DNA of 64,000 nucleotides from the NCBI RefSeq assembly GCF_002277955.1, contig NZ_CP018477.1, positions 3,245,206 through 3,309,205 of the forward strand, written 5' to 3'. The notes under the pieces were generated by a model, which had not been told where the DNA came from, did not search any database, and saw only the letters and a list, made by a program, of their open reading frames with translations. Both the position numbers and the translations under genes were made by a program. This document shows, in pieces, positions 1-64,000 of the stretch (its first letter is position 1; each line of letters starts with the position of its first letter). The stretch is from Thermogutta terrifontis (GTDB taxonomy: Bacteria > Planctomycetota > Planctomycetia > Pirellulales > Thermoguttaceae).

Positions 1-485
1 CAGTCACTGTAGGCTTCCACACGCGCTTCATCGAATGCCGCAACGTTGGAATGGCCAATCGTCAAATCCGCGGAATTGTTGGGCATGCTGGCGAGAATAC
101 TTCTGGGCGTCACCATGAGGTGCGGTCCGGGATAAAACACCCGCAAACCGGTTTTCTCCGCGCGCACTGCCAGAGGATGAGGATATTGAGCTTCGGAAAG
201 TGGCATCCACAGAACACTGCTCCACCATTGATTGGTGGGAAACGGTGGACGTAGCGTATCTACCACATAGACAGTCTCCGGAGGCCGCCGCGCACCGGCC
301 GGGGCCACTCGTGCGTAGCTCCCCGCTCCCACACGCTCAACGGATGGCATCGCGGGCAGTTCACTCGCCAGCACGGAAGGCTCGGCAGGCAGCACGAGAA
401 ACAGAACGAGACCGGCGAAGGCGACTTTTTCTGGGAGCACGTTTCGATTGGTCGCGGTTCGTTGAGTACCGATCTTTAGGATCAT
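1..485 (-). CDS. Endo-1,3-beta-glucanase, GH81-like (N-terminal part, cut by window edge)
   Basis: Reading the minus strand from an ATG at 485 gives 161 uninterrupted codons that run off the left edge. An in-frame TGA just upstream rules out a longer start. Residues 20-42 form a hydrophobic signal-like segment ending near LASELPA. The mature part carries PFPTNQWWSSVLW, then YPHPLAVRAEKTGL and RVFYPG, the pattern I associate with the N-terminal beta-sandwich of GH81 laminarinases (PTN-WW, then HP-A). Those enzymes cut internal beta-1,3-glucan bonds. The catalytic region lies outside the window, so activity cannot be judged. Export would fit a polysaccharide-degrading planctomycete. The family call rests on motif recall only. 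Confidence 0.7.
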   Translation of the reverse strand, partial: MILKIGTQRTATNRNVLPEKVAFAGLVLFLVLPAEPSVLASELPAMPSVERVGAGSYARVAPAGARRPPETVYVVDTLRPPFPTNQWWSSVLWMPLSEAQYPHPLAVRAEKTGLRVFYPGPHLMVTPRSILASMPNNSADLTIGHSNVAAFDEARVEAYSD

Positions 486-671
486 TGCGACGAGACTCTT
501 TCATCCAACCAATGGGGTCACACATCCGCTTCGTTTATGCAGCCTCTCGTTCCTCAATTTATTTCCGTGCAGACCGTGTGAATACCCCGGAGCACACGAT
601 TTGATCGAAAAAACATCGGGATGATAGACACGGAAACGTTATTTTCAAACCGTTTGGCCTAAACTGCCGAC

Positions 672-2063
672 TCATGGGGGTGGAATGCTCACGTGCTCTC
701 GTAGCGACGCCACCAGTGCCGCAAACTTCCTGAGCTTAGAATCGGGCAGTGTGTGAGAAAGGCATTCCGCCATCCACGCCAGGCCCGCTGTGGGATCCTG
801 CGAGACCGCCAGATAGACCGGCCCGCCGTACCTCGCGGGAAAGCCCAAACCGCACACGGCTGCCACGTCGATCATGGGCCACTCCTTAACAACGCCCTCT
901 TGAACAAGCGACAATGCTTCCCCCACCATGGCAGCCAGGAGGCGTTCGCTCATTTGTTCCGTCACGCTTGTGGACGGGGTCGTCACCCACGGCGCCAGGA
1001 GTTTTTCCACGGTGGAGTCCGTCTCGGGGCTGGCGGTCCAGGAAGTGACGTCACTGTACTGATAGAATCCCCGGCCCGTTTTTCTTCCCAATCGCTTATG
1101 CTTGAGCAACGTCACGAGGATGGGGGAAGCTTGAATCCGATCGGGAAACGCCTCCCAGAGAATCCTGCCGGCTGCCCAAACTGTGTCGAGCCCGATTTCG
1201 TCCATGATCCGCAACGGTCCCATTGCAAAGCCCACGCGGAGGGCAGATTCATCGAGAGCTGGAATTCCGGCACCGTCGGCAAGTGATCGGAGGGCTTCGT
1301 CGAGGTACGCGAAAAGCAGTCGGTTGACGACAAACCCGGGAGAATCGGAAACCGTCAGCGGAAGTTTCCCCAGTGCCAGCGCCTGTCGCATGACAGAGAC
1401 CGCAAGCAAAGGCTCCGTCTGCCTGTGGCCAATGACTTCTACCACGGGGCGCTCGCGAACCGGATGCAGAAAATGCAACCCCATCAAGCGCTGAGGCCCG
1501 CGGAGCTCTTTCGCCAGACGACCCACCGGAATCGTGGACGTGTTCGTGAGAAAAACACGGTCCGGTGGTACCAAATCTTCCAGTTGCTTAAAGATCGCCT
1601 GTTTGAGGGGAAGATTCTCGGGCACGGCCTCGATGACGCACGCGCAATCGGCCAGGTGGTGCAAATCCGATGCGCAATGAAGATGTGAGAGAAAAGCGGA
1701 AATCTGGCTCGCATCTCTTATTTGAAACTCCAGTTCATGGCGAACGCGCTGCGGTGCGGTGGCCAGTGCCTCGGGGGCATTATCAAAGAGAACCACCTCG
1801 CATCCCCGGCGCAGATGGCACGCGGCTATGCTGATGCCCATCAGGCCAGCACCCACAATGCCGACGCGCGAGAATGGCGTCGGGGTGTTCTGAGCCACAC
1901 ACTCAAGGACAGAGGCGAGACTTTCTGGACTGAATGTTTCCGGAATCTGGCCAATGAGGTCTGTTGGTTCCCCCGCCTCACGAATCGCCCGTTGCAAGCA
2001 CAGCCGGACACTCGACGCTAAATATCTTGTGGCCGCCTCCGGATCGATTACGGGAAGAGTCAT
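672..2063 (-). CDS. 3-hydroxyacyl-CoA dehydrogenase (3HCDH family)
   Basis: This 463-residue protein has the NAD-binding motif GAGLMG at residues 71-76, a GLHFLHPV block near residue 195 matching the catalytic His region of 3HCDH enzymes, and SPGFVVNRLL leading into the C-terminal helical dimerisation domain. It should oxidise (S)-3-hydroxyacyl-CoA to 3-oxoacyl-CoA with NAD in fatty-acid or aromatic degradation, or the reverse in butanoate-type synthesis. It is longer than the usual 280-320 residues: about 65 residues precede the Rossmann fold, and the C-terminus is extended with what looks like a second, partial 3HCDH C-terminal domain. It stands alone, with no thiolase or enoyl-CoA hydratase beside it. 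The ATG at 2063 has AAGGAAA about 11 bases upstream. Confidence 0.85.
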   Translation of the reverse strand: MTLPVIDPEAATRYLASSVRLCLQRAIREAGEPTDLIGQIPETFSPESLASVLECVAQNTPTPFSRVGIVGAGLMGISIAACHLRRGCEVVLFDNAPEALATAPQRVRHELEFQIRDASQISAFLSHLHCASDLHHLADCACVIEAVPENLPLKQAIFKQLEDLVPPDRVFLTNTSTIPVGRLAKELRGPQRLMGLHFLHPVRERPVVEVIGHRQTEPLLAVSVMRQALALGKLPLTVSDSPGFVVNRLLFAYLDEALRSLADGAGIPALDESALRVGFAMGPLRIMDEIGLDTVWAAGRILWEAFPDRIQASPILVTLLKHKRLGRKTGRGFYQYSDVTSWTASPETDSTVEKLLAPWVTTPSTSVTEQMSERLLAAMVGEALSLVQEGVVKEWPMIDVAAVCGLGFPARYGGPVYLAVSQDPTAGLAWMAECLSHTLPDSKLRKFAALVASLREHVSIPPP

Positions 2064-2177
2064 TGTGAAGGCATTTCCTTTTTCTGAAATGCTTCATCAT
2101 TCAAAAAAAAACGAGACAGTTTGCGGGGAGTCCGATCAAGATCGCGAGCAAGCCCTCATCGAGGTTCGGTGACGCTG

Positions 2178-3596
2178 TCACGAGGCGGGTTGATTGGGTG
2201 CGCCCGCCGGAGGTGCGGTGCCGCTTCCACCGGCGCTCGCCGCCAGTGATTGGAGAGCTGTATTCAGCGTATTGAGCGCGGGGGGCAGAAGCCGGACAAG
2301 CTCGCTCGCTGGATTCCGGGCACTGGCAGAATCGTTGAGGGCCTTCGTGATACCGTCAAGGGCCGTGTTGAATTTGCCCACGAGCTGATCCTCCGGCTTG
2401 CCCGTCAACATACTCCGCACACCTCGAATGCCCTGTTGCGCACACCCCACATAACGCGCAATCTTTCGAGCTTTGAGATTCTCCAAGGAACCACTTTGGC
2501 TGGCGGATTGGATGTCCGCCACACACAGGTCGAGCACCATCTTTCCCAAGCTCTGCACCACCGCCAGTGGCGAAACACCCTGGACCTGCGAGTAATCAAG
2601 ATTTCCCAGTGCGGATGCCGCTGCCAATCGCACCGCCGGCGCCTCGTTCTCGTCACTGACGAAACCGACCAGGAACGTCACATTTTCACCATTGGCACCG
2701 GCTTGTCGTGTGGCCGCGAGGACGTCGATGGCGCGAACTCGAAACCATTCGTGAATCTGAGGATCACGGTTTGGGGGCGCGTTTTTATCCCCAGCCAGCT
2801 TCCGCAGCAGAGGAATGACCTGCTGGTCCCGCATGTTGGCATCCGGAATGCCACAGGCACAGTGGCGTTCCAGGCCCACAAGTGCCGCCAGCCGCAGGGC
2901 ATCGGGCTGATTGGTGTCCTGAACGAGGGTAAGCAAAAATGGCAGCGCGGCGGGGAGCGGCGTGGGAGGTTGCATGCCACCACCCGTGGGACGCTCCCGC
3001 TCATTCAGTTCACCAATGGCCAGCACTGCACTGACACGGACGGCGGGATCGAGCTGATTATTCTGAGCGAAGTCGCTCAACGTACGGAACGCGATCTGCA
3101 GGAGGAGGTCACGCGGAGGCCCACCGCCCCGTGCCGCATTGCCCAGATCGCTCACAATAAGCTGCGACCGTAGCTGCTGGAGTCGCGACCGATTGCTTGC
3201 CTTGGTCCAACTTGGGAAAAAGTACTTTTCGTAATAATCCTGAAAAAGCTGCTGGCCATTGGCCACCGCGGAAAAGTTTCCCTCCCGGAGCATTCGTTGC
3301 ACGGTGGCCGCCTGCTTCGCCAGGCTATCATCGGTAGAAAGCTCGAGATAATTCGGGATAGTCGGGGGGACCGGTTTTTCCTCTGGCTGTTGGGGAGCCG
3401 TGCCTGGCAAACCCGGGATTCCGGGCAAGCCGGGAATGGTGGGTGGCGGACTGCCAGGCTGCGTTAACGGAGGTGCCGAACCCGGCGGCTGAGCACCTGT
3501 CCATTCGGCAAGAAGTACCCCCAGGCTGACAGCACCCAGGATGCACAACGAGAAGACCACACGCGGACGGATCCGAGAAGACGGTTTTCTGTTCAT
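2178..3596 (-). CDS. Exported HEAT-repeat-like protein of unknown function
   Basis: A 472-residue protein with an N-terminal hydrophobic segment (residues about 12-28, signal peptide or anchor). A Pro/Gly-rich linker follows (residues 35-80) with collagen-like triplets such as GLPGIPGLPGT. Most of the rest is helical repeats: several copies of a pattern like AVRLAAASALGNL or LRLAALVGLERH, characteristic of HEAT/PBS repeats that make protein-binding solenoids. No catalytic motif is visible. The tail is again Gly/Ala/Pro rich. It probably acts outside the cytoplasm as a scaffold, but no partner can be named. Its gene follows the antiporter gene in the same direction, separated by a strong terminator, so it is transcribed separately. 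Confidence 0.6.
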   Translation of the reverse strand: MNRKPSSRIRPRVVFSLCILGAVSLGVLLAEWTGAQPPGSAPPLTQPGSPPPTIPGLPGIPGLPGTAPQQPEEKPVPPTIPNYLELSTDDSLAKQAATVQRMLREGNFSAVANGQQLFQDYYEKYFFPSWTKASNRSRLQQLRSQLIVSDLGNAARGGGPPRDLLLQIAFRTLSDFAQNNQLDPAVRVSAVLAIGELNERERPTGGGMQPPTPLPAALPFLLTLVQDTNQPDALRLAALVGLERHCACGIPDANMRDQQVIPLLRKLAGDKNAPPNRDPQIHEWFRVRAIDVLAATRQAGANGENVTFLVGFVSDENEAPAVRLAAASALGNLDYSQVQGVSPLAVVQSLGKMVLDLCVADIQSASQSGSLENLKARKIARYVGCAQQGIRGVRSMLTGKPEDQLVGKFNTALDGITKALNDSASARNPASELVRLLPPALNTLNTALQSLAASAGGSGTAPPAGAPNQPAS

Positions 3597-3767
3597 CTGC
3601 CTATCCCGATTAAACTGTGCTTGCCGCGATTTGCGGATATACCCCGGCTATGTTCCAGCGTACTCAACGGCTGTTTCGAGTGTCAAGCGACCGGGAGTCC
3701 TGCCGGGTCCCTCGGCAAAACCGACGATGAAGTGCCCCCTCGGCAAGGAATGCGATTCTGTCCCCGG

Positions 3768-3812
3768 AAAAAACAAAACGGCCGAGACGAAGTGGGAATT
3801 CGTCCCGGCCGT
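3768..3812 (-). terminator. Rho-independent terminator after the antiporter gene
   Basis: A 14-bp stem (3778-3791 with 3799-3812, one A-C mismatch, 7-base loop) is followed on the minus strand by a run of T interrupted by one G. It lies 30 bases beyond the stop codon at 3842, exactly where a terminator for that gene should be. Confidence 0.85.
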
Positions 3813-3841
3813 CTTCTGAGCTGATCTGATTGAAAACACGA

Positions 3842-5608
3842 TCACATTAGGAAAATGAACGTGACCAGAATGAATAGCGGTATTAGGATACACCCGCTGT
3901 AGAGCATGTAACCGAAAAAGCTCGGCATCTTGATGCCGCGTTTTTCGGCGATGGCACGAACCATGAAATTGGGGCCATTTCCGATGTATGTGTTGGCGCC
4001 CATGAAGACCGCTCCCAAACTGACGGCCACGAGCAAATCGTGAGCCACACCGGTGCCAGGCGGCACAAGATTTTCTCCGCCCAATGTTCGAGCGGTTTCA
4101 AAAAACACCACATAAGTCGGGGCATTGTCCAGGAATGAGGAGAGTGCCCCGGTGGCCCAGAAGAATTGCGCAGGTTCCGTCAGCCCCAATCGGGGACCTT
4201 CCACATGCAGGATTTGCAGAGGCGGCTGCATGGTGATGAATATACCGAAGAACAGGGCCGCCACTTCCACAATGGCCCCGTAGTTGAACCGATTGGCCAC
4301 CCGATTCTCGTGGTCACCAAACATCAGCGACAGAGCCACCATGGCCAGTTGGACCACTTCCCGAAGATATAACGGCGGGTGAATGTTGGTTCCCGGGAAA
4401 GGCTTGCTGGGATCCAGAAGGGCTACTCCCAGCACCACACCGACCAGCAGGGGCAGATTGGGCCATAATCCGCGAATCTGGAGACGTCGAACCTGCGTTG
4501 TGTCCCGACGAATATCCCGTTTCTCTTCACGGGGATAGAAGTAGAACGTATCCCACAGGAAGTAAATGATCAATAGACCGATGTTGACAAAGGCCCACTC
4601 TTTCCACAATTGGAGAGTCCAGAGGAACGGTACCCCACGCAGATATCCGAGGAACAGCGGCGGATCGCCGATCGGGAGCAAACATCCCCCACAGTTGCAC
4701 ACGATAAAGATGAAGAACACCACCGTGTGTGCCACGTGTTTTCGTTCGCTATTTGTGTCAAGCAGAAGACGGATGAGGAGCATGGCGGCCCCTGTCGTCC
4801 CCACGAAGCTGGCCAGCACGCCGCCAATGAACATGATGATCACGTTGGTGATCGGTTTCGCACGCAGGTCGCCTTCGATGCGAATTCCCCCACTGATCGT
4901 GTAAAGGCTGAAAAGCAGCACAATGAAGGGAATGTACTCGCTGAAAATTGCGTTGGCGAAGACAGCAAAGGTATTGCCCCAGTTGGGACCGGCGGTATTC
5001 GGCTGGCTGATATAATGGGCAGGCCAGTGTCCCTCGACCGGCTGCTCATAAACGAACAGGTAGTAGGCCAGTGTGACCAACGCCAAAACTGCTGCCACAT
5101 AGAAACGGTGGAGATTGCTCTCCCACCAGTGTTCCGTCCAGGGTAAAAGGGGGAAAACCGCAATGATCAATAGAAGAGCCACAAACGGGCTGACCATCCA
5201 CAGCGGGGGATGCCCCAACACGGCGTGCGCCTCCCCGTGCTCAGCCTCCCCGCCTTGCCCACCCTCGCCAGTCGCTCCATTCTCTTTTTTATGCTCCAAG
5301 GACGGCTTTTCCTCGGAACTTTGCGGCTGGGTTGCTTCCGAAGCTGGGAGATTTCCTCGGGCAGACTCGCCTCGCGCAGCTTTGCCCTTCGCCGGATCTC
5401 CATGAGTCGCTTCGTCGTGAGAAGCGGCCGATTCCGCCTGTCGTGCCGCGGCCTGGGCCTGGGCGTGCTTCTCGGCTTCAACGATCTTTCGGGTGGCGGC
5501 TTGCGGCCAGCCCGCTATCAGGGCAAGGGCGTACAGGACAAATACCACGCACAAGGCCGCAACGACACGACGATTGGTTTCTGGTGACACAGGATGATCG
5601 TGCGACAT
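3842..5608 (-). CDS. Sodium/proton antiporter, NhaD / citrate-transporter superfamily
   Basis: A polytopic membrane protein with at least ten hydrophobic segments. Residues such as [16 protein letters not shown] and [10 protein letters not shown] match the two conserved, functionally central half-helix motifs (GDPP and LDNAPT) of NhaD-type Na+/H+ antiporters in the ion-transporter superfamily. It probably extrudes Na+ in exchange for protons. The start is the ATG at 5608, with AAAGGA about 8-10 bases upstream; a TTG 33 bases further up is less likely. One odd feature is an insert of roughly 90 residues between the first and second hydrophobic segments, rich in Ala, Glu, His, Lys and Gly. It is highly charged and may be a flexible linker or pH-responsive region. 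A terminator follows the gene. Confidence 0.85.
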
Positions 5609-5983
5609 ACACCCGTCCTTTGTCTGTTTGTTTCCTCCCAAAGGGTCCTTTCAGGGTTTCGGCGACTGGTGGCCTGTTAAACGCGTCGACCGACCGACTG
5701 GCGCCGTTGCATTCGTGATTCATCCGCAAAACCGCGGACTTCGCTGCAGATGCCGGTCGCGGACAGCTCATCCCCTGTAAGCAGACGGCTAGCTTTGAAA
5801 TGATTCATACAAATATAGGACCAATTTTGTTCGCTGCCGAGGTCCGGCGTTTCCCGAGTGACCTGCGGTGCGACACAACGGCCCGGTGACCCATCAGTAG
5901 ATGACGAGATATACCGTCAAAGTGGGGAAATCAATTGGAGGAGTAGCTTTAGGAATAGAAAACAAACCGCAGTGGCCGCAAAA
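5609..5983. other. Gene-free stretch between antiporter and alcohol dehydrogenase genes
   Basis: No convincing coding frame, RNA gene or repeat is seen. It must hold the promoter of the minus-strand antiporter gene. The only recognised element is its ribosome binding site just upstream of 5608. Confidence 0.5.
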
Positions 5984-7177
5984 TTAATACAAACTGCACA
6001 AAATATCCTCGATCTCTCCCTGGGTCATCGGTCGCGGATTGCCACTCATGCTTGTACCGAAGGAACCCGCGGCAATTTTTGGGATCATCTCTTGACTGAC
6101 CCCGATTTCGCGAAGTTTTTGAGGGAGATGCAGATCCGCTCGCAACTGCTCCACGGCCTCGATCAACGCATCAACCGCCGCATCGTCGTTAGGGAAATCT
6201 TTCTCCAGGGCATGCCGAGTGAGATAAGCGAGCTCCCGGCCGACAACGGTGCGATTGGCACGAAGGGCCGCCGGGAGCATCATCGCACAGGCCAATCCGT
6301 GCGGGATCCCCGCCACCACCCCTAACGCTGCCGCGATTCCGTGAGCCATCCCCAGCCCCGCATTGGCCAGGCAGATTCCTGAGAGCAGGGCAGCCTGGGC
6401 CATGGCTTCACGAGCTTCTCGGTGATCAGGTTCTCGATACGCGGTTGTCAGCCACTTGAGCGCCAGACGAAGACCTTCGGGGGCGAGCATTTGGGGGATG
6501 GGCTTGCGACGATTGGAAATAAAACTTTCAACCAGTTGGGTAATGGCGTCCATCCCGGAACTGGCCGTAACATGCGGCGGCTGCGTTACGGTCAGCTCGG
6601 GATCAACCACCGCAACCAGCGGCACAACCCGATCATCCCGCAGGCTCTTCTTAAAGGGAGGATCCAGGGACGAAATGACAGCATTGCGTGTGGCTTCCGT
6701 TCCCGTTCCTGCCGTGGTGGGAACAGCCACCACGGGGAGCGGTGGTTGTGTCAGCTTGAGTCCCCGCCCCACGTTTTCCAGGTAGTCCTGGACCGACTCC
6801 CCCTGGGAATTCGTGGCCATTGCTGCAACCGCTTTGGCGAGATCGATGGCCGATCCACCACCGACCGCCAGTAACATGTCACCCGGTCGAAGCCCAATCG
6901 AGCGGACCTGTCCGGTGACCGCATCCACGTCACAGACCAGCGGCTCGCGGGAAATTGTGGTCAGGAACTGCCACGTCACTCCGGCTCTTTCCAGCAGTCG
7001 CCGCAGATGGTCCAGAACGCCCTGTCTTTCCAGGGTGCGGGAACCACAAATCACGAACACCCTTGTCCCCCACCGCGGTAATTCCTCGGCCAGGTGCTGG
7101 CGGCATCCCCAGCCGAAGATGATCTTCCGCGGCATCACGAATTGATACGGCTGAAGCGCGATGGAAAAACCTTTCAT
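5984..7177 (-). CDS. Iron-containing (type III) alcohol dehydrogenase
   Basis: A 397-residue protein of normal family length. Residues 106-109 (GGGS, in a VGGGSAIDLAKA block) bind the nucleotide pyrophosphate, and PTTAGTGTEAT near 153-163 is a family signature. Metal ligands expected from FucO-type enzymes are Asp210 (in SSGMDA), a His four residues later, His279 (GLGMAHG) and His293 (IPHG). Here position 214 is Gln instead of His, so the metal site differs from the Fe/Zn canon. The reaction is probably NAD(P)-linked interconversion of an alcohol and aldehyde; the substrate is unknown. It is a single gene with a 140-base gap to the sulfatase gene. No strong ribosome binding site precedes the ATG at 7177. 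Confidence 0.88.
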   Translation of the reverse strand: MKGFSIALQPYQFVMPRKIIFGWGCRQHLAEELPRWGTRVFVICGSRTLERQGVLDHLRRLLERAGVTWQFLTTISREPLVCDVDAVTGQVRSIGLRPGDMLLAVGGGSAIDLAKAVAAMATNSQGESVQDYLENVGRGLKLTQPPLPVVAVPTTAGTGTEATRNAVISSLDPPFKKSLRDDRVVPLVAVVDPELTVTQPPHVTASSGMDAITQLVESFISNRRKPIPQMLAPEGLRLALKWLTTAYREPDHREAREAMAQAALLSGICLANAGLGMAHGIAAALGVVAGIPHGLACAMMLPAALRANRTVVGRELAYLTRHALEKDFPNDDAAVDALIEAVEQLRADLHLPQKLREIGVSQEMIPKIAAGSFGTSMSGNPRPMTQGEIEDILCSLY

Positions 7178-7317
7178 TTGCTACTTAGCATCCTGTATCA
7201 CGATGGCGTGGAGGCCAATTCCTCCAAATAATTCCCCTGCGTTCCGGGCAACTGTACCAAAAGATGATTCCCAGATGCCGCTCGGCGGAATCGCGACCGT
7301 TCTTACCGGCAAGGAGT

Positions 7318-8784
7318 TTATTCTTTCAGGACCGGATCGTCCAATTGTTGTTGAAGCTGCAAGAGCCGCTCTTTTAACTGCGATTTGACATCCCGATGCG
7401 CTGGGTCGTTGGCAAGGTTTTTCATCTCCCAGGGATCGTTCTGAATGTCGAAGAGCTGCTCGTGGAATTCATCCTTGACATGGTAGGTGATGTACTTGTA
7501 GCGCTCGGTCCGCACAGAACGCTGGAATTCGCGATAGGCACCGAAAACGGCGTCGCGAACCTTCTGTTTTTCTTTTCGCATAATCGGCAGAAGCGATTGG
7601 CCTTCCACGCCGTCTGGAAGAGGAATCTGGAAGATATCAGCCACGGTGGGAAAAACGTCAAAAAGATATACCAGGGCATCGCTTTGGCCCACTGGAATGC
7701 CGGGTCCAGCAAAAATCAGCGGCACCCGCTGGCTGTGTTCGTACAGGTTTTGTTTGCCCATCAGACCATGCCGTCCCACGGCCAGACCGTTATCCGAAGC
7801 GAACACAATGAGCGTGTCCTGAAAATGTCCTGTATTCTGCAGCGTCTCAAGGATCCTTCCAATTTGGGCGTCAAGGTGCGTAATCATGGCGTAGTACTCA
7901 GCAATGTGGCGGCGGATATCCTCCGGATTCCGCGGGAACGATGCAAGAAGCTCGTCTCTCACCCGTAGTTCGCCGTTGTCGAAGGGATGTTCCGGGAGAA
8001 AGTTGGGCGGCAAAGAGACGTCAGCGGGATCGTACATCTGACGATACGGTTCAGGCGGAGTGCGTGGGTCGTGGGGTGCCGTAAAGGCCACGTAGGCGAA
8101 AAACGGCTTGTCGCCCTGATAACTCTTGAGAAAGTCAATACAGGCATCGGCGAACAACTCGCTGGAAAACTTTTCCACAACCTTCCGGTTGGCCTGGGGA
8201 TATTTTCCCGTGGGATCAAAATCGAAGACCGGCATTCGGAAATGGTCGTTCATTCCACCGAAGAAGATCGCCTTGCCCATGTCGAAACTTCGCGCCAGAG
8301 ATTCCCGGCCATTGTGCCATTTTCCGGTGACGAAAGTGGTGAATCCGTGTTCACGAAAGACCTGCGGCCACGTGGGGACACCGGCAAGATTCTCCGGAAC
8401 ATGCCACAAGGTTCTGCCACTAAGAAACATGGCTCGGCTCGGCACGCACACCGCCCCCTGCATGCTTCCCATGATAAAAGTATGAGTGAACACGAACCCC
8501 TCACGGGCAAGCCGGTCAAGATTGGGGGTACGGATTTCTTGATTACCCAGGGCGTGGATGGTGTCGAATCGCTGATCATCGGAAAACAGCACGAGCAGGT
8601 TTTTCGGTCGAGTGGTTGGATTCTGCAGTTTGTTGCCGATCTCTTCCGCTTGCATGGTCGGCAACCAGAAAAGCATCGCTATCAGGATAGATAGCAGGGT
8701 TAGGCACGTCCTCACCGGGACGGTTTTCCACCGCTTTGAGAATTCGTGTGCTGGAAAAGAGAACTCGGTTCGACCTCTTTGCAT
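7318..8784 (-). CDS. Exported type I (formylglycine-dependent) sulfatase
   Basis: The start is the ATG at 8784, preceded by AGGAGG at a spacing of six; the protein has about 488 residues. A basic N-terminus and hydrophobic stretch (about residues 22-42, ending near MQAEE) form a signal peptide. The sulfatase core shows the metal-binding DD pair at 69-70, the modification motif CVPSR at 113-117, where Cys would become formylglycine, and FASDNG and KQNLYEHS later. The family hydrolyses sulfate esters, often of algal polysaccharides, and planctomycetes carry many such genes. The ordering resembles choline-sulfatase/iduronate-sulfatase-like S1 members, but the substrate cannot be deduced. No maturase gene is adjacent. 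Confidence 0.92.
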   Translation of the reverse strand: MQRGRTEFSFPAHEFSKRWKTVPVRTCLTLLSILIAMLFWLPTMQAEEIGNKLQNPTTRPKNLLVLFSDDQRFDTIHALGNQEIRTPNLDRLAREGFVFTHTFIMGSMQGAVCVPSRAMFLSGRTLWHVPENLAGVPTWPQVFREHGFTTFVTGKWHNGRESLARSFDMGKAIFFGGMNDHFRMPVFDFDPTGKYPQANRKVVEKFSSELFADACIDFLKSYQGDKPFFAYVAFTAPHDPRTPPEPYRQMYDPADVSLPPNFLPEHPFDNGELRVRDELLASFPRNPEDIRRHIAEYYAMITHLDAQIGRILETLQNTGHFQDTLIVFASDNGLAVGRHGLMGKQNLYEHSQRVPLIFAGPGIPVGQSDALVYLFDVFPTVADIFQIPLPDGVEGQSLLPIMRKEKQKVRDAVFGAYREFQRSVRTERYKYITYHVKDEFHEQLFDIQNDPWEMKNLANDPAHRDVKSQLKERLLQLQQQLDDPVLKE

Positions 8785-9125
8785 TGGAAACCTCCTCAAG
8801 TTCCAAAAACGCGCTACGCCCCAAGGAATGCGTCGCGGTGCATCGGGTGACTACCCGGAAACGGTTTGTGACTTTCCCACTTTAATATTGCCCAGCAGAC
8901 TCGATCGCACGCCGACCGAGTTTGCTGGTCGCTCGATCGCGCTCCAGGGGCATGTCCGGTGGAACAGGATGATCGGTCTATGGTGACTCGACGCGCAGGG
9001 GTTTCGCCGTCACAATAGTGGGAAGTGATCAAGTAACAACATGCGATGGCATCATTTTGACTTTGAAATGAGTCGTTAGCAATGGCTTGTCCGTGGACTG
9101 GCTCCTTTGGTGTGGAGGTGATGCG
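8785..9125. other. Divergent intergenic region
   Basis: This stretch separates the minus-strand sulfatase gene from the plus-strand DUF6786-like gene, so it should contain two outward-facing promoters. The two ribosome binding sites (AGGAGG before 8784, GGAGGTG before 9126) are clear. No promoter box, hairpin or RNA gene could be called with confidence. Confidence 0.5.
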
Positions 9126-10406
9126 ATGGTGAGCGGCATGAGGAGTTGCAGCCTGAGGGTGTTTTTCACACTGGGAACTGGGATCGCGCTACTTCTGGTG
9201 GCCGGGATGGCTTGGGCCGAAGATGGGAAGGGAAAAGCCATGAGTTACGGGGAAGCACGGCAGTACCTTGCCAGGCACACGAAAATCTACGAATTGCTGG
9301 ACGAGCATGGCGCCCGCGTGCTGATCTGTCCGGAATGGCAGGGCCGCGTCATGACCTCCACCTGTGACGGCCTGCATGGTTTGAGCTTCGGGTTTATCAA
9401 CAAGGATTTCATCGATGCTGGCAAGCCGAACCCGCATTTTAACAATTACGGTGGTGAAGATCGGTTTTGGCTTTCGCCGGAAGGCGGTCAATTCTCTCTG
9501 TGGTTCAAAAAGGGAGCAGAGCAGAATCTCGATAACTGGTTCACACCTCCGGCGCTCAACGAAGGTGCATGGGAGATGATCAGTCGACCCCGCGACCCGT
9601 TCTACCGCATGCGCCGCCGCATGGAACTCGTCAACGCCTCGGGAACGGAGTTTAAGCTGGAGGTGACGCGAGACGTGAGGTTGCTCACATCGGCCGACCT
9701 GCAGCGGCTGTTCGGCGATGCGGCCCAGGACCTGACTTCGCGAAAGGTGAAACTTGTGGGCTACGAGACAATCAACCGCGTTGTGAATCTCGGCGAGCCG
9801 ATGCAAAAAGAGAAGGGGCTCGTCTCAATCTGGATTCTGGGAATGTTCAATGCCGGACCGAAGACGGTGGTCATTGTGCCGTACCGGCCGGGAGATGAGG
9901 CCACACTCGGCCCGGTGGTGAAATCCGATTACTTCGGCCCGATCCCTCCAGAACGCCTCAAGATTTTACCGGAAGCCATTCTCTTCCTCGCCGACGGCAA
10001 CTACCGGTCGAAAATCGGGACGTCCCAGAAGCGGGCACGGAATGTGGCAGGTTCGATGGACTTCGTCCACAATGTGCTTACGCTGGTGCATTTCACAATG
10101 CCGGAAGACCCCACTCAGCATCTTTACATGAACAACATGTGGGAATTACCCCAGGCTGAGCCATATGTGGGCGACGTGGCCAACAGTTATAACGACGGAC
10201 CAGCCGGCCCGGACAAGCCAGGGCTGGGACCCTTCTATGAAATTGAATCGCTTTCGCCGGCCAAAGAGCTCAAGCACGGCGAGACCCTGGAGCACGCCCA
10301 TCGGACGGTCCATATCCAGGGAGATTACGAGACGCTCAAATCGATTGCGAAGAAAGTCCTGGGAGTGGATCTGGACACCGTCCGCAAGACGATGTTCAGC
10401 GAATGA
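9126..10406 (+). CDS. Exported DUF6786-like protein, function unknown
   Basis: The start is taken at the ATG at 9126, which has GGAGGTG six bases upstream; an in-frame ATG at 9087 lacks such a site. Residues 1-31 are a classical signal peptide (hydrophobic core LGTGIALLLVAGMAWA). The mature part contains GEDRFWLSPEGGQFSLW, a run I recognise from a widespread family of planctomycete exported proteins labelled DUF6786. The overall character (a beta-rich fold with many aromatic residues) is reminiscent of aldose-epimerase or galactose-mutarotase-like sandwiches, but I see no catalytic set. It is followed by a strong terminator and stands alone. Confidence 0.7.
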   Translation: MVSGMRSCSLRVFFTLGTGIALLLVAGMAWAEDGKGKAMSYGEARQYLARHTKIYELLDEHGARVLICPEWQGRVMTSTCDGLHGLSFGFINKDFIDAGKPNPHFNNYGGEDRFWLSPEGGQFSLWFKKGAEQNLDNWFTPPALNEGAWEMISRPRDPFYRMRRRMELVNASGTEFKLEVTRDVRLLTSADLQRLFGDAAQDLTSRKVKLVGYETINRVVNLGEPMQKEKGLVSIWILGMFNAGPKTVVIVPYRPGDEATLGPVVKSDYFGPIPPERLKILPEAILFLADGNYRSKIGTSQKRARNVAGSMDFVHNVLTLVHFTMPEDPTQHLYMNNMWELPQAEPYVGDVANSYNDGPAGPDKPGLGPFYEIESLSPAKELKHGETLEHAHRTVHIQGDYETLKSIAKKVLGVDLDTVRKTMFSE

Positions 10407-10446
10407 CACTTGGCTCTGAAGAGGAGCGAATTGGGTAAAAGGAGCC

Positions 10447-10481
10447 GGGGGCCGGCGGTGCATCTGTCGGTCCCCTTTTTG
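10447..10481 (+). terminator. Rho-independent terminator
   Basis: A 10-bp stem with two G-U pairs (10447-10456 with 10466-10475), a 9-base loop and TTTTT directly after. It lies 40 bases past the stop of the DUF6786-like gene. It also argues that the next gene starts after it, at 10506. Confidence 0.85.
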
Positions 10482-10505
10482 TACTCTGTGTGCTACGGGA
10501 CTGCC

Positions 10506-11171
10506 ATGTTGAGTCGGGTCCTTGAACCGGAAGTGATGGACACCCTCGAAGAGGCCCTGGATTACGATTCCATGGACCATTCCGAGGTGAACCGGGTATT
10601 TGTGGCCGACTTTCTTGCCGCGGGAGCTTCCCCCGGAAAAGTCGCGGATTTGGGCACGGGCACGGCCCTGATACCAATTGAGCTACTCCGGCGGAATCGG
10701 CAATTCCAGGTGGTGGCGGTCGAGTACTCTCGGCATATGCTGCTGGTGGCTCGGGAACATCTCCGTGAGCTCGGCCTGCTCGATAAAATTCTTCTCGTTC
10801 GGGCGGATGCCAAGCGGCTGCCATTTGCTGATGGAGCTTTCACGCTGGTCATGTCCAACAGCCTCATTCATCATCTGCCTGACCCGTGGCAAGGGATCGT
10901 GGAAGCTCACCGCATCACCGCTCCGGGAGGACTCCTGTTCTTCCGAGATCTGGCACGGCCAGAGGACGAACAACGGTTGCAGCAACTGGTCATGCAGTAC
11001 GCCGGGGATGCCAACGCTCATCAGCAGCAGATGTTCGCCGATTCCCTTCGGGCGGCCTTGACGGTGGAAGAGATGGCCGAGCTTGTCACTCGCCTGGGCT
11101 ATCCGCCGACGTCGGTTCGTATGACCAGCGACCGCCACTGGACGTGGTGCGCTCGGAAACCACGTTCGTAA
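10506..11171 (+). CDS. SAM-dependent class I methyltransferase
   Basis: A protein of about 221 residues from the ATG at 10506 (GGGA six bases upstream). An earlier in-frame start would have to read through the terminator at 10447-10481, so it is rejected. Motif I for SAM binding is VADLGTGTALIPIEL. The acidic residue ending strand 2 is in VVAVEYS, and motif III is in the region of LVRADAKRLPFADGAF. The block VMSNSLIHHLPDP resembles Methyltransf_11/UbiE-type enzymes. The substrate is unknown, and the lone position gives no clue. Confidence 0.85.
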   Translation: MLSRVLEPEVMDTLEEALDYDSMDHSEVNRVFVADFLAAGASPGKVADLGTGTALIPIELLRRNRQFQVVAVEYSRHMLLVAREHLRELGLLDKILLVRADAKRLPFADGAFTLVMSNSLIHHLPDPWQGIVEAHRITAPGGLLFFRDLARPEDEQRLQQLVMQYAGDANAHQQQMFADSLRAALTVEEMAELVTRLGYPPTSVRMTSDRHWTWCARKPRS

Positions 11172-11224
11172 AAGATCAGCAAACTGCCGACCACGTGGGT
11201 TCAAAACGCGTTGGCGCGGCCGTG

Positions 11225-12121
11225 TCAGGCGGCTTTCCGCGCGTTGGCCATCATTTCTTCCCACACCCGCCGCTGTTCGATCAGGGCAGCGATGCGGTCC
11301 GGCGGATTGGTCCGGCATTCCAGAAGAATCCAGCCCTTGTAGTTGTTGGCCACCAGAAGGTTGAACAGAGTTTGATAAGGGTAATCGCCGAGATTTAATT
11401 CGCGGACGTGGACCGTATCGCCGAGCCGATCCTTGACCAGATTGAAATTGTATTCCAGCCCCTGACCCTGAAGATCTTCAGCGTTCGAGTTCCAGCACAG
11501 ACCAACATTGGGATGGGTGGCCACATCCATGATCTTCCTCATGATGGGCAGCGGGGCGCACTGACCATGCACCTCCAATCTTAGACGCTGTCCATAATCG
11601 GCGGCAAAAGCGGCCAGCTCATTGAGCGCCCGCCCAATCTGCTCAATGGTCTTCTCCTGCGGTACCTGTTTGGGCAGATCATTGGGCTTGACTTTGACGC
11701 CCAGGCCGCCCACATCATGGCTCAGCTTGATGAACGCCTTGGTTCGTTCAATGGACTGCTTGAGACGTTCCGGTTCAGGATAATGGAAGGCTTCGTTGGA
11801 TCCCAGCCCGACAAGCACGACCGGGCTGTCGGCGAAGCGTTTCCTGACTTCCGCGCGTTTTTCGGGCCCGATCTCCGGCTCCACACCGTGGGCGTGTTCC
11901 GTGCGTAGCTCAACGCCCTCCATACCCGTCTTCTCACAATTGGCAAGCAGAGTTGGTAGATCCCAATCCCGGCCCCAGAGATAGGTGACCAACCCCAGAC
12001 GGATGGTGCGCGAGGGATCCCCGACGCCGAATGCCCAGGCGAACGGATCGGCCATGGCCGCGGCGGCCAACGGTACACCTAATGCTCCCCTCAAAAAGTC
12101 TCGGCGCGGTAACTTACCCAT
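11225..12121 (-). CDS. Tat-exported sugar phosphate isomerase/epimerase-like TIM-barrel protein
   Basis: A 298-residue protein with an N-terminal twin-arginine signal (PRRDFLRGALG followed by an Ala-rich hydrophobic core). The rest reads as a xylose-isomerase-like TIM barrel (AP-endonuclease 2 superfamily). Features include EGVELRTEHAHG, LRLEVHGQCAP for a metal-binding Glu and His, GLCWNSN, and ILLECRTNP near the C-terminus. Members isomerise or epimerise sugars or inositols, and exported planctomycete paralogues are common but uncharacterised. The ATG at 12121 has AAGGAG at a spacing of six. The gene converges with the methyltransferase gene. Confidence 0.82.
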   Translation of the reverse strand: MGKLPRRDFLRGALGVPLAAAAMADPFAWAFGVGDPSRTIRLGLVTYLWGRDWDLPTLLANCEKTGMEGVELRTEHAHGVEPEIGPEKRAEVRKRFADSPVVLVGLGSNEAFHYPEPERLKQSIERTKAFIKLSHDVGGLGVKVKPNDLPKQVPQEKTIEQIGRALNELAAFAADYGQRLRLEVHGQCAPLPIMRKIMDVATHPNVGLCWNSNAEDLQGQGLEYNFNLVKDRLGDTVHVRELNLGDYPYQTLFNLLVANNYKGWILLECRTNPPDRIAALIEQRRVWEEMMANARKAA

Positions 12122-12289
12122 GGTGAGCTCCTTGCTAACCTCGCACGCATGAAAATGTTTTTACTGATTGCTGGACGTCGGATGGTGAATCAAGCACGGG
12201 GTGGCCATTGTGAGTCTCAAGCCACGTTCAGCCTACTAACAGAGTAAATACCCCCTGGCTGGAATACAAGTGACTCGTCGACGTCTCGG

Positions 12290-13189
12290 TTAGCCTATGG
12301 CAGACTGCGATTTGCAGGTCCACTCCTGTGAAGAGAAGCGGGCGAGAAGTTCCTCGAAGAGGGAATCTCGTTCCGTAGAATAAGGAAAATGTTGCAAACG
12401 CCAGCCCAGGGCTTGAGCAAGCAGCGGCGGCCAGGCCACGGCAAAATCTCGAAAGAGCTCGCTGTCATGACCAATAGGGTCTTTGTGTCCCGTAACTTCC
12501 CAAACTCCGGGCAGTTCCGGTGCCCAAGGCGATCGCCCCAGAAGAATACTGCCGTGTTGGAGTACAGCATTCCGAGTTCGCCGCTGGGCACTGCCGACGA
12601 GCTTGACCGTCGATTCAGCGCACGATGGAGATGGTTCGGCTGTTCCGGGGCTACCGTTCGTTTCGGTAGGCTGATTTCCGGACGATTGACAACTCGAAAA
12701 AGTCTCCTCATCGACCACGGCGACGACATCCCCCACCGTGCGACGCTGAAAACAGAGGAACGGACATGGACGCGATGGTGTTTGACCGCAGCGAGCCGGG
12801 GGATTCTCCCGACGCAGCACCACCGCCGTTACTCCCCAGCGCTGCAGCCAGCGTGCCAGTGTTTCATGTACGGTCAGATAAAGCAACAAACGGTCCTTGG
12901 CCAGGGGATGTTCTGCCGGGAGGCACAGGGCATACGTCCATTCGCGATCGTGAAGGATCGCGCCACCGCCGCTGGGGCGACGCACCACCGGACAGGACTG
13001 GCTGGACGGATGACTTTTTCGGTCTTCGTAACGCTGAAAATACCCCAGCGAAAGTGTGGCGGGGTGCCACCGATAAAGCCGCAGTATGGGCGCCTCATGA
13101 CCTGCCGCCCAGGCAGCACACCACTCGTCGGCCGCCATGTTATAGGGGCCACTTCGCGGCGAGTCGATCAAAAGTAAACATCTCTCCAT
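12290..13189 (-). CDS. Lipoate-protein ligase / octanoyltransferase (LplA/LipM-type)
   Basis: About 300 residues if started at the ATG at 13189, where family similarity begins (SGPYNMAADEW). An ATG at 13249, overlapping gcvPB, is possible. Conserved blocks are RLYRWHPATLSLGYFQ, VVRRPSGGGAILHD and KLVGSAQRRT (Lys196), with QHGSILL after. Cys146 in PFLCFQRR sits where LipM-type octanoyltransferases have their nucleophile. It probably attaches octanoyl or lipoyl groups to GcvH, whose genes lie immediately upstream in the same direction. A low-complexity insert of about 35 Ser/Thr/Pro/Gly/Cys residues (160-194) between the Cys block and the Lys block is unusual. Ligase versus octanoyltransferase cannot be settled by eye. 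Confidence 0.85.
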   Translation of the reverse strand: MERCLLLIDSPRSGPYNMAADEWCAAWAAGHEAPILRLYRWHPATLSLGYFQRYEDRKSHPSSQSCPVVRRPSGGGAILHDREWTYALCLPAEHPLAKDRLLLYLTVHETLARWLQRWGVTAVVLRRENPPARCGQTPSRPCPFLCFQRRTVGDVVAVVDEETFSSCQSSGNQPTETNGSPGTAEPSPSCAESTVKLVGSAQRRTRNAVLQHGSILLGRSPWAPELPGVWEVTGHKDPIGHDSELFRDFAVAWPPLLAQALGWRLQHFPYSTERDSLFEELLARFSSQEWTCKSQSAIG

Positions 13190-13215
13190 GGTGGCACGGA
13201 AGTTCACACGCCCGA

Positions 13216-14691
13216 TCAACCGCTTGCGCTTTCCGAGACGGGCGTCCATTTGAGGATCGGTGCACGGGCAGCCAACACCTCGTCAGGCCGGGAAATGGGC
13301 GTCGTATGAGGGGCTTCGTGGACCAGTTCGGGCGGTTCTTCGAGGATGGCCTTGAGCGTATCAGCGAACGCGTCCAGCGTGGCCTTGGTTTCCGTCTCGG
13401 TTGGTTCAATCATCAGGGCCTCCCTCAGGACCAGAGGGAAGTACACCGTTGGCGCGTGAAATCCGTAATCGAGAAGACGCTTAGCAATGTCCATCGCTGA
13501 AATGTTTCGGCTCGCCCGAATCTTCATTGCGGAAGCCACAAACTCGTGCATGCAGCGGTGGCCGTAAGGCACCGGTAAGAACGATCGCACGCGGGCCAGC
13601 AGGTAATTGGCGTTGAGGACCGCCCGCTCGCTCACCCGCCGCAGGCCTTCTGGTCCCTGGGTTCTGATGTAAGCGTAAGCCCGGAGAAGAACACTGATGT
13701 TTCCGTAGAAACTTCTTACTCGGCCAATAGACAGCGGGCGATTTTCATCGAGTGTGTACTGACCGGGTGCCGTCTCCACGATTACCGGGATGGGGAGAAA
13801 GTCAGCGAGGTGTTTTTTGACGGCGACCGGTCCGGCTCCAGGTCCGCCACCCCCGTGAGGACCGCTGAATGTTTTGTGCGGGTTGTAGTGCATCATATCG
13901 GCACCGCAGTCTCCCGGGCGGACGATTCCCATAACGGCGTTCATGTTAGCGCCGTCCATATAGACGAGGCCACCGACCGCGTGCACCATGTCGGCAATGC
14001 GACGGATTTGCGTTTCGAACAACCCCAGCGTATTGGGATTGGTGATCATAAAGACGGCCGTCTGCGCGTTGAGCTTGCTCCGCAAATCCTCCAAATCGAC
14101 CAGTCCCTGCGTATTGCTTTTCACCTGAACACTTCGAAAACCGGCCATGGTGGCACTGGCGGGATTGGTTCCGTGGGCCACATCGGGAATGAGCACCGTC
14201 GTGCGGTGTTCGCCGCGATGCCGGAAGTAAGCCGCCGCGATGAGGAGGGCTGTCAGTTCGCCGTGCGCGCCAGCTGCCGGCTGTAGCGTCACGGCTTCCA
14301 TCCCTGCGATCTCGGCCAGGATCTGCTGCAGCGCGTGGAGGGCACCGAGAAGCCCCTGGACTGTTTCCAGCGGCTGGTAAGGATGCAGATTGGCGAAGCC
14401 CGGCAACTGAGCGAGCCGATCGTTCCGCTTGGGATTGTATTTCATCGTACAGGATCCCAGCGGATAGAAATGGGTGTCCACCGACATATTGAGCTGGGAA
14501 AGATTGATGAAATGCCGGATGAGCGCAGGCTCGCTCACTTCCGGAAGAGGAGGCGGCGTCTCGGCCAGCTCTTCAGGAGGGACAAGCTCCGCCAGCGGTC
14601 GCGACGGCACATCGCACGGCGGAACAATCGCTTCCGCACATCCAGGTTGAGAAAGCTCAAACAGCAACTGGGTGGCCTGTTTATTCCTCAT
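13216..14691 (-). CDS. gcvPB: Glycine dehydrogenase (decarboxylating) subunit 2
   Basis: A 491-residue protein matching the C-terminal half of the P-protein. The PLP lysine lies in YNPHKTFSGPHGGGGPG, preceded by PAAGAHGELTALL and DVAHGTNPASA. With GcvPA it forms the heterotetrameric P-protein that decarboxylates glycine and passes the aminomethyl group to lipoyl-GcvH. The start codon is five bases after the gcvPA stop, so the two are translationally linked. The length agrees with split-type subunits of other bacteria. Confidence 0.96.
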   Translation of the reverse strand: MRNKQATQLLFELSQPGCAEAIVPPCDVPSRPLAELVPPEELAETPPPLPEVSEPALIRHFINLSQLNMSVDTHFYPLGSCTMKYNPKRNDRLAQLPGFANLHPYQPLETVQGLLGALHALQQILAEIAGMEAVTLQPAAGAHGELTALLIAAAYFRHRGEHRTTVLIPDVAHGTNPASATMAGFRSVQVKSNTQGLVDLEDLRSKLNAQTAVFMITNPNTLGLFETQIRRIADMVHAVGGLVYMDGANMNAVMGIVRPGDCGADMMHYNPHKTFSGPHGGGGPGAGPVAVKKHLADFLPIPVIVETAPGQYTLDENRPLSIGRVRSFYGNISVLLRAYAYIRTQGPEGLRRVSERAVLNANYLLARVRSFLPVPYGHRCMHEFVASAMKIRASRNISAMDIAKRLLDYGFHAPTVYFPLVLREALMIEPTETETKATLDAFADTLKAILEEPPELVHEAPHTTPISRPDEVLAARAPILKWTPVSESASG

Positions 14692-14696
14692 GGGAG

Positions 14697-16121
14697 TTAT
14701 TCAACCTGCACAGTTCGCTGCGACGAAGGGGTCATGGAAGATTTTCTATCGATTGCTCTGGAGTCTGCTCGGGTGCGAGCGGAGGCCAGAATGGCCGTCA
14801 GGCGATCCATTTCAGCCTGCGTACGCTTTTCTGTGACGGCGATGAGCAAAGCGTTCGCCAGCTCGGGGAACCACCGCCCCAATGGGATTCCGGCGAAGAA
14901 CCCAGCGTCCGTGGCGATTTCGAGAAGGGTTTTCACCTCAGCCGGGCTTTCGGCGGCCACGGCGAACTCCTTGAAAAACGCCGCGTTAAAGAGCGGCTGG
15001 AAGCCCGCCTCGCGCTGCAGTCGCTCGCGGAGGTAATGCGCTTTCTGCAAACACAGCTCGGCCACGGCGCGAAGTCCATGCGGTCCCAGGGCCGCCAGAT
15101 AGACGGTCGCCCGAAGGGCCATCAACCCCTGGTTGGTGCAGATGTTACTGGTGGCTTTTTCACGCCGGATGTGCTGCTCCCGCGTCTGCAACGTGAGGAC
15201 CCAACATCGCTGGCCGCGGCGGTCCACCGTCTGACCTACCAATCGTCCAGGCAGTCGCCTCAGGAATGCCTCCCTGCACGCGAGGATGCCCAGATAGGGG
15301 CCTCCCCACGCCAAGGGCAATCCGAGCGACTGACCCTCAGCAACTGCGATATCGGCGCCGTAATCACCTGGCCGACGCAGCACACCCAGACTGATCGGAT
15401 CCACCACAGCGATGAGTAAAGCCCCAGCGGCGTGTGTGATTTCACTTATCTTTCTGGCCGCCTCAACACATCCAAAAAAGTTAGGCTGTTGGAGGATGAC
15501 GCATGCCGTTTGATCGTTCACTACCCGCGCAAGGCTGTCTGCATCGATGATTCCTCGCGGAGTGGCCAGCGTAATAATCTCCGCTGAGACATGGGAAAGA
15601 TACGTGGCCAGGACCGCCCGATATTCTGGGTGAACATTCTGAGGCACAATCACCCGTTTTCGGCCGGTTTGGTGGCTCAGACACATGAGAACCGCCTCGG
15701 CAAGGGTGGTGGCCCCGTCATAGAGGCTGGCGTTTGAGACATCCAAACCCGTCAACTGCGTGATGAGCGTCTGGTACTCGAAGAAAACTTGAAGATTGCC
15801 CTGGCTCACCTCCGGCTGATAGGGAGTGTAGGAAGTGTAAAACTCACTTCGAGAGGCAATGAAATCGACCACGGCGGGGATGAAATGGTCGTAAGCCCCT
15901 CCTCCCAAAAAGCACACCTTTTGATGGGTTCCCACGTTCCGCTGCGCCAGATCCTCCATGTGTTGGGTGAGTTCCAATTCGGAAAGCGCCGGCGGAATTT
16001 TCAGCTGGCCCTGAAAGCGCACGTCAGACGGTAGATGGGCAAACAGCTCATCGATGCTTTGCACGCCAATCGCGGCAAGCATCGCTTTGACTTCTTGCTC
16101 GGTTTGCGGAAGATAAGCCAT
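14697..16121 (-). CDS. gcvPA: Glycine dehydrogenase (decarboxylating) subunit 1
   Basis: A 474-residue protein equal to the N-terminal half of the P-protein. It shows YTPYQPEVSQGNLQ, ASLYDGATTLAEA and GADIAVAEGQSLGLPLAWGG, hallmarks of GcvPA. It pairs with GcvPB downstream. The ATG at 16121 has AAGGGAG six bases upstream. The 229 bases between it and gcvH contain no gene. I looked for glycine-riboswitch features upstream and saw none. Confidence 0.96.
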   Translation of the reverse strand: MAYLPQTEQEVKAMLAAIGVQSIDELFAHLPSDVRFQGQLKIPPALSELELTQHMEDLAQRNVGTHQKVCFLGGGAYDHFIPAVVDFIASRSEFYTSYTPYQPEVSQGNLQVFFEYQTLITQLTGLDVSNASLYDGATTLAEAVLMCLSHQTGRKRVIVPQNVHPEYRAVLATYLSHVSAEIITLATPRGIIDADSLARVVNDQTACVILQQPNFFGCVEAARKISEITHAAGALLIAVVDPISLGVLRRPGDYGADIAVAEGQSLGLPLAWGGPYLGILACREAFLRRLPGRLVGQTVDRRGQRCWVLTLQTREQHIRREKATSNICTNQGLMALRATVYLAALGPHGLRAVAELCLQKAHYLRERLQREAGFQPLFNAAFFKEFAVAAESPAEVKTLLEIATDAGFFAGIPLGRWFPELANALLIAVTEKRTQAEMDRLTAILASARTRADSRAIDRKSSMTPSSQRTVQVE

Positions 16122-16350
16122 GGCTCTCCCTTAGGTTGTTCACGAACGGATGCCGACTGATCGTTTGATGCCCACCTCCAATCGCGTCCTAACGCCCATT
16201 CCCTAATGATGCCCATTCCCGCATGGAGGAATCAGAAAAACCTCTTGCCACTACCGCGAGGACTCCTCACAGAATCGGAGAAGTGTGCGACCACCTTCCG
16301 CACAAGCCCTCGGTCATCGGGCATGTCAACCGCAGGATCGATTGGCCGTC

Positions 16351-16761
16351 TCACCCGTGCTCTTCTGCCTCCGAGGCACACTGTGCTTCATAGGCGGCTC
16401 GGTCCAAGAGTTGATCCAATTCGCTTGTATCGGCCACCTCCAGCTTCGCAATCCAGCCTTGCCCGAATGGGTCCGCAGTCAATTGCTCGAGGTGTGTCGT
16501 CAGATCCGTGTGGACCTCGACCACAGTACCGGTTACCGGGCTGTAAATGTCGCTGACTGCCTTAACGGATTCAATCTGTCCGAGCGGTTCCCCCGCCCGT
16601 ACCTGTTTTCCCACGGGAGGCAATTCCAGAAACACCAGATCAGACATTGCCTGGACGGCGAAATCGGTAATCCCTACAGTGGCAATCGTCTTACCTTCGG
16701 CATTCTGAGAAATGGCGACCCATTCATGGGTCTTCGTGTACTTGAGGTCCTGGGCGTCCAC
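16351..16761 (-). CDS. gcvH: Glycine cleavage system H protein
   Basis: I place the start at GTG 16761, which has GAGG seven bases upstream and yields a 136-residue protein beginning at DAQDLKYTKTHEW, the normal GcvH beginning. A TTG at 16788 would add nine atypical residues. The lipoyl attachment lysine is in GQIESVKAVSDIYSP, and the domain is a complete lipoyl barrel. It shuttles the aminomethyl group from P-protein to T-protein. Unlike many bacterial clusters, no gcvT is adjacent, so T-protein must be encoded elsewhere. The lipoyl/octanoyl transferase gene at 12290-13189 closes the cluster. Confidence 0.95.
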   Translation of the reverse strand: MDAQDLKYTKTHEWVAISQNAEGKTIATVGITDFAVQAMSDLVFLELPPVGKQVRAGEPLGQIESVKAVSDIYSPVTGTVVEVHTDLTTHLEQLTADPFGQGWIAKLEVADTSELDQLLDRAAYEAQCASEAEEHG

Positions 16762-17326
16762 AGCTTTTCCTCGCAATTTCTCCGACAATTACCGGTGGAT
16801 GTCTGCACGTCGGCCGGCAGCCAACGAGGAAGCAGACCTCCCGGACTGATTCAAAAGGCTGAAGTCCCACGAGAACGGAACTTTAATTTTATCCCTTGGG
16901 GCCTTTTGGGGCACCGGGTGCTTGGCTGATCCGTGCCCACTTTTCTGCTGCTGAAAAGCGGCACGAACCCGGACAACGCCTTGGGCAGAAACAAGCTTCA
17001 GCCCGGAGGGACCTGCTTGTCAGGTCCGCCTTTCAAGCCTGGATGATCCAGTTCACCGGCGGGGCCAACTGCTCGGTTCGGCTATTGATTAAACGGCGGG
17101 GACAATTTGTGAATTGCCCCTACCGGGGCCTGTGACGTCACATGTGCGAGTCTGCTCGGACACGACAAGCGTGCCCCTCCGACCTTCCGAAAACCCTTCG
17201 CGGCAGACCATGCTTCGGAGGGACCTGCTTGTCAGGTCCGCTTGTCAACATTGCACAGTCCATCACGCCGGTCGGGAACCCATGCCACAGTGAGTCGATC
17301 ACGCGGCAAGTTGTTGCAGCAGCGAG
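16762..17326. repeat. Gene-free region with copies of the interspersed palindromic repeat family
   Basis: Two kinds of imperfect palindrome occur here. The first (type B) is around GGACCTGCTTGTCAGGTCC at about 17008-17028 and 17220-17240, plus an inverted relative GACAAGCGTGCCCCTCC at about 17164-17181. The second (type A) is a degenerate ACAATTTGTGAATTGCCCC at about 17102-17120. The same motifs recur near 38.7-39.1, 51.9-52.2, 55.3 and 61.6 kb. The remaining sequence shows no gene. It lies between gcvH and the flavoprotein gene, both on the minus strand. Confidence 0.75.
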
Positions 17327-18973
17327 TCAGCCACGAGCATCGCGCACTGTGTTGAGCACCGGAAGATGGAGGGGCGGTTTGCCCTCTCGAAAAGAAAGCG
17401 CCCCGGTGGGACAAATGGCGACGACCTGCTCTGCCAAATCCCCCAATGCCTCCTCCAATGTGCGATTGAAAGGAACCCCGATTCGCACGTCGAAACCGCG
17501 TCCGATAAAGGTCAATCCCAAAGGCGCCCGAGCAGCCTCGGTGACCTCGACACACAACCCGCAAAGAATGCATTTGCCCGGTTCGTAGATGATTCCAGAA
17601 GGCCGAGCGATGATCTCCAGTTTGGCACGCTCGCCGCGAAACCGATTGGGATCTGCCTGATAGCGTATGGCGTACTCACGCAAACGGCAGTGAGGAAGGG
17701 CTCGACAATCGCAGTGCAGACAGCGTGCCGCCTGGTGGACCGCCAGATCTTCGTCCCAGCGAGCGCCGGGCGGCGGCTCGGTGCGGGGGATTGGTGCAGC
17801 CAGCGTCGCCAGTTGCTCGATTTCCTCTTTTTCCAATCGCCCCATACGAACAGAGAACTTCTCCGGAACGCCTTCCACTCGGCCGAGGCGCAGGAGTTGG
17901 TCTATGCATCGGGCGGCCAGTTTTCCATCAGCACAACTGCGGACCACAAGGCCCCGTCCCCGAATCGCATTTCCGGCAGCGAAGACACGATCGAGCGGCG
18001 TTTGGAAGGTCTCGCGATTCACTGTGATGCCGCGTGGCGTGTGGGGAATGCCCAGTTGCTCCAGTCGTTCTGGCATTTGTTCCCCCAGCGCGAGAAGGAC
18101 TGCGTCGTAACTCTTTTGGAGTTCCGCGAGGGTGATGCCATTTTCCCCGGGCGGCACCAACGGTGTACATGGCCGGAACTCGACCCCGAGCCGGAAAATC
18201 ACATCAATTTCCGCGTCCAGAATATCTGCTGGCACGGGGCTGCCGCCGGGATCGGGACGGAAGCGGACGCGACCTCCCGCCCTGTCCGCTGCTTCAAACA
18301 GCACCACACGGTGTCCCAGTTGGCGAAGGTAAAAGGCGGCCGATAGCCCTGTCGGACCGGCACCGACGACGGCCACGGTTTCGCCGCTGTCCGGTTGGCA
18401 GGGCGGCAGGTAAGGATCGCCCGACGCAAGATCCCACTCGGCCACGTATCGTTTCAGACCGCACACCGCAACCGGGTCATCGGCTGCGTTTCGCCGGCAG
18501 CCTTTTTCGCAGGGTCGCGGACAGACCCAGCCCAGCGTGGCCGGAAGCGCGATATCCCGTTTGATCGTGCCGATTGCCTCCCGCAGCTCTTCCCTCTGAA
18601 TTTGCCGCAGCATGGTGGGAATATCCATGTGCGCGGGACAAGCGAAATGGCAGGGCGCCAGGCAGTCCCCCAGGTGATCGCTCAGCAGGAGTTCCAAAGC
18701 CGTGCGACGGACGTGGGCCACCTCGTCTGTTTCACTTTCCACGACCATCCCGTCGCTCACCGGAGTACCGCAGGAGGGCACCATCCGCGCCCGCCCATTC
18801 TCGATCACTTTCACCGTGCAGACCAAGCACGAGGTCTGGGGCTTGAAACCGTCCAGGAAACACAGGGTGGGAATATCGATCCCCAACTGCCGGGCCGCTT
18901 TGAGCACGCTCGTTCCCGATGGTACGGTGATACTGCGGCCGTCAATCGTCACACGGCAAAGTGCGGAGCTCAT
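17327..18973 (-). CDS. Iron-sulfur flavoprotein: NuoG-like 2Fe-2S domain, GltD-like FAD core, NuoG-like Fe-S tail
   Basis: A 548-residue fusion. Residues 1-90 are a plant-type 2Fe-2S domain (Cys 38, 49, 52, 68). Cys 104, 108, 112, 151, 155, 159 and 171 match the two 4Fe-4S sites of GltD/dihydropyrimidine-dehydrogenase N-termini. GAGPTG at 204-209 binds FAD. The NAD(P)-binding Rossmann domain that normally follows YDAVLLALG is missing: only about 25 residues separate it from the terminal FAD motif TPLDRVFAAGN (325-335). The C-terminal region has Cys 418, 421, 423, 429 and a NuoG-like segment, GKCILCGLCVEV and ICPTGAL (Cys 468, 471, 474, 521). It overlaps the NuoE-NuoF gene by four bases (ATGA), so the products probably form one complex. 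It resembles the third subunit of NuoEF-linked bifurcating enzymes but cannot bind NADPH in the usual way. Confidence 0.85.
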   Translation of the reverse strand: MSSALCRVTIDGRSITVPSGTSVLKAARQLGIDIPTLCFLDGFKPQTSCLVCTVKVIENGRARMVPSCGTPVSDGMVVESETDEVAHVRRTALELLLSDHLGDCLAPCHFACPAHMDIPTMLRQIQREELREAIGTIKRDIALPATLGWVCPRPCEKGCRRNAADDPVAVCGLKRYVAEWDLASGDPYLPPCQPDSGETVAVVGAGPTGLSAAFYLRQLGHRVVLFEAADRAGGRVRFRPDPGGSPVPADILDAEIDVIFRLGVEFRPCTPLVPPGENGITLAELQKSYDAVLLALGEQMPERLEQLGIPHTPRGITVNRETFQTPLDRVFAAGNAIRGRGLVVRSCADGKLAARCIDQLLRLGRVEGVPEKFSVRMGRLEKEEIEQLATLAAPIPRTEPPPGARWDEDLAVHQAARCLHCDCRALPHCRLREYAIRYQADPNRFRGERAKLEIIARPSGIIYEPGKCILCGLCVEVTEAARAPLGLTFIGRGFDVRIGVPFNRTLEEALGDLAEQVVAICPTGALSFREGKPPLHLPVLNTVRDARG

Positions 18974-21555
18974 GGCGAGGAAGAACTCCCTGTGGTGATA
19001 GCCACTTTTTGGGTGGAGTGGTCGAACAAGGGAATACTGCCGGAAACACCATTGCCCGCGGAATCAGCGATCTCCAAACGACCGGGGCCTGACGGAGGCG
19101 AAGTATGTATGGACATTTTGGAAGGTCCAACAATCTTGCCACCCGACTCAATGACTACCGCTCCTTCCGGACAAACGAGTCGGCAGGTATCACACCGGGT
19201 GCAAAGCTGATCATCGACAAAGTGTTTCTGGTACGGCCGAAGACGGATCGCATTGACGGGGCAATGCTGGGCGCACAATGTGCAACCGATGCATGCGTCC
19301 GTGATACGGTAGTGAATGAGGGGAGCACATCGTCCCGCCGGGCACTCACCCCGAATGTGGGCCTCGTACTCTTCCCGAAAATACCGTAGCGTGGTGAGGA
19401 CGGGATTCGGTGCGGTCTTGCCCAATCCACAGATACTTCCCGCCTTGACAGTTTGCGATAGATCTTCGAGCGTTGGAAGGTCCTCCGGCTGGGCACGCCC
19501 CTCACAGATTCGGTCCAAAATGTCGAGCATTCGCCGGGTGCCGATGCGGCACAAGGTGCACTTCCCACACGATTGATCCTGGGTGAAGCGGAGAAAGTAC
19601 CGGGCAATGTCCACCATGCAATCACTATCATCAAGGACAATCAAACCTCCCGAACCCATGATGGCGCCGGTGGCCGTCAGAGCCTCGTAGTCCACAGGGG
19701 TGTCGAAAAGCGATTCCGGGATACAACCTCCAGACGGACCACCCACCTGGACGGCTTTGAGCCTTCGGCCGGGCTGAGCACCACCCCCAATCTGTTCCAC
19801 GATTTCCCGCAGGGTTATGCCCATGGGCACTTCAATGAGACCACCCCGGCGTACCTTTCCCGCCAGAGCAAAAACTTTTGTTCCCTTGCTCGTCGCGGTG
19901 CCGAGCGCGGCAAATCGCGCGGCCCCGTTCCGTATGATCCACGGCACGAGGGCGAAGGTTTCCACATTATTGACGAGGGTGGGCTGGCCGGCAAAACCGA
20001 ATTCGGCGGGATAAGGCGGTCGTAAGCGGGGCATTCCACGGCGGCCCTCCAGGGAGGCGATCAGGGCCGTTTCCTCACCGCACACAAACGCCCCCGCACC
20101 TCCGTAAACACGAACATGGAAGGAATGATCCGTCCCCAGAATTCTGTCGCCCAGGATGCCCGCCTCTTCACACCGTCGAATCGCTTCCCGAACCCGTTCC
20201 ACCGCGAGAGGATATTCGGCACGGATGTAAAAAATGCCTTCAGTGGCCCCCACCGCCCGGGCTGCAATAAGCATTCCCTCAATGACCCGATAGGGAAACG
20301 ATTCAAGAATCATTCGGTCCATAAAGGCTCCGGGGTCTCCTTCGTCGCCATTGCAGGTAACGTATTTTTTGGTTCCCTGGGCCTTTCGCACGACTTCCCA
20401 TTTCACTCCCGTGGGAAAGCCCGCCCCGCCACGACCCCGCAGGCCACTCTGTTTCACCTCTTCGATAATCCGTTCCGGGGTCCATTCCTTCAGGGCCTTC
20501 TCCGCCGCTGAGAATCCTCCCCGAATCCGATATTCTTCCAGGTCCAAGGGATCGATTTCTCCCGCCCATTCTGTGGCGATCCGTATCTGTCGGCCGAGAA
20601 AGGCCTCCACAGGCGGATCCCGGACATCCAGCGGCTTCGGCGTCAGTTCGTCCTCGTCGAGGTCACCGAGCAGATGATCCAGCCACCGCTGCCATGTATA
20701 GTGCAGCCGGGTAAAAAAGTTTTTTCGGCGAAAATGCCGGTGAATGATCGCGGGGACATCTTCGGGTTGCACTCGGGAATAGACCCGGCGCTGACCTTGC
20801 TTGGGGATGACTTCCACCAACGGAGTCTGATGACAAATGCCGACGCATCCCACCCGCTTGACCCGTACGGAAACACCCGCCACGGCCGCCAGACTTTTCA
20901 CACGTTCATAAACCTGCCTGCTGCCCTGGGCCTGACAGCAGGACCCCAAACCGATGCGGATTTCTCCCTGGGTTGTTCCGTCCGTTTTGCCCAATAGCTC
21001 GTCCTGGGGGATGCCTTCTTTCTGCTGGTGGAGGAAGTCGGCCAGGACCTGTGGCACTCTGGTGGGCGTCAGCCGTCCGTAGGTAAGCTGATCAATCTGA
21101 ATAACAGGTGCCAGAGTGCAACAGCCCAGGCACGCCACTTTTTCGATGGTGAAAAGTCCCTCCGGGTCGGTGTCTTCTCCCTGGGGAATTCTTAAATGGC
21201 GCTCCAGCGACTCCTGGATACGGGGTGCCCCTTTCACGTGACAGGCAGTTCCGTGACACACCCGAATAATGTGCTGGCCAACAGGACGGAACCGAAATTG
21301 ACCGTAAAACGTTGCCACACCAACCAGTTGGGCTGGGCGGACCTGCGTCAATTCGCAGACACGTTCGAGGGCCTCCTGGGGCAGATAACGGAAATGGCTC
21401 TGAATGGCCTGGAGGATGGGAATCGCGGCTTCTGGTCCCCGTCCGCAGCGTTCCACGATCTCGTCAACAATTTGCAGGTCAATGGACGATTGCGGGGAGA
21501 CGGAGCCGCCGGCACTCATTACTGAAGACAGAGGTAAGTCACTGGTTGTTTTCAT
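18970..21555 (-). CDS. NuoE-NuoF fusion, NADH-oxidising flavin/iron-sulfur subunit
   Basis: An 861-residue chain. Residues 25-180 are a NuoE-type thioredoxin-like 2Fe-2S domain (Cys 100, 105, 142, 146). A second ferredoxin-like domain follows (Cys 206/207, 237, 241). From about 330 comes the NuoF core: GLRGRGGAGFPTG for FMN/NADH, GDEGDPGAFMDR, an SLBB domain, and SCGKCTLCRIGT for the N3-type 4Fe-4S cluster. The C-terminus bears two 4Fe-4S ferredoxin motifs (CIGCTLCAQHCP and CTRCDTCRLVCP). This is the HymA-HymB / HydB layout found in electron-bifurcating hydrogenases, formate dehydrogenases and Stn-type transhydrogenases. It should oxidise NADH (or reduce NAD) and exchange electrons through its clusters. 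No catalytic hydrogenase or formate dehydrogenase gene is nearby; the partner is the overlapping flavoprotein. Confidence 0.9.
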   Translation of the reverse strand: MKTTSDLPLSSVMSAGGSVSPQSSIDLQIVDEIVERCGRGPEAAIPILQAIQSHFRYLPQEALERVCELTQVRPAQLVGVATFYGQFRFRPVGQHIIRVCHGTACHVKGAPRIQESLERHLRIPQGEDTDPEGLFTIEKVACLGCCTLAPVIQIDQLTYGRLTPTRVPQVLADFLHQQKEGIPQDELLGKTDGTTQGEIRIGLGSCCQAQGSRQVYERVKSLAAVAGVSVRVKRVGCVGICHQTPLVEVIPKQGQRRVYSRVQPEDVPAIIHRHFRRKNFFTRLHYTWQRWLDHLLGDLDEDELTPKPLDVRDPPVEAFLGRQIRIATEWAGEIDPLDLEEYRIRGGFSAAEKALKEWTPERIIEEVKQSGLRGRGGAGFPTGVKWEVVRKAQGTKKYVTCNGDEGDPGAFMDRMILESFPYRVIEGMLIAARAVGATEGIFYIRAEYPLAVERVREAIRRCEEAGILGDRILGTDHSFHVRVYGGAGAFVCGEETALIASLEGRRGMPRLRPPYPAEFGFAGQPTLVNNVETFALVPWIIRNGAARFAALGTATSKGTKVFALAGKVRRGGLIEVPMGITLREIVEQIGGGAQPGRRLKAVQVGGPSGGCIPESLFDTPVDYEALTATGAIMGSGGLIVLDDSDCMVDIARYFLRFTQDQSCGKCTLCRIGTRRMLDILDRICEGRAQPEDLPTLEDLSQTVKAGSICGLGKTAPNPVLTTLRYFREEYEAHIRGECPAGRCAPLIHYRITDACIGCTLCAQHCPVNAIRLRPYQKHFVDDQLCTRCDTCRLVCPEGAVVIESGGKIVGPSKMSIHTSPPSGPGRLEIADSAGNGVSGSIPLFDHSTQKVAITTGSSSSP

Positions 21556-21793
21556 GGACCGTGTGAGTACGAAAGGTCAGTTGTCTCGTCTTTCACCAGG
21601 CCAGATTTACCACCTCAGCGAGGCATGATTTTTGGTTACTGACGCTGTCGTAATTGTAACCTGTTCACCATCGGAGTCGAACATCTTCCCCAAAATGGGA
21701 CGGCAGTCAGTCGGAGGATCGTGTCGTGCGCGACCCGCTTTGCTGCTGTTCCGAATGCTGGAAATTCCACGCACTTCTTGCCATCTCTACGCG

Positions 21794-23680
21794 TCAGTGT
21801 CCGATGCAAAAAACGTGTTTTTCGCCCCGGATATACAACCGGCCGGGCTGAAAGGCAGGGCTGGTCACACAGCCTTCACCCAGTGAGTTTTCATGCTCGA
21901 TCTGGAATTCCTGATCACTGACCGTCCCCACCCAGCATGCGCCCTCTTTGGAAAACAGGTACACCCTGCCACCCGCATAGGAAGGCGACGACGCAAAGGT
22001 GTGGTCCGGGAACTCATGCTCCCAGAGCTTCTCACCGGTTTTAACGTTATAGCACGCCAGCACCGATGTGGAGGACATCCATAACACATAATGATCAAAA
22101 GCCAGCGGACTGCAGGTGTCCGGCAGGGCATCCTCCGCCTCCCAGACCTTGTGCGTCTTGGTGACATCACCCGATCCGTCCCCTCGAATGCCGTACATGT
22201 AATAGGAGTACTCGCCTCCAGCAACGACAAGATCGCCCTGGACGACGGGAGAAGGCCCGCAGTCACCTGTGGTGCCGTCAAACCGCCACCATTCCGTGCC
22301 GTTCTCCGGGTTGTAGGAAATCACAAACGGATTGGCTACCGTGATCAGTTGCAGTTTTCCAGCTAGGTTGGCAATGACGGGACTGGTCCACGAGTTGCCA
22401 GTGGGACGTGTGACCTCCCAAACGACCCGCCCAGTGGGCCCTTCGATCGCAAACAGTTTGGATTTGTCGTCATCGGGTTCTCCCTGATCGAAGAGCACGA
22501 TCACCCAATTTTTGTAGGTGCACAGGGAGGAAGCGTGTCCATAAGCGTTATCCGGGATCCCCAATCCCTTGACCCAGATGATGTTTCCCTGAAAATCCAG
22601 AGCGGCCAGGTCGCCGTTGGCAAAGATGGCGTAAACGCGACGACCATCGGTCGCCACCGTGGGTGCAGCAAAGCCGGTGTCCTTCATGACCTTCGGCTTC
22701 TTGCCCCGGCTTTCGGGAGTGGGTGGGATCTCTCGTTGCCAGAGCAACTTGCCAGAATCGGCATCCAGCGCGTAGCACACCCGTCGATCTTCCGTGGCGC
22801 CCGTCACGAAAACGAACCTGTCCCATACAACGGGCGAGTTGTGCCCCGGAAGCTCGATGGCCGTTTTCCACAGGATGCCCTGACCTTCTTCCGCATTCCA
22901 TTGCACGGGTGGGTCCGGATGGTTGGAAACGCCATCACCATTCGGACCACGAAATCGCGGCCAAAACCGTGCGAACTCCTCCGGAGGAGCAGCATCATTC
23001 CCGACCGGCGCCCGCGAGGATGCCGCAGATGGCCCCTTCTCGGACTTTTCAGATTGCGTCCCTTGCCCGGATGAGGCTTTCTCTGCGGATCCTCCTGTCT
23101 GAGGACCGGAACGCTGTGCCAGTTCTCCACCAGATTGGGTGGAAAGTGCTCGTTTCAACGCGAATGCCTGATGCACGCTGGCTCGTGAGTTCCAGATGAG
23201 AAATCCTCCGGCCACAATCAGCAGAACGACAAGTCCCGTCACGGCAGCCAAACGCCGGCGGGTTGCCCGCTCGAACGCCTCGTCCCACACCTCGGTCGTA
23301 CTTGGATGGGGCAAGGGACGACGAAGCGTGGAGGCAATTTTGGCCGAGATCGCGAACGTGATCAGGCCGGCGATCAAGAGGAGCGTTCCCCAGCGGTTGA
23401 ACGTTCTCGCTCGGAAATACTCCTGTCGCAATTCGAGATCGAGTTCGCGAATTGCTTCCTTCAGTTGTTCATTCTGGGGGTCGGCAGCCAGTTGTTTCTG
23501 AAGCGCCAGATACTGGGGAGAGTCCAAAGGATCCTTGGCCAGATGGGTGACATAGTTCCAGACCAGCAGACCAGTGACTACCAATGTGAAAGCCGCGGCG
23601 ACCACCGCAATTCGGAGCGCTGCCAGGAAGCCCGGTAACGGCCCGGATGAGGTTGTTAACCCGTCGCCCGGTTGCTTCAT
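21794..23680 (-). CDS. Membrane-anchored PQQ-like beta-propeller protein
   Basis: From the ATG at 23680 (AAAGGAG 12 bases upstream) the protein has about 628 residues; an ATG at 23716 is an alternative. Three transmembrane helices (about 19-42, 97-116, 144-164) precede a charged linker and a C-terminal propeller from about residue 235. The propeller carries repeated blades such as VCYALDADSGKLLWQ, WPRFRGPNGDG and KTGEKLWEHEF. The family includes PQQ dehydrogenases, but many planctomycete members lack an obvious enzymatic site, and I see no proof of PQQ or calcium binding. It is part of the co-oriented redox cluster, 238 bases upstream of the NuoE-NuoF gene. Confidence 0.82.
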   Translation of the reverse strand: MKQPGDGLTTSSGPLPGFLAALRIAVVAAAFTLVVTGLLVWNYVTHLAKDPLDSPQYLALQKQLAADPQNEQLKEAIRELDLELRQEYFRARTFNRWGTLLLIAGLITFAISAKIASTLRRPLPHPSTTEVWDEAFERATRRRLAAVTGLVVLLIVAGGFLIWNSRASVHQAFALKRALSTQSGGELAQRSGPQTGGSAEKASSGQGTQSEKSEKGPSAASSRAPVGNDAAPPEEFARFWPRFRGPNGDGVSNHPDPPVQWNAEEGQGILWKTAIELPGHNSPVVWDRFVFVTGATEDRRVCYALDADSGKLLWQREIPPTPESRGKKPKVMKDTGFAAPTVATDGRRVYAIFANGDLAALDFQGNIIWVKGLGIPDNAYGHASSLCTYKNWVIVLFDQGEPDDDKSKLFAIEGPTGRVVWEVTRPTGNSWTSPVIANLAGKLQLITVANPFVISYNPENGTEWWRFDGTTGDCGPSPVVQGDLVVAGGEYSYYMYGIRGDGSGDVTKTHKVWEAEDALPDTCSPLAFDHYVLWMSSTSVLACYNVKTGEKLWEHEFPDHTFASSPSYAGGRVYLFSKEGACWVGTVSDQEFQIEHENSLGEGCVTSPAFQPGRLYIRGEKHVFCIGH

Positions 23681-23892
23681 GCGATCGCTTGTCTCCTTTG
23701 GCGAGCCCGCCGTCATAGCCTCGGTTCTCCCGAAGTATTCCATCCTAAAACTGTCGGTCACCGTACCGGTTACAGCCTCACAGAGAGCGCTGCGCCCTCG
23801 TACAATTCCGCGGGAACTTTTCCTGTCGATTCGGAAAATGGCAATTTTGTGCGTGGATTCTCCGCTTTCGAATATTCTCGCCCGTGGTAAGG

Positions 23893-25335
23893 TCAGCGGA
23901 CATTCCCGCTGGTAACTGGGGAGGAAGCATCCGGAATTCGTGCACGAGGGAGTCGAGCAACTTCTTCCCATGAGAGCCAGCCCCGCTGGATCTGCTCTTC
24001 CGGACAGTACCAGAAACAGCGTCCGCACGCCACGCAGCGGCGGGGATCGGGGAGGTACTCTTCCCGTCGAGGCCGTGTGACCAGTTGTACGAATTTGAGG
24101 CCGATCACCAGGCCCACCCATATTCCGAAGATGGTCCCAGCACGAGCGAATACGCCAAGTCGCTCGACAGCCCTCTGGAATAAGGCGATTTCACTTTCTC
24201 CGGAATTGTGAAAAGCCTTGATGGCGTCCTGGGCGAATTTGTTATCCGGCGGCACCTGTCCCGCCTGCACCCATTGCGCCAGCCGCACCTGCGGATCCAA
24301 CTGCGCCAAAACCGGATGCAAGGCGTAGCCGGCCAATCCGCCAGCAATAAGCCACAGGGGCACAGCACCAAGCATGACCGCCAGACGGCGTCGTGCTGCT
24401 CGTCGCTCTGCCCGAGGAAGCGGCGGCACAGGGGCCACGATCGCTCCGTAAGGACACGCATCCTCGCACAGCCGGCAGCGAATGCATTCGGTGGGGGGGA
24501 TGCGCACATGCCACCGTGCCAGTTTGGAGCACAGGCCCAGAAGTGCTCCATAGGGGCAGAGGAACCGGCAATACGGTCGCCCGACAAAAATCCCGATCAA
24601 GAGTAAACTGCCGCCGAAAATCAACATGGATGTGGCGCCCGACCGCCGAAAAAACGCCACAAACGGATCATACTCGCAAATCACATAACTGGTGCCGGTG
24701 GCCGCGTAAAGAACGGCAAGTCCAAGATATATCCAAGAGAAAAGCCCCAGAGCATGTTCGAGCCAGTCGGGTAGCTTCTGCGGTCGAACCGCCGCAATTT
24801 CCTGAATGGCCCCCAGCGGACATACGGCCGCACAAAATACCCGGCCAAAGAATAGGGCAAAAGCAATCGGAAGGGCAAAAAAGAGAAGAACACTCCACGG
24901 AATAACGTACCGTCCATCAAAAAGTCCCTGGGCTACATCCTGAATAGCTCCAATCGGGCAGACGCACCCTTCCCGATGAAAGCCGAACCAGAACAAACTG
25001 ACACCCGCCAGCACAAACAGCCCGTTCCGCGAACGTTTCGCCAGGGCCAGGTAGGTCGCTGTTCCCAGGGCGATGACGAGGGCGATCGTGTCCACCATTT
25101 CCCAAATAGGTGAGGGTGGCGGAGGCACGGGCGTTTCCGGCAGTTTATGCGAAGTAAAATCCGGCGGGGGAAAGCGCTCGACGGCCAGCGCTGCCCACCG
25201 TCCCGCCCACAGAACGGCAATCACCCCCAAAAAGAGAATCGCATTCCATCGCCTCGATGCCCCTTTTTGCGAGCGGGGAGTTTCAGGTAGCCGACAATTT
25301 TTGCTTTGTTCCTGGTTGGAAGGACGGTCAATCAT
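23893..25335 (-). CDS. Membrane polyferredoxin, NapH/RdxA/CcoG-like
   Basis: A 480-residue integral membrane protein with about six hydrophobic helices. Between them are Cys-Pro motifs facing the cytoplasm in this family: GCVCPIGAIQDV, CAAVCPLGAIQEI and CRFLCPYGALLG. Two 4Fe-4S ferredoxin motifs, CIRCRLCEDACP and CVACGRCFWYCP, are also present. NapH-type proteins take electrons from quinol and hand them to exported ferredoxins such as NapG. Here the adjacent ferredoxin gene (25405-25992) fits that role, but no nitrate or nitrous oxide reductase is present. Its neighbours are propeller and NHL proteins. The 69-base gap to the ferredoxin gene suggests one operon. Confidence 0.88.
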   Translation of the reverse strand: MIDRPSNQEQSKNCRLPETPRSQKGASRRWNAILFLGVIAVLWAGRWAALAVERFPPPDFTSHKLPETPVPPPPSPIWEMVDTIALVIALGTATYLALAKRSRNGLFVLAGVSLFWFGFHREGCVCPIGAIQDVAQGLFDGRYVIPWSVLLFFALPIAFALFFGRVFCAAVCPLGAIQEIAAVRPQKLPDWLEHALGLFSWIYLGLAVLYAATGTSYVICEYDPFVAFFRRSGATSMLIFGGSLLLIGIFVGRPYCRFLCPYGALLGLCSKLARWHVRIPPTECIRCRLCEDACPYGAIVAPVPPLPRAERRAARRRLAVMLGAVPLWLIAGGLAGYALHPVLAQLDPQVRLAQWVQAGQVPPDNKFAQDAIKAFHNSGESEIALFQRAVERLGVFARAGTIFGIWVGLVIGLKFVQLVTRPRREEYLPDPRRCVACGRCFWYCPEEQIQRGWLSWEEVARLPRARIPDASSPVTSGNVR

Positions 25336-25404
25336 ATCGGATGAAACACCGAGTCAAATCTTTGGCACACAAAAAGAATGGCAATACAAATCTCCAGTTT
25401 GTAC

Positions 25405-25992
25405 TCACAGCGCGGCGCTCGGTTTGTAGAGATGCTTCAACAGATAGGGCTGTGATGCTGGAAGGCGTACAAATGCCTGCGAAGGACAGGCAATGGCGAT
25501 GGAGCACTGGTGGCAGTTCAGGCAACGGTCATGCCTCACCTGAAGGTAGAGCGATCCATTGCCAAAGGCAGCGCAACCCACCACGCACTTGCCGCACGCG
25601 ATGCACAGATTCTCGTCGATGGTGTATTCGTAGTAAGGCTCTTCGACCAGTTTCCGAATGAGGGCGCCCGTGGGGCAGAGCTGATTTTCCGCCCCGGTAT
25701 TGAGGGCCAGCGGCTCAGGCGGAAAATACCCAGTGCACAAATCGCAGTAGCCGCACATGGGAAAGCTGTTGACGCATTTGACGGCGGAGGGATCCAGAAC
25801 GCAGTGGGTCGCGCAGTTGCCGCAGGCGATGCACTTGTAAGGGTCAATCTGCCAAACCAGAGGTTCTCCCGATGCCTTTTTCCCTGCCAGGAACCCCACC
25901 AGCCCTCCCACACCGAGAAACGTCGCCATCTGGATCCCTTCCCGCAACATTTCTCGCCGCGAAATCCGTTTTTCGTTACCGGCTGGGCTCAT
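25405..25992 (-). CDS. Tat-exported multi-cluster ferredoxin, NapG-like
   Basis: A 195-residue protein with a twin-arginine signal (RISRREMLREG and a hydrophobic stretch GVGGLVGFLAG). Several 4Fe-4S motifs follow: CIACGNCATHC, CGYCDLC with a later Cys in LCPTGA, CIACGKCVVGC and CLNCHQC with ACPSQA. That suggests three to four clusters. It should sit on the outer face of the cytoplasmic membrane as partner of the NapH-like protein encoded next. AGGAGG lies 8-10 bases before the ATG at 25992. The gap to the preceding small gene is only 34 bases. Confidence 0.88.
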   Translation of the reverse strand: MSPAGNEKRISRREMLREGIQMATFLGVGGLVGFLAGKKASGEPLVWQIDPYKCIACGNCATHCVLDPSAVKCVNSFPMCGYCDLCTGYFPPEPLALNTGAENQLCPTGALIRKLVEEPYYEYTIDENLCIACGKCVVGCAAFGNGSLYLQVRHDRCLNCHQCSIAIACPSQAFVRLPASQPYLLKHLYKPSAAL

Positions 25993-26026
25993 GGCATTTC
26001 CCTCCTGCCGACAATTCGGCGGCTCG

Positions 26027-26386
26027 CTACGAATTAGATTGTGCGCTGGCCAGCTCCCCGCTCGTTTTCTCTTCCACTTTCCTCTTCAAATATCTTTCCG
26101 GGTAGCAATCCGTATGGGCTTGAGGGTCCTTCAGACTACTTCGGAAAACCTGGGCCTGAGGAAGGGAACAAGCCGCCACCCGCGAACAGCCGTTACATAC
26201 CGACCGCCGACAATCCACGTGGGTTTGCAGACCCACTTGCCGCAATCCAAGCTTCACTGTCGTTGCAGAGAGCACAACCAAAGCAGCCGCGCGAAGCGAC
26301 TCGCGCCAAAAACCTCGCCGAGTCATGGACTGGCAAGTTTCCCGGGACTTGCATTGTTCATGATTGGCCACATGCGAATTCGTCAT
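26027..26386 (-). CDS. Small Tat-signal, Cys-rich protein of unknown function
   Basis: A 119-residue protein I do not recognise. A twin-arginine motif (TRRGFWRES, Arg 23-24) precedes a hydrophobic stretch of about 16 residues. After the signal come Cys 59, 64, 67 and 73 in the pattern C-x4-C-x2-C-x5-C, and Cys 94, which could bind an iron-sulfur cluster or other metal. The C-terminal 30 residues are charged. It lies inside the redox cluster between the NHL and ferredoxin genes with a 34-base gap downstream, and its composition and frame look genuine. A start at ATG 26326, close to the Tat motif, is possible. Role unknown; a small electron carrier or a maturation factor are guesses. Confidence 0.6.
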   Translation of the reverse strand: MTNSHVANHEQCKSRETCQSMTRRGFWRESLRAAALVVLSATTVKLGLRQVGLQTHVDCRRSVCNGCSRVAACSLPQAQVFRSSLKDPQAHTDCYPERYLKRKVEEKTSGELASAQSNS

Positions 26387-26503
26387 GGCTGAGAGTTCTC
26401 ATTGTCCACGGAGTTCACTCGGTTTCCCGAATTGCCAGGTTGCTCACGGCGGAGAGCAGACCGCCAAAACACGATCTCGGGGCACAACCCCCTCCAACAT
26501 CTT

Positions 26504-27769
26504 TTATGATGCCGGCTCCAACTCTTTCCGAGCGGTAGTCTCCATATTGACGTTCTTCTTCATTTGGATCGCGCTCCCTTCGGCACTGTCAGACGTCGGC
26601 GGTTGGCCAGTCTTTTTCGGTCGAAAGGCCTCCAGGACGCTCCGTCCGGGATCGAGAATGAGGACCCATTGCTCGTCGGGAGTTTCGGGCGGCGAAAAAA
26701 CTTCCACATCGAGAACAGGAAGTCGGTCCTCGTCCCGCGTCTCTTCCCATTTGCGGGAAGGAGCAAAATGCTCGGGGGCAGCCACCCAACCTAATAGCTC
26801 CCCGTGTGCCGAGTAAACTTTCACGCGGGGAATCCCCTTTTCTGCCGTCACCACCCTCCCGTCAGAAAATAGCGCAATGTGAGCGGGGTTGCAACAGCCA
26901 CAGAAACCCGCCTCATCCAAGCCCGCTTTTCCCCAGAAGATTTCCAGGTCGCCCTCCCGTGTATAAACTTCGACGCGATGGACCCCAGGATTGACCACCC
27001 GCAGGAGACCGTCGGAACCCCAGGCGAGATCAAAATAAGGGCTGGGAATAATAAAACCGAGGATCCCGCGATCGACATCCCGGTGGCCAATCTCGGCTAT
27101 TTTCTCACCGTGGCGATCAACACGGTGAACAACCCGGTTGCCCGCATCCGCCACGAAAACCTCCTCACCAGCCACTGCGATGTCAGTAATCACCGCTTTA
27201 GAACCAAAAAAACTCCATTCCGACTGCACGTCACCCGCTGCGGACACGACGATGACGCGGGAGCCGCTTCCCACGAAAAAGAGCAAATCCGAATCAGACC
27301 CCTTCCCGGTCCGGCCATCCTGACCTCCCGAATGCCTTGCAACAGCAAGACACTGGGGCGAAAAAGACACGGCCATTTTCTCCTCCAATCGTCCCCCGTT
27401 TGCCGAAAGGGCGACGGGAAGCAGTTGATCATCCACAGCGACCCAGGCTGTGGCTTCCAGGACGGCCAACCGCCGGAGGTCCTTTCCTGGAATTTCGAGC
27501 TGCCAGGCAGGTTCGAAAACGATTTTCTCCTCGGGAACGGAGACATAATTGTCCAGGGTATAGACAAAGCGCTCGGGGAGTGCATTGGTGCGAGGGCTTC
27601 GCAGGTGATTTCGGTACACGAGCACGGCCGTGGCTCCGATGATAAGTCCCACAACAACGCAGGCAAGAGCCAGCAGCGCTTCCTGACGCAGTGAGCCTCT
27701 GGGGATGGTTGTCGGACCCTCACCTGACGGGTGATTCCGCAACGGAGCATGTATTCGTCTTGTGTCCAT
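26504..27769 (-). CDS. Membrane-anchored NHL-repeat protein
   Basis: A 421-residue protein with a short cytoplasmic N-terminus, one transmembrane helix (about residues 30-52) and an extracytoplasmic domain of NHL-type blades. Examples are VFVADAGNRVVHRVDRHG, GLLRVVNPGVHRVEVYT and RVVTAEKGIPRVKVYS. A Cys-rich turn CGCCNPAH (in AGFCGCCNPAHIALF) is conspicuous and might bind metal or form disulfides. NHL propellers mostly bind ligands or proteins; some act as peptidylglycine lyases. The position, 41 bases downstream of a PQQ-like propeller gene and upstream of the ferredoxin genes, suggests a sensor or docking part of an extracytoplasmic redox complex. Confidence 0.8.
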   Translation of the reverse strand: MDTRRIHAPLRNHPSGEGPTTIPRGSLRQEALLALACVVVGLIIGATAVLVYRNHLRSPRTNALPERFVYTLDNYVSVPEEKIVFEPAWQLEIPGKDLRRLAVLEATAWVAVDDQLLPVALSANGGRLEEKMAVSFSPQCLAVARHSGGQDGRTGKGSDSDLLFFVGSGSRVIVVSAAGDVQSEWSFFGSKAVITDIAVAGEEVFVADAGNRVVHRVDRHGEKIAEIGHRDVDRGILGFIIPSPYFDLAWGSDGLLRVVNPGVHRVEVYTREGDLEIFWGKAGLDEAGFCGCCNPAHIALFSDGRVVTAEKGIPRVKVYSAHGELLGWVAAPEHFAPSRKWEETRDEDRLPVLDVEVFSPPETPDEQWVLILDPGRSVLEAFRPKKTGQPPTSDSAEGSAIQMKKNVNMETTARKELEPAS

Positions 27770-27810
27770 GGTGGCGTACCGGGCAAGACGTCGAAAAACC
27801 GCCGTCGGTC

Positions 27811-29217
27811 TCAGTTGGCCGTCAAATCCAGGCAGACCATCTCCGTGCTGCTGCGAACAATGAGGCGGCCCTTGACAATGGCCATGGGGCCCCAGCAGTC
27901 ATGCCCCTCCAGCACCCGAGCCTGCGCCAGGGGCCGAAAGGCCTCGGGGGTGGCCTCCGCCATGGTCAGCCTGCCGTCGTCGTCCAACGCCAGAAGCAGG
28001 CCATTCGCGATCATATAAGGTCCCAATCCAAATCGATACTGGGGACCGCTCGCCCAGCGTTGGTTGCCGTTCAGGTCGAGGCAGACCATCTGTTTGTCCT
28101 TTTCTCGCACGCCGTAAATAAACCCTTTGTACAGCACGGGGGTTTGCTGGGTCGAGCCAAACTGCTGGGGAGGAAGCTGCGATTCCACCGCGGGGATGAT
28201 CCTGTCGCCCTCTTTTTTTAAACGCATGAGCAGGGCACCCGAATCGTAGCCGCCGCAGAAAAAAATGCGATCATCGGGCAGAGCAAGCGGAGACGGAACG
28301 GTGGCGAGGCTGATTTTCCACTCGGATGTGTCCCAAAGGATGGTGCCGTCATCCGCTCGAACCGCGACCACGCCACCGGTCGCACAATACACATACATTC
28401 GAATCCCTTGGAACACGACCGGCATAATGGAAGAATGGGTCATTTTCCAGTCGCGTGGATTGGGCGTTCGCCACAATTCCTTGCCCGTTGCCGCATCAAC
28501 CGCCACCATAAGGGCCTGAGGTCCGCCCGGCGCGAGGATCACCCGATCGTTCTCCACCAGCGGGCATTGGCCCGTATACCAGGGTGGCACGGTAGCCCCC
28601 CAGCGTTCCGCCATATCGATGAGCCAGTAGTTCTTGCCCGTCAAACGATCCAGACAGGCCACGTGGCACTTTGGGCCAATGGTCACCACGTACTTATCGG
28701 TCACCGTTGGAATGGTACGGGACATGCCATGGTTGCGTTTGACAGTATTGTGATAGCGGAACTGCCAAATATCCCGACCATCGTCCAGCGATAGACAGCG
28801 GACCACGTCTTCTTCCTTGTCGCGATCGTAGTCGATAATGTAGACCCGCCCGTCCTTGATGGCTGCCGCTGCGAATCCTTCCCCCACTTCAATGGACCAG
28901 ATTCGCCGGGGTCCCTCCGGTGGCCAGGAGCGTGCGAGAGTGACGCTGGGATCTTCCCAAATGGCATCCAGATTGGGTCCGCGGAACCTCGGCCATTCCC
29001 CCGGAACCGACGAAGGTTTCCCTTCCAGCGTCACAAGCGTGCCGGATAGCTCGCGTTTTTCGGACTTCTGTCTGATCGACCGAACTGGCCGATCCAATCC
29101 GGGGACGCGGCGTTCCAGCGGCGGCGTTGGCACCGCCACCATCCAAGTCACAATCGCCCCCAATCCAAGGATGGCGACGGTGAGCGGAAGGAGAACTGTC
29201 CAAGCAAAGGAACGCAT
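27811..29217 (-). CDS. Exported PQQ-like beta-propeller protein
   Basis: A 468-residue protein. The N-terminal hydrophobic stretch (about 7-27) is an uncleaved anchor or signal. The rest is an eight-bladed-type propeller with repeats such as CLSLDDGRDIWQFRYH, VAVDAATGKELWRT and VRADDGTILWDTS, and the entry motif WPRFRGPNLDA shared with the other propeller at 21794-23680. The shared motif marks the two as paralogues. No clear catalytic Asp/Glu or Cys-Cys pair for a quinoprotein dehydrogenase is visible. It is 23 bases after the Gfo/Idh/MocA gene and 41 bases before the NHL gene, so it sits early in the redox operon. Confidence 0.82.
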   Translation of the reverse strand: MRSFAWTVLLPLTVAILGLGAIVTWMVAVPTPPLERRVPGLDRPVRSIRQKSEKRELSGTLVTLEGKPSSVPGEWPRFRGPNLDAIWEDPSVTLARSWPPEGPRRIWSIEVGEGFAAAAIKDGRVYIIDYDRDKEEDVVRCLSLDDGRDIWQFRYHNTVKRNHGMSRTIPTVTDKYVVTIGPKCHVACLDRLTGKNYWLIDMAERWGATVPPWYTGQCPLVENDRVILAPGGPQALMVAVDAATGKELWRTPNPRDWKMTHSSIMPVVFQGIRMYVYCATGGVVAVRADDGTILWDTSEWKISLATVPSPLALPDDRIFFCGGYDSGALLMRLKKEGDRIIPAVESQLPPQQFGSTQQTPVLYKGFIYGVREKDKQMVCLDLNGNQRWASGPQYRFGLGPYMIANGLLLALDDDGRLTMAEATPEAFRPLAQARVLEGHDCWGPMAIVKGRLIVRSSTEMVCLDLTAN

Positions 29218-29240
29218 ACCGTAATGCGAATGGCGGCGAG

Positions 29241-30443
29241 TTATTCCTTGAGGCCCGTTACGTCAAAGTCCCACCGTTCGTTCGTGGCCAGCATTTGATC
29301 CCACGTGACCTCTGCTTTTTGGTACGCAGCCATCCGCCCAAGGATCGTGGTGAGATTGCTACGGACGCTGGGAGCTACGGTGGGATTGCTGAAATCCCCC
29401 TTGGTGATGGCCTCATAGAAGGCAGCAATGTTGGTTTTCGCACCATCTGTGTAAAGATTGCCAGTCGGGCCTCCTGGAAAAGGTTTTTTCCCCTGAATGC
29501 TGACCGTTCCAAAATAATGGGTGTCGGCTGTCCCTTCCGTTCCGAAGATGCGACAGCCGATGTCATCATACCCGGCTCCGTACTGTTTGGATGCAAATGT
29601 GAGGATGACTTCATTGGGAAAGGTGAAGATTACGGAGAAATGATCCCAGCAGTCTCCAGGTCCGGTTTTGCCTTTGCGACCGCCCACTCCGTAAGCTCGC
29701 TCGGGAGCCGCATCCAGGAACCACGTGGCCACGTCCAGGGCATGGATGTTTTGCTCGGTGATGATGTCGCCAGAAAGAACCCGAAACGCTCCCCATGCCC
29801 GGAGGAGATGTTCCGGGTTTTTCACATCCAGATCGGCGGGTGCCACCCAGGTGGGACCACAGTAGTACACAGCCTCGGCACTCACGATCGTGCCGATATC
29901 ACCGGCCTGAACACGACGAACCGCTTCCTGATAGAGCGGGCAGGCCCGGGTTTGAAAGTCCACAAGAAAAACCAGTTTCTTGGCCGTCGCCTTCTGACCT
30001 GCCTGTTCAATTACCCGACAACCCGCCACATCGACAGCCACGGGTTTGGCCAGAAAGACGTGCACGCCGGCTTCGACCGCTGTGGCGGCCTGTTCAGGAT
30101 GGAAGAACGGGGGACTTTCAACGGCGACGGCATCCAGGCCCCCATCGTCCAGCATCCGTCGATAACCCAGCAGCCCGGTGTAACGCCGGTTTTCCGGCAC
30201 CGCAAACTGCGTCCCAGCTGCCTCGGCACGGTCAGGAAAATAGTCGTGGACCGCCGCAATCGTGTAGCCTCCATGGTCTCGGAAGAGGTTGGCGATCCAG
30301 CGCCCCCGGCCACCACATCCGATAAGGCCCAAGCGGACCCGCGAGTTGGCCTCGCTGCCAAAAACCAGGTCATGGCGAATCAATGCAGCCACGGCGGCGC
30401 CGCCAGCGGCGAGAAATGTCCGGCGATCGGTCTTGCTCGGCAT
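29241..30443 (-). CDS. Tat-exported Gfo/Idh/MocA family oxidoreductase
   Basis: The start is the ATG at 30443, with AGGAGG seven bases upstream; the upstream GTG/ATG options lack this. The 400-residue product begins with a Tat signal (DRRTFLAAGGAAVAAL), then a Rossmann fold with GLIGCGGRGRW for NAD(P). The FLAKPVAVD block (EKP-like, with the conserved Lys) and the C-terminal beta-sheet domain of the family follow. Exported members in planctomycetes act on sugars or their derivatives with tightly bound cofactor, but the substrate is unknown. Being only 23 bases before the propeller gene, it may be the first gene of the redox operon. Confidence 0.88.
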   Translation of the reverse strand: MPSKTDRRTFLAAGGAAVAALIRHDLVFGSEANSRVRLGLIGCGGRGRWIANLFRDHGGYTIAAVHDYFPDRAEAAGTQFAVPENRRYTGLLGYRRMLDDGGLDAVAVESPPFFHPEQAATAVEAGVHVFLAKPVAVDVAGCRVIEQAGQKATAKKLVFLVDFQTRACPLYQEAVRRVQAGDIGTIVSAEAVYYCGPTWVAPADLDVKNPEHLLRAWGAFRVLSGDIITEQNIHALDVATWFLDAAPERAYGVGGRKGKTGPGDCWDHFSVIFTFPNEVILTFASKQYGAGYDDIGCRIFGTEGTADTHYFGTVSIQGKKPFPGGPTGNLYTDGAKTNIAAFYEAITKGDFSNPTVAPSVRSNLTTILGRMAAYQKAEVTWDQMLATNERWDFDVTGLKE

Positions 30444-30666
30444 ACAATATCCTCCTGGCGCGAGAGAGGTCTCGTTAAATTCTCCCACGGGTATGAGCAC
30501 CCTCCGCAATTGCTCCACATTATTTCTGAGGACGCGACACAAAAGCCTCATGGATCGCCATCCACACCGCCTGCACGAGTGTCACGGGGTTCTCGCAGCA
30601 TCCCATGGCCGTTTCATTGCTGCATTCCGTGTCGTGGCGGTGGGGGAGTGGGAACCAGAATTCAAC

Positions 30667-31485
30667 TCATGAACCCGATGATTCGCCCGATCCGGAGCGG
30701 ACCTGTTGAAACAGCCATTCGCGGAGTTCCGGCTCCTGATAGGCCCGGGACCACGAGTTGTGGCCTACCCCGGGGTATTCTGTGTAGCGTACTTTTCCGC
30801 CTGCTTTTTTGAGGGCTTCGACCATGGCTCGGGAGAGGGAGACTGGCACCACGGGATCAGCGCCTCCATGGAAGATCCACATCGGAATATGGGCAATTTC
30901 CTTGGCACGGGAGGTATCGCCCCCACCACAGATAGGCACGGCCGCAGCGAAATCATGCGGACGCCGAAGCAAAAGGTCAAACGTACCAAACCCACCCATC
31001 GAAAGCCCGGTCACGTAGCACCGATCGGGATCCACGCTCAATTCCTTGCGGATTTGGTCGAAAAGCTCGATGACCAGCTTCATGGGCCGCGTGAGTTCAT
31101 TGGGCCAGGGTTGAGACGAATCCGCCTGGCGGCGAAGACCCGCCCACCAGGAATTCCGCGGACATTGTGGAGCAATGAGAAAGGCCGGATGCTGGGGATC
31201 GAGCACGAGTGTCAAGAATTCATCGTTTTTAAGCTGGGCCTCGTTGTCATCCCCGCGCTCACCAGCCCCGTGCAGAAAGATGATCAGGGGATACTTTTTG
31301 TTCGGATCATAGTTTTCCGGCTTCCAGAGGCGGTAAGGAAGCGTTTCCCCCTCTGCATTCTTGTACACCCGTTTTTCCAGTTTGCTGTGGAGATCTTTGT
31401 ACATCTGGGCTGAGACCGTTTGAAAGGCCGCCAACCAGGCCAAAATAGCCGACGTTCCCACGACACAGCCGATCCACCGTTTCAT
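30667..31485 (-). CDS. Exported alpha/beta-hydrolase (esterase/PHB-depolymerase-like)
   Basis: A 272-residue protein with a signal peptide (residues 1-26, ending VSAQ). The oxyanion region is IIFLHGAGERGDD. The nucleophile elbow is GLSMGG (Ser162), an acid probably lies near WIFHGGADPVVP, and the catalytic His is in PGVGHNSW (about residue 245). These fit the Esterase_phd / dienelactone-hydrolase-like group found in planctomycetes, which hydrolyses ester bonds, often in plant or algal polymers. It is separated by 224 bases from the Gfo/Idh/MocA gene and is likely a single transcription unit. Confidence 0.87.
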   Translation of the reverse strand: MKRWIGCVVGTSAILAWLAAFQTVSAQMYKDLHSKLEKRVYKNAEGETLPYRLWKPENYDPNKKYPLIIFLHGAGERGDDNEAQLKNDEFLTLVLDPQHPAFLIAPQCPRNSWWAGLRRQADSSQPWPNELTRPMKLVIELFDQIRKELSVDPDRCYVTGLSMGGFGTFDLLLRRPHDFAAAVPICGGGDTSRAKEIAHIPMWIFHGGADPVVPVSLSRAMVEALKKAGGKVRYTEYPGVGHNSWSRAYQEPELREWLFQQVRSGSGESSGS

Positions 31486-31575
31486 AGCATCACCCTTCTG
31501 CGAAGCCTACTCCGGTGACCAATTCGAACACGCCCAGGCATAGCCCCCGAGCGTTGCCGTGTAGCCAGAATATCA

Positions 31576-31605
31576 AGAAAAAACGCCGGTGTGAATCCAC
31601 CGGCG
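31576..31605 (-). terminator. Rho-independent terminator after the cytochrome c gene
   Basis: A perfect 8-bp GC-rich stem (31584-31591 with 31598-31605) with a 6-base loop. On the minus strand it is followed by a run of T (31583 downwards). It lies about 45 bases past the stop of the cytochrome gene. Confidence 0.8.
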
Positions 31606-31648
31606 AAAAATTGGCTGCACGGACGAAATTCAAACGGGTGTTGGACCG

Positions 31649-32050
31649 TCACTCCATCAGTTCCGGAGGTACATCCACCGGAAGTTTGCCAGCCTTAATC
31701 CGATCGCCAAATGTGGGAGACTTTGGATCCTTTGGATCGACCTTTTCCTTCTCCACGACCTCGAGGGCCTTCTGGATCTTTTCCTTGTTGCGGGCATCAG
31801 TTTTACGGTCCAGCAGTTTGTCGAGGGCCTGGCCGTACGCATTCCGTTTGGTCTTGTCATCACCCAAATGGCAAATGTTGCACCCGGCGCGATCGACCAA
31901 CTCGGCGAATGCCCGATCTTTCGGGTCGTTGCTGTCTTTCTTGACATAGCGCTCCACAAACTGGGTGCGGAATTGGGTCACCGCCAGCGCCTGAGATCCG
32001 CACCACACAGCTCCAACCACTAGGGCGGTCACTCCCAACAGCTTCTTCAT
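31649..32050 (-). CDS. Small exported monohaem cytochrome c-like protein
   Basis: A 133-residue protein with a signal peptide (residues 1-23, VWCGSQALA end). A single haem c motif, CNICH, lies at residues 57-61. The rest is helical and charged (NAYGQALDKLL, repeated Lys/Asp/Glu). No distal Met is obvious, so the sixth haem ligand is unclear. It is of the size of small periplasmic electron carriers. It is a single gene with its own terminator, 1.6 kb upstream of the redox cluster on the same strand, so a functional link is possible but unproven. GAGGAGG lies 11 bases before the ATG. Confidence 0.72.
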   Translation of the reverse strand: MKKLLGVTALVVGAVWCGSQALAVTQFRTQFVERYVKKDSNDPKDRAFAELVDRAGCNICHLGDDKTKRNAYGQALDKLLDRKTDARNKEKIQKALEVVEKEKVDPKDPKSPTFGDRIKAGKLPVDVPPELME

Positions 32051-32504
32051 TGGATCAACACCTCCTCATGTCGTCTTCTTCTATTCGATATGTTCTGCCG
32101 CAACACACACGATCCCGTTTCCATTCGCAGATTCTTCTTTGGTTCCCATTCCCTCCACCGCTACCGGCTTGTGGTGGAGCGGCTATCGCCATGGTTCTTC
32201 CGACGCAGTGAAGTTTGCCACAATCCCCTATCCGCTCTTGCGTATGCGGAGTCCCCTTCCGGAGACCGAAGTTTCCGCACGACCTGCGGGGAAATTAATC
32301 CAAGTGGCGGGAAACGCGTCGCAGCCATCCCCGAACGGCAAAGCAAGGGGCGTTGCCTTGCTTTCGGGGTGTTTTCATTGCTCAGACCTTCCCGGAAGCA
32401 ACCTTCCCAATTCTATGCCAGTTGTAAAGGCATTTGCCAGATTTTACCATCGTTTCGGGGCAGGTTCCAATGAATTCCAATGAAAAGGTTCGTTCCGTGG
32501 GCGC
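32051..32504. other. Gene-free stretch between thiE-like and cytochrome genes
   Basis: No credible gene, RNA or repeat is recognised. Open frames on the plus strand have no ribosome binding site and no family likeness. It should contain the promoter of the cytochrome gene at its left end. Confidence 0.45.
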
Positions 32505-34235
32505 TCAGCGGGTGGGCGTACCTTGAAGCTTGGCCAGGAGCCGTTTCGCGGCCCCCGGGGGATCGGGAGCATCCACCACGGCCGCGGATACCGCCACGCG
32601 AAAAATTCCCGTTTTCAGTACCGCATCGATGTTCGACTCGTTGATGCCCCCGATGGCGAATGCGGGCAGGGTGATTTCCGAGGCGACCTGTCGCAAGAAC
32701 TCCAACCCGGGGAAGTGCGAAAACTGTTTGGTTGACGAAGGAAACGTCGGCCCACATCCAATGTAATTGGCCCCATCGAGGACAGCCTGTCGGGCCTGCT
32801 CGATATCATGGGTGGAAACACCTATCAACATGTCAGGGCCTACAAGGGCGCGGACATCCTTGACCGTCAGTTCCTCCTGCCCCACATGGACTCCGTCAGC
32901 CTGACTCAGGACGGCCAGATCCGGGCGATCGTTCATGATGAACAACGTTTGTGTGCCCCGGGTGATTTTGCGAGCAATCCGTGCCCGTTCCAACAGTAAG
33001 CGATCCTCGAGCGTTTTCTCTCGGAGTTGAATCACGTGGACACCGGCTTCCACAAGTGACGTGATCAGGGCCTGGAATTCGTCAGGTGAAGGCCGTGCGT
33101 CCACCAGGACATAAAGTCGCGCGTTTTGCAGACGCTCCCGAGAGAGCTCGGTGATGCGAATGGCCCGATGCAGTGTGTAACACCGGTAGCGAAGTTGTTC
33201 AAAGCGCTCTGCTAGTTCCGGTTGGAGTACCTTCGCGCATTCTTCCACGCTGCGGATGGCCTCGCGAACGCGGGATAAATTCGCATCGAGCAGCCCTTCC
33301 ACAGACTCGCGTTTCATTTCGTGGGAATGCTTGATCCGGGTGCCGACATCGGTTTGAGTTTCCCGGGCAGCGAGGCGGTAGGCCATGGGAAATTCGCCCG
33401 CAAGCCGGGAAAACGCATGACGAATGTCTTTAAGCTCGCCCACAAGAAAGGGATCATCCAGCACAAACCGAACATAATCTTCCACAACACGGAGGCCTTC
33501 CAACGCACGGTTGATCGCTGCATCCACGATGCGATAGAGTCCCATCGCGGTGGAGACGGTGAGTTTCGAAACGGCATCCTCCTTTTTCGCCTCGTCAGAA
33601 GACGTCGTGCGAGAATCTGCTGGAGGTTCTTCTCGCCGAAGTCTTTCTTCTTCCGGAGGTTCACAAGAAGCGGAGGGCTTGATCTGCGCATGACCCACTT
33701 CGGGCGAAAAAATTGATTCTTCTTCCCCGGGCGACGGCAGAGCTTCAATCTGGCCCCCCACGGCTTCCTGTGATGCCGACCGCCACTGCCCACCGGTGCC
33801 ATAGCGCTGCAGAATCTGCTGCCGGAGCTGTGTGAAATTCAATCCCTGTTCGCGGAGCCAGTCGGCAACGGGGTGCTCGCAGCCCGCCAGTCCCAAGAGC
33901 AAATGCTCCGTGGAGATAATGGGCGGCCAATCGCCCCAATCCATATAAAGATCGACCGCTGTGAAGAGGCTTTTTACTTCGGGATGGAATTGCGGCGGTG
34001 ACTCCAGGGGAATTGGTGGCGGCTCCGCAGACCGATGAAGTTCTGGCCAATGGGCGAGAAGTAATTCCTCGCTGATACCGAGTTCTCGCAGAATCATCGC
34101 CGCGCGGCATTCCGGTTCAGCGAGCAGACCCATGAGGATGCTTACCAGCCGGAGACCGCCGGACCCTTCCCCGTACTGCCAGGTTGCAGCAGCGGCCAGC
34201 GCACGAAGCGCTCCTGGTGTAAATTCACGTTCCAT
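32505..34235 (-). CDS. thiE: Thiamine-phosphate synthase with N-terminal Clp-N-like domain
   Basis: From the ATG at 34235 the protein has about 576 residues; a GTG at 34340 would add 35. Residues 1-145 look like a Clp N-domain: two helical repeats, with the characteristic [12 protein letters not shown]. An acidic Ser-rich linker follows (about 145-215). Next is the helical domain seen in long ThiE proteins (GLYRIVDAAINRALEGLRV), then a ThiE TIM barrel with MNDRPDLA, ADGVHVGQEEL, YIGCGPTFPS and FAIGGINESN. The barrel has the diphosphate and thiazole-phosphate binding residues, so it should condense HMP-PP with thiazole phosphate. The Clp-N fusion is not usual for ThiE and may bind other proteins. 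The gene follows the HD-GYP/GGDEF gene on the same strand. Confidence 0.87.
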   Translation of the reverse strand: MEREFTPGALRALAAAATWQYGEGSGGLRLVSILMGLLAEPECRAAMILRELGISEELLLAHWPELHRSAEPPPIPLESPPQFHPEVKSLFTAVDLYMDWGDWPPIISTEHLLLGLAGCEHPVADWLREQGLNFTQLRQQILQRYGTGGQWRSASQEAVGGQIEALPSPGEEESIFSPEVGHAQIKPSASCEPPEEERLRREEPPADSRTTSSDEAKKEDAVSKLTVSTAMGLYRIVDAAINRALEGLRVVEDYVRFVLDDPFLVGELKDIRHAFSRLAGEFPMAYRLAARETQTDVGTRIKHSHEMKRESVEGLLDANLSRVREAIRSVEECAKVLQPELAERFEQLRYRCYTLHRAIRITELSRERLQNARLYVLVDARPSPDEFQALITSLVEAGVHVIQLREKTLEDRLLLERARIARKITRGTQTLFIMNDRPDLAVLSQADGVHVGQEELTVKDVRALVGPDMLIGVSTHDIEQARQAVLDGANYIGCGPTFPSSTKQFSHFPGLEFLRQVASEITLPAFAIGGINESNIDAVLKTGIFRVAVSAAVVDAPDPPGAAKRLLAKLQGTPTR

Positions 34236-34376
34236 GGCAATCGAGAAAAACCTGCCTTCGGAGGATTTCGCCGGCTCTTCCGCATGCGTGTTTCTCAATG
34301 AACTTGGCTCGCCGACATGCCGCGTGCCGGCTGTCTTCACTCCATGGTACAGAACAGCCGATGGGATCGGAAAGAC

Positions 34377-36632
34377 TCAGAGCAGGCGAAACCGTGGCAT
34401 CAACTGCGAAAGACTTTTCTGCAACATGGAGCGCAGCCGCAGCCAGACCGGATTGCTGTGGTGAGGCTGCACTTCGGAAATCGCTAGGTAGGAGCGAAAA
34501 CTTGTAAGAAGTTCTTCCAATCGGGCGGCAATTTCGCGACGGCGGCGTTCCCGGGTGGACTTCGGGGCAACCCTGACACGGAAGCACGACCGTGCGGGCG
34601 TGTCCCCGGTGGCGGGTTTGTCTTCGTTCATCACCACCACCATTTCGAAGCACACGGGACGGTCTGAACGGCGTCTGCTGCGGAGGGGATTTCGAACCTC
34701 GATCTCCATTTCCAGGCGGTTTCCCTGCACTTTGAGAATCCGTGCCTGATGGTCGGCAATGAATCCGTGTAGTTTTTCCACAGCCAGGGCAAGTGGAAAA
34801 GGGCTGATCAGGGTCTCTTCCACCACGACCTCCGTGGATGCAGCACGCCACCACCAGCGTTTGGCGCTGACGGGTGCGGTCTCGCCGTGATTGCCAACTC
34901 CGAGTTGGATAACCATATTCCGGCCATTGGCCTTGGCCATGAGAAGCGCCCGATCCGCCCGCCGGAGAATTGTTTCGGGAGTGTCGCCCGGCTGAACTTC
35001 TGTGACTCCGAAACTGGCCGTCACCACCCGACCGTTCAGCCGAGCCAGGGGTGTGCGAGCGAGGGCTTCCCGCATTTCTTCGGCGCGACGGGTGGCCGTC
35101 GCAATGTCACACGCAGCACAGAGCATGACGAATTCTTCTCCGCCGTATCTGGCCACCAGGTCTCCCGACCGGGAATATCGGCGCAGCACCCCCGCCAGCG
35201 TCCGTAGCGCGTCGTCCCCCGCTTGATGACCGTAGGTGTCATTGACCTGTTTGAAGCGATCGAGATCGCAGATGATAAGGCTGAAGGGAATTCCTCGCCG
35301 CTGGTACTGCTCCACAAAGAGGGGCAACATGCGGTCGAATTCCGCGCGGTTAGCAAGGTCCGTGAGCGGATCGCGGGTAACGCGTTCGCGGAAGTATTCG
35401 AGCCGCTGTTCCAGATTGATCTCCGGTGAAGCGTCATGAATGATGGCCACGGCGCCGAGAATAGTCCCATCCTGCAGGACAACCGGGACGGCGTGGAGAT
35501 CGACCGGGACTTTCTCCTGATTCCTGCCCTGCATGCTGAGGCGCCGCAGCACCTGGGCGCCGCATCGCAGGGCGGTAAGTACCGGACAATCCTGCTCGGT
35601 CAGCGGTTCTCCCCGTTCGCTCCGCAACCCCAGAATGGTGGGCGACCACTTTCGCGATCGCACGGCTTCCGCCATGATTCCGCTGAGCCGCTCCGCTCCA
35701 GGATTCCACTGGAGGATAAGCTCCTGGGTATCGACGAAGATGACGCCATCCCGCATGTTCTGCAAAAGGCGGTGCTGGAAGACGGTTTCCATCTCGGGCG
35801 GGAGGATGGTTTGACTGGGGGAGACCCACCGCCAGAGATGGTTGACCGATTCGGCGTCAAGGTCGGTAAGCCAGCGTCGGGCGACATCCTGTTTGGCTGC
35901 ATCCACACCACTTCGATAAAACCGGACAAACTCTTCGACGAGATCAGGGTCGAATTGACGTCCCGCCCCATGATAGAGCTCGGCAAACGCCCGCTCCACG
36001 CTCATCGCGGGGCGATAAAGGTGATCCGTGGTCATTGCATCGAAAGCTTCCGCGACGGCGATCATCCGGGCTGCTTCGGGAATGGCCCGCCCCCATGCGG
36101 AGTACCCTGCTCGGGTCGCGTCATACCATGCCGGCACGTTGCCCACAATCCGCAGAATGTTTTCATTGTCCGTCACGTGCCGGAGGATTTCCACGCTCAT
36201 CAGCCGGGCACGATCGACGTAAAGAATTTCTTCCGGGGTCAACGGCCCGGGTTTAAGTAGGATTTGATCCGGCAGTCCGATCAGACCCACGTCGTGCAGA
36301 AGGGCGGCAACCTCCAGCTCGTCGCGCTCCTGCTCGGTCATCCCGCGCCATTTTGCCCAGGCCGAGCACAGAAGGGCGACCCGTAAGGAGTGAATGGCCG
36401 TCGGCAGGTGGCGGACCCGGAGGGCTGCAAACAGACCGGCCGACACCCCCAGCCGGGCTGCCACAAGTCGTTCGTAGTGCACGAAGTCCGGTTCCCCGGT
36501 TTCCCGACCAGACGGGACAGCATCCGCTGAGGGCGCTTGCGCTGCTGCTTCTGAAGGTTTCATCAGTTCGCTGGGCAGCGATGTCACATCGGTCTCGGGG
36601 ATAGCGGAAGCTGGCGCCGCGATGTCAGTCAT
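34377..36632 (-). CDS. HD-GYP-like / PAS / GGDEF protein, probable diguanylate cyclase
   Basis: A 751-residue protein with an HD-type hydrolase domain (His81, His113-Asp114 in LLHDVGLIG). The HHExxDGxGYP motif is degraded to VPAWYDATRAGYS, so phosphodiesterase activity is doubtful. A PAS domain follows (about 285-400, with TILGAVAIIHDAS). The GGDEF domain has intact GGEEF and an RSGD inhibitory site five residues before it, so it probably makes cyclic di-GMP with feedback inhibition. A C-terminal region of about 170 residues is unlike PilZ in obvious motifs and unrecognised. No transmembrane helix is seen, so it acts in the cytoplasm. AAGGGGAG lies five bases before the ATG. Confidence 0.88.
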   Translation of the reverse strand: MTDIAAPASAIPETDVTSLPSELMKPSEAAAQAPSADAVPSGRETGEPDFVHYERLVAARLGVSAGLFAALRVRHLPTAIHSLRVALLCSAWAKWRGMTEQERDELEVAALLHDVGLIGLPDQILLKPGPLTPEEILYVDRARLMSVEILRHVTDNENILRIVGNVPAWYDATRAGYSAWGRAIPEAARMIAVAEAFDAMTTDHLYRPAMSVERAFAELYHGAGRQFDPDLVEEFVRFYRSGVDAAKQDVARRWLTDLDAESVNHLWRWVSPSQTILPPEMETVFQHRLLQNMRDGVIFVDTQELILQWNPGAERLSGIMAEAVRSRKWSPTILGLRSERGEPLTEQDCPVLTALRCGAQVLRRLSMQGRNQEKVPVDLHAVPVVLQDGTILGAVAIIHDASPEINLEQRLEYFRERVTRDPLTDLANRAEFDRMLPLFVEQYQRRGIPFSLIICDLDRFKQVNDTYGHQAGDDALRTLAGVLRRYSRSGDLVARYGGEEFVMLCAACDIATATRRAEEMREALARTPLARLNGRVVTASFGVTEVQPGDTPETILRRADRALLMAKANGRNMVIQLGVGNHGETAPVSAKRWWWRAASTEVVVEETLISPFPLALAVEKLHGFIADHQARILKVQGNRLEMEIEVRNPLRSRRRSDRPVCFEMVVVMNEDKPATGDTPARSCFRVRVAPKSTRERRRREIAARLEELLTSFRSYLAISEVQPHHSNPVWLRLRSMLQKSLSQLMPRFRLL

Positions 36633-37104
36633 ACATGCTCCCCTTTCTCAGATGACTGGCAACCGAAATTTCCCCGGTAAAATGGGCTGACCAGCCTCAC
36701 TTCGGCCATCCGGCGTCGGGCTAACGTCGAGCGGAGAACGTGCTCACCTACAAGGCGATGAATTCCGGTCAGAAACCCTCGCAAGCCGTCCCATGGATGT
36801 GTGGCCGGTCGACCATTTCCGGATAAGTAGCCTGTCCAATCGAAAAGACAACAAGGATTTGAGTCTTGTCAGGGCATTGTTATTGCTCTACTGAAAGCCT
36901 AGGTCATAGTGAAAGCAAGGTCAAACTTTGCCCAGCCAAGCCAAAAAATAAAACATGAAGCTGATCTCGCTGTGATGTTGTGACGGAGAAGCACGCCGTT
37001 TGTTGCCCCTGCCCCGTTCTGATGAAAAAAGCAAACACACGAGCCAGCCCAAAATCAACAGTTGACAGAGGAGACGCTCTTCAGAGGGGCGGTCCACGCT
37101 ACGG
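36633..37104. other. Gene-free stretch upstream of the HD-GYP/GGDEF gene
   Basis: Nothing recognisable beyond the ribosome binding site of the gene at 36632. A 71-codon minus-strand frame at 36921-37136 has no family likeness and overlaps the terminator of the cupin gene, so it is not called. A promoter for the HD-GYP/GGDEF gene should lie here. Confidence 0.4.
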
Positions 37105-37151
37105 AGGAAAAAAACGGTCAGGGCGAAGCGAACCACATTCCACCCTGACCG
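37105..37151 (-). terminator. Rho-independent terminator after the cupin gene
   Basis: A perfect 9-bp stem (37115-37123 with 37143-37151) with a 19-base loop is followed on the minus strand by TTTTTTT. It lies 86 bases beyond the stop codon at 37237. Confidence 0.75.
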
Positions 37152-37236
37152 GATTCAAATCGTTACGCTTTGGTTTTTGAGAAGACGTTAATCTCGCCGC
37201 AAGGCTTTGGTGGCCGCAGGGCTACCGTCCCCAAGA

Positions 37237-38514
37237 TCACCGTTTCTGCTTTTTGTAGTCGCCAACGTTGGGCACCTTGGGATGGACATCCGGTCCGAAG
37301 TACCGGAGACTCACGAGGGGCTCGGTTCCGGTGTTCTCCACAATGACACCGGCCTTGGCCGCTTCGTAGGTGATGTAAATTTCGTCATCCGGCTCTTCTC
37401 CGAAGCGGATCATGATCGGCGTTTGCAACCAGAGTTTGCTTTTCTCATACCCCTGGACGCTGATATAGCCGCATCCCTGGACGGTGATCCAGCCGCTGGC
37501 GCCTGGGTCACGAAGGACGCATTTCGCGCCGGGCATCACCGTCAGTTCCTTGGCGGAGAAGAGTTGCTTGCCATCCACCAGACCATAGACGATCCAGCGG
37601 TCGGTGTAACCTTCTCCGGAGTTCTCTTCATCCACGATCGGCTCCAGGTAGTTATGTTCGCGGAAGTAGGGATCGACGTTCTTTTCCCAGTCGAGCTGGT
37701 CCACGATGTAGTCCAGATCGTGCTGGTATTCCTTGGGAACGTCCTTCACGCAGAGCTCCCACGGGACGTAACGCCCTTCGACCATCGACTGGAACATTCC
37801 AAAAACGTCCGATCCCCACTGCGGCTCGTAGGTGCAGCGGGACCCAGGCGCATGGAGGACCCCCGCCGGAATGAGCCAGCCGGTTCCCGGTTTCAGCCGG
37901 TACGCCCGGGACAAGTCCAGAATCCCGTTGTCGCCCTTGTTCCAGTTTTCCAGACACCGCTTGACATCGTCTTTGGTTACACCGGGTTCAAGCCCCATGA
38001 AGGTGTAGTCGAAATGATTCTCGGCAGCATTCAATTGAGGTGGGAAGTAATAGGCCTCCGGCTTGCCTTCCTGACCGGTCTTTTGAGCATGCTCCTGGCG
38101 CTGATGCATGTGGTGGGGAATCGGACCAGCGTTATCGAAGAATTTGGAATACACAGGCCAGCGGTGGTATTTGTTCCAGATATCAGGACCAACAATTTTG
38201 CCCTGCCCTTCCTCAACGGCGTCCCTTAACAGGAACCGTTCGCCTTCAAAGCGAACCCAGCTCAACCCTTCATCCCAGTTGCGTCCTTCATTGGCGGCTT
38301 CAGTCGTGCTGGCGAACCAGCGTTCGTCGATCCCTCCGCGATGGGCTCCGAAGGCGTAGAGATCCTCCGTTGCCAGTTTGATGCGCCGACCGGGATGCAG
38401 AAAACTCCGCGGCACCCAGGTGGGTGTTAGGCGGAGGATTCCCCCTGTGGCGTCCATCGCGCGGTCCAGGATCTTTCCCACGTTGTCTCGGTTGTAGGGC
38501 TTCGACTGGGACAT
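37237..38514 (-). CDS. Cupin-fold protein, mannose-6-phosphate-isomerase-like
   Basis: A 425-residue cytoplasmic protein made of two cupin-like halves. The first has IPHHMHQRQEHA, a His/Gln/Glu metal set like that of class I phosphomannose isomerases, and later WLIPAGVLHAPG with a further His. The second half contains a weaker barrel (WITVQGCGYISVQGYE, then IVENTGTEPLVSLRYF). It probably isomerises a sugar or sugar phosphate in a metal-dependent way, but the sequence departs from ManA enough that the substrate is uncertain. It is a single gene with its own terminator. Confidence 0.72.
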   Translation of the reverse strand: MSQSKPYNRDNVGKILDRAMDATGGILRLTPTWVPRSFLHPGRRIKLATEDLYAFGAHRGGIDERWFASTTEAANEGRNWDEGLSWVRFEGERFLLRDAVEEGQGKIVGPDIWNKYHRWPVYSKFFDNAGPIPHHMHQRQEHAQKTGQEGKPEAYYFPPQLNAAENHFDYTFMGLEPGVTKDDVKRCLENWNKGDNGILDLSRAYRLKPGTGWLIPAGVLHAPGSRCTYEPQWGSDVFGMFQSMVEGRYVPWELCVKDVPKEYQHDLDYIVDQLDWEKNVDPYFREHNYLEPIVDEENSGEGYTDRWIVYGLVDGKQLFSAKELTVMPGAKCVLRDPGASGWITVQGCGYISVQGYEKSKLWLQTPIMIRFGEEPDDEIYITYEAAKAGVIVENTGTEPLVSLRYFGPDVHPKVPNVGDYKKQKR

Positions 38515-39255
38515 TGTGCACCTTTCTCCTTGCCGCTAGAGTCCAAGACCGATGAGTTAGACCTTCCTACCATCCGACAAAACGATCGGCAGAACCGTTG
38601 CTCTCGTACGGCGTATTTTTACCCGTCAGATGGGCAAAAGCAAGTTACCCGTACTGCGGGTCATTCCCACTTTTGCAAAACCTGTGACAAGCCACAAGTA
38701 CAAAGCGTTCTAGAGGCAATTCATGAATTGCCCCTGCCAACATACCGTTTTGCCCCGATGAACGTATTTTGGGGGCGATTCATGAATCGCCCCTACCGCG
38801 TGCGGAGGGCCACGCTTGTCGGGTCCGTTTTTTTCGGAGGGACGTGCTTGTCACGTCCGCTGTGCAACGTTCGATGATCAATTCCCTTTGCCCGGGCACG
38901 ACAAGCGTGCCCCTCCGGTGCTTTTTCTCGGAGGGACCCGCTTGTCGGGTCCGTTAATCCACGTTCGATGTTCCATTTGCTTTCGCCGGGCACGACAAGC
39001 GTGCCCCTCCGATGTTTATTGGACGCCGTGGAAGGCGCCCCTCCTGGTAGGCGCAATTCATGAATTGTCCCTGCCAACATACCGTTTTGCCCTGATGAAC
39101 GTATTTTGGGGGCGATTCATGAATTGTTCCCACGATACGGTGAAAACTCGAATCCGTCACAGATTCTTTCCAAGAAGTCAAAGAAAATCCCTCTGGCAAG
39201 GTTAGAATAATGCCAGTAGGTTAAACCAATGGGTAAATATGAGCAGGATCTTTCA
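38515..39255. repeat. Intergenic cluster of interspersed palindromic repeats with a 55-bp direct repeat
   Basis: From about 38666 the region is almost wholly repeats. Type A palindromes around GCAATTCATGAATTGCCCC lie at about 38714-38735, 38771-38797, 39051-39072 and 39108-39130. Type B units GGGACGTGCTTGTCACGTCC and GGGACCCGCTTGTCGGGTCC lie at about 38840-38860 and 38934-38955; their inverse form CACGACAAGCGTGCCCCTCC is at about 38898-38918 and 38994-39014. A direct repeat of about 55 bases (38737-38791 and 39071-39125, starting CTGCCAACATACCG) links two type A copies. Short open frames across the repeats encode repeat-derived peptides and are not genes. The remaining part holds only the upstream region of the cupin gene. 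Confidence 0.85.
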
Positions 39256-40926
39256 ATGACCTGGGTGTGTCCGTACTGTCAGGGCAGGCGACCGGTTCCG
39301 CCACCCGCGACCGCGGGTCAGGCCGTCTGTCCGTATTGTCGGCGACCGGTCATGATGCCCCAGGTTGAAGGACAGAAGTCACCGAATAGGGGCGAGGAGT
39401 CTGTTTCCCTTCCGACGGGCATTCCAAATGATGATCCTTTTTGGGAGTTGCGGAACCGAATTACTCGCAGCAAAAGACGGACCGCCTGGTACTGGTGGAT
39501 TGGGGCATTTGTCGGTCTCGCCTGTCTGGGAGCTGTCATCGCAGGCATCTGGTGGGTGGAAAACGCCCAGCAGGGCGGGGCCAATCTGACAAAGGTATCT
39601 CCCCCGGCTCCCGAGAAACGACCGCCACCTCCTCTTCGTTGGTCGCCCCATCAGGTGTTTGTCGCCCGAACGCTGGAACAAGCCCGCCAGGCGGTCGTTA
39701 AGATCGAGATCCCGCTTGAGGCGGGAACGGCGGTGGAAACCGGTACCGGATTCTTTATCGGCGATCGCGGATGGATTGCCACTAACAATCATCTGGTCCA
39801 GAACATGAACAGCCGGGCCTATGTTCGCTCGGCAGATGGGCAAACGTATCGGATCGCCGGAGTTGTCATCCAGGCTCCAGAAATGGACCTGGCCATCCTC
39901 CAACTTGCGGAGCGCCCGGCGAAGACGACGGTTCTAGATCTCAGCTATGATGGCACACCTGCCCTGGGTACGGAGGTCTATGCCATCGGACATCCGTACA
40001 ATGTGGACTTTTCCCTGTCGCGGGGGGTGGTGAGCCGCGTTCTCACCACCGCCGAGCTGATTCAAAATTTCCCCGACCACATCGTGGCCAAGATTCACTC
40101 TCCACCCAACATGGTGTGGATACAGCATGACGCCAAGATCTCGCCTGGCAACAGCGGTGGGCCGCTTCTCGACGGTGCCGGAAGAGTCCTGGGAGTGAAC
40201 ACCTTTGTGCACCGGCTGGCCCAGTATGGATTCGCCAGCCACATTCGATATCTGCGGGAATTAATGGCTCGGGCAAAAGATGCCCCGGTACGTCCCCTTC
40301 CGGAACCCCGCGCCCCATCTCTGGAAAATGTGTCTCCTGAGCAGATTGTGGACCTTACGCAAATCGATCCGCTTTGGAATGCAGCTACAGCGATGGGGTG
40401 GAACCCCCAGACACCGGATCAGTATCGCCAGATTTCAGAACTTGCGCGGATCGCCAATATCGTGAAATACCTCCAGGTCCGTGGTCAAATTCCTGAGGGC
40501 GTTCCACCCGAGATTATCGATCGCGCGGCCACTCAGCTCGAATCTCGATTTATGTCGTTGGATCCGGGCGTGTTGTCAGTTGCGGTAACGGAAAAGCTCA
40601 ACAGCTTTGCCGTCCAATCATTAAACCAGGTTCAATCGGGAATTGTGTGCGTGGGCGTTGTGGCGAGCCCGGTGCAAGGGACGGCAGTCCTTGTGGCAGT
40701 AGGAGAACGCCCACGGCATCTGCTGCTTCGGTTGCGGCCGGATCCCCCTCCGCTTCAGATATCACAGCGGGTCTTTGTCGCTGGCCTCATTTTGCCACAG
40801 GTGGCCGAAATTCGATTGGGAAACCAAAATGCTGCCGAACAGGTCCCGGTCATTCTGGCAATGTTCGTCATTCCTTTGGAGAAACAGTCTACCGCGGGCG
40901 ACACAACCGCGGCACCGGCACCCTGA
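39256..40926 (+). CDS. Membrane-anchored trypsin-like serine protease with N-terminal zinc ribbon
   Basis: The start is taken at the ATG at 39256, with AGGA eight bases upstream; ATG 39229 lacks such a site. The 556-residue protein opens with two CPYC motifs (residues about 5-8 and 25-28) making a zinc ribbon in the cytoplasm. One transmembrane helix (about 79-101) and an extracytoplasmic trypsin-like domain follow. The triad is readable: His in IATNNHLV, Asp in PEMDLAILQL, Ser in SPGNSGGPLLD, as in S1C/HtrA-type proteases. No PDZ domain is evident; instead about 200 residues of unrecognised sequence follow. It may cut misfolded envelope proteins. It ends 48 bases before the convergent trpC gene. 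Confidence 0.85.
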   Translation: MTWVCPYCQGRRPVPPPATAGQAVCPYCRRPVMMPQVEGQKSPNRGEESVSLPTGIPNDDPFWELRNRITRSKRRTAWYWWIGAFVGLACLGAVIAGIWWVENAQQGGANLTKVSPPAPEKRPPPPLRWSPHQVFVARTLEQARQAVVKIEIPLEAGTAVETGTGFFIGDRGWIATNNHLVQNMNSRAYVRSADGQTYRIAGVVIQAPEMDLAILQLAERPAKTTVLDLSYDGTPALGTEVYAIGHPYNVDFSLSRGVVSRVLTTAELIQNFPDHIVAKIHSPPNMVWIQHDAKISPGNSGGPLLDGAGRVLGVNTFVHRLAQYGFASHIRYLRELMARAKDAPVRPLPEPRAPSLENVSPEQIVDLTQIDPLWNAATAMGWNPQTPDQYRQISELARIANIVKYLQVRGQIPEGVPPEIIDRAATQLESRFMSLDPGVLSVAVTEKLNSFAVQSLNQVQSGIVCVGVVASPVQGTAVLVAVGERPRHLLLRLRPDPPPLQISQRVFVAGLILPQVAEIRLGNQNAAEQVPVILAMFVIPLEKQSTAGDTTAAPAP

Positions 40927-40973
40927 AGCCGGCCAGTTTTGCCCTCCATGTGTGGTGAAACGAAAAGAGTGGT

Positions 40974-41762
40974 TCAAACAGTTTTTCCTAAAAGACGATC
41001 CACTGCCGCCCCGATGTCGGGCTCCCGCATCAAGCTTTCGCCAACGAGAACGGCTTTCACTCCGGCCGCCGCCAGCCGCCGCACATCTTCATGACTCTGA
41101 ATGCCGCTCTCTCCCACGACAAGGCGATCAGGCGGGATCTCCGCCCGAAGGCGAATGGTGTGGTTCAAATCCACTTCGAAAGTACGGAGGTTTCGATTGT
41201 TAATGCCGATAAGCTTGGCCCCCAGCTCCACAACCCGCCGTAGATTCTCCGGTTCATAAATCTCCACCAGGGGCGTCATGTCCCACTTGATCACCTCTTC
41301 GTAGAGTTGGGGCAGTTGCTCGTCGTTGAGACATTCCGCGATGAGGAGCACCGCGTCAGCCCCGTAGGCACGGGCTTCAAGAACCTGGTAAGGGTCAAGA
41401 ATAAAATCCTTTCGCAGTACGGGAATATTGACAGCGTCCTTGATCCAGCGAAGAAATTCGATATGGCCCTGAAAATACGGTTCATCGGTTAGAACGCTGA
41501 TACAAGCCGCCCCGTGTTGTTCGTAAATTCGGGCAATCTCAACCGGATCGAAGCTCTCTCGAATGACGCCCTTCGAAGGGCTGGCCTTCTTGACTTCGGC
41601 AATGAGTGCCATCCCCGGGGCATCGCGAATGGCGGCTAGAAAATCCCGTGGCGGGGCCTGTTCCTCGACCAAACGGCGGAGATGATCTTCGGGCGCAAAA
41701 ATTTTTGCCCGTTCGATCTCCTCTCGTTTGGTGGCCACAATGCGGTCAAGAATAGACGCCAT
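40974..41762 (-). CDS. trpC: Indole-3-glycerol-phosphate synthase
   Basis: A 262-residue TIM barrel of normal length. It has IAEVKKASPSKGVI (phosphate and catalytic Lys region), PVLRKDFILDPYQ, GINNRNLRTFEVD and VVGESGIQSHEDV. These carry the catalytic lysines and glutamates of TrpC. It closes the indole ring in tryptophan synthesis. It stands alone, not in a trp operon, as is common in planctomycetes. Confidence 0.96.
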   Translation of the reverse strand: MASILDRIVATKREEIERAKIFAPEDHLRRLVEEQAPPRDFLAAIRDAPGMALIAEVKKASPSKGVIRESFDPVEIARIYEQHGAACISVLTDEPYFQGHIEFLRWIKDAVNIPVLRKDFILDPYQVLEARAYGADAVLLIAECLNDEQLPQLYEEVIKWDMTPLVEIYEPENLRRVVELGAKLIGINNRNLRTFEVDLNHTIRLRAEIPPDRLVVGESGIQSHEDVRRLAAAGVKAVLVGESLMREPDIGAAVDRLLGKTV

Positions 41763-41902
41763 GGAGAATTTCCTGCCTCATCGATCGCCTGCGCGGGGAA
41801 TTTGACGTGCGATCCTGTCACCTCTCCGTGCTGAGGTCGAGGCGCACTCTTCAATGAGGATCGCGTCAACTGTCAGATAATCCCCGCCTTTCCAACAGTC
41901 GC

Positions 41903-42691
41903 TCAAATCTGCGAAACCGGGCTCGGCCGCAACAGTATGTTCGTGATATTTGAAACGGTTTGCGCGTATTCCGGTTTGTCCCGGAGTTGGAGCCATTCTG
42001 GATCTTTCAGGAAGGCTGCCCAGGCCTGCTTTTGAGCTTCAATGGTGTCGAAGCCCAGCATGTACGTCAAATTGGGCAATTTCGTGCCGATGAGCGCCTG
42101 TCCAAAGAAAACCGGATTCATCTTGAGCCGGCGGAAAATTGCCAGTTCCCCGCCCGTGTTGAACATTTCAACCTTCTTCACATGCTTGGTAAGATTGTGG
42201 CTCTCGTAAATTCGGAGCTGGAAAATGCGACTGTCAGCCGTGCTCGGCACCTCCACTTGGGGCACTCCATCGAAGGCGAGGAGCAGGCTGCTTTCGACGC
42301 GTTGATAAGTGGGATCGTCGAAAGAATCCTCGAGCACCTCTTTACCTGCGGCTTGTGCCCGGGGATCACTCAGGAGCGCTGCCATTTCCCGAATCACTGT
42401 TTCACAGGTGTTGTGGGGCAAAAGCACAAAGAGGCTGGGATCTTCACCTTCCAGGTAGCGAAAGACCCCGACCGGCCGGATGCCGAGGTTGTTCCAAACA
42501 GGGATGGCCACTTCAGCCAGGAATTTTTCCAAACGATCTCGCTTTTCCGGAGTCGCAATTTGGTAACGGCGGAGCTCCAGCAACTGCTTGCTCTTTCCAC
42601 TTCCCTCGACTGCCTGCGTTAGCTCACTTATCGCCATCACCGTTCCCACGCTGCCAATCACGGAAGATGCCAGAAACTCTCGCCGTTGCAT
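41903..42691 (-). CDS. Tat-exported NIPSNAP-family protein
   Basis: A 262-residue protein with a Tat signal (QRREFLASSVIGSVG). Two ferredoxin-like alpha/beta NIPSNAP domains follow, each opening with a Leu-Arg-x-Tyr strand: LLELRRYQI near residue 40 and IFQLRIYESHN near 150. The second is followed by the typical MLGFDTIEAQKQAWAAFL. NIPSNAP proteins have no settled biochemical role; exported copies are frequent in planctomycetes. AAAGGAG lies seven bases before the ATG. Confidence 0.85.
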   Translation of the reverse strand: MQRREFLASSVIGSVGTVMAISELTQAVEGSGKSKQLLELRRYQIATPEKRDRLEKFLAEVAIPVWNNLGIRPVGVFRYLEGEDPSLFVLLPHNTCETVIREMAALLSDPRAQAAGKEVLEDSFDDPTYQRVESSLLLAFDGVPQVEVPSTADSRIFQLRIYESHNLTKHVKKVEMFNTGGELAIFRRLKMNPVFFGQALIGTKLPNLTYMLGFDTIEAQKQAWAAFLKDPEWLQLRDKPEYAQTVSNITNILLRPSPVSQI

Positions 42692-43275
42692 GAGGTGTCT
42701 CCTTTCTTCTGCGCCGGTTCAACCAGAAAGCTGCTTTTGCCCTGATGCTGATCCCAATCGTGGGAGTGGCCCCCAAAAAAGTGGCGGCAAACCAAACAAA
42801 TTACGGGCACCCGCCTCACTCGTCGGACGTTTTCCGATTGTCACAGTTTACCTGCGATTCGCGGATTTGACTATCGGTAGCGCGGAACTACCCGGGCCAC
42901 CCTGAATCATCCCCAGTTTTGTAATAACCTATGAGATACCACAGGTCCGATACGTTGTAGCGGCAATCCATGGATTTCACCCAACCATTTGACCCGGAAT
43001 TCAACCGAGCATTTGAAGCACGGTGCATTTGAAGCACGGTCAGTGAAATGGCCTCTGCGATCATTAGAATGTGGGCCTACCAAGCAGGTTCCTCCGGGTT
43101 GAATCTCACTCCGGCAGGAGTTCGTTTGGATGACCGCCTCCTCATTGGCGCGGGAGATGTGATGATGTGTTAGGGTCTCGCCCTCTTGCCCGCCGAGGGA
43201 TCCCTCGTCAGAATGGGGGCGGCGTTTCAGGTCTCAACGTTCTCCAGTTGATTGGCTTCCAAAAAGGGACTGACC
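42692..43275. other. Gene-free stretch with a diverged repeat copy
   Basis: No coding frame with family likeness is seen. A diverged copy of the composite intergenic repeat lies at about 42905-42977 (listed separately). The right end carries AAGGGA before the ATG at 43276. The region separates divergent genes, so it should hold two promoters. Confidence 0.5.
42905..42977. repeat. Diverged copy of the composite intergenic repeat
   Basis: The order of motifs matches copies near 38.67, 51.84 and 61.55 kb. It runs CATCCCCAGTTTTGTAATAA, then CCTATGAGATACCACAGGTC, a spacer, and a degenerate palindrome GCGGCAATCCATGGATT. The palindrome is partly eroded compared with the other copies. Confidence 0.6.
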
Positions 43276-46200
43276 ATGTCGAGCCCGCACCGTAACCGAA
43301 GCAGCTTCTGTGTATCCCGCCACGTTGAGAACCTTCGAACCGGACTGCAACTCGCCTTGGCGGTCATCTTCCTGGTATGGCCCATCGCCGCTTTGGCAAC
43401 GCGCAGTGCAACAGGCCATGCGGAAGAAAAACCGGGCGCGTCCACGCCACCGGCAGTTATCTGCCTCAGTGCTTCGGCTTCCCCTTTGGAGCGCCTCGCC
43501 GCCCTAGAAATCCGGCGATATCTGTACCTCCGCACGGGAGAGTTGATTCCCCTGGTTGATCAACCGGCAAACGAACAGGCGACAGACGTGATCGTGGTGG
43601 CGCGAAGCGATCGCCTTTTGGGCGGGGAGTTGATTCCGACCGACGTTATTAATGCTCACCGGTCATCGCTTGAAAACCGCCTTGATCGGGCTGGAGATGA
43701 TGGCTTCCTCGTGTGGACGATTCCTGGCAACCAGCGGCAGATTTTGGTAATAACCGGCAAGAAAGACATTGGCGTTCTCTACGGGGCTTATCGTCTTGCC
43801 GAACACTACGGGGTACGTTTCTATCTGGAAGGAGACGTCGTCCCTGATCGCCGAGTGGCCTGGTCGCTTGCGCAACTTGATGAAGTTCGTCGGCCGTTGT
43901 TTCAGCATCGGGGGATTCAACCGTTCCACGACTTTCCTGAAGGACCCGATTGGTGGGGGGTGGAAGAGTACAAGGCGATCCTTGCCCAGTTGCCCAAATT
44001 GGGCATGAATTTCATCGGGTTTCACTGCTATCCGGAGGGTGGCGTTGGCCCGGAGCCGCTCGTGTGGATTGGCCAGGCTGCTGATATAGGGGAAGGACCG
44101 GGAGTTCGCTTCAGTTATCCCGCCCGGCATTTCCTCACCAGCAACGTGACAGGGTCCTGGGGCTACCGCCCCATGAAGACGTCCGACTATGCGTTCGGCG
44201 CCGACCAACTCTTTGAAGTCGATGATTATGGGGCCGATTACATGCAGGGTTACTCTCCCTGGACGGAAATGAATGTCGACCAGGCGAACAAACTTTTTGA
44301 AAATATGGGGCGTGTTCTTGACGAGGCCTTCACCTTTGCCCGTCATCTCGGCATCGCAACCGCGGTGGGAACGGAAACGCCGCTCACCATTCCCAAAGCG
44401 GTTCGCGAACGGCTCAAGGCGTCTGGAAAGGACCCGTCGAATCCGGCGGTTGTTAAAGAAGTTTACGCCGCCATGTTTAAGCGGATTATGCAGACGCACC
44501 CCCTGGACTACTACTGGTTTTGGACGCCTGAGAACTGGACCTGGTCAGGCACCAAGCCCGAAGAAGTGGAGGCCACACTTGCCGACCTGAAGATGGCCTA
44601 CGAAGCAGCCAAAGAGGTGGGGGCTCCGTTCACATTGGCGACGTGCGGATGGGTGCTGGGACCCAGCCAGGATCGTGCGCTGTTCGACAAAGTTTTACCC
44701 AAAGAGATGCCGGTCAGTTGCATCAATCGGCAGGTTGGCCACGACCCCGTCGAGCCTGGTTTTGCCCGTGTGCAAGGGCGTCCCAAATGGGCCATTCCCT
44801 GGCTGGAAGATGATCCCGCACTCATCAGCCCCCAGCTCTGGGTGGGACGCATGAGAAAGGATGCCGCCGACGCGCTGAAGTACGGTTGCACGGGATTGAT
44901 GGGAATTCACTGGCGGACGCGACAGCTTGGGCCCAATGTTTCCGCGCTGGCCGCCGCCGCATGGGATCAGCACGGCTGGAACCCGGAACTTGGTGAGACT
45001 CCCGCTGCTCCGTCCCGCCCTGGCGAAGGTCCTGAGGGCGGCCAGTTTGCCACCTTTCCCGGCGTTGATTTTGCCAACACTGACGAAGATCCGATTTACC
45101 AGACTGTCCGGTACGATGTCGATGCCTATCGGTTCAATCTGCCCAACGGCCAGTACCGGGTCGTTTTAAAGTTCTGCGAACCCCATTACAGCGAAGCGGG
45201 GAAGCGCGTCTTCGGTGTGAAAATCCAGGGGAAAACCATCATCGACACTCTCGACATATTTGCCCAAGTGGGCAAAAATCGGGCTCTTGATTTCACCTTT
45301 GACGGTATCGAAGTGGCGGACGGCACTTTGCTTATCGAGTTCGTCCGCCAGGCGGAATTCCCCTGCATCGCGGGGATTGTCATCACCGGTCCGGTGACTC
45401 GCAAAATCAACTGCGGTGGTCCTGCATGGAACGACTATCAGGCCGATTGGCCCCCCACAGACCGCACGGCTCATCGTTACCTGATGTCGATTGATTTTTA
45501 CCTGGATTGGGCTTCGGCTCAGTTTGGACCAGAAGTGGCCTTCGAGGCAGCGACGATTTTCGCCGCCATCGACGGCCGCCTCCCGCGTCCCAGCACGTGG
45601 GTCCATGGGCCGGGCGGGATTGTGCCGGACTCCCGGCCGTGGAGCGAAGTGTCCAAGGATTATGCTTTCGTGGATGAATTGGCAGCCCTACGAGAAAGCG
45701 TCCAGGGACCTGGCAACCGCGAGCGATTCGACTACTGGCTGGATCTGTTTCGTTACATGCGGGCGAATGCCAAGGTCAATTGTGCACTTCATGCCTACAA
45801 AGCCGCCATTGCGGAATTGGCAAAAATCCAGCAGAAAAACGGTGATCCGGCCGAGCTTCAGCGATTGGCCAGGGAAAAGGTTCTTCCCCTCCGCGAGGAA
45901 CTCGTGGCCGATCTCAAAGAGGTTCATACCTATCTCCTTTCGCACGTGTCCACCTATGGCGGTCTGGGGAACATCTGCAATTGGCAGCAACACGTCATTC
46001 CAATCACGCTGGGCGATGCGGATGCCCAACTCGTGAAGCTGGTGGGTGAAGAGATTCTCGCCGATCGGAGGCTCCCGCGCACCTACGACGGCCGTCCCCG
46101 CATCATCGTGCCATCCGTGCGAAGTCTCCTCAGTCGCGGAGAATCCCTCCGACTCAAGGTCATTCTCCTCGGGTGGCAGAATGCTGAAGCGAGCCTCTGC

Positions 46201-46398
46201 TGGCGGGCCGTTGGAGAGCCCACATATCACACGGTTCCCCTGAGCCACGTCGCACGATCCGTGTATCAGGCGGCGCTTGCCGGAGAGCAGCTTCCCGACA
46301 TTGTGGAGTACTTCATTGAGGTCCGCAGTGGCGACCAGGTGGCCCGGTATCCGGCAACCGCACCCGAGATCGGCCTGACGACAGTCGTCGCACCTTAG
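43276..46398 (+). CDS. Large exported GH67N-like / malectin-domain protein, putative glycoside hydrolase
   Basis: From the ATG at 43276 (AAGGGA upstream; a TTG at 43252 is weaker) the product has about 1,040 residues. A signal peptide (about 20-44) leads to an alpha-glucuronidase-like N-terminal domain (ASPLERLAALEIRRYLYL, then VLYGAYRLAEHYGVRFY). A TIM-barrel-like central region follows (YYWFWTPENWTW, HWRTRQLGPN). Around residues 590-720 is a malectin-type carbohydrate-binding domain (GVDFANTDEDPIYQTVRY, FCEPHYSEAGKRVF). The C-terminal part is helical with a final beta domain. It likely binds and perhaps cleaves uronic-acid-containing polysaccharide, but the catalytic residues cannot be assigned by eye. 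It stands alone, divergent from the NIPSNAP gene. Confidence 0.72.
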   Translation: MSSPHRNRSSFCVSRHVENLRTGLQLALAVIFLVWPIAALATRSATGHAEEKPGASTPPAVICLSASASPLERLAALEIRRYLYLRTGELIPLVDQPANEQATDVIVVARSDRLLGGELIPTDVINAHRSSLENRLDRAGDDGFLVWTIPGNQRQILVITGKKDIGVLYGAYRLAEHYGVRFYLEGDVVPDRRVAWSLAQLDEVRRPLFQHRGIQPFHDFPEGPDWWGVEEYKAILAQLPKLGMNFIGFHCYPEGGVGPEPLVWIGQAADIGEGPGVRFSYPARHFLTSNVTGSWGYRPMKTSDYAFGADQLFEVDDYGADYMQGYSPWTEMNVDQANKLFENMGRVLDEAFTFARHLGIATAVGTETPLTIPKAVRERLKASGKDPSNPAVVKEVYAAMFKRIMQTHPLDYYWFWTPENWTWSGTKPEEVEATLADLKMAYEAAKEVGAPFTLATCGWVLGPSQDRALFDKVLPKEMPVSCINRQVGHDPVEPGFARVQGRPKWAIPWLEDDPALISPQLWVGRMRKDAADALKYGCTGLMGIHWRTRQLGPNVSALAAAAWDQHGWNPELGETPAAPSRPGEGPEGGQFATFPGVDFANTDEDPIYQTVRYDVDAYRFNLPNGQYRVVLKFCEPHYSEAGKRVFGVKIQGKTIIDTLDIFAQVGKNRALDFTFDGIEVADGTLLIEFVRQAEFPCIAGIVITGPVTRKINCGGPAWNDYQADWPPTDRTAHRYLMSIDFYLDWASAQFGPEVAFEAATIFAAIDGRLPRPSTWVHGPGGIVPDSRPWSEVSKDYAFVDELAALRESVQGPGNRERFDYWLDLFRYMRANAKVNCALHAYKAAIAELAKIQQKNGDPAELQRLAREKVLPLREELVADLKEVHTYLLSHVSTYGGLGNICNWQQHVIPITLGDADAQLVKLVGEEILADRRLPRTYDGRPRIIVPSVRSLLSRGESLRLKVILLGWQNAEASLCWRAVGEPTYHTVPLSHVARSVYQAALAGEQLPDIVEYFIEVRSGDQVARYPATAPEIGLTTVVAP

Positions 46399-46778
46399 GC
46401 TTGACAGTCGTATCCCACTGCGAGTTGCATGGACGCGACTACGGCAGTTTGCTTCCTTGTGCCCCACACTCTGGCGGATGGCCGACTGACGCGCTGTCGC
46501 ACGTCGCCCCAAGGTCTCGGAACAATGTTCGGCGAACGTTGATTCGAACTGTTCGACCAATCGGGGTCGGCACGGTGGAGGGCCATCCCCACCGCTGGCC
46601 GGTCAAGGATAGGGTGAGGTGCTCGGTGCTCAACGGCGTCCCAACTGGCCTTTTTTTATCCGCCCGGCAACGCGATACTTAACGGGTTACGGTCCAAATT
46701 TCCTAAATGCATGCGTGAACACCAGCGCGGTCAAGTCGGACCGTGCCAGGTTTTGCAATTGGGAGACTGCGTGAAAAC
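46399..46778. other. Gene-free stretch upstream of thrS
   Basis: No gene or repeat is recognised. I looked for a T-box leader before thrS and saw no T-box sequence or terminator hairpin. A GTG at 46743 would extend thrS by 12 residues and is not favoured. Confidence 0.45.
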
Positions 46779-48749
46779 ATGGTCCAGGTCGTTTTGCCCG
46801 ACGGTCAAATCCAGGATTTCCCATCCTGCATTACCGCAGCCGACGTTGCGGAGCAAATCAGTCCCCGACTAGCCAAGGCGGCAGTGGCGGCGGAAGTCAA
46901 CGGCAAAGTTGTCGATCTCAACACCCCCCTTCCGACGGGTAGTCCTGTCCAGCTTAAGATTCTGACGGAACGCGATCCCCAGGCCCTGGAGGTCCTGCGT
47001 CACTCTGCCGCCCACGTGATGGCCCGGGCGGTTCTGCGTCTCTTTCCCGGAGCCAAGCTCGCTTTCGGTCCCCCGGTGGAAAACGGCTTTTATTACGACA
47101 TCGACCTTGACCGCCCCCTCAAAGAGGAGGATTTGGAGCGGATCGAAGCCGAGATGGCGAAAATCGTGGAGCTGGACGAACCGTTCGAGCGGCTCGAGGT
47201 CCCTTGGGAGAAAGCAGTGGAAATCTGTCGCGATCTCGACCAGCCGTACAAGGTGGAACATCTGCGGGAAGGGCTGGCCAGCGAAAAAACCGTCTCCTTC
47301 TATCGCCAGGGCGAGTTCCTCGATTTGTGCGAGGGGCCTCATATCCCCTCTGCGGGGCGGCTGAAGGCGTTCAAATTGCTTTCGGTGGCAGGAGCTTACT
47401 GGCGCGGAGACGCCTCTCGACAGCAGCTCCAGCGCCTCTACGGAACGGCATGGTTCAGCAGGAAAGATCTTGAGGATTATCTCCACCGCCTGGAGGAAGC
47501 CAAGAAACGGGATCACCGTGTGCTGGGAAAGCGGCTCGAGCTGTTCACCATTGAGCCGATGGTAGGTTCCGGACTGGTGCTTTGGCTACCGAAGGGCGCA
47601 ATCATTCGCCGCCAGCTCGAGGATTTCCTTTACGGGGAACTCCTGCGTCGGGGTTATCAGGCCGTTTATACCCCGCACATTGGACGAGTGGAACTGTATC
47701 AAACTTCCGGTCACTACCCGTATTATGCGGACAGCCAATTTCCCCCCATCCAAATGGCTGACGGCGAGCGGTATCTCCTTAAGCCGATGAACTGTCCGCA
47801 CCACATCATGATTTATAAATCCCGTCCGCGGAGCTACCGGGAGCTACCCCTCCGGCTGGCGGAGTTCGGGACGGTGTACCGTTTTGAACAATCTGGGGAG
47901 CTCACCGGAATGACCCGGGTCCGCGGCTTCACACAGGACGACGCCCATATCTTCTGCACGGAAGAGCAGGTGGCCGAGGAATTTCGCGGTTGTCTGGAAA
48001 TGACGCAATTCGTCCTTCAAACGCTGGGATTTACAGATTACCGAGTTCGGCTGAGCCTCCGTGATCCGAAAAGCGATAAATACGTGGGCGATCCTGAGGT
48101 CTGGGAGCGTGCGGAATCGGCCCTTCGCCGAGTGTGTGAAGAAATGAATCTGCCCAACCTGGAGACCGCCATCGGCGAGGCCGCATTTTACGGTCCCAAG
48201 GCGGACTTCATCGTGTCCGATTGCATAGGCCGGGAGTGGCAATTGGGCACCGTCCAGCTGGACTACAATCTCCCCAGCCCGCAGCGATTTAACCTGGAAT
48301 ACATTGGGCCAGACAATCGTCCCCATCAGCCGGTCATGATCCATCGTGCTCCTTTCGGGTCCCTGGAACGTTTCACCGGGATCTTGATTGAGCATTTCGC
48401 GGGAGCGTTCCCCCTCTGGCTGGCGCCGGAACAAATCCGCGTGCTCACCGTCAGCGAAAAATTCGAAGAATACGCTCGACAGGTGGAGCGGCAGTTTCGG
48501 GAAGCGGGCCTGCGGGTGGTCGGAGATTATCGGGCCGAAAAGGTCAGCGCCAAAATCCGCGACGCTCAACTTGAACTGGTCCCCTACATGGCGGTCATTG
48601 GAGGCCGGGAACAGGAGCAGGGAACCGTGGCCTTGCGAGAGCGCCGCAAGGGGGACCTGGGCGCCTTCCCCGTGGCAGCAGTCATTGCAAAATTGCAGGA
48701 AGAAATCCGACTGAAGATAATACCCCGTTATGACGACGCGCAAAAATAG
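46779..48749 (+). CDS. thrS: Threonyl-tRNA synthetase
   Basis: A 656-residue protein from the ATG at 46779, where family similarity begins ([14 protein letters not shown], the TGS domain). The editing (SAD) domain has [13 protein letters not shown] and a second block, [10 protein letters not shown]. The class II catalytic core shows [13 protein letters not shown] and [11 protein letters not shown], motif 3 includes [12 protein letters not shown], and a normal anticodon-binding domain closes the protein. It charges tRNA-Thr and edits mischarged Ser. It is 183 bases upstream of infC, a pairing seen in many bacteria. A perfect hairpin lies between them. Confidence 0.97.
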
Positions 48750-48844
48750 CGTCGGCCGGACCTGCTTCCGGGCAATTCCTGACACGGGAGGTGGTGCGGG
48801 GTGTTGACGTTCCGGCAATGTGTGTTCATACTCAAGCAAGTGTC

Positions 48845-48869
48845 CAACGCCCTTCCGGAAAGGGCGTTG
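48845..48869 (+). promoter_or_regulatory. Perfect hairpin in the thrS-infC gap
   Basis: A 10-bp perfect stem (48845-48854 with 48860-48869) with a 5-base loop, 63 bases before the infC start. No T run follows it, so it is not a standard terminator. It could be a transcript-stabilising or regulatory structure in the infC leader; its role is not known. Confidence 0.5.
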
Positions 48870-48932
48870 ACGATGGCTACGGGGTCAACTGTTTTGGTCG
48901 CTTGAGAGTTTGGCTGAAAGAGGAGTCCAACA

Positions 48933-49451
48933 ATCGAGGAGAAAACCTATCGCGTCAATGAGCGGATCCGCAGTCCGTCCGTCCGGCTGATTGGTCCCGA
49001 TGGCCAGCAGATGGGAATTGTCAGCCGTGAGCAAGCCCTCGCGGCAGCGAGGGAAGCGGGGCTCGATCTGGTTGAGGTAGCCCCCAACGATAACCCGCCC
49101 GTTTGCCGCATTCTCGACTTCGGCAAATTCAAATACATGCAGAAAAAGAAGCAGCAGAAGTCGCATGCGGCTCAAATGAAGGTCAAGGAAATCCGGGTCC
49201 GACCGGGGACCGGGGAAGCCGACCTGAACGTCAAGATCAACCGTGCCCGGGAGTTCCTCACTAAAGGCGATAAAGTCCTCATTTCCGTTATGTTCCGGGG
49301 ACGAGAAGCCGCCCATATGGAGGAGGGCGAAAAAGTCCTCAACCATATCCTGGAGCGGTTGATGGACCTGGGCAAGCTGGAAGGGACAATCAGCCGCCAG
49401 CCCAAGCGGATCGTGTGTACGGTCCTTCCCAACGCTAAATCAGCCTCGTAG
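48933..49451 (+). CDS. infC: Translation initiation factor IF-3 (ATC start codon)
   Basis: The ATG at 49011 would remove the conserved N-terminus. In frame upstream are YRVNERIRSPSVRLIGPDG, the typical IF-3 beginning, and a TGA at 48915. Between them the only fitting start is ATC at 48933, with AGAGGAG seven bases before it. The product has about 172 residues. infC genes of many bacteria use rare start codons (ATT, ATC, ATA) so that IF-3 represses its own translation. The C-domain shows VRPGTGEADLNVKI and VMFRGREAAH. No rpmI or rplT genes follow, unlike the usual arrangement. Confidence 0.93.
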   Translation: MEEKTYRVNERIRSPSVRLIGPDGQQMGIVSREQALAAAREAGLDLVEVAPNDNPPVCRILDFGKFKYMQKKKQQKSHAAQMKVKEIRVRPGTGEADLNVKINRAREFLTKGDKVLISVMFRGREAAHMEEGEKVLNHILERLMDLGKLEGTISRQPKRIVCTVLPNAKSAS

Positions 49452-49809
49452 GGAACCCCGGACAGCGACCGCAGCGATGAAGCGCATCTAGCCCAATTTG
49501 GTATTCCCCGGGAAACGGGAATAGGGCGCGTGCGCCGGGCATGATCGTGGTGCCGTATGGTTCGGGTTCAGTGGGGCATTATTTAAGCCGCACAAGGGCC
49601 CGGGAATTCAAGCCAATTTTCAGGCCTTCGGATGGGTTCTCAACGGGAATAAAACTTGGCTTCCCGGACCAAACCGTCGGTTGTCTGCCCATCCTTTCGC
49701 GAATTGCTCGCGAAAGGTTTTTTCCGAAGCGCGTCCCCACTGGACGCCCTTGCCGGGAGGCTCTACAATCAAAAATGGACGCGGGGACAATCCCCGGCGT
49801 TCGCCCGAT
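49452..49809. other. Gene-free stretch between infC and tRNA-Met
   Basis: No rpmI/rplT remnants, repeat or terminator is recognised. It should contain the promoter for the initiator tRNA gene. Open frames that continue into the tRNA are not genes. Confidence 0.45.
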
Positions 49810-49883
49810 CGCGGGGTGGAGCAGCCAGGTAGCTCGCAAGGCTCATAACCTTGAGGTCGCAGGTTCAAATCCTGCCCCCGCAA
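49810..49883 (+). tRNA. Initiator tRNA-Met (anticodon CAT)
   Basis: A complete cloverleaf of 74 bases without encoded CCA. The acceptor CGCGGGG faces CCCCGCA, giving the C1-A72 mismatch diagnostic of initiator tRNA. The D-arm GAGCAGCCAGGTAGCTC, loop CTCATAA with anticodon CAT, and T-arm GCAGGTTCAAATCCTGC closely follow E. coli fMet. The anticodon stem is CAAGG/CCTTG, so the usual three consecutive G-C pairs (29-31 with 39-41) are reduced to two. An integrase remnant on the opposite strand reads across its 3' part. Confidence 0.95.
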
Positions 49884-50544
49884 TTTCCTTATGTTGCAGC
49901 AACGAGTTACAACGCGCATCGCGCTGCACAACATCGCAATTGAACACGTCTTGCGATTCGCTTTTCTCTATCTTGCCACTCGGTGCTGGAACGTTCTGTG
50001 CCACTTTTTGTGCCACCCGTGTGCCGGATTCTGTGCCACTGTTCGTTTGAACACCAGTGGTGTCCGGTTGTACATGGTTTGAGTCTTGGGTGGCCTTGAG
50101 AGTCCACTGGAGCGCTAACCAATATGCTGCGTCGGTGGGGTCCACGTAGTGGCGTAACGGAATGGAGGGGGCATTTCCCGGCCACTTGGTGACCACGGCC
50201 AGCGGGAAGGCCTGGGCGAGCTCGCTTTCGCAGCTTGCCCGCAGGTTGTGCCTCAACCTGGGCCAGCACTCCAGCCCCACTTTGGCCAAATTTTCTTTGA
50301 GGGTCTCGCCGGTCGTATTCAACCAGGCCGCGGTAGCCTGCTGGACCGGCAGGCCGCTGATCCGGGAAGCCAGCAGCGCCTCCACGTGGATGCGGATACT
50401 CTCCGCCGTCTTTTTGTCCACCCGGCCAAGGCGAAGCGTTTTCCGCTTGCCATCACGGGCCACGAAGAAGGATTCGCCAGCCTTTGGCCACGGACCTCGG
50501 AGACGGGCCCACTGGAGCGAACCCCGAACATGGAGTGGAAACAT
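49843..50544 (-). pseudogene. Internally deleted tyrosine recombinase (integrase) remnant
   Basis: An open frame of 233 codons. The N-terminal 75 residues (DGKRKTLRLGRVDKKTAE, HVEALLASRISG) look like the start of a planctomycete integrase. It then jumps directly to the C-terminal catalytic end (WPRLRHNLRAS, then KWPGN and RHYVDPTDAAYW), so about 200 central residues, including the first catalytic Arg and Lys, are missing. The usual WxGH is WPGN. A low-complexity tail with VAQKVAQNVPAP follows, and the end (GAGFEPATSRL) is antisense translation of the tRNA 3' half. It is therefore a non-functional remnant whose 3' end lies on an attachment-site tRNA. Confidence 0.75.
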
Positions 50545-50782
50545 TTGCTAGCCATGGCCAGGCACATGGGGATGCGAGTGCCCACCTTCCAACCGTCCCG
50601 TCTGAAGAAGCCCACCCCGGCGACGTAGTCAGCCGCGTTTAACCCGGTAATCTCCTCTAACTTGAATCCTTTTAATAACTTACAACCCAGACTGTGCGCC
50701 ATCCATTGCGGAAGATCAGTCCGAAAACCGAACTGCGCCCGGGGAATCGCGCCAATTTTGAGGCTTCGGATAGGTTCTTAGC

Positions 50783-51222
50783 ATGACCTGGGACTGTGTC
50801 GATTGGGAGCGTCTACTGATCCGTGTATCATCCCCAAAACTGCGAAACAAGGGAAACCGTTCCAAATGGCGCCTATCTTTCCACCAGTGCGCTGTCACCT
50901 GCAGGCTCTTTGGGAACAGACGGAGGGGAAGACCTACATCTTCGAGCAGCTCCGCAAGCGAGAGTCCACAAAAAGGGGTGAGCGGGGGAACTGGAGGGCA
51001 ATCAACCTACGGGAACGGCTAAGGCGAAAGATTGTCAAAGCCGGCTTTCGTCCGTGGCCCAAACTTTGGCAGAATCTCCGCTCCAGCGCTGGAATAGACC
51101 TCTTGGCTCGATTCCCACCAGCCGCGGTTTTGGAGTGGATTGGCCACACTGCCGACGTGGCCCGGGAGCATTACTTCCCAATCAGACAAGTCGATATCGA
51201 AAAGGCCACCAATGAAGAGTAG
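50783..51222 (+). pseudogene. Frameshifted C-terminal fragment of a second tyrosine recombinase
   Basis: Two plus-strand frames together make an integrase C-terminus. TWDCVDWERLLIRVSSPK is read from 50783, and IPKTAKQGKPFQMAPIFPP continues in another frame from about 50830. Then come PWPKLWQNLRSSAGIDL, VLEWIGHTADVAREHYF and the end at 51222. The catalytic His-x-x-Arg pattern is changed to QNLR, while GH and the Tyr nucleophile remain. The N-terminal half is missing, and a further frame break lies just upstream of 50783. It is a decayed element near tRNA-Lys, on the opposite strand to the other remnant. Confidence 0.75.
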
Positions 51223-51398
51223 GGACCCCACCAACGGTGCGGTGGGCCTAAAAGTGGCCCAGTAAATGCATTCAAAGATATGCAAAGGGACACAAAACGC
51301 AGAAGAGCCAGTTCGCCGCAATTCGATGCAAGCCCTATCTGGGTATTGACTTGCGTCAATTTGCGCTTGTATGCACAACTCCCGTAGATACCTCAAGA

Positions 51399-51472
<74 letters not shown>

Positions 51473-51680
51473 ATTTTGCCTGGGAATTCACTACGCCCCA
51501 TTTACTCTGGGTGTTAACCCATGCCCCATTCACCGAGCAGTAAGAACGGATTCTCACGCTTTTCGGACAACGTAACTAACCCCAATCCCTGTCGTTTGGG
51601 TGAGCGTAACCCGCTCTTCGGACCTATCACACTTCGTGCGGTCCACCGATTCACACTGCCCGGTGAATGAAAACAAAAAA

Positions 51681-51764
51681 TGCGGGAAAGAGGACTTGAA
51701 CCTCCACGGCCTTGCGGCCACCAGGCCCTCAACCTGGCGCGTCTGCCAATTCCGCCATTCCCGC
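51681..51764 (-). tRNA. tRNA-Leu (anticodon GAG)
   Basis: Minus strand, 84 bases, no CCA encoded. The acceptor GCGGGAA pairs with TTCCCGC, and the discriminator is A. The anticodon stem CCAGG/CCTGG encloses TTGAGGG (anticodon GAG). A long variable arm (GGCCGCAAGGCC) of class II tRNA and a T-arm GAGGTTCAAGTCCTC are present. Confidence 0.95.
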
Positions 51765-51841
51765 GAACGACCATCACCTCATAAAAATAGTCTACTGATC
51801 CCCCTTGCCACGTCAAGTCCCAGAGCAGGGCACCGGACCCG

Positions 51842-52200
51842 TCCCTACTTTTGCAGAAACCTGCGAGATACCAAGGGCACGATGGGCTGGTAGGGGCAAT
51901 TCATGAATTGCCGCTACCGTTTAGCGGCCAACGAAACCGCGCCTCTCGACGTTGGATGCTCCATTTCGCATCGGCCGGCACAACGGGCGTGCCTGGTGAA
52001 AGCCGGCGGATCATCCACGTTGGAAACGCGGACGTGACAAGCCCGTCCCTCCGAAAGCCGCGAATTCGGAAATGTCGTCTAGAGGGGCACGCTTGTCGTG
52101 CCCGGTGAAGGGCGATGGGGCATCGATCGGTGTTGATCGGACCCGACAAGCGGGTCCCTCCGAAAGTAACGCGGACAAGCAGGTCCCTCCAAAATGAGTG
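51842..52200. repeat. Composite intergenic repeat and type B palindromes
   Basis: It begins with the composite element (CCCTACTTTTGCAGAAACC, then TGCGAGATACC, then type A palindrome GGGGCAATTCATGAATTGCC at about 51893-51912). Type B units follow at about 51970-51990, 52024-52055 (GGACGTGACAAGCCCGTCCC), 52083-52102 (GGGGCACGCTTGTCGTGCCC), 52140-52160 (GGACCCGACAAGCGGGTCCC) and 52168-52190. No gene is seen between tRNA-Leu and the TadG-like gene (52511). The remaining 52200-52510 holds nothing recognisable. Confidence 0.8.
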
Positions 52201-52510
52201 TGGCTCCCCTTGTCAACCGTTCTGAAGGCCTGCGTCGCCTTTCGGCAGCGGAAGTGGCGATGACTCAAGTGCTGTTGCGAAAGCAAGAAAAATGACGACC
52301 CCCGCGGAAGAACCAGCCCACGCAGCCGGATTCCGACGGGGGCTCGCGCCTGTCGGCAGGGTATCGGCCGTCCCTGGCCATTCGGCAGGTCTCCATACCG
52401 CTCTTTCGGGCACCATGAGGGATCATATCCCCAAGCCAATCCAGGAGGAATCGCAACGAATCCTTGCCGCCCCCGGGTGGGCGTATGGGGCATCAGGGCA
52501 TCATGCTGGG

Positions 52511-54256
52511 CTATTTCACCAGACGAACAGGTCGATGGGTCGCCACCGTGCGGAACTTCTCGATGAGCTGTTCGCGATAATTTGTAACGGCCAGGGTGCC
52601 TGGTACGATGAACGACTGGCCGTTGGTCATGCGAGCGATTTCATCAAGCAGGGCCGTATCGGCGTCCAGCCCCAGTCCGATCGTGAAGATCGGAATTCGG
52701 TTTTCGGCCGCCCTTTGGGCCTGCGCAAGAGCGTAGGCGCGTCCCTGGGTTTCGTTGTATGGCCGGTTGGCCTTTCCGTCCGTCATCAGCACGATCATTT
52801 TGAAGGCCCCCGGCCGTCCGTGGGCGAGAAGTTCATCCACTCCGTTTTTGATCCCCGCGCCGATATTCGTGTAATGGTCGTAGTGACCCGCCTGCCGGTG
52901 GATGATGGTGTCTTTAATGGCCTCGAAGGATTGAGTGAGTGGGTGCTCAGTTACTGCCATCTGATCGGGCGAGTTGTAGATCACGAGCGACACCCGATCG
53001 TTGGTATTCACAGCCTGGATGTAGTCGAAGAACACTCCCACGGCCTCTTTGAGCTGACTGACAGGCTGCTCACTCACTTTCCACAAGTCGGGCGTTTCGT
53101 TGGCCTTTGGTTTTTGCTCCAACCAGTAGTTGATGAGGGTCAAATAACCGTACATTTTCCGATAACCCGCGTTTTTCACGAAGGTGCTCGTTTTAACATA
53201 ATCGATGTAACTTTCCCAACTGCCGGAGGGATAGGGGTAAGGCACCTTGTCGAGCCCAAAGGCTTTCATAATGTTCGCGGCGGTGTCTTCGAAACGTTCG
53301 CCGTAGCCGGGGCCTTCACCACTTTCGTTGCAGCCGGATTTCACCCAGCAGCGGTCGATCCGCTTGTTGGCGTTGTAGCCGGTACCCCGGAAAGCACCCG
53401 TTTTTCCAGAAAGCCCATCGAACTTCTGCTTGGTGCCGTCAGAGAATTGAAGCACCACGTTTGAGAGGTCCTTGGTCGAAACGACGTAAACGTCGTCCCC
53501 ACGAAACGTGACGGTGATCTGGGGTTGGCAAGACGATTGAGGCGGTTTACCCACCTGGGTGTAATACTGCGGCGTGAACTGGAGAGAGCCGTAAGTCGGT
53601 GAGCCAAGTTCCTGGTAAATTTGCTGGATATTGGCTTCCACGGCCTGACGGGCAGACGGGCCGAATTCAGTGATTCGGCGGAGTTCACTGTCGTCGTTCA
53701 TGGAGGCAGAAAAGTCGAGCACCAGCACGATATCCCTGGGCTGGTACTGGGCGATCGATTCAGCCTGAAGGACGAAGGCGTCCCGGCCGAAGATTCGGGC
53801 GAAAAACAGAGGTCCGCCATTGTGTGTGGTTGTCACGCGAATGGCGGACGGGGTGGTCGCAGTGGGAAGGAACTGGGAGGTTTCGGCGTCCCACTCTCCG
53901 AAGTCCACGCGAAACTCCTGGGAATGCTGAGCGAGCAGCTCTTCCAGTCGATCTTCCCAGTTTGCCAACTCGGTCAGATTTTGGTGACCGATTGGGTTTC
54001 TGGCCAAAAACTCGAACGCTTTGAGGCGGGCGACTTCGGTTCCGTCGACCAGGCTTGCGGCGCCAGCCAGGGCCGCCGCATCCGTGGCTCGTTTGAGCTC
54101 GGTCTTCACCGTCATCATGTAGCCCACGTCCACAGAAAGGGCAAGAAGCCCCATCATGAAGACCATGAGCAGTGCCGTGAGTACAACAATCGCGCCACGA
54201 CGTCTTTTTTTGTCCTCGCACTCCCACAGCAGCCGAAGCAGCTTCGCCGACCTCAT
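52511..54256 (-). CDS. TadG-like pilus-assembly protein with von Willebrand factor A domain
   Basis: A 581-residue protein. The first 50 residues match the TadE/TadG N-terminus: a basic stretch KKRRRGAIVV then a hydrophobic helix, with the following ATDAAALAGA typical of TadG-like proteins. A vWA domain starts near residue 175 with a complete MIDAS, LVLDFSASMNDD, and later MTDGKANRPYNE. Such proteins are tied to Flp/Tad pili or act as membrane-anchored adhesins binding divalent metal. No other tad gene is in the window. AGGGAGGG precedes the ATG at 54256. Confidence 0.85.
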   Translation of the reverse strand: MRSAKLLRLLWECEDKKRRRGAIVVLTALLMVFMMGLLALSVDVGYMMTVKTELKRATDAAALAGAASLVDGTEVARLKAFEFLARNPIGHQNLTELANWEDRLEELLAQHSQEFRVDFGEWDAETSQFLPTATTPSAIRVTTTHNGGPLFFARIFGRDAFVLQAESIAQYQPRDIVLVLDFSASMNDDSELRRITEFGPSARQAVEANIQQIYQELGSPTYGSLQFTPQYYTQVGKPPQSSCQPQITVTFRGDDVYVVSTKDLSNVVLQFSDGTKQKFDGLSGKTGAFRGTGYNANKRIDRCWVKSGCNESGEGPGYGERFEDTAANIMKAFGLDKVPYPYPSGSWESYIDYVKTSTFVKNAGYRKMYGYLTLINYWLEQKPKANETPDLWKVSEQPVSQLKEAVGVFFDYIQAVNTNDRVSLVIYNSPDQMAVTEHPLTQSFEAIKDTIIHRQAGHYDHYTNIGAGIKNGVDELLAHGRPGAFKMIVLMTDGKANRPYNETQGRAYALAQAQRAAENRIPIFTIGLGLDADTALLDEIARMTNGQSFIVPGTLAVTNYREQLIEKFRTVATHRPVRLVK

Positions 54257-54447
54257 AAAGCCCTCCCTATCGAGACGAGAACCACCACCGACGAGACAGG
54301 CGCGACTCTTCGATTCGGTCTATTGGAAAAGATAGGATATTTTTCGCGGCGAAGCAAAAAATAATGGGGAATCGTTTCGGAACGGTCGAGACACAAATCT
54401 AGTCCGGCTGGAATAGCAAAAGCCGGTGGCCCAAGTATCTGTAGGTC

Positions 54448-55044
54448 GTGGATACTGGGAACGAAACAACGACCTTGCTTGCGCCGAAGCTTATGGCCGA
54501 TGTGAGGGAAAGTTCCAGTTCTTCGTCTCCATCTGTGCAGTCAGTCGCGGAGCGTCCCTGCGGGGCATGCACGGCCTGCTGCACATGGCTACCCATTCCA
54601 GCAGGGCACGTGGGCCCGGATGACAAGCCCGCCGGTGTGGCCTGCCCCCACTTGACGTGCACAGGCTGTCGCGAATACGAAAACCGGCCGACGATCTGCC
54701 GCCGATTTGAATGCGCTTTTCTCAAAGCTCGGACATGGCCGGTTCAGTGGCGACCGGACCGCTCTGGTCTGCTCTGCTTATCTGAACTGCTTTCACCCGG
54801 CGTGTGGGGCGCCGCGGTTTACGAGTTGGTGCCAGGGCGTCTGGACTCGACTGTTGGCCGAGCCATCCTCGAGCAGCTTTTGGCACAATCAAGCTTCGTC
54901 GTGCTGATTACGCGAGACGGGCGGCGGATTCTTCGTCAGGGCCTTCGGGTGGATACAAAGGAGCACATCCCCCGGCCCCATTTTGCCCACGATCAGCGTG
55001 CGACAGAATCCTCGCCTCGCGGATACAGTCGGCCGGCACCGTAA
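54448..55044 (+). CDS. YkgJ-type cysteine-cluster protein
   Basis: A protein of up to 198 residues; it starts at a GTG at 54448, and an ATG at 54493 is an alternative. The core is PCGACTACCTWLPIP, then CPHLTCTGCREYENRP and CRRFECAFL. This is the CxxCxxxCC...C-x-x-YxxRPxxCRxF pattern of the zinc- or iron-chelating YkgJ/CxxCxxCC family (UPF0153). The function is not established; metal storage or a metallochaperone role has been suggested. The last 40 residues are low in conservation. It diverges from the TadG-like gene. Confidence 0.78.
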   Translation: MDTGNETTTLLAPKLMADVRESSSSSSPSVQSVAERPCGACTACCTWLPIPAGHVGPDDKPAGVACPHLTCTGCREYENRPTICRRFECAFLKARTWPVQWRPDRSGLLCLSELLSPGVWGAAVYELVPGRLDSTVGRAILEQLLAQSSFVVLITRDGRRILRQGLRVDTKEHIPRPHFAHDQRATESSPRGYSRPAP

Positions 55045-55256
55045 ATCACATGCCGCACAGCTGGCGGCATCGCGCCTCAAGCCGCTGTAGAGCTGAGCCA
55101 TCCCTACCTCCCTTTGCCGCTGGAACGAAGCGCGAATCTGGACAATCGCCCGCGCAGGAGGAATTCAATCCAAGCAAAGCTGCTTGCCACGATCAAACTT
55201 GCAACGTTGCAGAATCGACTTTATCCGCGCCGATCCATCCGCCCGCTCAGTTCATG

Positions 55257-55286
55257 GTTGGGGGCAATTCATGAATTGTCCCTACA
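55257..55286. repeat. Single type A palindrome
   Basis: GGGGCAATTCATGAATTGTC at about 55261-55280, with the flanking CCTACAAC as in other copies. It lies 33 bases past the end of the aconitase gene. Confidence 0.75.
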
Positions 55287-55318
55287 ACGCGTGAAATTTC
55301 CGAAGCAGTGGGGAGGGG

Positions 55319-58030
55319 TCAGGGTACGGAAAGGAGTTTCCGCAGCACCATCGGTAAGATGCCACCATGGCGATAGTACTCAAGCTCGACGGGGGTGTCG
55401 ATTCGCGCCACACAGGAGAACTCGATGGTTTGGCCGTCGCTCTTCCGGGCAACCACCCGCACGCAACATCGCGGAGTTAGTCCTGTTTCCGGCTCGAGAA
55501 TATCGATCACCTCTTCGCCGGTCAAACCCAGGCCTTGCCATGTCTGGCCTCCTGGAAATTGAAGGGGAAGCACTCCCATTCCCACGAGATTGCTCCGGTG
55601 GATGCGCTCGAAACTGGTGGCCAGGACAGCGCGGATTCCCAAGAGGGCCGTTCCTTTGGCGGCCCAGTCGCGACTGCTTCCGGTCCCGTATTCGGCCCCA
55701 GCAAGCACGACCAGGGGAGTGCCGCTCGACTTGTACCGCATGGCCGCTTCGAAGACCGAAAGCACTTCCCCCGTCGGCCAGTAGCGCGTCACACCGCCTT
55801 CCTGGTCAGGGACCAGATAATTTCGCAGGCGAATGTTGGCAAACGTTCCCCGAACCATGACAAGGTCGTTGCCGCGTCGAGCGCCATAGGTATTGAATTC
55901 TTCCGGCGGAACACCTCTTTCGATAAGAAAACGGCCTGCTGGGCTATCTTTGGGGATGGTCCCCGCCGGCGAGATATGGTCCGTGGTGACGGAATCTCCC
56001 AGGGCCAGAAGGACCCGGGCACCACGGATTGGAGGTGGGGGAGTGGGCTCCGGCGTGAGCCCGTCAAAATACGGGGGCTCGTGGATATACGTGCTTTCCT
56101 CACGCCATGGGAAAAGCTCGCTCGGCTGGACTGCAAGACTCTGCCACAGTTCGTCGCCTTCAAAGACAGATTGATAGCGTTTTTGGAAAAGCTCGGGGGT
56201 CAACACCTGCGCCATCGCTGAAGCGATTTCCCGTTCACTTGGCCAGAGGTCTTTCAAGTACACCGGCTGACCTGCTGGATCTGTCCCGATAGGCTCGCGG
56301 AGGAGGTCGCGGGTGACCGATCCAGCCAGCGCCGCTGCCACAACGAGCGGTGGGGAAGCCAGATAATTCGCTTTGACGAGCGGATGGATTCGGCCTTCAA
56401 AATTGCGGTTTCCGCTGAGGACTGCGGCGACCACGAGGTTGCCCCGTTTAACGGCCTCGGCAACGGCCTCTGGTAACGGACCGCTATTTCCAATACATGT
56501 GGTGCAACCGTAGCCAACAATGGCGAATCCCAGCTTTTCCAGATACGGCAGCAGGCCCAGTCGTTCAAGGTAATCGGTGACCACGCGAGATCCCGGCGCG
56601 AGGCTTGTTTTCACGTAGGGCGGAACGGTGAGCCCTTTTTCACAGGCTTTTTTCGCGAGTAACCCGGCTGCGATCATCAATTTGGGATTGCTTGTGTTGG
56701 TGCAGCTTGTAATGGCGGCGATGACCACTGAGCCGTGGCCAAGGGTGACTTCTTTCCCATCCCAGCGAAAAATCTCTTGCCGCGTGACTGCGTCGGGCGT
56801 GAGCCCAAAACCCCGCTTGTCCACGGGCGCCGTCAGGGCTTCCGCAAAACTCTGCGCGAGTCGGGCAACGGGAACTCTGTCCTGGGGGCGTTTTGGGCCC
56901 GCCACCGAGCCCTCCACGCTGTCCAGGTCGAGGCGAAGGATCTTTGTGTAGCTGGGCACTGGATCCCCCGGGTTGCGGAAAAGCCCCTGCTCCTTGCAGT
57001 ACCGTTCGACCAGTTCCACAAGTTCAGCAGGACGGCCGGTCTCCTGGAGATAGTGAAGCGTTTGATCGTCGATGGGGAAAAAGCCCATTGTGGCTCCGTA
57101 TTCCGGCGCCATATTGGCCAGAACCGCCCGGTCATAAACGGGCATTCGAGCGATGGCCTCGCCAAAAAACTCGACGAATTTTCCGACAACTCCCTCCTTT
57201 CGCAGCAGTTCGGTGACGGTCAGCACCAAATCGGTGGCGGTGACGCCCTCTCGTAACTCGCCCACCAGTTCCAGGCCCACCACTTCGGGGGCCAGCATGT
57301 ACATGGGCTGACCGAGCATGGCGGCTTCGGCTTCGATCCCTCCCACTCCCCAGCCCAGCACGCCCAGCCCGTTGATCATTGTGGTATGGCTGTCCGTGCC
57401 CACGAGGGTGTCCGGGTAGGCAAGGCCCTGATCATTTGTGACAACGCATCGGGCGAGATACTCCAAATTGATCTGGTGAATGATTCCGGCTGCTGGCGGG
57501 ACAACGCGAAGATTGGCGAAGCTGACCTGTCCCCAGCGGAGAAACTCATACCGCTCGCGATTCCGCTCGAACTCCAAGCGAACGTTTTTCTGAAAAGCGT
57601 CCCTATCCCCGAAGAAGTCCACCTGGACAGAATGATCAATCACGAGATCGACCGGGATGAGGGGGTTCACGCGGGATGGCTGGCCACCCATGCGATGAAT
57701 TGCACTGCGCATGGCAGCCAGGTCCACCAAAGCGGGGACTCCGGTGAAATCCTGAAGAATGACCCGTGCAGGCTTGAAGGGCACCTCGATGTCCCCACGA
57801 CCTTTGGAGCCGCCCCATTGAGCAAGCCGGCGAACGTCCTCTTCCGTAATCGAGAATCCGTCGCACTGCCGCAGCACGGATTCCAGCAAAATGCGGATGG
57901 AGTACGGGAGGTCCGTCAGTCGCGTCAAGCCCAGGTCTTCAAGCCGCGTGAGCCGAAAAAATTTCCACGCACCACTGGAGGTTCGCAGGTCGCCAAGAGC
58001 TTGAAACGGATCGTTCGCAATTGTGACCAT
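55319..58030 (-). CDS. acnA: Aconitate hydratase
   Basis: A 903-residue AcnA/IRP-type enzyme. The start is ATG at 58030, with a GTG one codon upstream as an alternative; GAGGG lies further upstream. The 4Fe-4S ligands are in ITSCTNTSNP and GCTTCIGNSG. LVGTDSHTTMINGLG, VLSGNRNFEGR and GAEYGTGSSRDWAAKG are further active-site blocks. It converts citrate to isocitrate in the TCA cycle. The size and order of domains match the family; no truncation is seen. Confidence 0.97.
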   Translation of the reverse strand: MVTIANDPFQALGDLRTSSGAWKFFRLTRLEDLGLTRLTDLPYSIRILLESVLRQCDGFSITEEDVRRLAQWGGSKGRGDIEVPFKPARVILQDFTGVPALVDLAAMRSAIHRMGGQPSRVNPLIPVDLVIDHSVQVDFFGDRDAFQKNVRLEFERNRERYEFLRWGQVSFANLRVVPPAAGIIHQINLEYLARCVVTNDQGLAYPDTLVGTDSHTTMINGLGVLGWGVGGIEAEAAMLGQPMYMLAPEVVGLELVGELREGVTATDLVLTVTELLRKEGVVGKFVEFFGEAIARMPVYDRAVLANMAPEYGATMGFFPIDDQTLHYLQETGRPAELVELVERYCKEQGLFRNPGDPVPSYTKILRLDLDSVEGSVAGPKRPQDRVPVARLAQSFAEALTAPVDKRGFGLTPDAVTRQEIFRWDGKEVTLGHGSVVIAAITSCTNTSNPKLMIAAGLLAKKACEKGLTVPPYVKTSLAPGSRVVTDYLERLGLLPYLEKLGFAIVGYGCTTCIGNSGPLPEAVAEAVKRGNLVVAAVLSGNRNFEGRIHPLVKANYLASPPLVVAAALAGSVTRDLLREPIGTDPAGQPVYLKDLWPSEREIASAMAQVLTPELFQKRYQSVFEGDELWQSLAVQPSELFPWREESTYIHEPPYFDGLTPEPTPPPPIRGARVLLALGDSVTTDHISPAGTIPKDSPAGRFLIERGVPPEEFNTYGARRGNDLVMVRGTFANIRLRNYLVPDQEGGVTRYWPTGEVLSVFEAAMRYKSSGTPLVVLAGAEYGTGSSRDWAAKGTALLGIRAVLATSFERIHRSNLVGMGVLPLQFPGGQTWQGLGLTGEEVIDILEPETGLTPRCCVRVVARKSDGQTIEFSCVARIDTPVELEYYRHGGILPMVLRKLLSVP

Positions 58031-58274
58031 CACAGTGTCATTTCCCTCACATACTTCTCAGCCGGCGGAACAGAAAACACAACTGCCTTGGATGGGAACA
58101 TGCTATCCTATCCCCTCGCCCGGCCGCTGGGTAGTGTAGCCCGGCGTTGCCATCTCGGCGCGAGCGATCCGAAGAATGCAACGTTCAACTCGCGGGAGAT
58201 CCGCGAGGAGGACAGATCGCTGGACGAGGGAGCTCTTCAGGATTTTCCGTTTCAGAGGTCGCCGCGGGAACGGT

Positions 58275-59114
58275 TCATCGTTCCTGCGATCGTTCAGATG
58301 GCTCGAGGGGATGGTCCCCTAAACCGTCGATTACCCCGATGTGTTTTCCCAGCCAGGGGCGGAACGACTCAGACAGTTCCTCCCAAAACCGGGGGAGAGG
58401 GGCCGTGATGTCAATGGGCTCGAAAGTCATCGGGTTCAGGAAATGGAGTTCTCGCGCGTGCAGTGCGATGGGACAGAACCGGGGATCCTGATGCTGAGGT
58501 CCCACACGACGTTGCGCCCCGTACTGCCAGTCGCCTACCACCGGGTGACCACGCGAGGCCGCCTGAACCCGAATCTGGTGCATGCGACCGGTTTCCAGCT
58601 CAATTTCCAACCAACTGAGCCCATCCCACTGTCGAAGCACCCGATATCTGAGCACCGCCAACCGTGCCTCCGGATGATTCTCGGGAACAATCTCCGCCTG
58701 GGGCACATCAGGGATTTTCCGCATGTAATCGCGCCATTCCCCCATTGGCGGGGATAGATTTCCCTCGACAACGGCCCAATATAGCTTTCGAATGTTGCGG
58801 GCCTCAAACTGTTCCGTAATTCGCCTGGTCGCTCGAGTGTGGCGCGTAAATAGGATCGCGCCAGTGACAGGCCGATCGAGCCGGTGAGGGACACCCAGGT
58901 AGACTCCCGCGCCAGGGGGGCTGCGCGTGGCGAGAAAGTCGCGTACTAACTCCACCAAAGAGGGAACTCCCGGCGGACCCTGAACCAGTATTCCGGCCGG
59001 CTTATTGATCACCAGGACCTCGCGCGCTTCGTAGAGGATCTCTGGCACCCCCTCCGGGAACGCCAGCCAAGTCTTCTGGGAGGTGTACGGTTTCTGCCCG
59101 TTAGGTTCGTTCAT
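58275..59114 (-). CDS. RluA-family pseudouridine synthase
   Basis: A 279-residue protein without an S4 domain. The catalytic Asp lies in VPHRLDRPVTGAILF, the second block is YWAVVEGNL, and the third is RMHQIRVQAASRGHPVVGD. These are RluA/RluC/TruC-type features. It isomerises uridine in rRNA or tRNA; which site is modified cannot be told. An ATG at 59114 begins the frame, without a strong ribosome binding site. Confidence 0.93.
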   Translation of the reverse strand: MNEPNGQKPYTSQKTWLAFPEGVPEILYEAREVLVINKPAGILVQGPPGVPSLVELVRDFLATRSPPGAGVYLGVPHRLDRPVTGAILFTRHTRATRRITEQFEARNIRKLYWAVVEGNLSPPMGEWRDYMRKIPDVPQAEIVPENHPEARLAVLRYRVLRQWDGLSWLEIELETGRMHQIRVQAASRGHPVVGDWQYGAQRRVGPQHQDPRFCPIALHARELHFLNPMTFEPIDITAPLPRFWEELSESFRPWLGKHIGVIDGLGDHPLEPSERSQER

Positions 59115-59474
59115 TGCGAGTCAACAACTCAAACCTGTAACGCGGATTTGGCGGAACTTTCTTCGGCTGGCCTGGTGCCAAAATGGCAGGTCGGCCATCT
59201 CCCGGCCCGCCGGAAAGCAACGACGGCGGCGGAAGCTCAATCATATCTTACGTTCATTTCGCAGGTTATGAACTTGCCCTGATTCTAAGTATATCAATGG
59301 CACAACCTTTGCGAAAAGCTCGTTTCCAGTGGTTAGTCTTGAAAGGTTCGAATACGGAATGTCACGGGTGCCTCCTCTTTGTCAGGTTCAGCTAAAACCT
59401 CAGTTTCGTACGACGGGTGAGGAGGGGGCGCACTGGAAATACACAGTTTTGTCCCAGAGAAAGGGAGAAACAAC
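59115..59474. other. Divergent region upstream of dnaK
   Basis: No gene. It contains a candidate sigma-54 promoter at 59297-59314 (listed separately) and the dnaK ribosome binding site GGGAG near 59465. No CIRCE inverted repeat (TTAGCACTC/GAGTGCTAA) is present. Confidence 0.55.
59297..59314 (+). promoter_or_regulatory. Candidate sigma-54 (-24/-12) promoter of dnaK
   Basis: TGGCACAACCTTTGC at 59298-59312 matches the -24/-12 consensus TGGCACG-N4-TTGCA. The spacing between GG and GC is exactly ten bases; only the G after CAC and the final W differ. Transcription would start near 59323, leaving a leader of about 150 bases before dnaK. No activator site was identified, and a chance match cannot be excluded. 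Confidence 0.5.
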
Positions 59475-61373
<1,899 letters not shown>

Positions 61374-61966
61374 TCATTCCTCGCTGATCCCGTACCTCGT
61401 TCCGGAATACCGCGGGAATTGATGAAGTCGGGGGTCGCTGTGAATCGGCCTGCTCCAGCGACCTCCTTTAGTTACCTGGCCGCGCCCGCAGGTGATCCTG
61501 AGGGCTGACAGGACAGAATTGTCCGTTGCTCCTTGGCAGGCTGATCCATCCCCACTTTTGCAAAAACCGATGCGATGACATGGACGCAGCGTTTCGAGGG
61601 TAATGTCGGGGCAATTCTGGGATTGCCCCGACCGTTCAACCAGGAGCCGGACCAGGCAGTTCGAGCCACGCCTGGTGAAATGGATGATGGAATCGTGGCA
61701 CTACGGACTTGATAAAAAGGCCCCTCTGAGTTGAATCTCGCTCCCACGCGAGGCCGTGTGGACGTCTGCGTCCCCATGGGCGGAGGAAAAATGGGGATGG
61801 ATTTGCTTGGCAGGAAGTTGTGTGCAAAAGCCTGGAGCGGTAAACTCATCGCGGCGATCCTCGGCCGAAATGGAAACCTCGTATCTTCATCACTTCGTGG
61901 GTCCATTGAGGCGCAAGCCTGTGACACCAGAATCTTTTAACAGCACGAGAAAGAAAGGAGGCAATC
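61374..61966. other. Gene-free stretch between dnaK and clpB
   Basis: It contains a composite intergenic repeat (about 61548-61631, listed separately) and the clpB ribosome binding site AAAGGAGG at about 61954-61961. No other feature is recognised; no CIRCE element is seen. Confidence 0.5.
61548..61631. repeat. Composite intergenic repeat with type A palindrome
   Basis: CCCCACTTTTGCAAAAACC at about 61550-61568, then a spacer, then GGGGCAATTCTGGGATTGCC at about 61608-61627. The order and spacing match the copies at 38.67 and 51.84 kb; the palindrome centre is altered. Confidence 0.7.
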
Positions 61967-64000
61967 ATGCCGGCTTTTCGATTCGATAAACTGACCATCA
62001 AAGCACAGGAAGCAGTAGCCAACGCGCAATCCCTGGCGTCCGAACGAGGGCATCCGGAGATCGACCCGGTGCACCTGCTGGCCGCTCTGGTGAGCGAGAC
62101 GGATGGGTTGATCAAGCCGATTCTGGAGCGGATCGGGGTCAACCGGTCGCAACTTGAACGGATCATCGAGGGCGAGCTCAATCATTTTCCGAAGGTTTCT
62201 GGCGGTGCCCAGCCGCAACCGTCTTCCTCTCTGATGAAGGTCCTTGAGCAGTCTCAACGCGAGGCTGACGCCCTGCGTGACGATTTCATTTCGACCGAAC
62301 ACCTGCTCCTGGCGCTGGCCAAGGTGGATTCCAAGGCCCGCAACATTCTTAAACTCAACGGCATCACTGATCAGGAGATTCTACAGGCGATGCGGGCGGT
62401 GAGGGGCACAGCGCGTGTGGAGGACCAGAACCCGGAGGCCAAGTTCCAGGCCCTCGAGCGGTATGGGGTGGACCTTGTGGAGCGGGCCCGCAAGGGCAAA
62501 CTCGACCCCGTCATCGGTCGGGATCAGGAAATCCGCCGCGTCATGCAGGTTCTGTCACGACGTACCAAGAACAACCCTGTGCTGATTGGTGATCCCGGAG
62601 TGGGCAAAACGGCGATTGTCGAGGGGTTGGCCCAGCGAATTGCCGATGGGGACGTTCCGGAGAACCTGAAAAACAAACGGGTGATCGCCCTCGACATGGG
62701 GGCTTTAATTGCGGGGACGAAATATCGCGGCGAATTCGAGGAACGTCTCAAAGCCGTTCTGAGAGAGGTGGAAGCGGCCGGTGGGAACATCATCCTCTTC
62801 ATCGACGAGCTTCACACGGTGGTGGGGGCAGGAAGGGCGGAGGGTGGCGCGGACGCGGCGAACCTGCTCAAACCCGCTCTTGCCCGGGGTGATCTGCGGT
62901 GCATTGGCGCGACCACTCTCGACGAGTACCGCAAATACATCGAAAAAGATGCGGCTCTGGAGCGTCGGTTTCAACCGGTGTATGTGGGCGAGCCTTCTGT
63001 CGAGGACACAATCGCCATTCTCCGTGGTCTCAAGGCCCGCTACGAGGCCCATCACGGCGTGAAGATCAAGGATTCGGCTCTCGTTGCCGCGGCGAGGTTG
63101 TCGCACCGCTACATCACCGATCGCTATCTTCCCGACAAAGCCATCGACCTGGTGGATGAGGCGATGAGCCGTCTCGCCATGGAGCTGAAAAGCGTGCCGG
63201 TGGAGATCGACCAACTCCAACGACGAATTGTGCAACTGGAACTGGCCGAGCGCCAGCTTGCTGATGAGACCGAGGAACACGCCAAGGAGCGCCGTGCCGA
63301 GATCCAGGAGGAGATCAACAAGCTGCGTCAGGAATTGCAAAAACTTCGTGATCAATGGGAGAAAGAGAAAGCCGCGATCGAGCAGATTAGGCGTCTCCAG
63401 AATGAACTCCAGCAGGCCGAGCATGAATTCAATCAGCTTCAGGCCGCCATCAAAGAAAAGCAATCCTCCGGCATGCTGGTGCGGGAAGAAGATTACCAGC
63501 GGCTTTACGAATTGGATATCAGACGCCGCGAGCTGGCAAAACAATTGGAGCAGGCGGAGAATTCCTATCCGGTCCCGGACGACAAACGGCTGTTGCGGCT
63601 GGAAGTGGGTCCGGAAGAGATCGCCGAAGTCGTCAGTGCCTGGACCGGCATTCCCGTGTCCCGCATGATGGAGACCGAACGGGCCAAGCTGCTCGTGCTC
63701 GAGGAACGCCTCCACCAGCGAGTTGTGGGGCAGGACGAAGCGGTGGAAGCAGTGGCCAACGCCGTGCGCCGCAGCCGGTCAGGGCTGCAGGATCCGAAAC
63801 GCCCCATCGGTTCGTTCATCTTCCTGGGCCCGACCGGTGTCGGGAAGACGGAGCTGTGCAAGGCGCTCGCCGAAGTCCTCTTCGACGACGAAAACGCCCT
63901 GGTACGGCTCGACATGAGCGAGTTTATGGAACGGCACACCGTCAGCCGACTGATCGGCGCCCCGCCCGGGTATGTGGGCTATGAAGAGGGTGGTGTGCTC
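61967..64000 (+). CDS. clpB: ATP-dependent disaggregase ClpB (C-terminus cut by window end)
   Basis: The start is the ATG at 61967, with AAAGGAGG five bases upstream. 678 codons run without a stop to the window end. Residues 1-150 are the Clp N-domain ([25 protein letters not shown]). NBD1 has Walker A GDPGVGKT near 207-214, followed by [20 protein letters not shown]. Residues about 395-560 form the coiled-coil M-domain, which marks ClpB rather than ClpA/C. NBD2 begins with Walker [10 protein letters not shown] near 620-628. With DnaK it dissolves protein aggregates. The end of NBD2 and the C-terminal small domain lie outside the window. Confidence 0.97.

Follow-up and report, generated by a model that had tools for sequence, protein, structure and literature searches.

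Within a 64,000-nucleotide stretch of Thermogutta terrifontis DNA (the window), genes for beta-propeller proteins surround genes for a ferredoxin pair, and the question is what such proteins might do together. The initial annotation proposed that PQQ-like propellers form a platform outside the membrane that receives electrons from, or senses, the ferredoxin pair. In our analysis, the propeller and ferredoxin genes belong to a gene set conserved in planctomycetes and make up its outer half. The inner half resembles an enzyme of electron bifurcation; the set as a whole therefore probably shuttles electrons among NADH, ferredoxin and an outside partner. The set comprises eight ORFs, all on the minus strand, running from 29217 to 17327 of the window, and the coordinates of the initial annotation hold.

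Table 1. Genes of the cluster, with positions in the window.
Gene	Position	Strand	Predicted product
PropB468	27811..29217	-	N-terminal TM anchor and BamB/tetrathionate-hydrolase-like propeller, WPRFRGPN
NHL421	26504..27769	-	TM-anchored NHL-type propeller, CGCCNPAH turn
p119	26027..26386	-	small protein, twin-arginine-like start, four closely spaced Cys
NapG195	25405..25992	-	ferredoxin, twin-arginine pattern, 16 invariant Cys (4 x [4Fe-4S] motifs)
NapH480	23893..25335	-	7-TM NapH-like iron-sulfur protein, extra C-terminal 4Fe-4S motif
PropA	21794..23743	-	TM-coil-TM hairpin, third TM and propeller, WPRFRGPN
NuoEF861	18970..21555	-	fused BfuC (NuoE-like [2Fe-2S]) and BfuB
K548	17327..18973	-	BfuA/StnC-like: [2Fe-2S], GltD-type FeS, FAD GxGxxG, C-terminal FeS

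The propellers and the NapGH-like pair are supported as one conserved genetic unit. Of the 20 loci retrieved via K548, 13 have the conserved order PropB-NHL-NapG-NapH-PropA-NuoEF-K548 in full, as do 4 of the 15 retrieved via the NHL protein; another 4 of those 15 lack PropA alone. Overall, the complete order occurs in 17 retrieved loci from 12 families. Two of the 20 K548 loci have no operon neighbors at all, and a contig scan with the NHL protein returned a single locus, from Thermogutta sp. MAG-77. The operon is spread but patchy in Planctomycetota, being present in 20 of 392 sampled genomes from 13 families. When 13 genomes were tested for co-occurrence, all 11 with an operon-type NHL protein encoded a K548 lacking the NADP domain, and the two whose sole NHL protein is a paralogous one did not. 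With kinship ignored, PFOR exceeds its cut-off in 14/20 operon genomes versus 119/372 others, and RnfC is likewise commoner with the operon (10/20 versus 92/372); since RnfC is commoner alongside it, the operon as a plain substitute for Rnf was ruled out.

The bifurcation core and K548 lie next door to the propellers and were overlooked in the initial annotation. Judged from its sequence, NuoEF861 is a fused BfuC and BfuB, a HydCB/StnAB-like bifurcation core. Its BfuB part contains a Trx-like domain, an FMN/NADH site, an H-x4-CPAxxC linker and 2 x [4Fe-4S], and the alignment of residues 198-803 with the B subunits of solved bifurcating enzymes runs from the Trx domain over the FMN core and the linker into the C-terminal ferredoxin (9bov_B, 716.6 bits; 9n5u_B, 712.5; 8oh5_B StnB, 696.9). 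The counts of Bfu motifs given here are counts over alignment columns, strict regular expressions having matched too few proteins (B1 3/27, FMN loop 8/27). The FMN motifs GRGG and NGDEGDPGA and the eight C-terminal cysteines that are the B3/B4 ligands are kept in 27/27 rows, as are the linker ligands His733, Cys738 and Cys743, with Thr714 in 26/27. The linker His (B2 or Zn site) is said, in the available text of PMC9304861, to be absent from non-bifurcating homologues. The C1 [2Fe-2S] ligand columns of BfuC are Cys in 26 of the 27 rows, the exception being one gapped row, probably that of L099, where the gene is truncated at a contig end. The B5 [2Fe-2S] cysteines of the Trx domain are present in NuoEF861 and more variable across the 27 rows (Cys206 in 18, Cys207 in 24, Cys237 in 23 and Cys241 in 15).

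By sequence, K548 is a StnC/NfnA-like partner that lacks the Rossmann domain for NADPH. Its Fer2_4 and Fer4 matches are those of a BfuA-like partner, and its cluster cysteines are kept in 28-29 of 29 proteins, save Cys171 (25/29). When K548 was aligned to 9bov_A, 9n5u_A and 8oh5_C, about 130-145 target residues were skipped from ~291, which is where the NADP domain sits. A strict dinucleotide motif is found as a single copy in 9/9 K548 proteins, and a looser pattern is found in 2-3 copies in 8/29. On the skipped domain and the single strict motif, we rejected a Stn-type NADPH transhydrogenase. The second Asp of the FAD motif is kept in just 3 of 29 proteins, so FAD may be absent as well. In genome G254, an unlinked copy of K548 is broken by a stop.

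The closest solved comparisons are thus the Stn-type and Nfn-Bfu transhydrogenases (StnABC, 8oh5; NfnABC, 9n5u). NuoEF861 corresponds to a fusion of StnA and StnB, and K548 keeps the NuoG-like [2Fe-2S], GltD FeS and FAD GxGxxG regions of StnC and lacks both its Rossmann domain and its C-terminal remainder. What sets the cluster apart from these enzymes is its link to NapGH, to propellers and to a membrane hairpin. With the wider, HydABC-like Bfu family, as set out in the available text of PMC9304861, it shares the BfuBC core with FMN, C1, B1, linker His/Cys and B3/B4 ligands. That text lists H2, small metabolites, NADP+, F420 and quinones as third substrates and leaves 17 Bfu clades without an assigned function. 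The membrane-bound types predicted in that main text are Mbh-Bfu and Nuo-Bfu only, and the word NapH does not occur in it.

The NapG/NapH-like ferredoxin pair reported in the initial annotation is confirmed. NapG has its 16 cysteines in 28/28 proteins and the RR pattern in 27/28. Hydropathy gives NapH480 its seven TM segments, and it matches Fer4_5 (60.2 bits) and falls short of the NapH-family model TIGR02163 (53.8 bits versus a cut-off of 213.05). Ten cysteines are kept in 29/29 NapH proteins and one further in 25/29, with the C-terminal four present in all 27 rows reaching that region. A polytopic NapH-like protein with a twin-arginine polyferredoxin is likewise found in NapGH quinol dehydrogenase and in the NapH-like flavinylated systems covered in the available text of PMC8238504; in contrast to the latter, an ApbE-type FMN_bind match is missing from the eight scanned proteins of the cluster. 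The small protein p119 has no match in Pfam or NCBIfam, and a pattern search found similar ORFs in 16 of 28 loci, one false match having been removed by eye.

As initially reported, both PropA and PropB carry WPRFRGPN and differ in topology, which sequence and hydropathy bear out: PropA has three TM segments (169-187, 245-263 and 291-309) and PropB has one (8-26). The PropA ORF (775 aa) opens at 24121, inside the NapH gene; because homology in seven relatives begins only at residues 140-178, the true start is probably Met127, Met136 or Met148 (23743, 23716 or 23680). The WPxFRGP pattern, searched at the DNA level, has four sites in the genome versus none for a reversed control. Two of these sites are away from the cluster, next to further PQQ_2 matches; what the motif identifies is therefore a type of propeller rather than this particular system. 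In 4/4 loci without PropA, a hairpin homologous to that of PropA is fused to NuoEF; the two hairpins align with a score of 28.6, which 0 of 100 permuted controls reach (control maximum 21.2).

The third propeller, NHL421, has no Pfam match at E 0.01, and Foldseek assigns it the NHL propeller fold (TRIM2 NHL, TMt 0.79, E 1.1e-15). It differs from TRIM-type NHL domains in its CCNP turn and its membrane anchor, a single TM segment at 33-51 by hydropathy. A comparison of profiles from the PropB and NHL alignments found no relation (probability 6.1). The CGCCNPAH turn is present in the sequence as first noted. Measured against the refuting condition of the initial annotation, that the CGCC residues are not conserved among homologues, conservation holds for the Cys pair, CCNP being invariant in 29/29 aligned operon-type NHL proteins, and fails for the first Cys of CGCC, found in 14/29; we therefore dropped CGCC as a conserved four-residue site and kept CC. 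In the four loci without PropA, the NHL protein has no TM segment or signal, and neither was found in the first 150 residues of the over-long frames of the L100 and L116 NHL proteins, so the NHL protein does not lie outside in every case.

We infer that the eight genes encode one membrane-anchored redox complex of the Bfu type, with a third redox site reached through NapH and NapG and the propellers outside, and we put the probability of this reading at roughly 0.6. On the cytoplasmic side, NuoEF861 would trade electrons with NADH through its FMN and with ferredoxin through the C-terminal [4Fe-4S] domain, and K548 would act as an iron-sulfur wire leading from this core to NapH. The clusters of NapH would carry electrons through the membrane to NapG, which is predicted to be exported and to contain four [4Fe-4S] clusters. 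Electrons may then pass to the small Cys4 protein, where present, and to the outer propellers PropB, NHL (at its CCNP site) and PropA. In fermenting cells, NADH and reduced ferredoxin would likely be oxidized together (confurcation) and their electrons handed to an acceptor in the periplasm or to a quinone; the complex may also run in reverse. A fuller version of this reading, to which we give slightly less than even odds, is that of a membrane-spanning Bfu member in which NADH and ferredoxin inside are coupled, by bifurcation or confurcation, to a substrate or metal site on the outer propellers, the connection running along the StnC-like wire that lacks an NADP domain and then along NapH/NapG.

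Another explanation, in line with the quinoprotein activity considered in the initial annotation, is that PropA and PropB are PQQ-dependent dehydrogenases sending electrons inward to NapG. Both propellers do match PQQ_2 (PropB at 93.7 bits), and PropB exceeds the PF01011 (PQQ) cut-off of 26.7 bits with 31.1, PropA falling below it at 25.6. In the Foldseek search with the PropB AF2 model (pLDDT 89.7), however, tetrathionate hydrolase and BamB outrank the quinoproteins, which appear lower down (7wmk at rank 47, 4mh1 at rank 50). PropB resembles these top matches in fold (TMt 0.60 for 6l8a to 0.76 for 3q7m) at an identity of just 15-20%, and its conserved positions NH, WYxGQCP, HxS and WxP are mostly missing from paralogues L047 and L050. 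Neither propeller contains an adjacent Cys-Cys or a quinoprotein signature. The genome search for PqqE gave nothing at cut-off (best 92.7 versus 381 bits) and that for PqqC gave nothing, both weak absences in that no control genome passed either. On fold, Cys pair and signatures, and with less weight on the two absences, we set the PQQ enzymes aside as extremely improbable. What stands of the initial proposal is an outer platform of propellers tied to the ferredoxin pair, which the conserved unit and NapG's RR pattern and four [4Fe-4S] motifs make plausible.

Two further explanations dispute that the genes encode a single outward-wired complex. It is unlikely, in our view, that the Bfu core and K548 serve a NapH that reduces menaquinone, with NapG and the propellers merely stabilizing, sensing or assembling. 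The available text of PMC8238504 regards NapH-like proteins as putatively linked to quinones, that of PMC9304861 predicts a quinone-linked Nuo-Bfu among other Bfu clusters, and NapH could hand electrons to a quinone rather than across the membrane; nevertheless, the strictly kept cluster cysteines and RR pattern of NapG would be needless in a purely structural part. Less probable again is a pair of systems sharing a regulon: NuoEF-K548 as an NADH/ferredoxin enzyme of the cytoplasm, and NapGH with the propellers as a separate system in the membrane. Such a division would fit the four of the 11 genomes with operon-type NHL, all belonging to the window's family, in which the two halves lie on different contigs. 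Against it, K548 accompanies the operon-type NHL protein in every one of those 11 genomes, linked or not, the hairpin is found on PropA in some loci and on NuoEF in others, and the complete order recurs across families.

A literature search that did not extend to supplements found no description of the gene cluster, and the available part of PMC11929135 has nothing on it. We accordingly take it as an apparently undescribed Bfu variant, in a comparison outside which the members of the 17 unassigned clades fall. If the single-complex reading is true, a Bfu core wired outward via NapH and NapG would constitute a transmembrane route for low-potential electrons. It would also give a function to a patchy gene set of Planctomycetota and explain propellers that annotation would label PQQ- or BamB-like.

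We used an alignment of K548, the BfuA/StnC-like partner that lacks an NADP-binding Rossmann domain, as a query against 392 Planctomycetota genomes and obtained full-length-model matches at E 1.3e-150 or better in 21 of them, including the window's own genome (a single contig of 4.81 Mb), and matches of any kind at 1e-40, many of them partial, in 140. Among 20 K548 neighbourhoods, taken from 19 of the 21 full-length-match genomes plus one partial match, the order PropB-NHL-NapG-NapH-PropA-NuoEF-K548 is complete in 13. Elsewhere, PropB is missing at a contig start in L108 and from beside NHL in L100, a locus of six genes; contig ends cut L102, L099, and L111; and L114 and L115 carry K548 without the operon neighbours. 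Another large PropB-like propeller ORF lies immediately downstream of K548 in L104 and L107 (349 and 351 bits), with weaker ones in L100 and L106.

The 15 loci reached through NHL, the propeller with the CGCCNPAH turn, comprise four with all seven genes, four with all but PropA (L049, L051, L052, and L053), three with the five-gene half (L041, L042, and L045), two that end early (L048 and L039), and two with paralogous NHL-propeller pairs only (L047 and L050). NuoEF-K548 was found on a separate contig in the genomes of L041, L042, L045, and L048, and thus all 11 of the 13 tested genomes with an operon-type NHL have the NADP-less K548; the two with paralogous NHL only yielded no K548 match at 1e-40. 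The G254 copy of K548 is broken by a stop. We count 20 of the 392 genomes, in 13 families, as carrying the operon, a figure that takes in G517 and G331 (NuoEF-K548 only, at contig edges) and omits weaker fragments.

In the window, re-reading of the sequence and hydropathy bore out the ORFs and motifs of the initial annotation, including the PropA ORF, although the start listed for it lies too far upstream. A Thermogutta MAG contig carries PropB, NHL, NapG, and a NapH truncated where the contig stops, all at 81-96% identity, along with the small Cys4 protein at 55%.

Features and genes located in the window and elsewhere in its genome
Feature	Location	Other loci	Description
Cys4 protein	window 26027-26386	L039, L042-L044, L046, L097, L100, L101, L103-L109	No match in Pfam or NCBIfam (window protein)
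CxxCH protein	window 31649-32050		Small, probably exported, CNICH motif, near the operon; possible c-type haem protein
611-aa ORF	window 32505-34340		Clp-N-type domain fused to a thiamine-phosphate synthase by appearance, read from sequence
NuoF/HydB-like gene (L062)	G000:C1:4122158-4123612		57% identity to NuoEF861
NuoF/HydB-like gene (L063)	G000:C1:3025972-3027687		49% identity to NuoEF861

NuoEF861, the fused BfuC+BfuB core, and K548 lie downstream of the propeller genes on the same strand, with a four-base overlap between them. Solved bifurcating B subunits align to NuoEF861 residues 198-803 (9bov_B 716.6, 9n5u_B 712.5, 8oh5_B 696.9, and HydB 7q4v_B 629.1 bits), and the N-terminus is NuoE-like (Pfam 2Fe-2S_thioredx, 173.5 bits). 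Across 27 alignment rows, the FMN loop GRGG, the motif NGDEGDPGA, linker residues His733, Cys738, and Cys743, and all eight C-terminal cysteines are each present in 27, the C1 cysteines in 26, and the B1 cysteines in 27/27/25/27 by position; the B5 cysteines are incomplete. L062 and L063 may be the [FeFe]-hydrogenase loci of the T. terrifontis genome paper, where hydrogenase genes are given by locus tag (PMC5673643).

In the alignments of K548 to its three matching partner subunits, 9bov_A, 9n5u_A, and 8oh5_C, there is a break at target residue 290-294 and a restart at 420-440. Since FAD and NADPH occupy two Rossmann folds in StnC (PMC10482914), the position of this gap indicates that the stretch absent from K548 is most likely the NADPH fold. 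A strict dinucleotide motif occurs once in every one of the nine K548 sequences that make up alignment A3, and a looser pattern gives two or three matches in 8 of 29 rows. GxGxxG is present in 29/29 rows, Asp335, past the second FAD motif, in 3/29, and the cysteines of the five cluster motifs in 28-29, save Cys171 (25).

In the ferredoxin NapG, 16 cysteines are conserved in 28/28 rows, and an RR pattern falls within the first 110 frame residues in 27/28. In its 7-TM partner NapH, Cys 124, 126, 168, 172, 220, 256, 260, 287, 290, and 294 are present in 29/29 rows, Cys284 in 25/29, and the C-terminal four cysteines in all 27 rows extending that far. Pattern matching places a small Cys4 ORF between NHL and NapG in 16 of 28 loci, leaving out a match in L112 judged by eye to be NapG's own start; L045 has a similar ORF by eye. 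The Cys4 protein combines a twin-arginine-like start with a hydrophobic stretch and the motif C-x(3-8)-C-x2-C-x(4-6)-C, after which LPxA often appears.

The N-terminus of PropA is a TM-coil-TM hairpin followed by a third TM and the propeller, and in all four PropA-less loci a TM-coil-TM hairpin stands at the start of NuoEF. When profiles of the two (22 vs 4 sequences) were compared across 81 columns, the score was 28.6 (P 3e-4, probability 40%), unreached by 100 class-permuted controls (maximum 21.2), by the reversed alignment (16.7), or by seven NapH windows (<=16.7). On the simplest interpretation, the hairpin would anchor the cytoplasmic core to the membrane in both arrangements.

The PropB model (pLDDT 89.7) best matches the folds of tetrathionate hydrolase and BamB. 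Residues at least 96% conserved over 27 rows include Asn162, His163, Trp213, Tyr214, Gln217, Cys218, His261, Ser263, and Trp442, and these residues fall in loops between predicted strands. Most of them are not retained in the L047 and L050 paralogues. The pattern hints at a dedicated site on one face of the propeller, as judged by the order of the loops rather than by coordinates. The NHL model (pLDDT 81.9) has a TRIM NHL fold, in which the CCNP turn directly precedes a predicted strand; Glu267, Phe289, Gly291, Cys292, Cys293, Asn294, Pro295, Glu310, Lys311, and Lys317 occur in 29/29 rows and Cys290 in 14/29. No export signal was detected in the NHL proteins of the four PropA-less loci. The L047 and L050 pairs retain CCNP with no K548 match in the genome and no adjoining NapGH, and apparently represent a separate use of the turn.

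PFOR is present in 14/20 operon genomes vs 119/372 others (Fisher p 0.001, relatedness ignored), consistent with cells in which reduced ferredoxin is available. Rnf is likewise commoner with the operon (10/20 vs 92/372, p 0.018), which argues against the operon simply standing in for Rnf. The main text of the T. terrifontis genome paper contains neither the word ferredoxin nor the word Rnf (PMC5673643). Schut et al. characterized the Bfu family by a BfuBC core that works with NADH and ferredoxin and by a third partner reached via BfuA; they predicted two membrane-bound types and left 17 clades without assignment (PMC9304861). Transmembrane electron transfer has been proposed for NapH-like proteins (PMC8238504). 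Taken together, this family definition and this proposal lead to a model of a membrane-anchored Bfu-type complex, in which a core handling NADH and ferredoxin would be joined to NapH-like transmembrane transfer.
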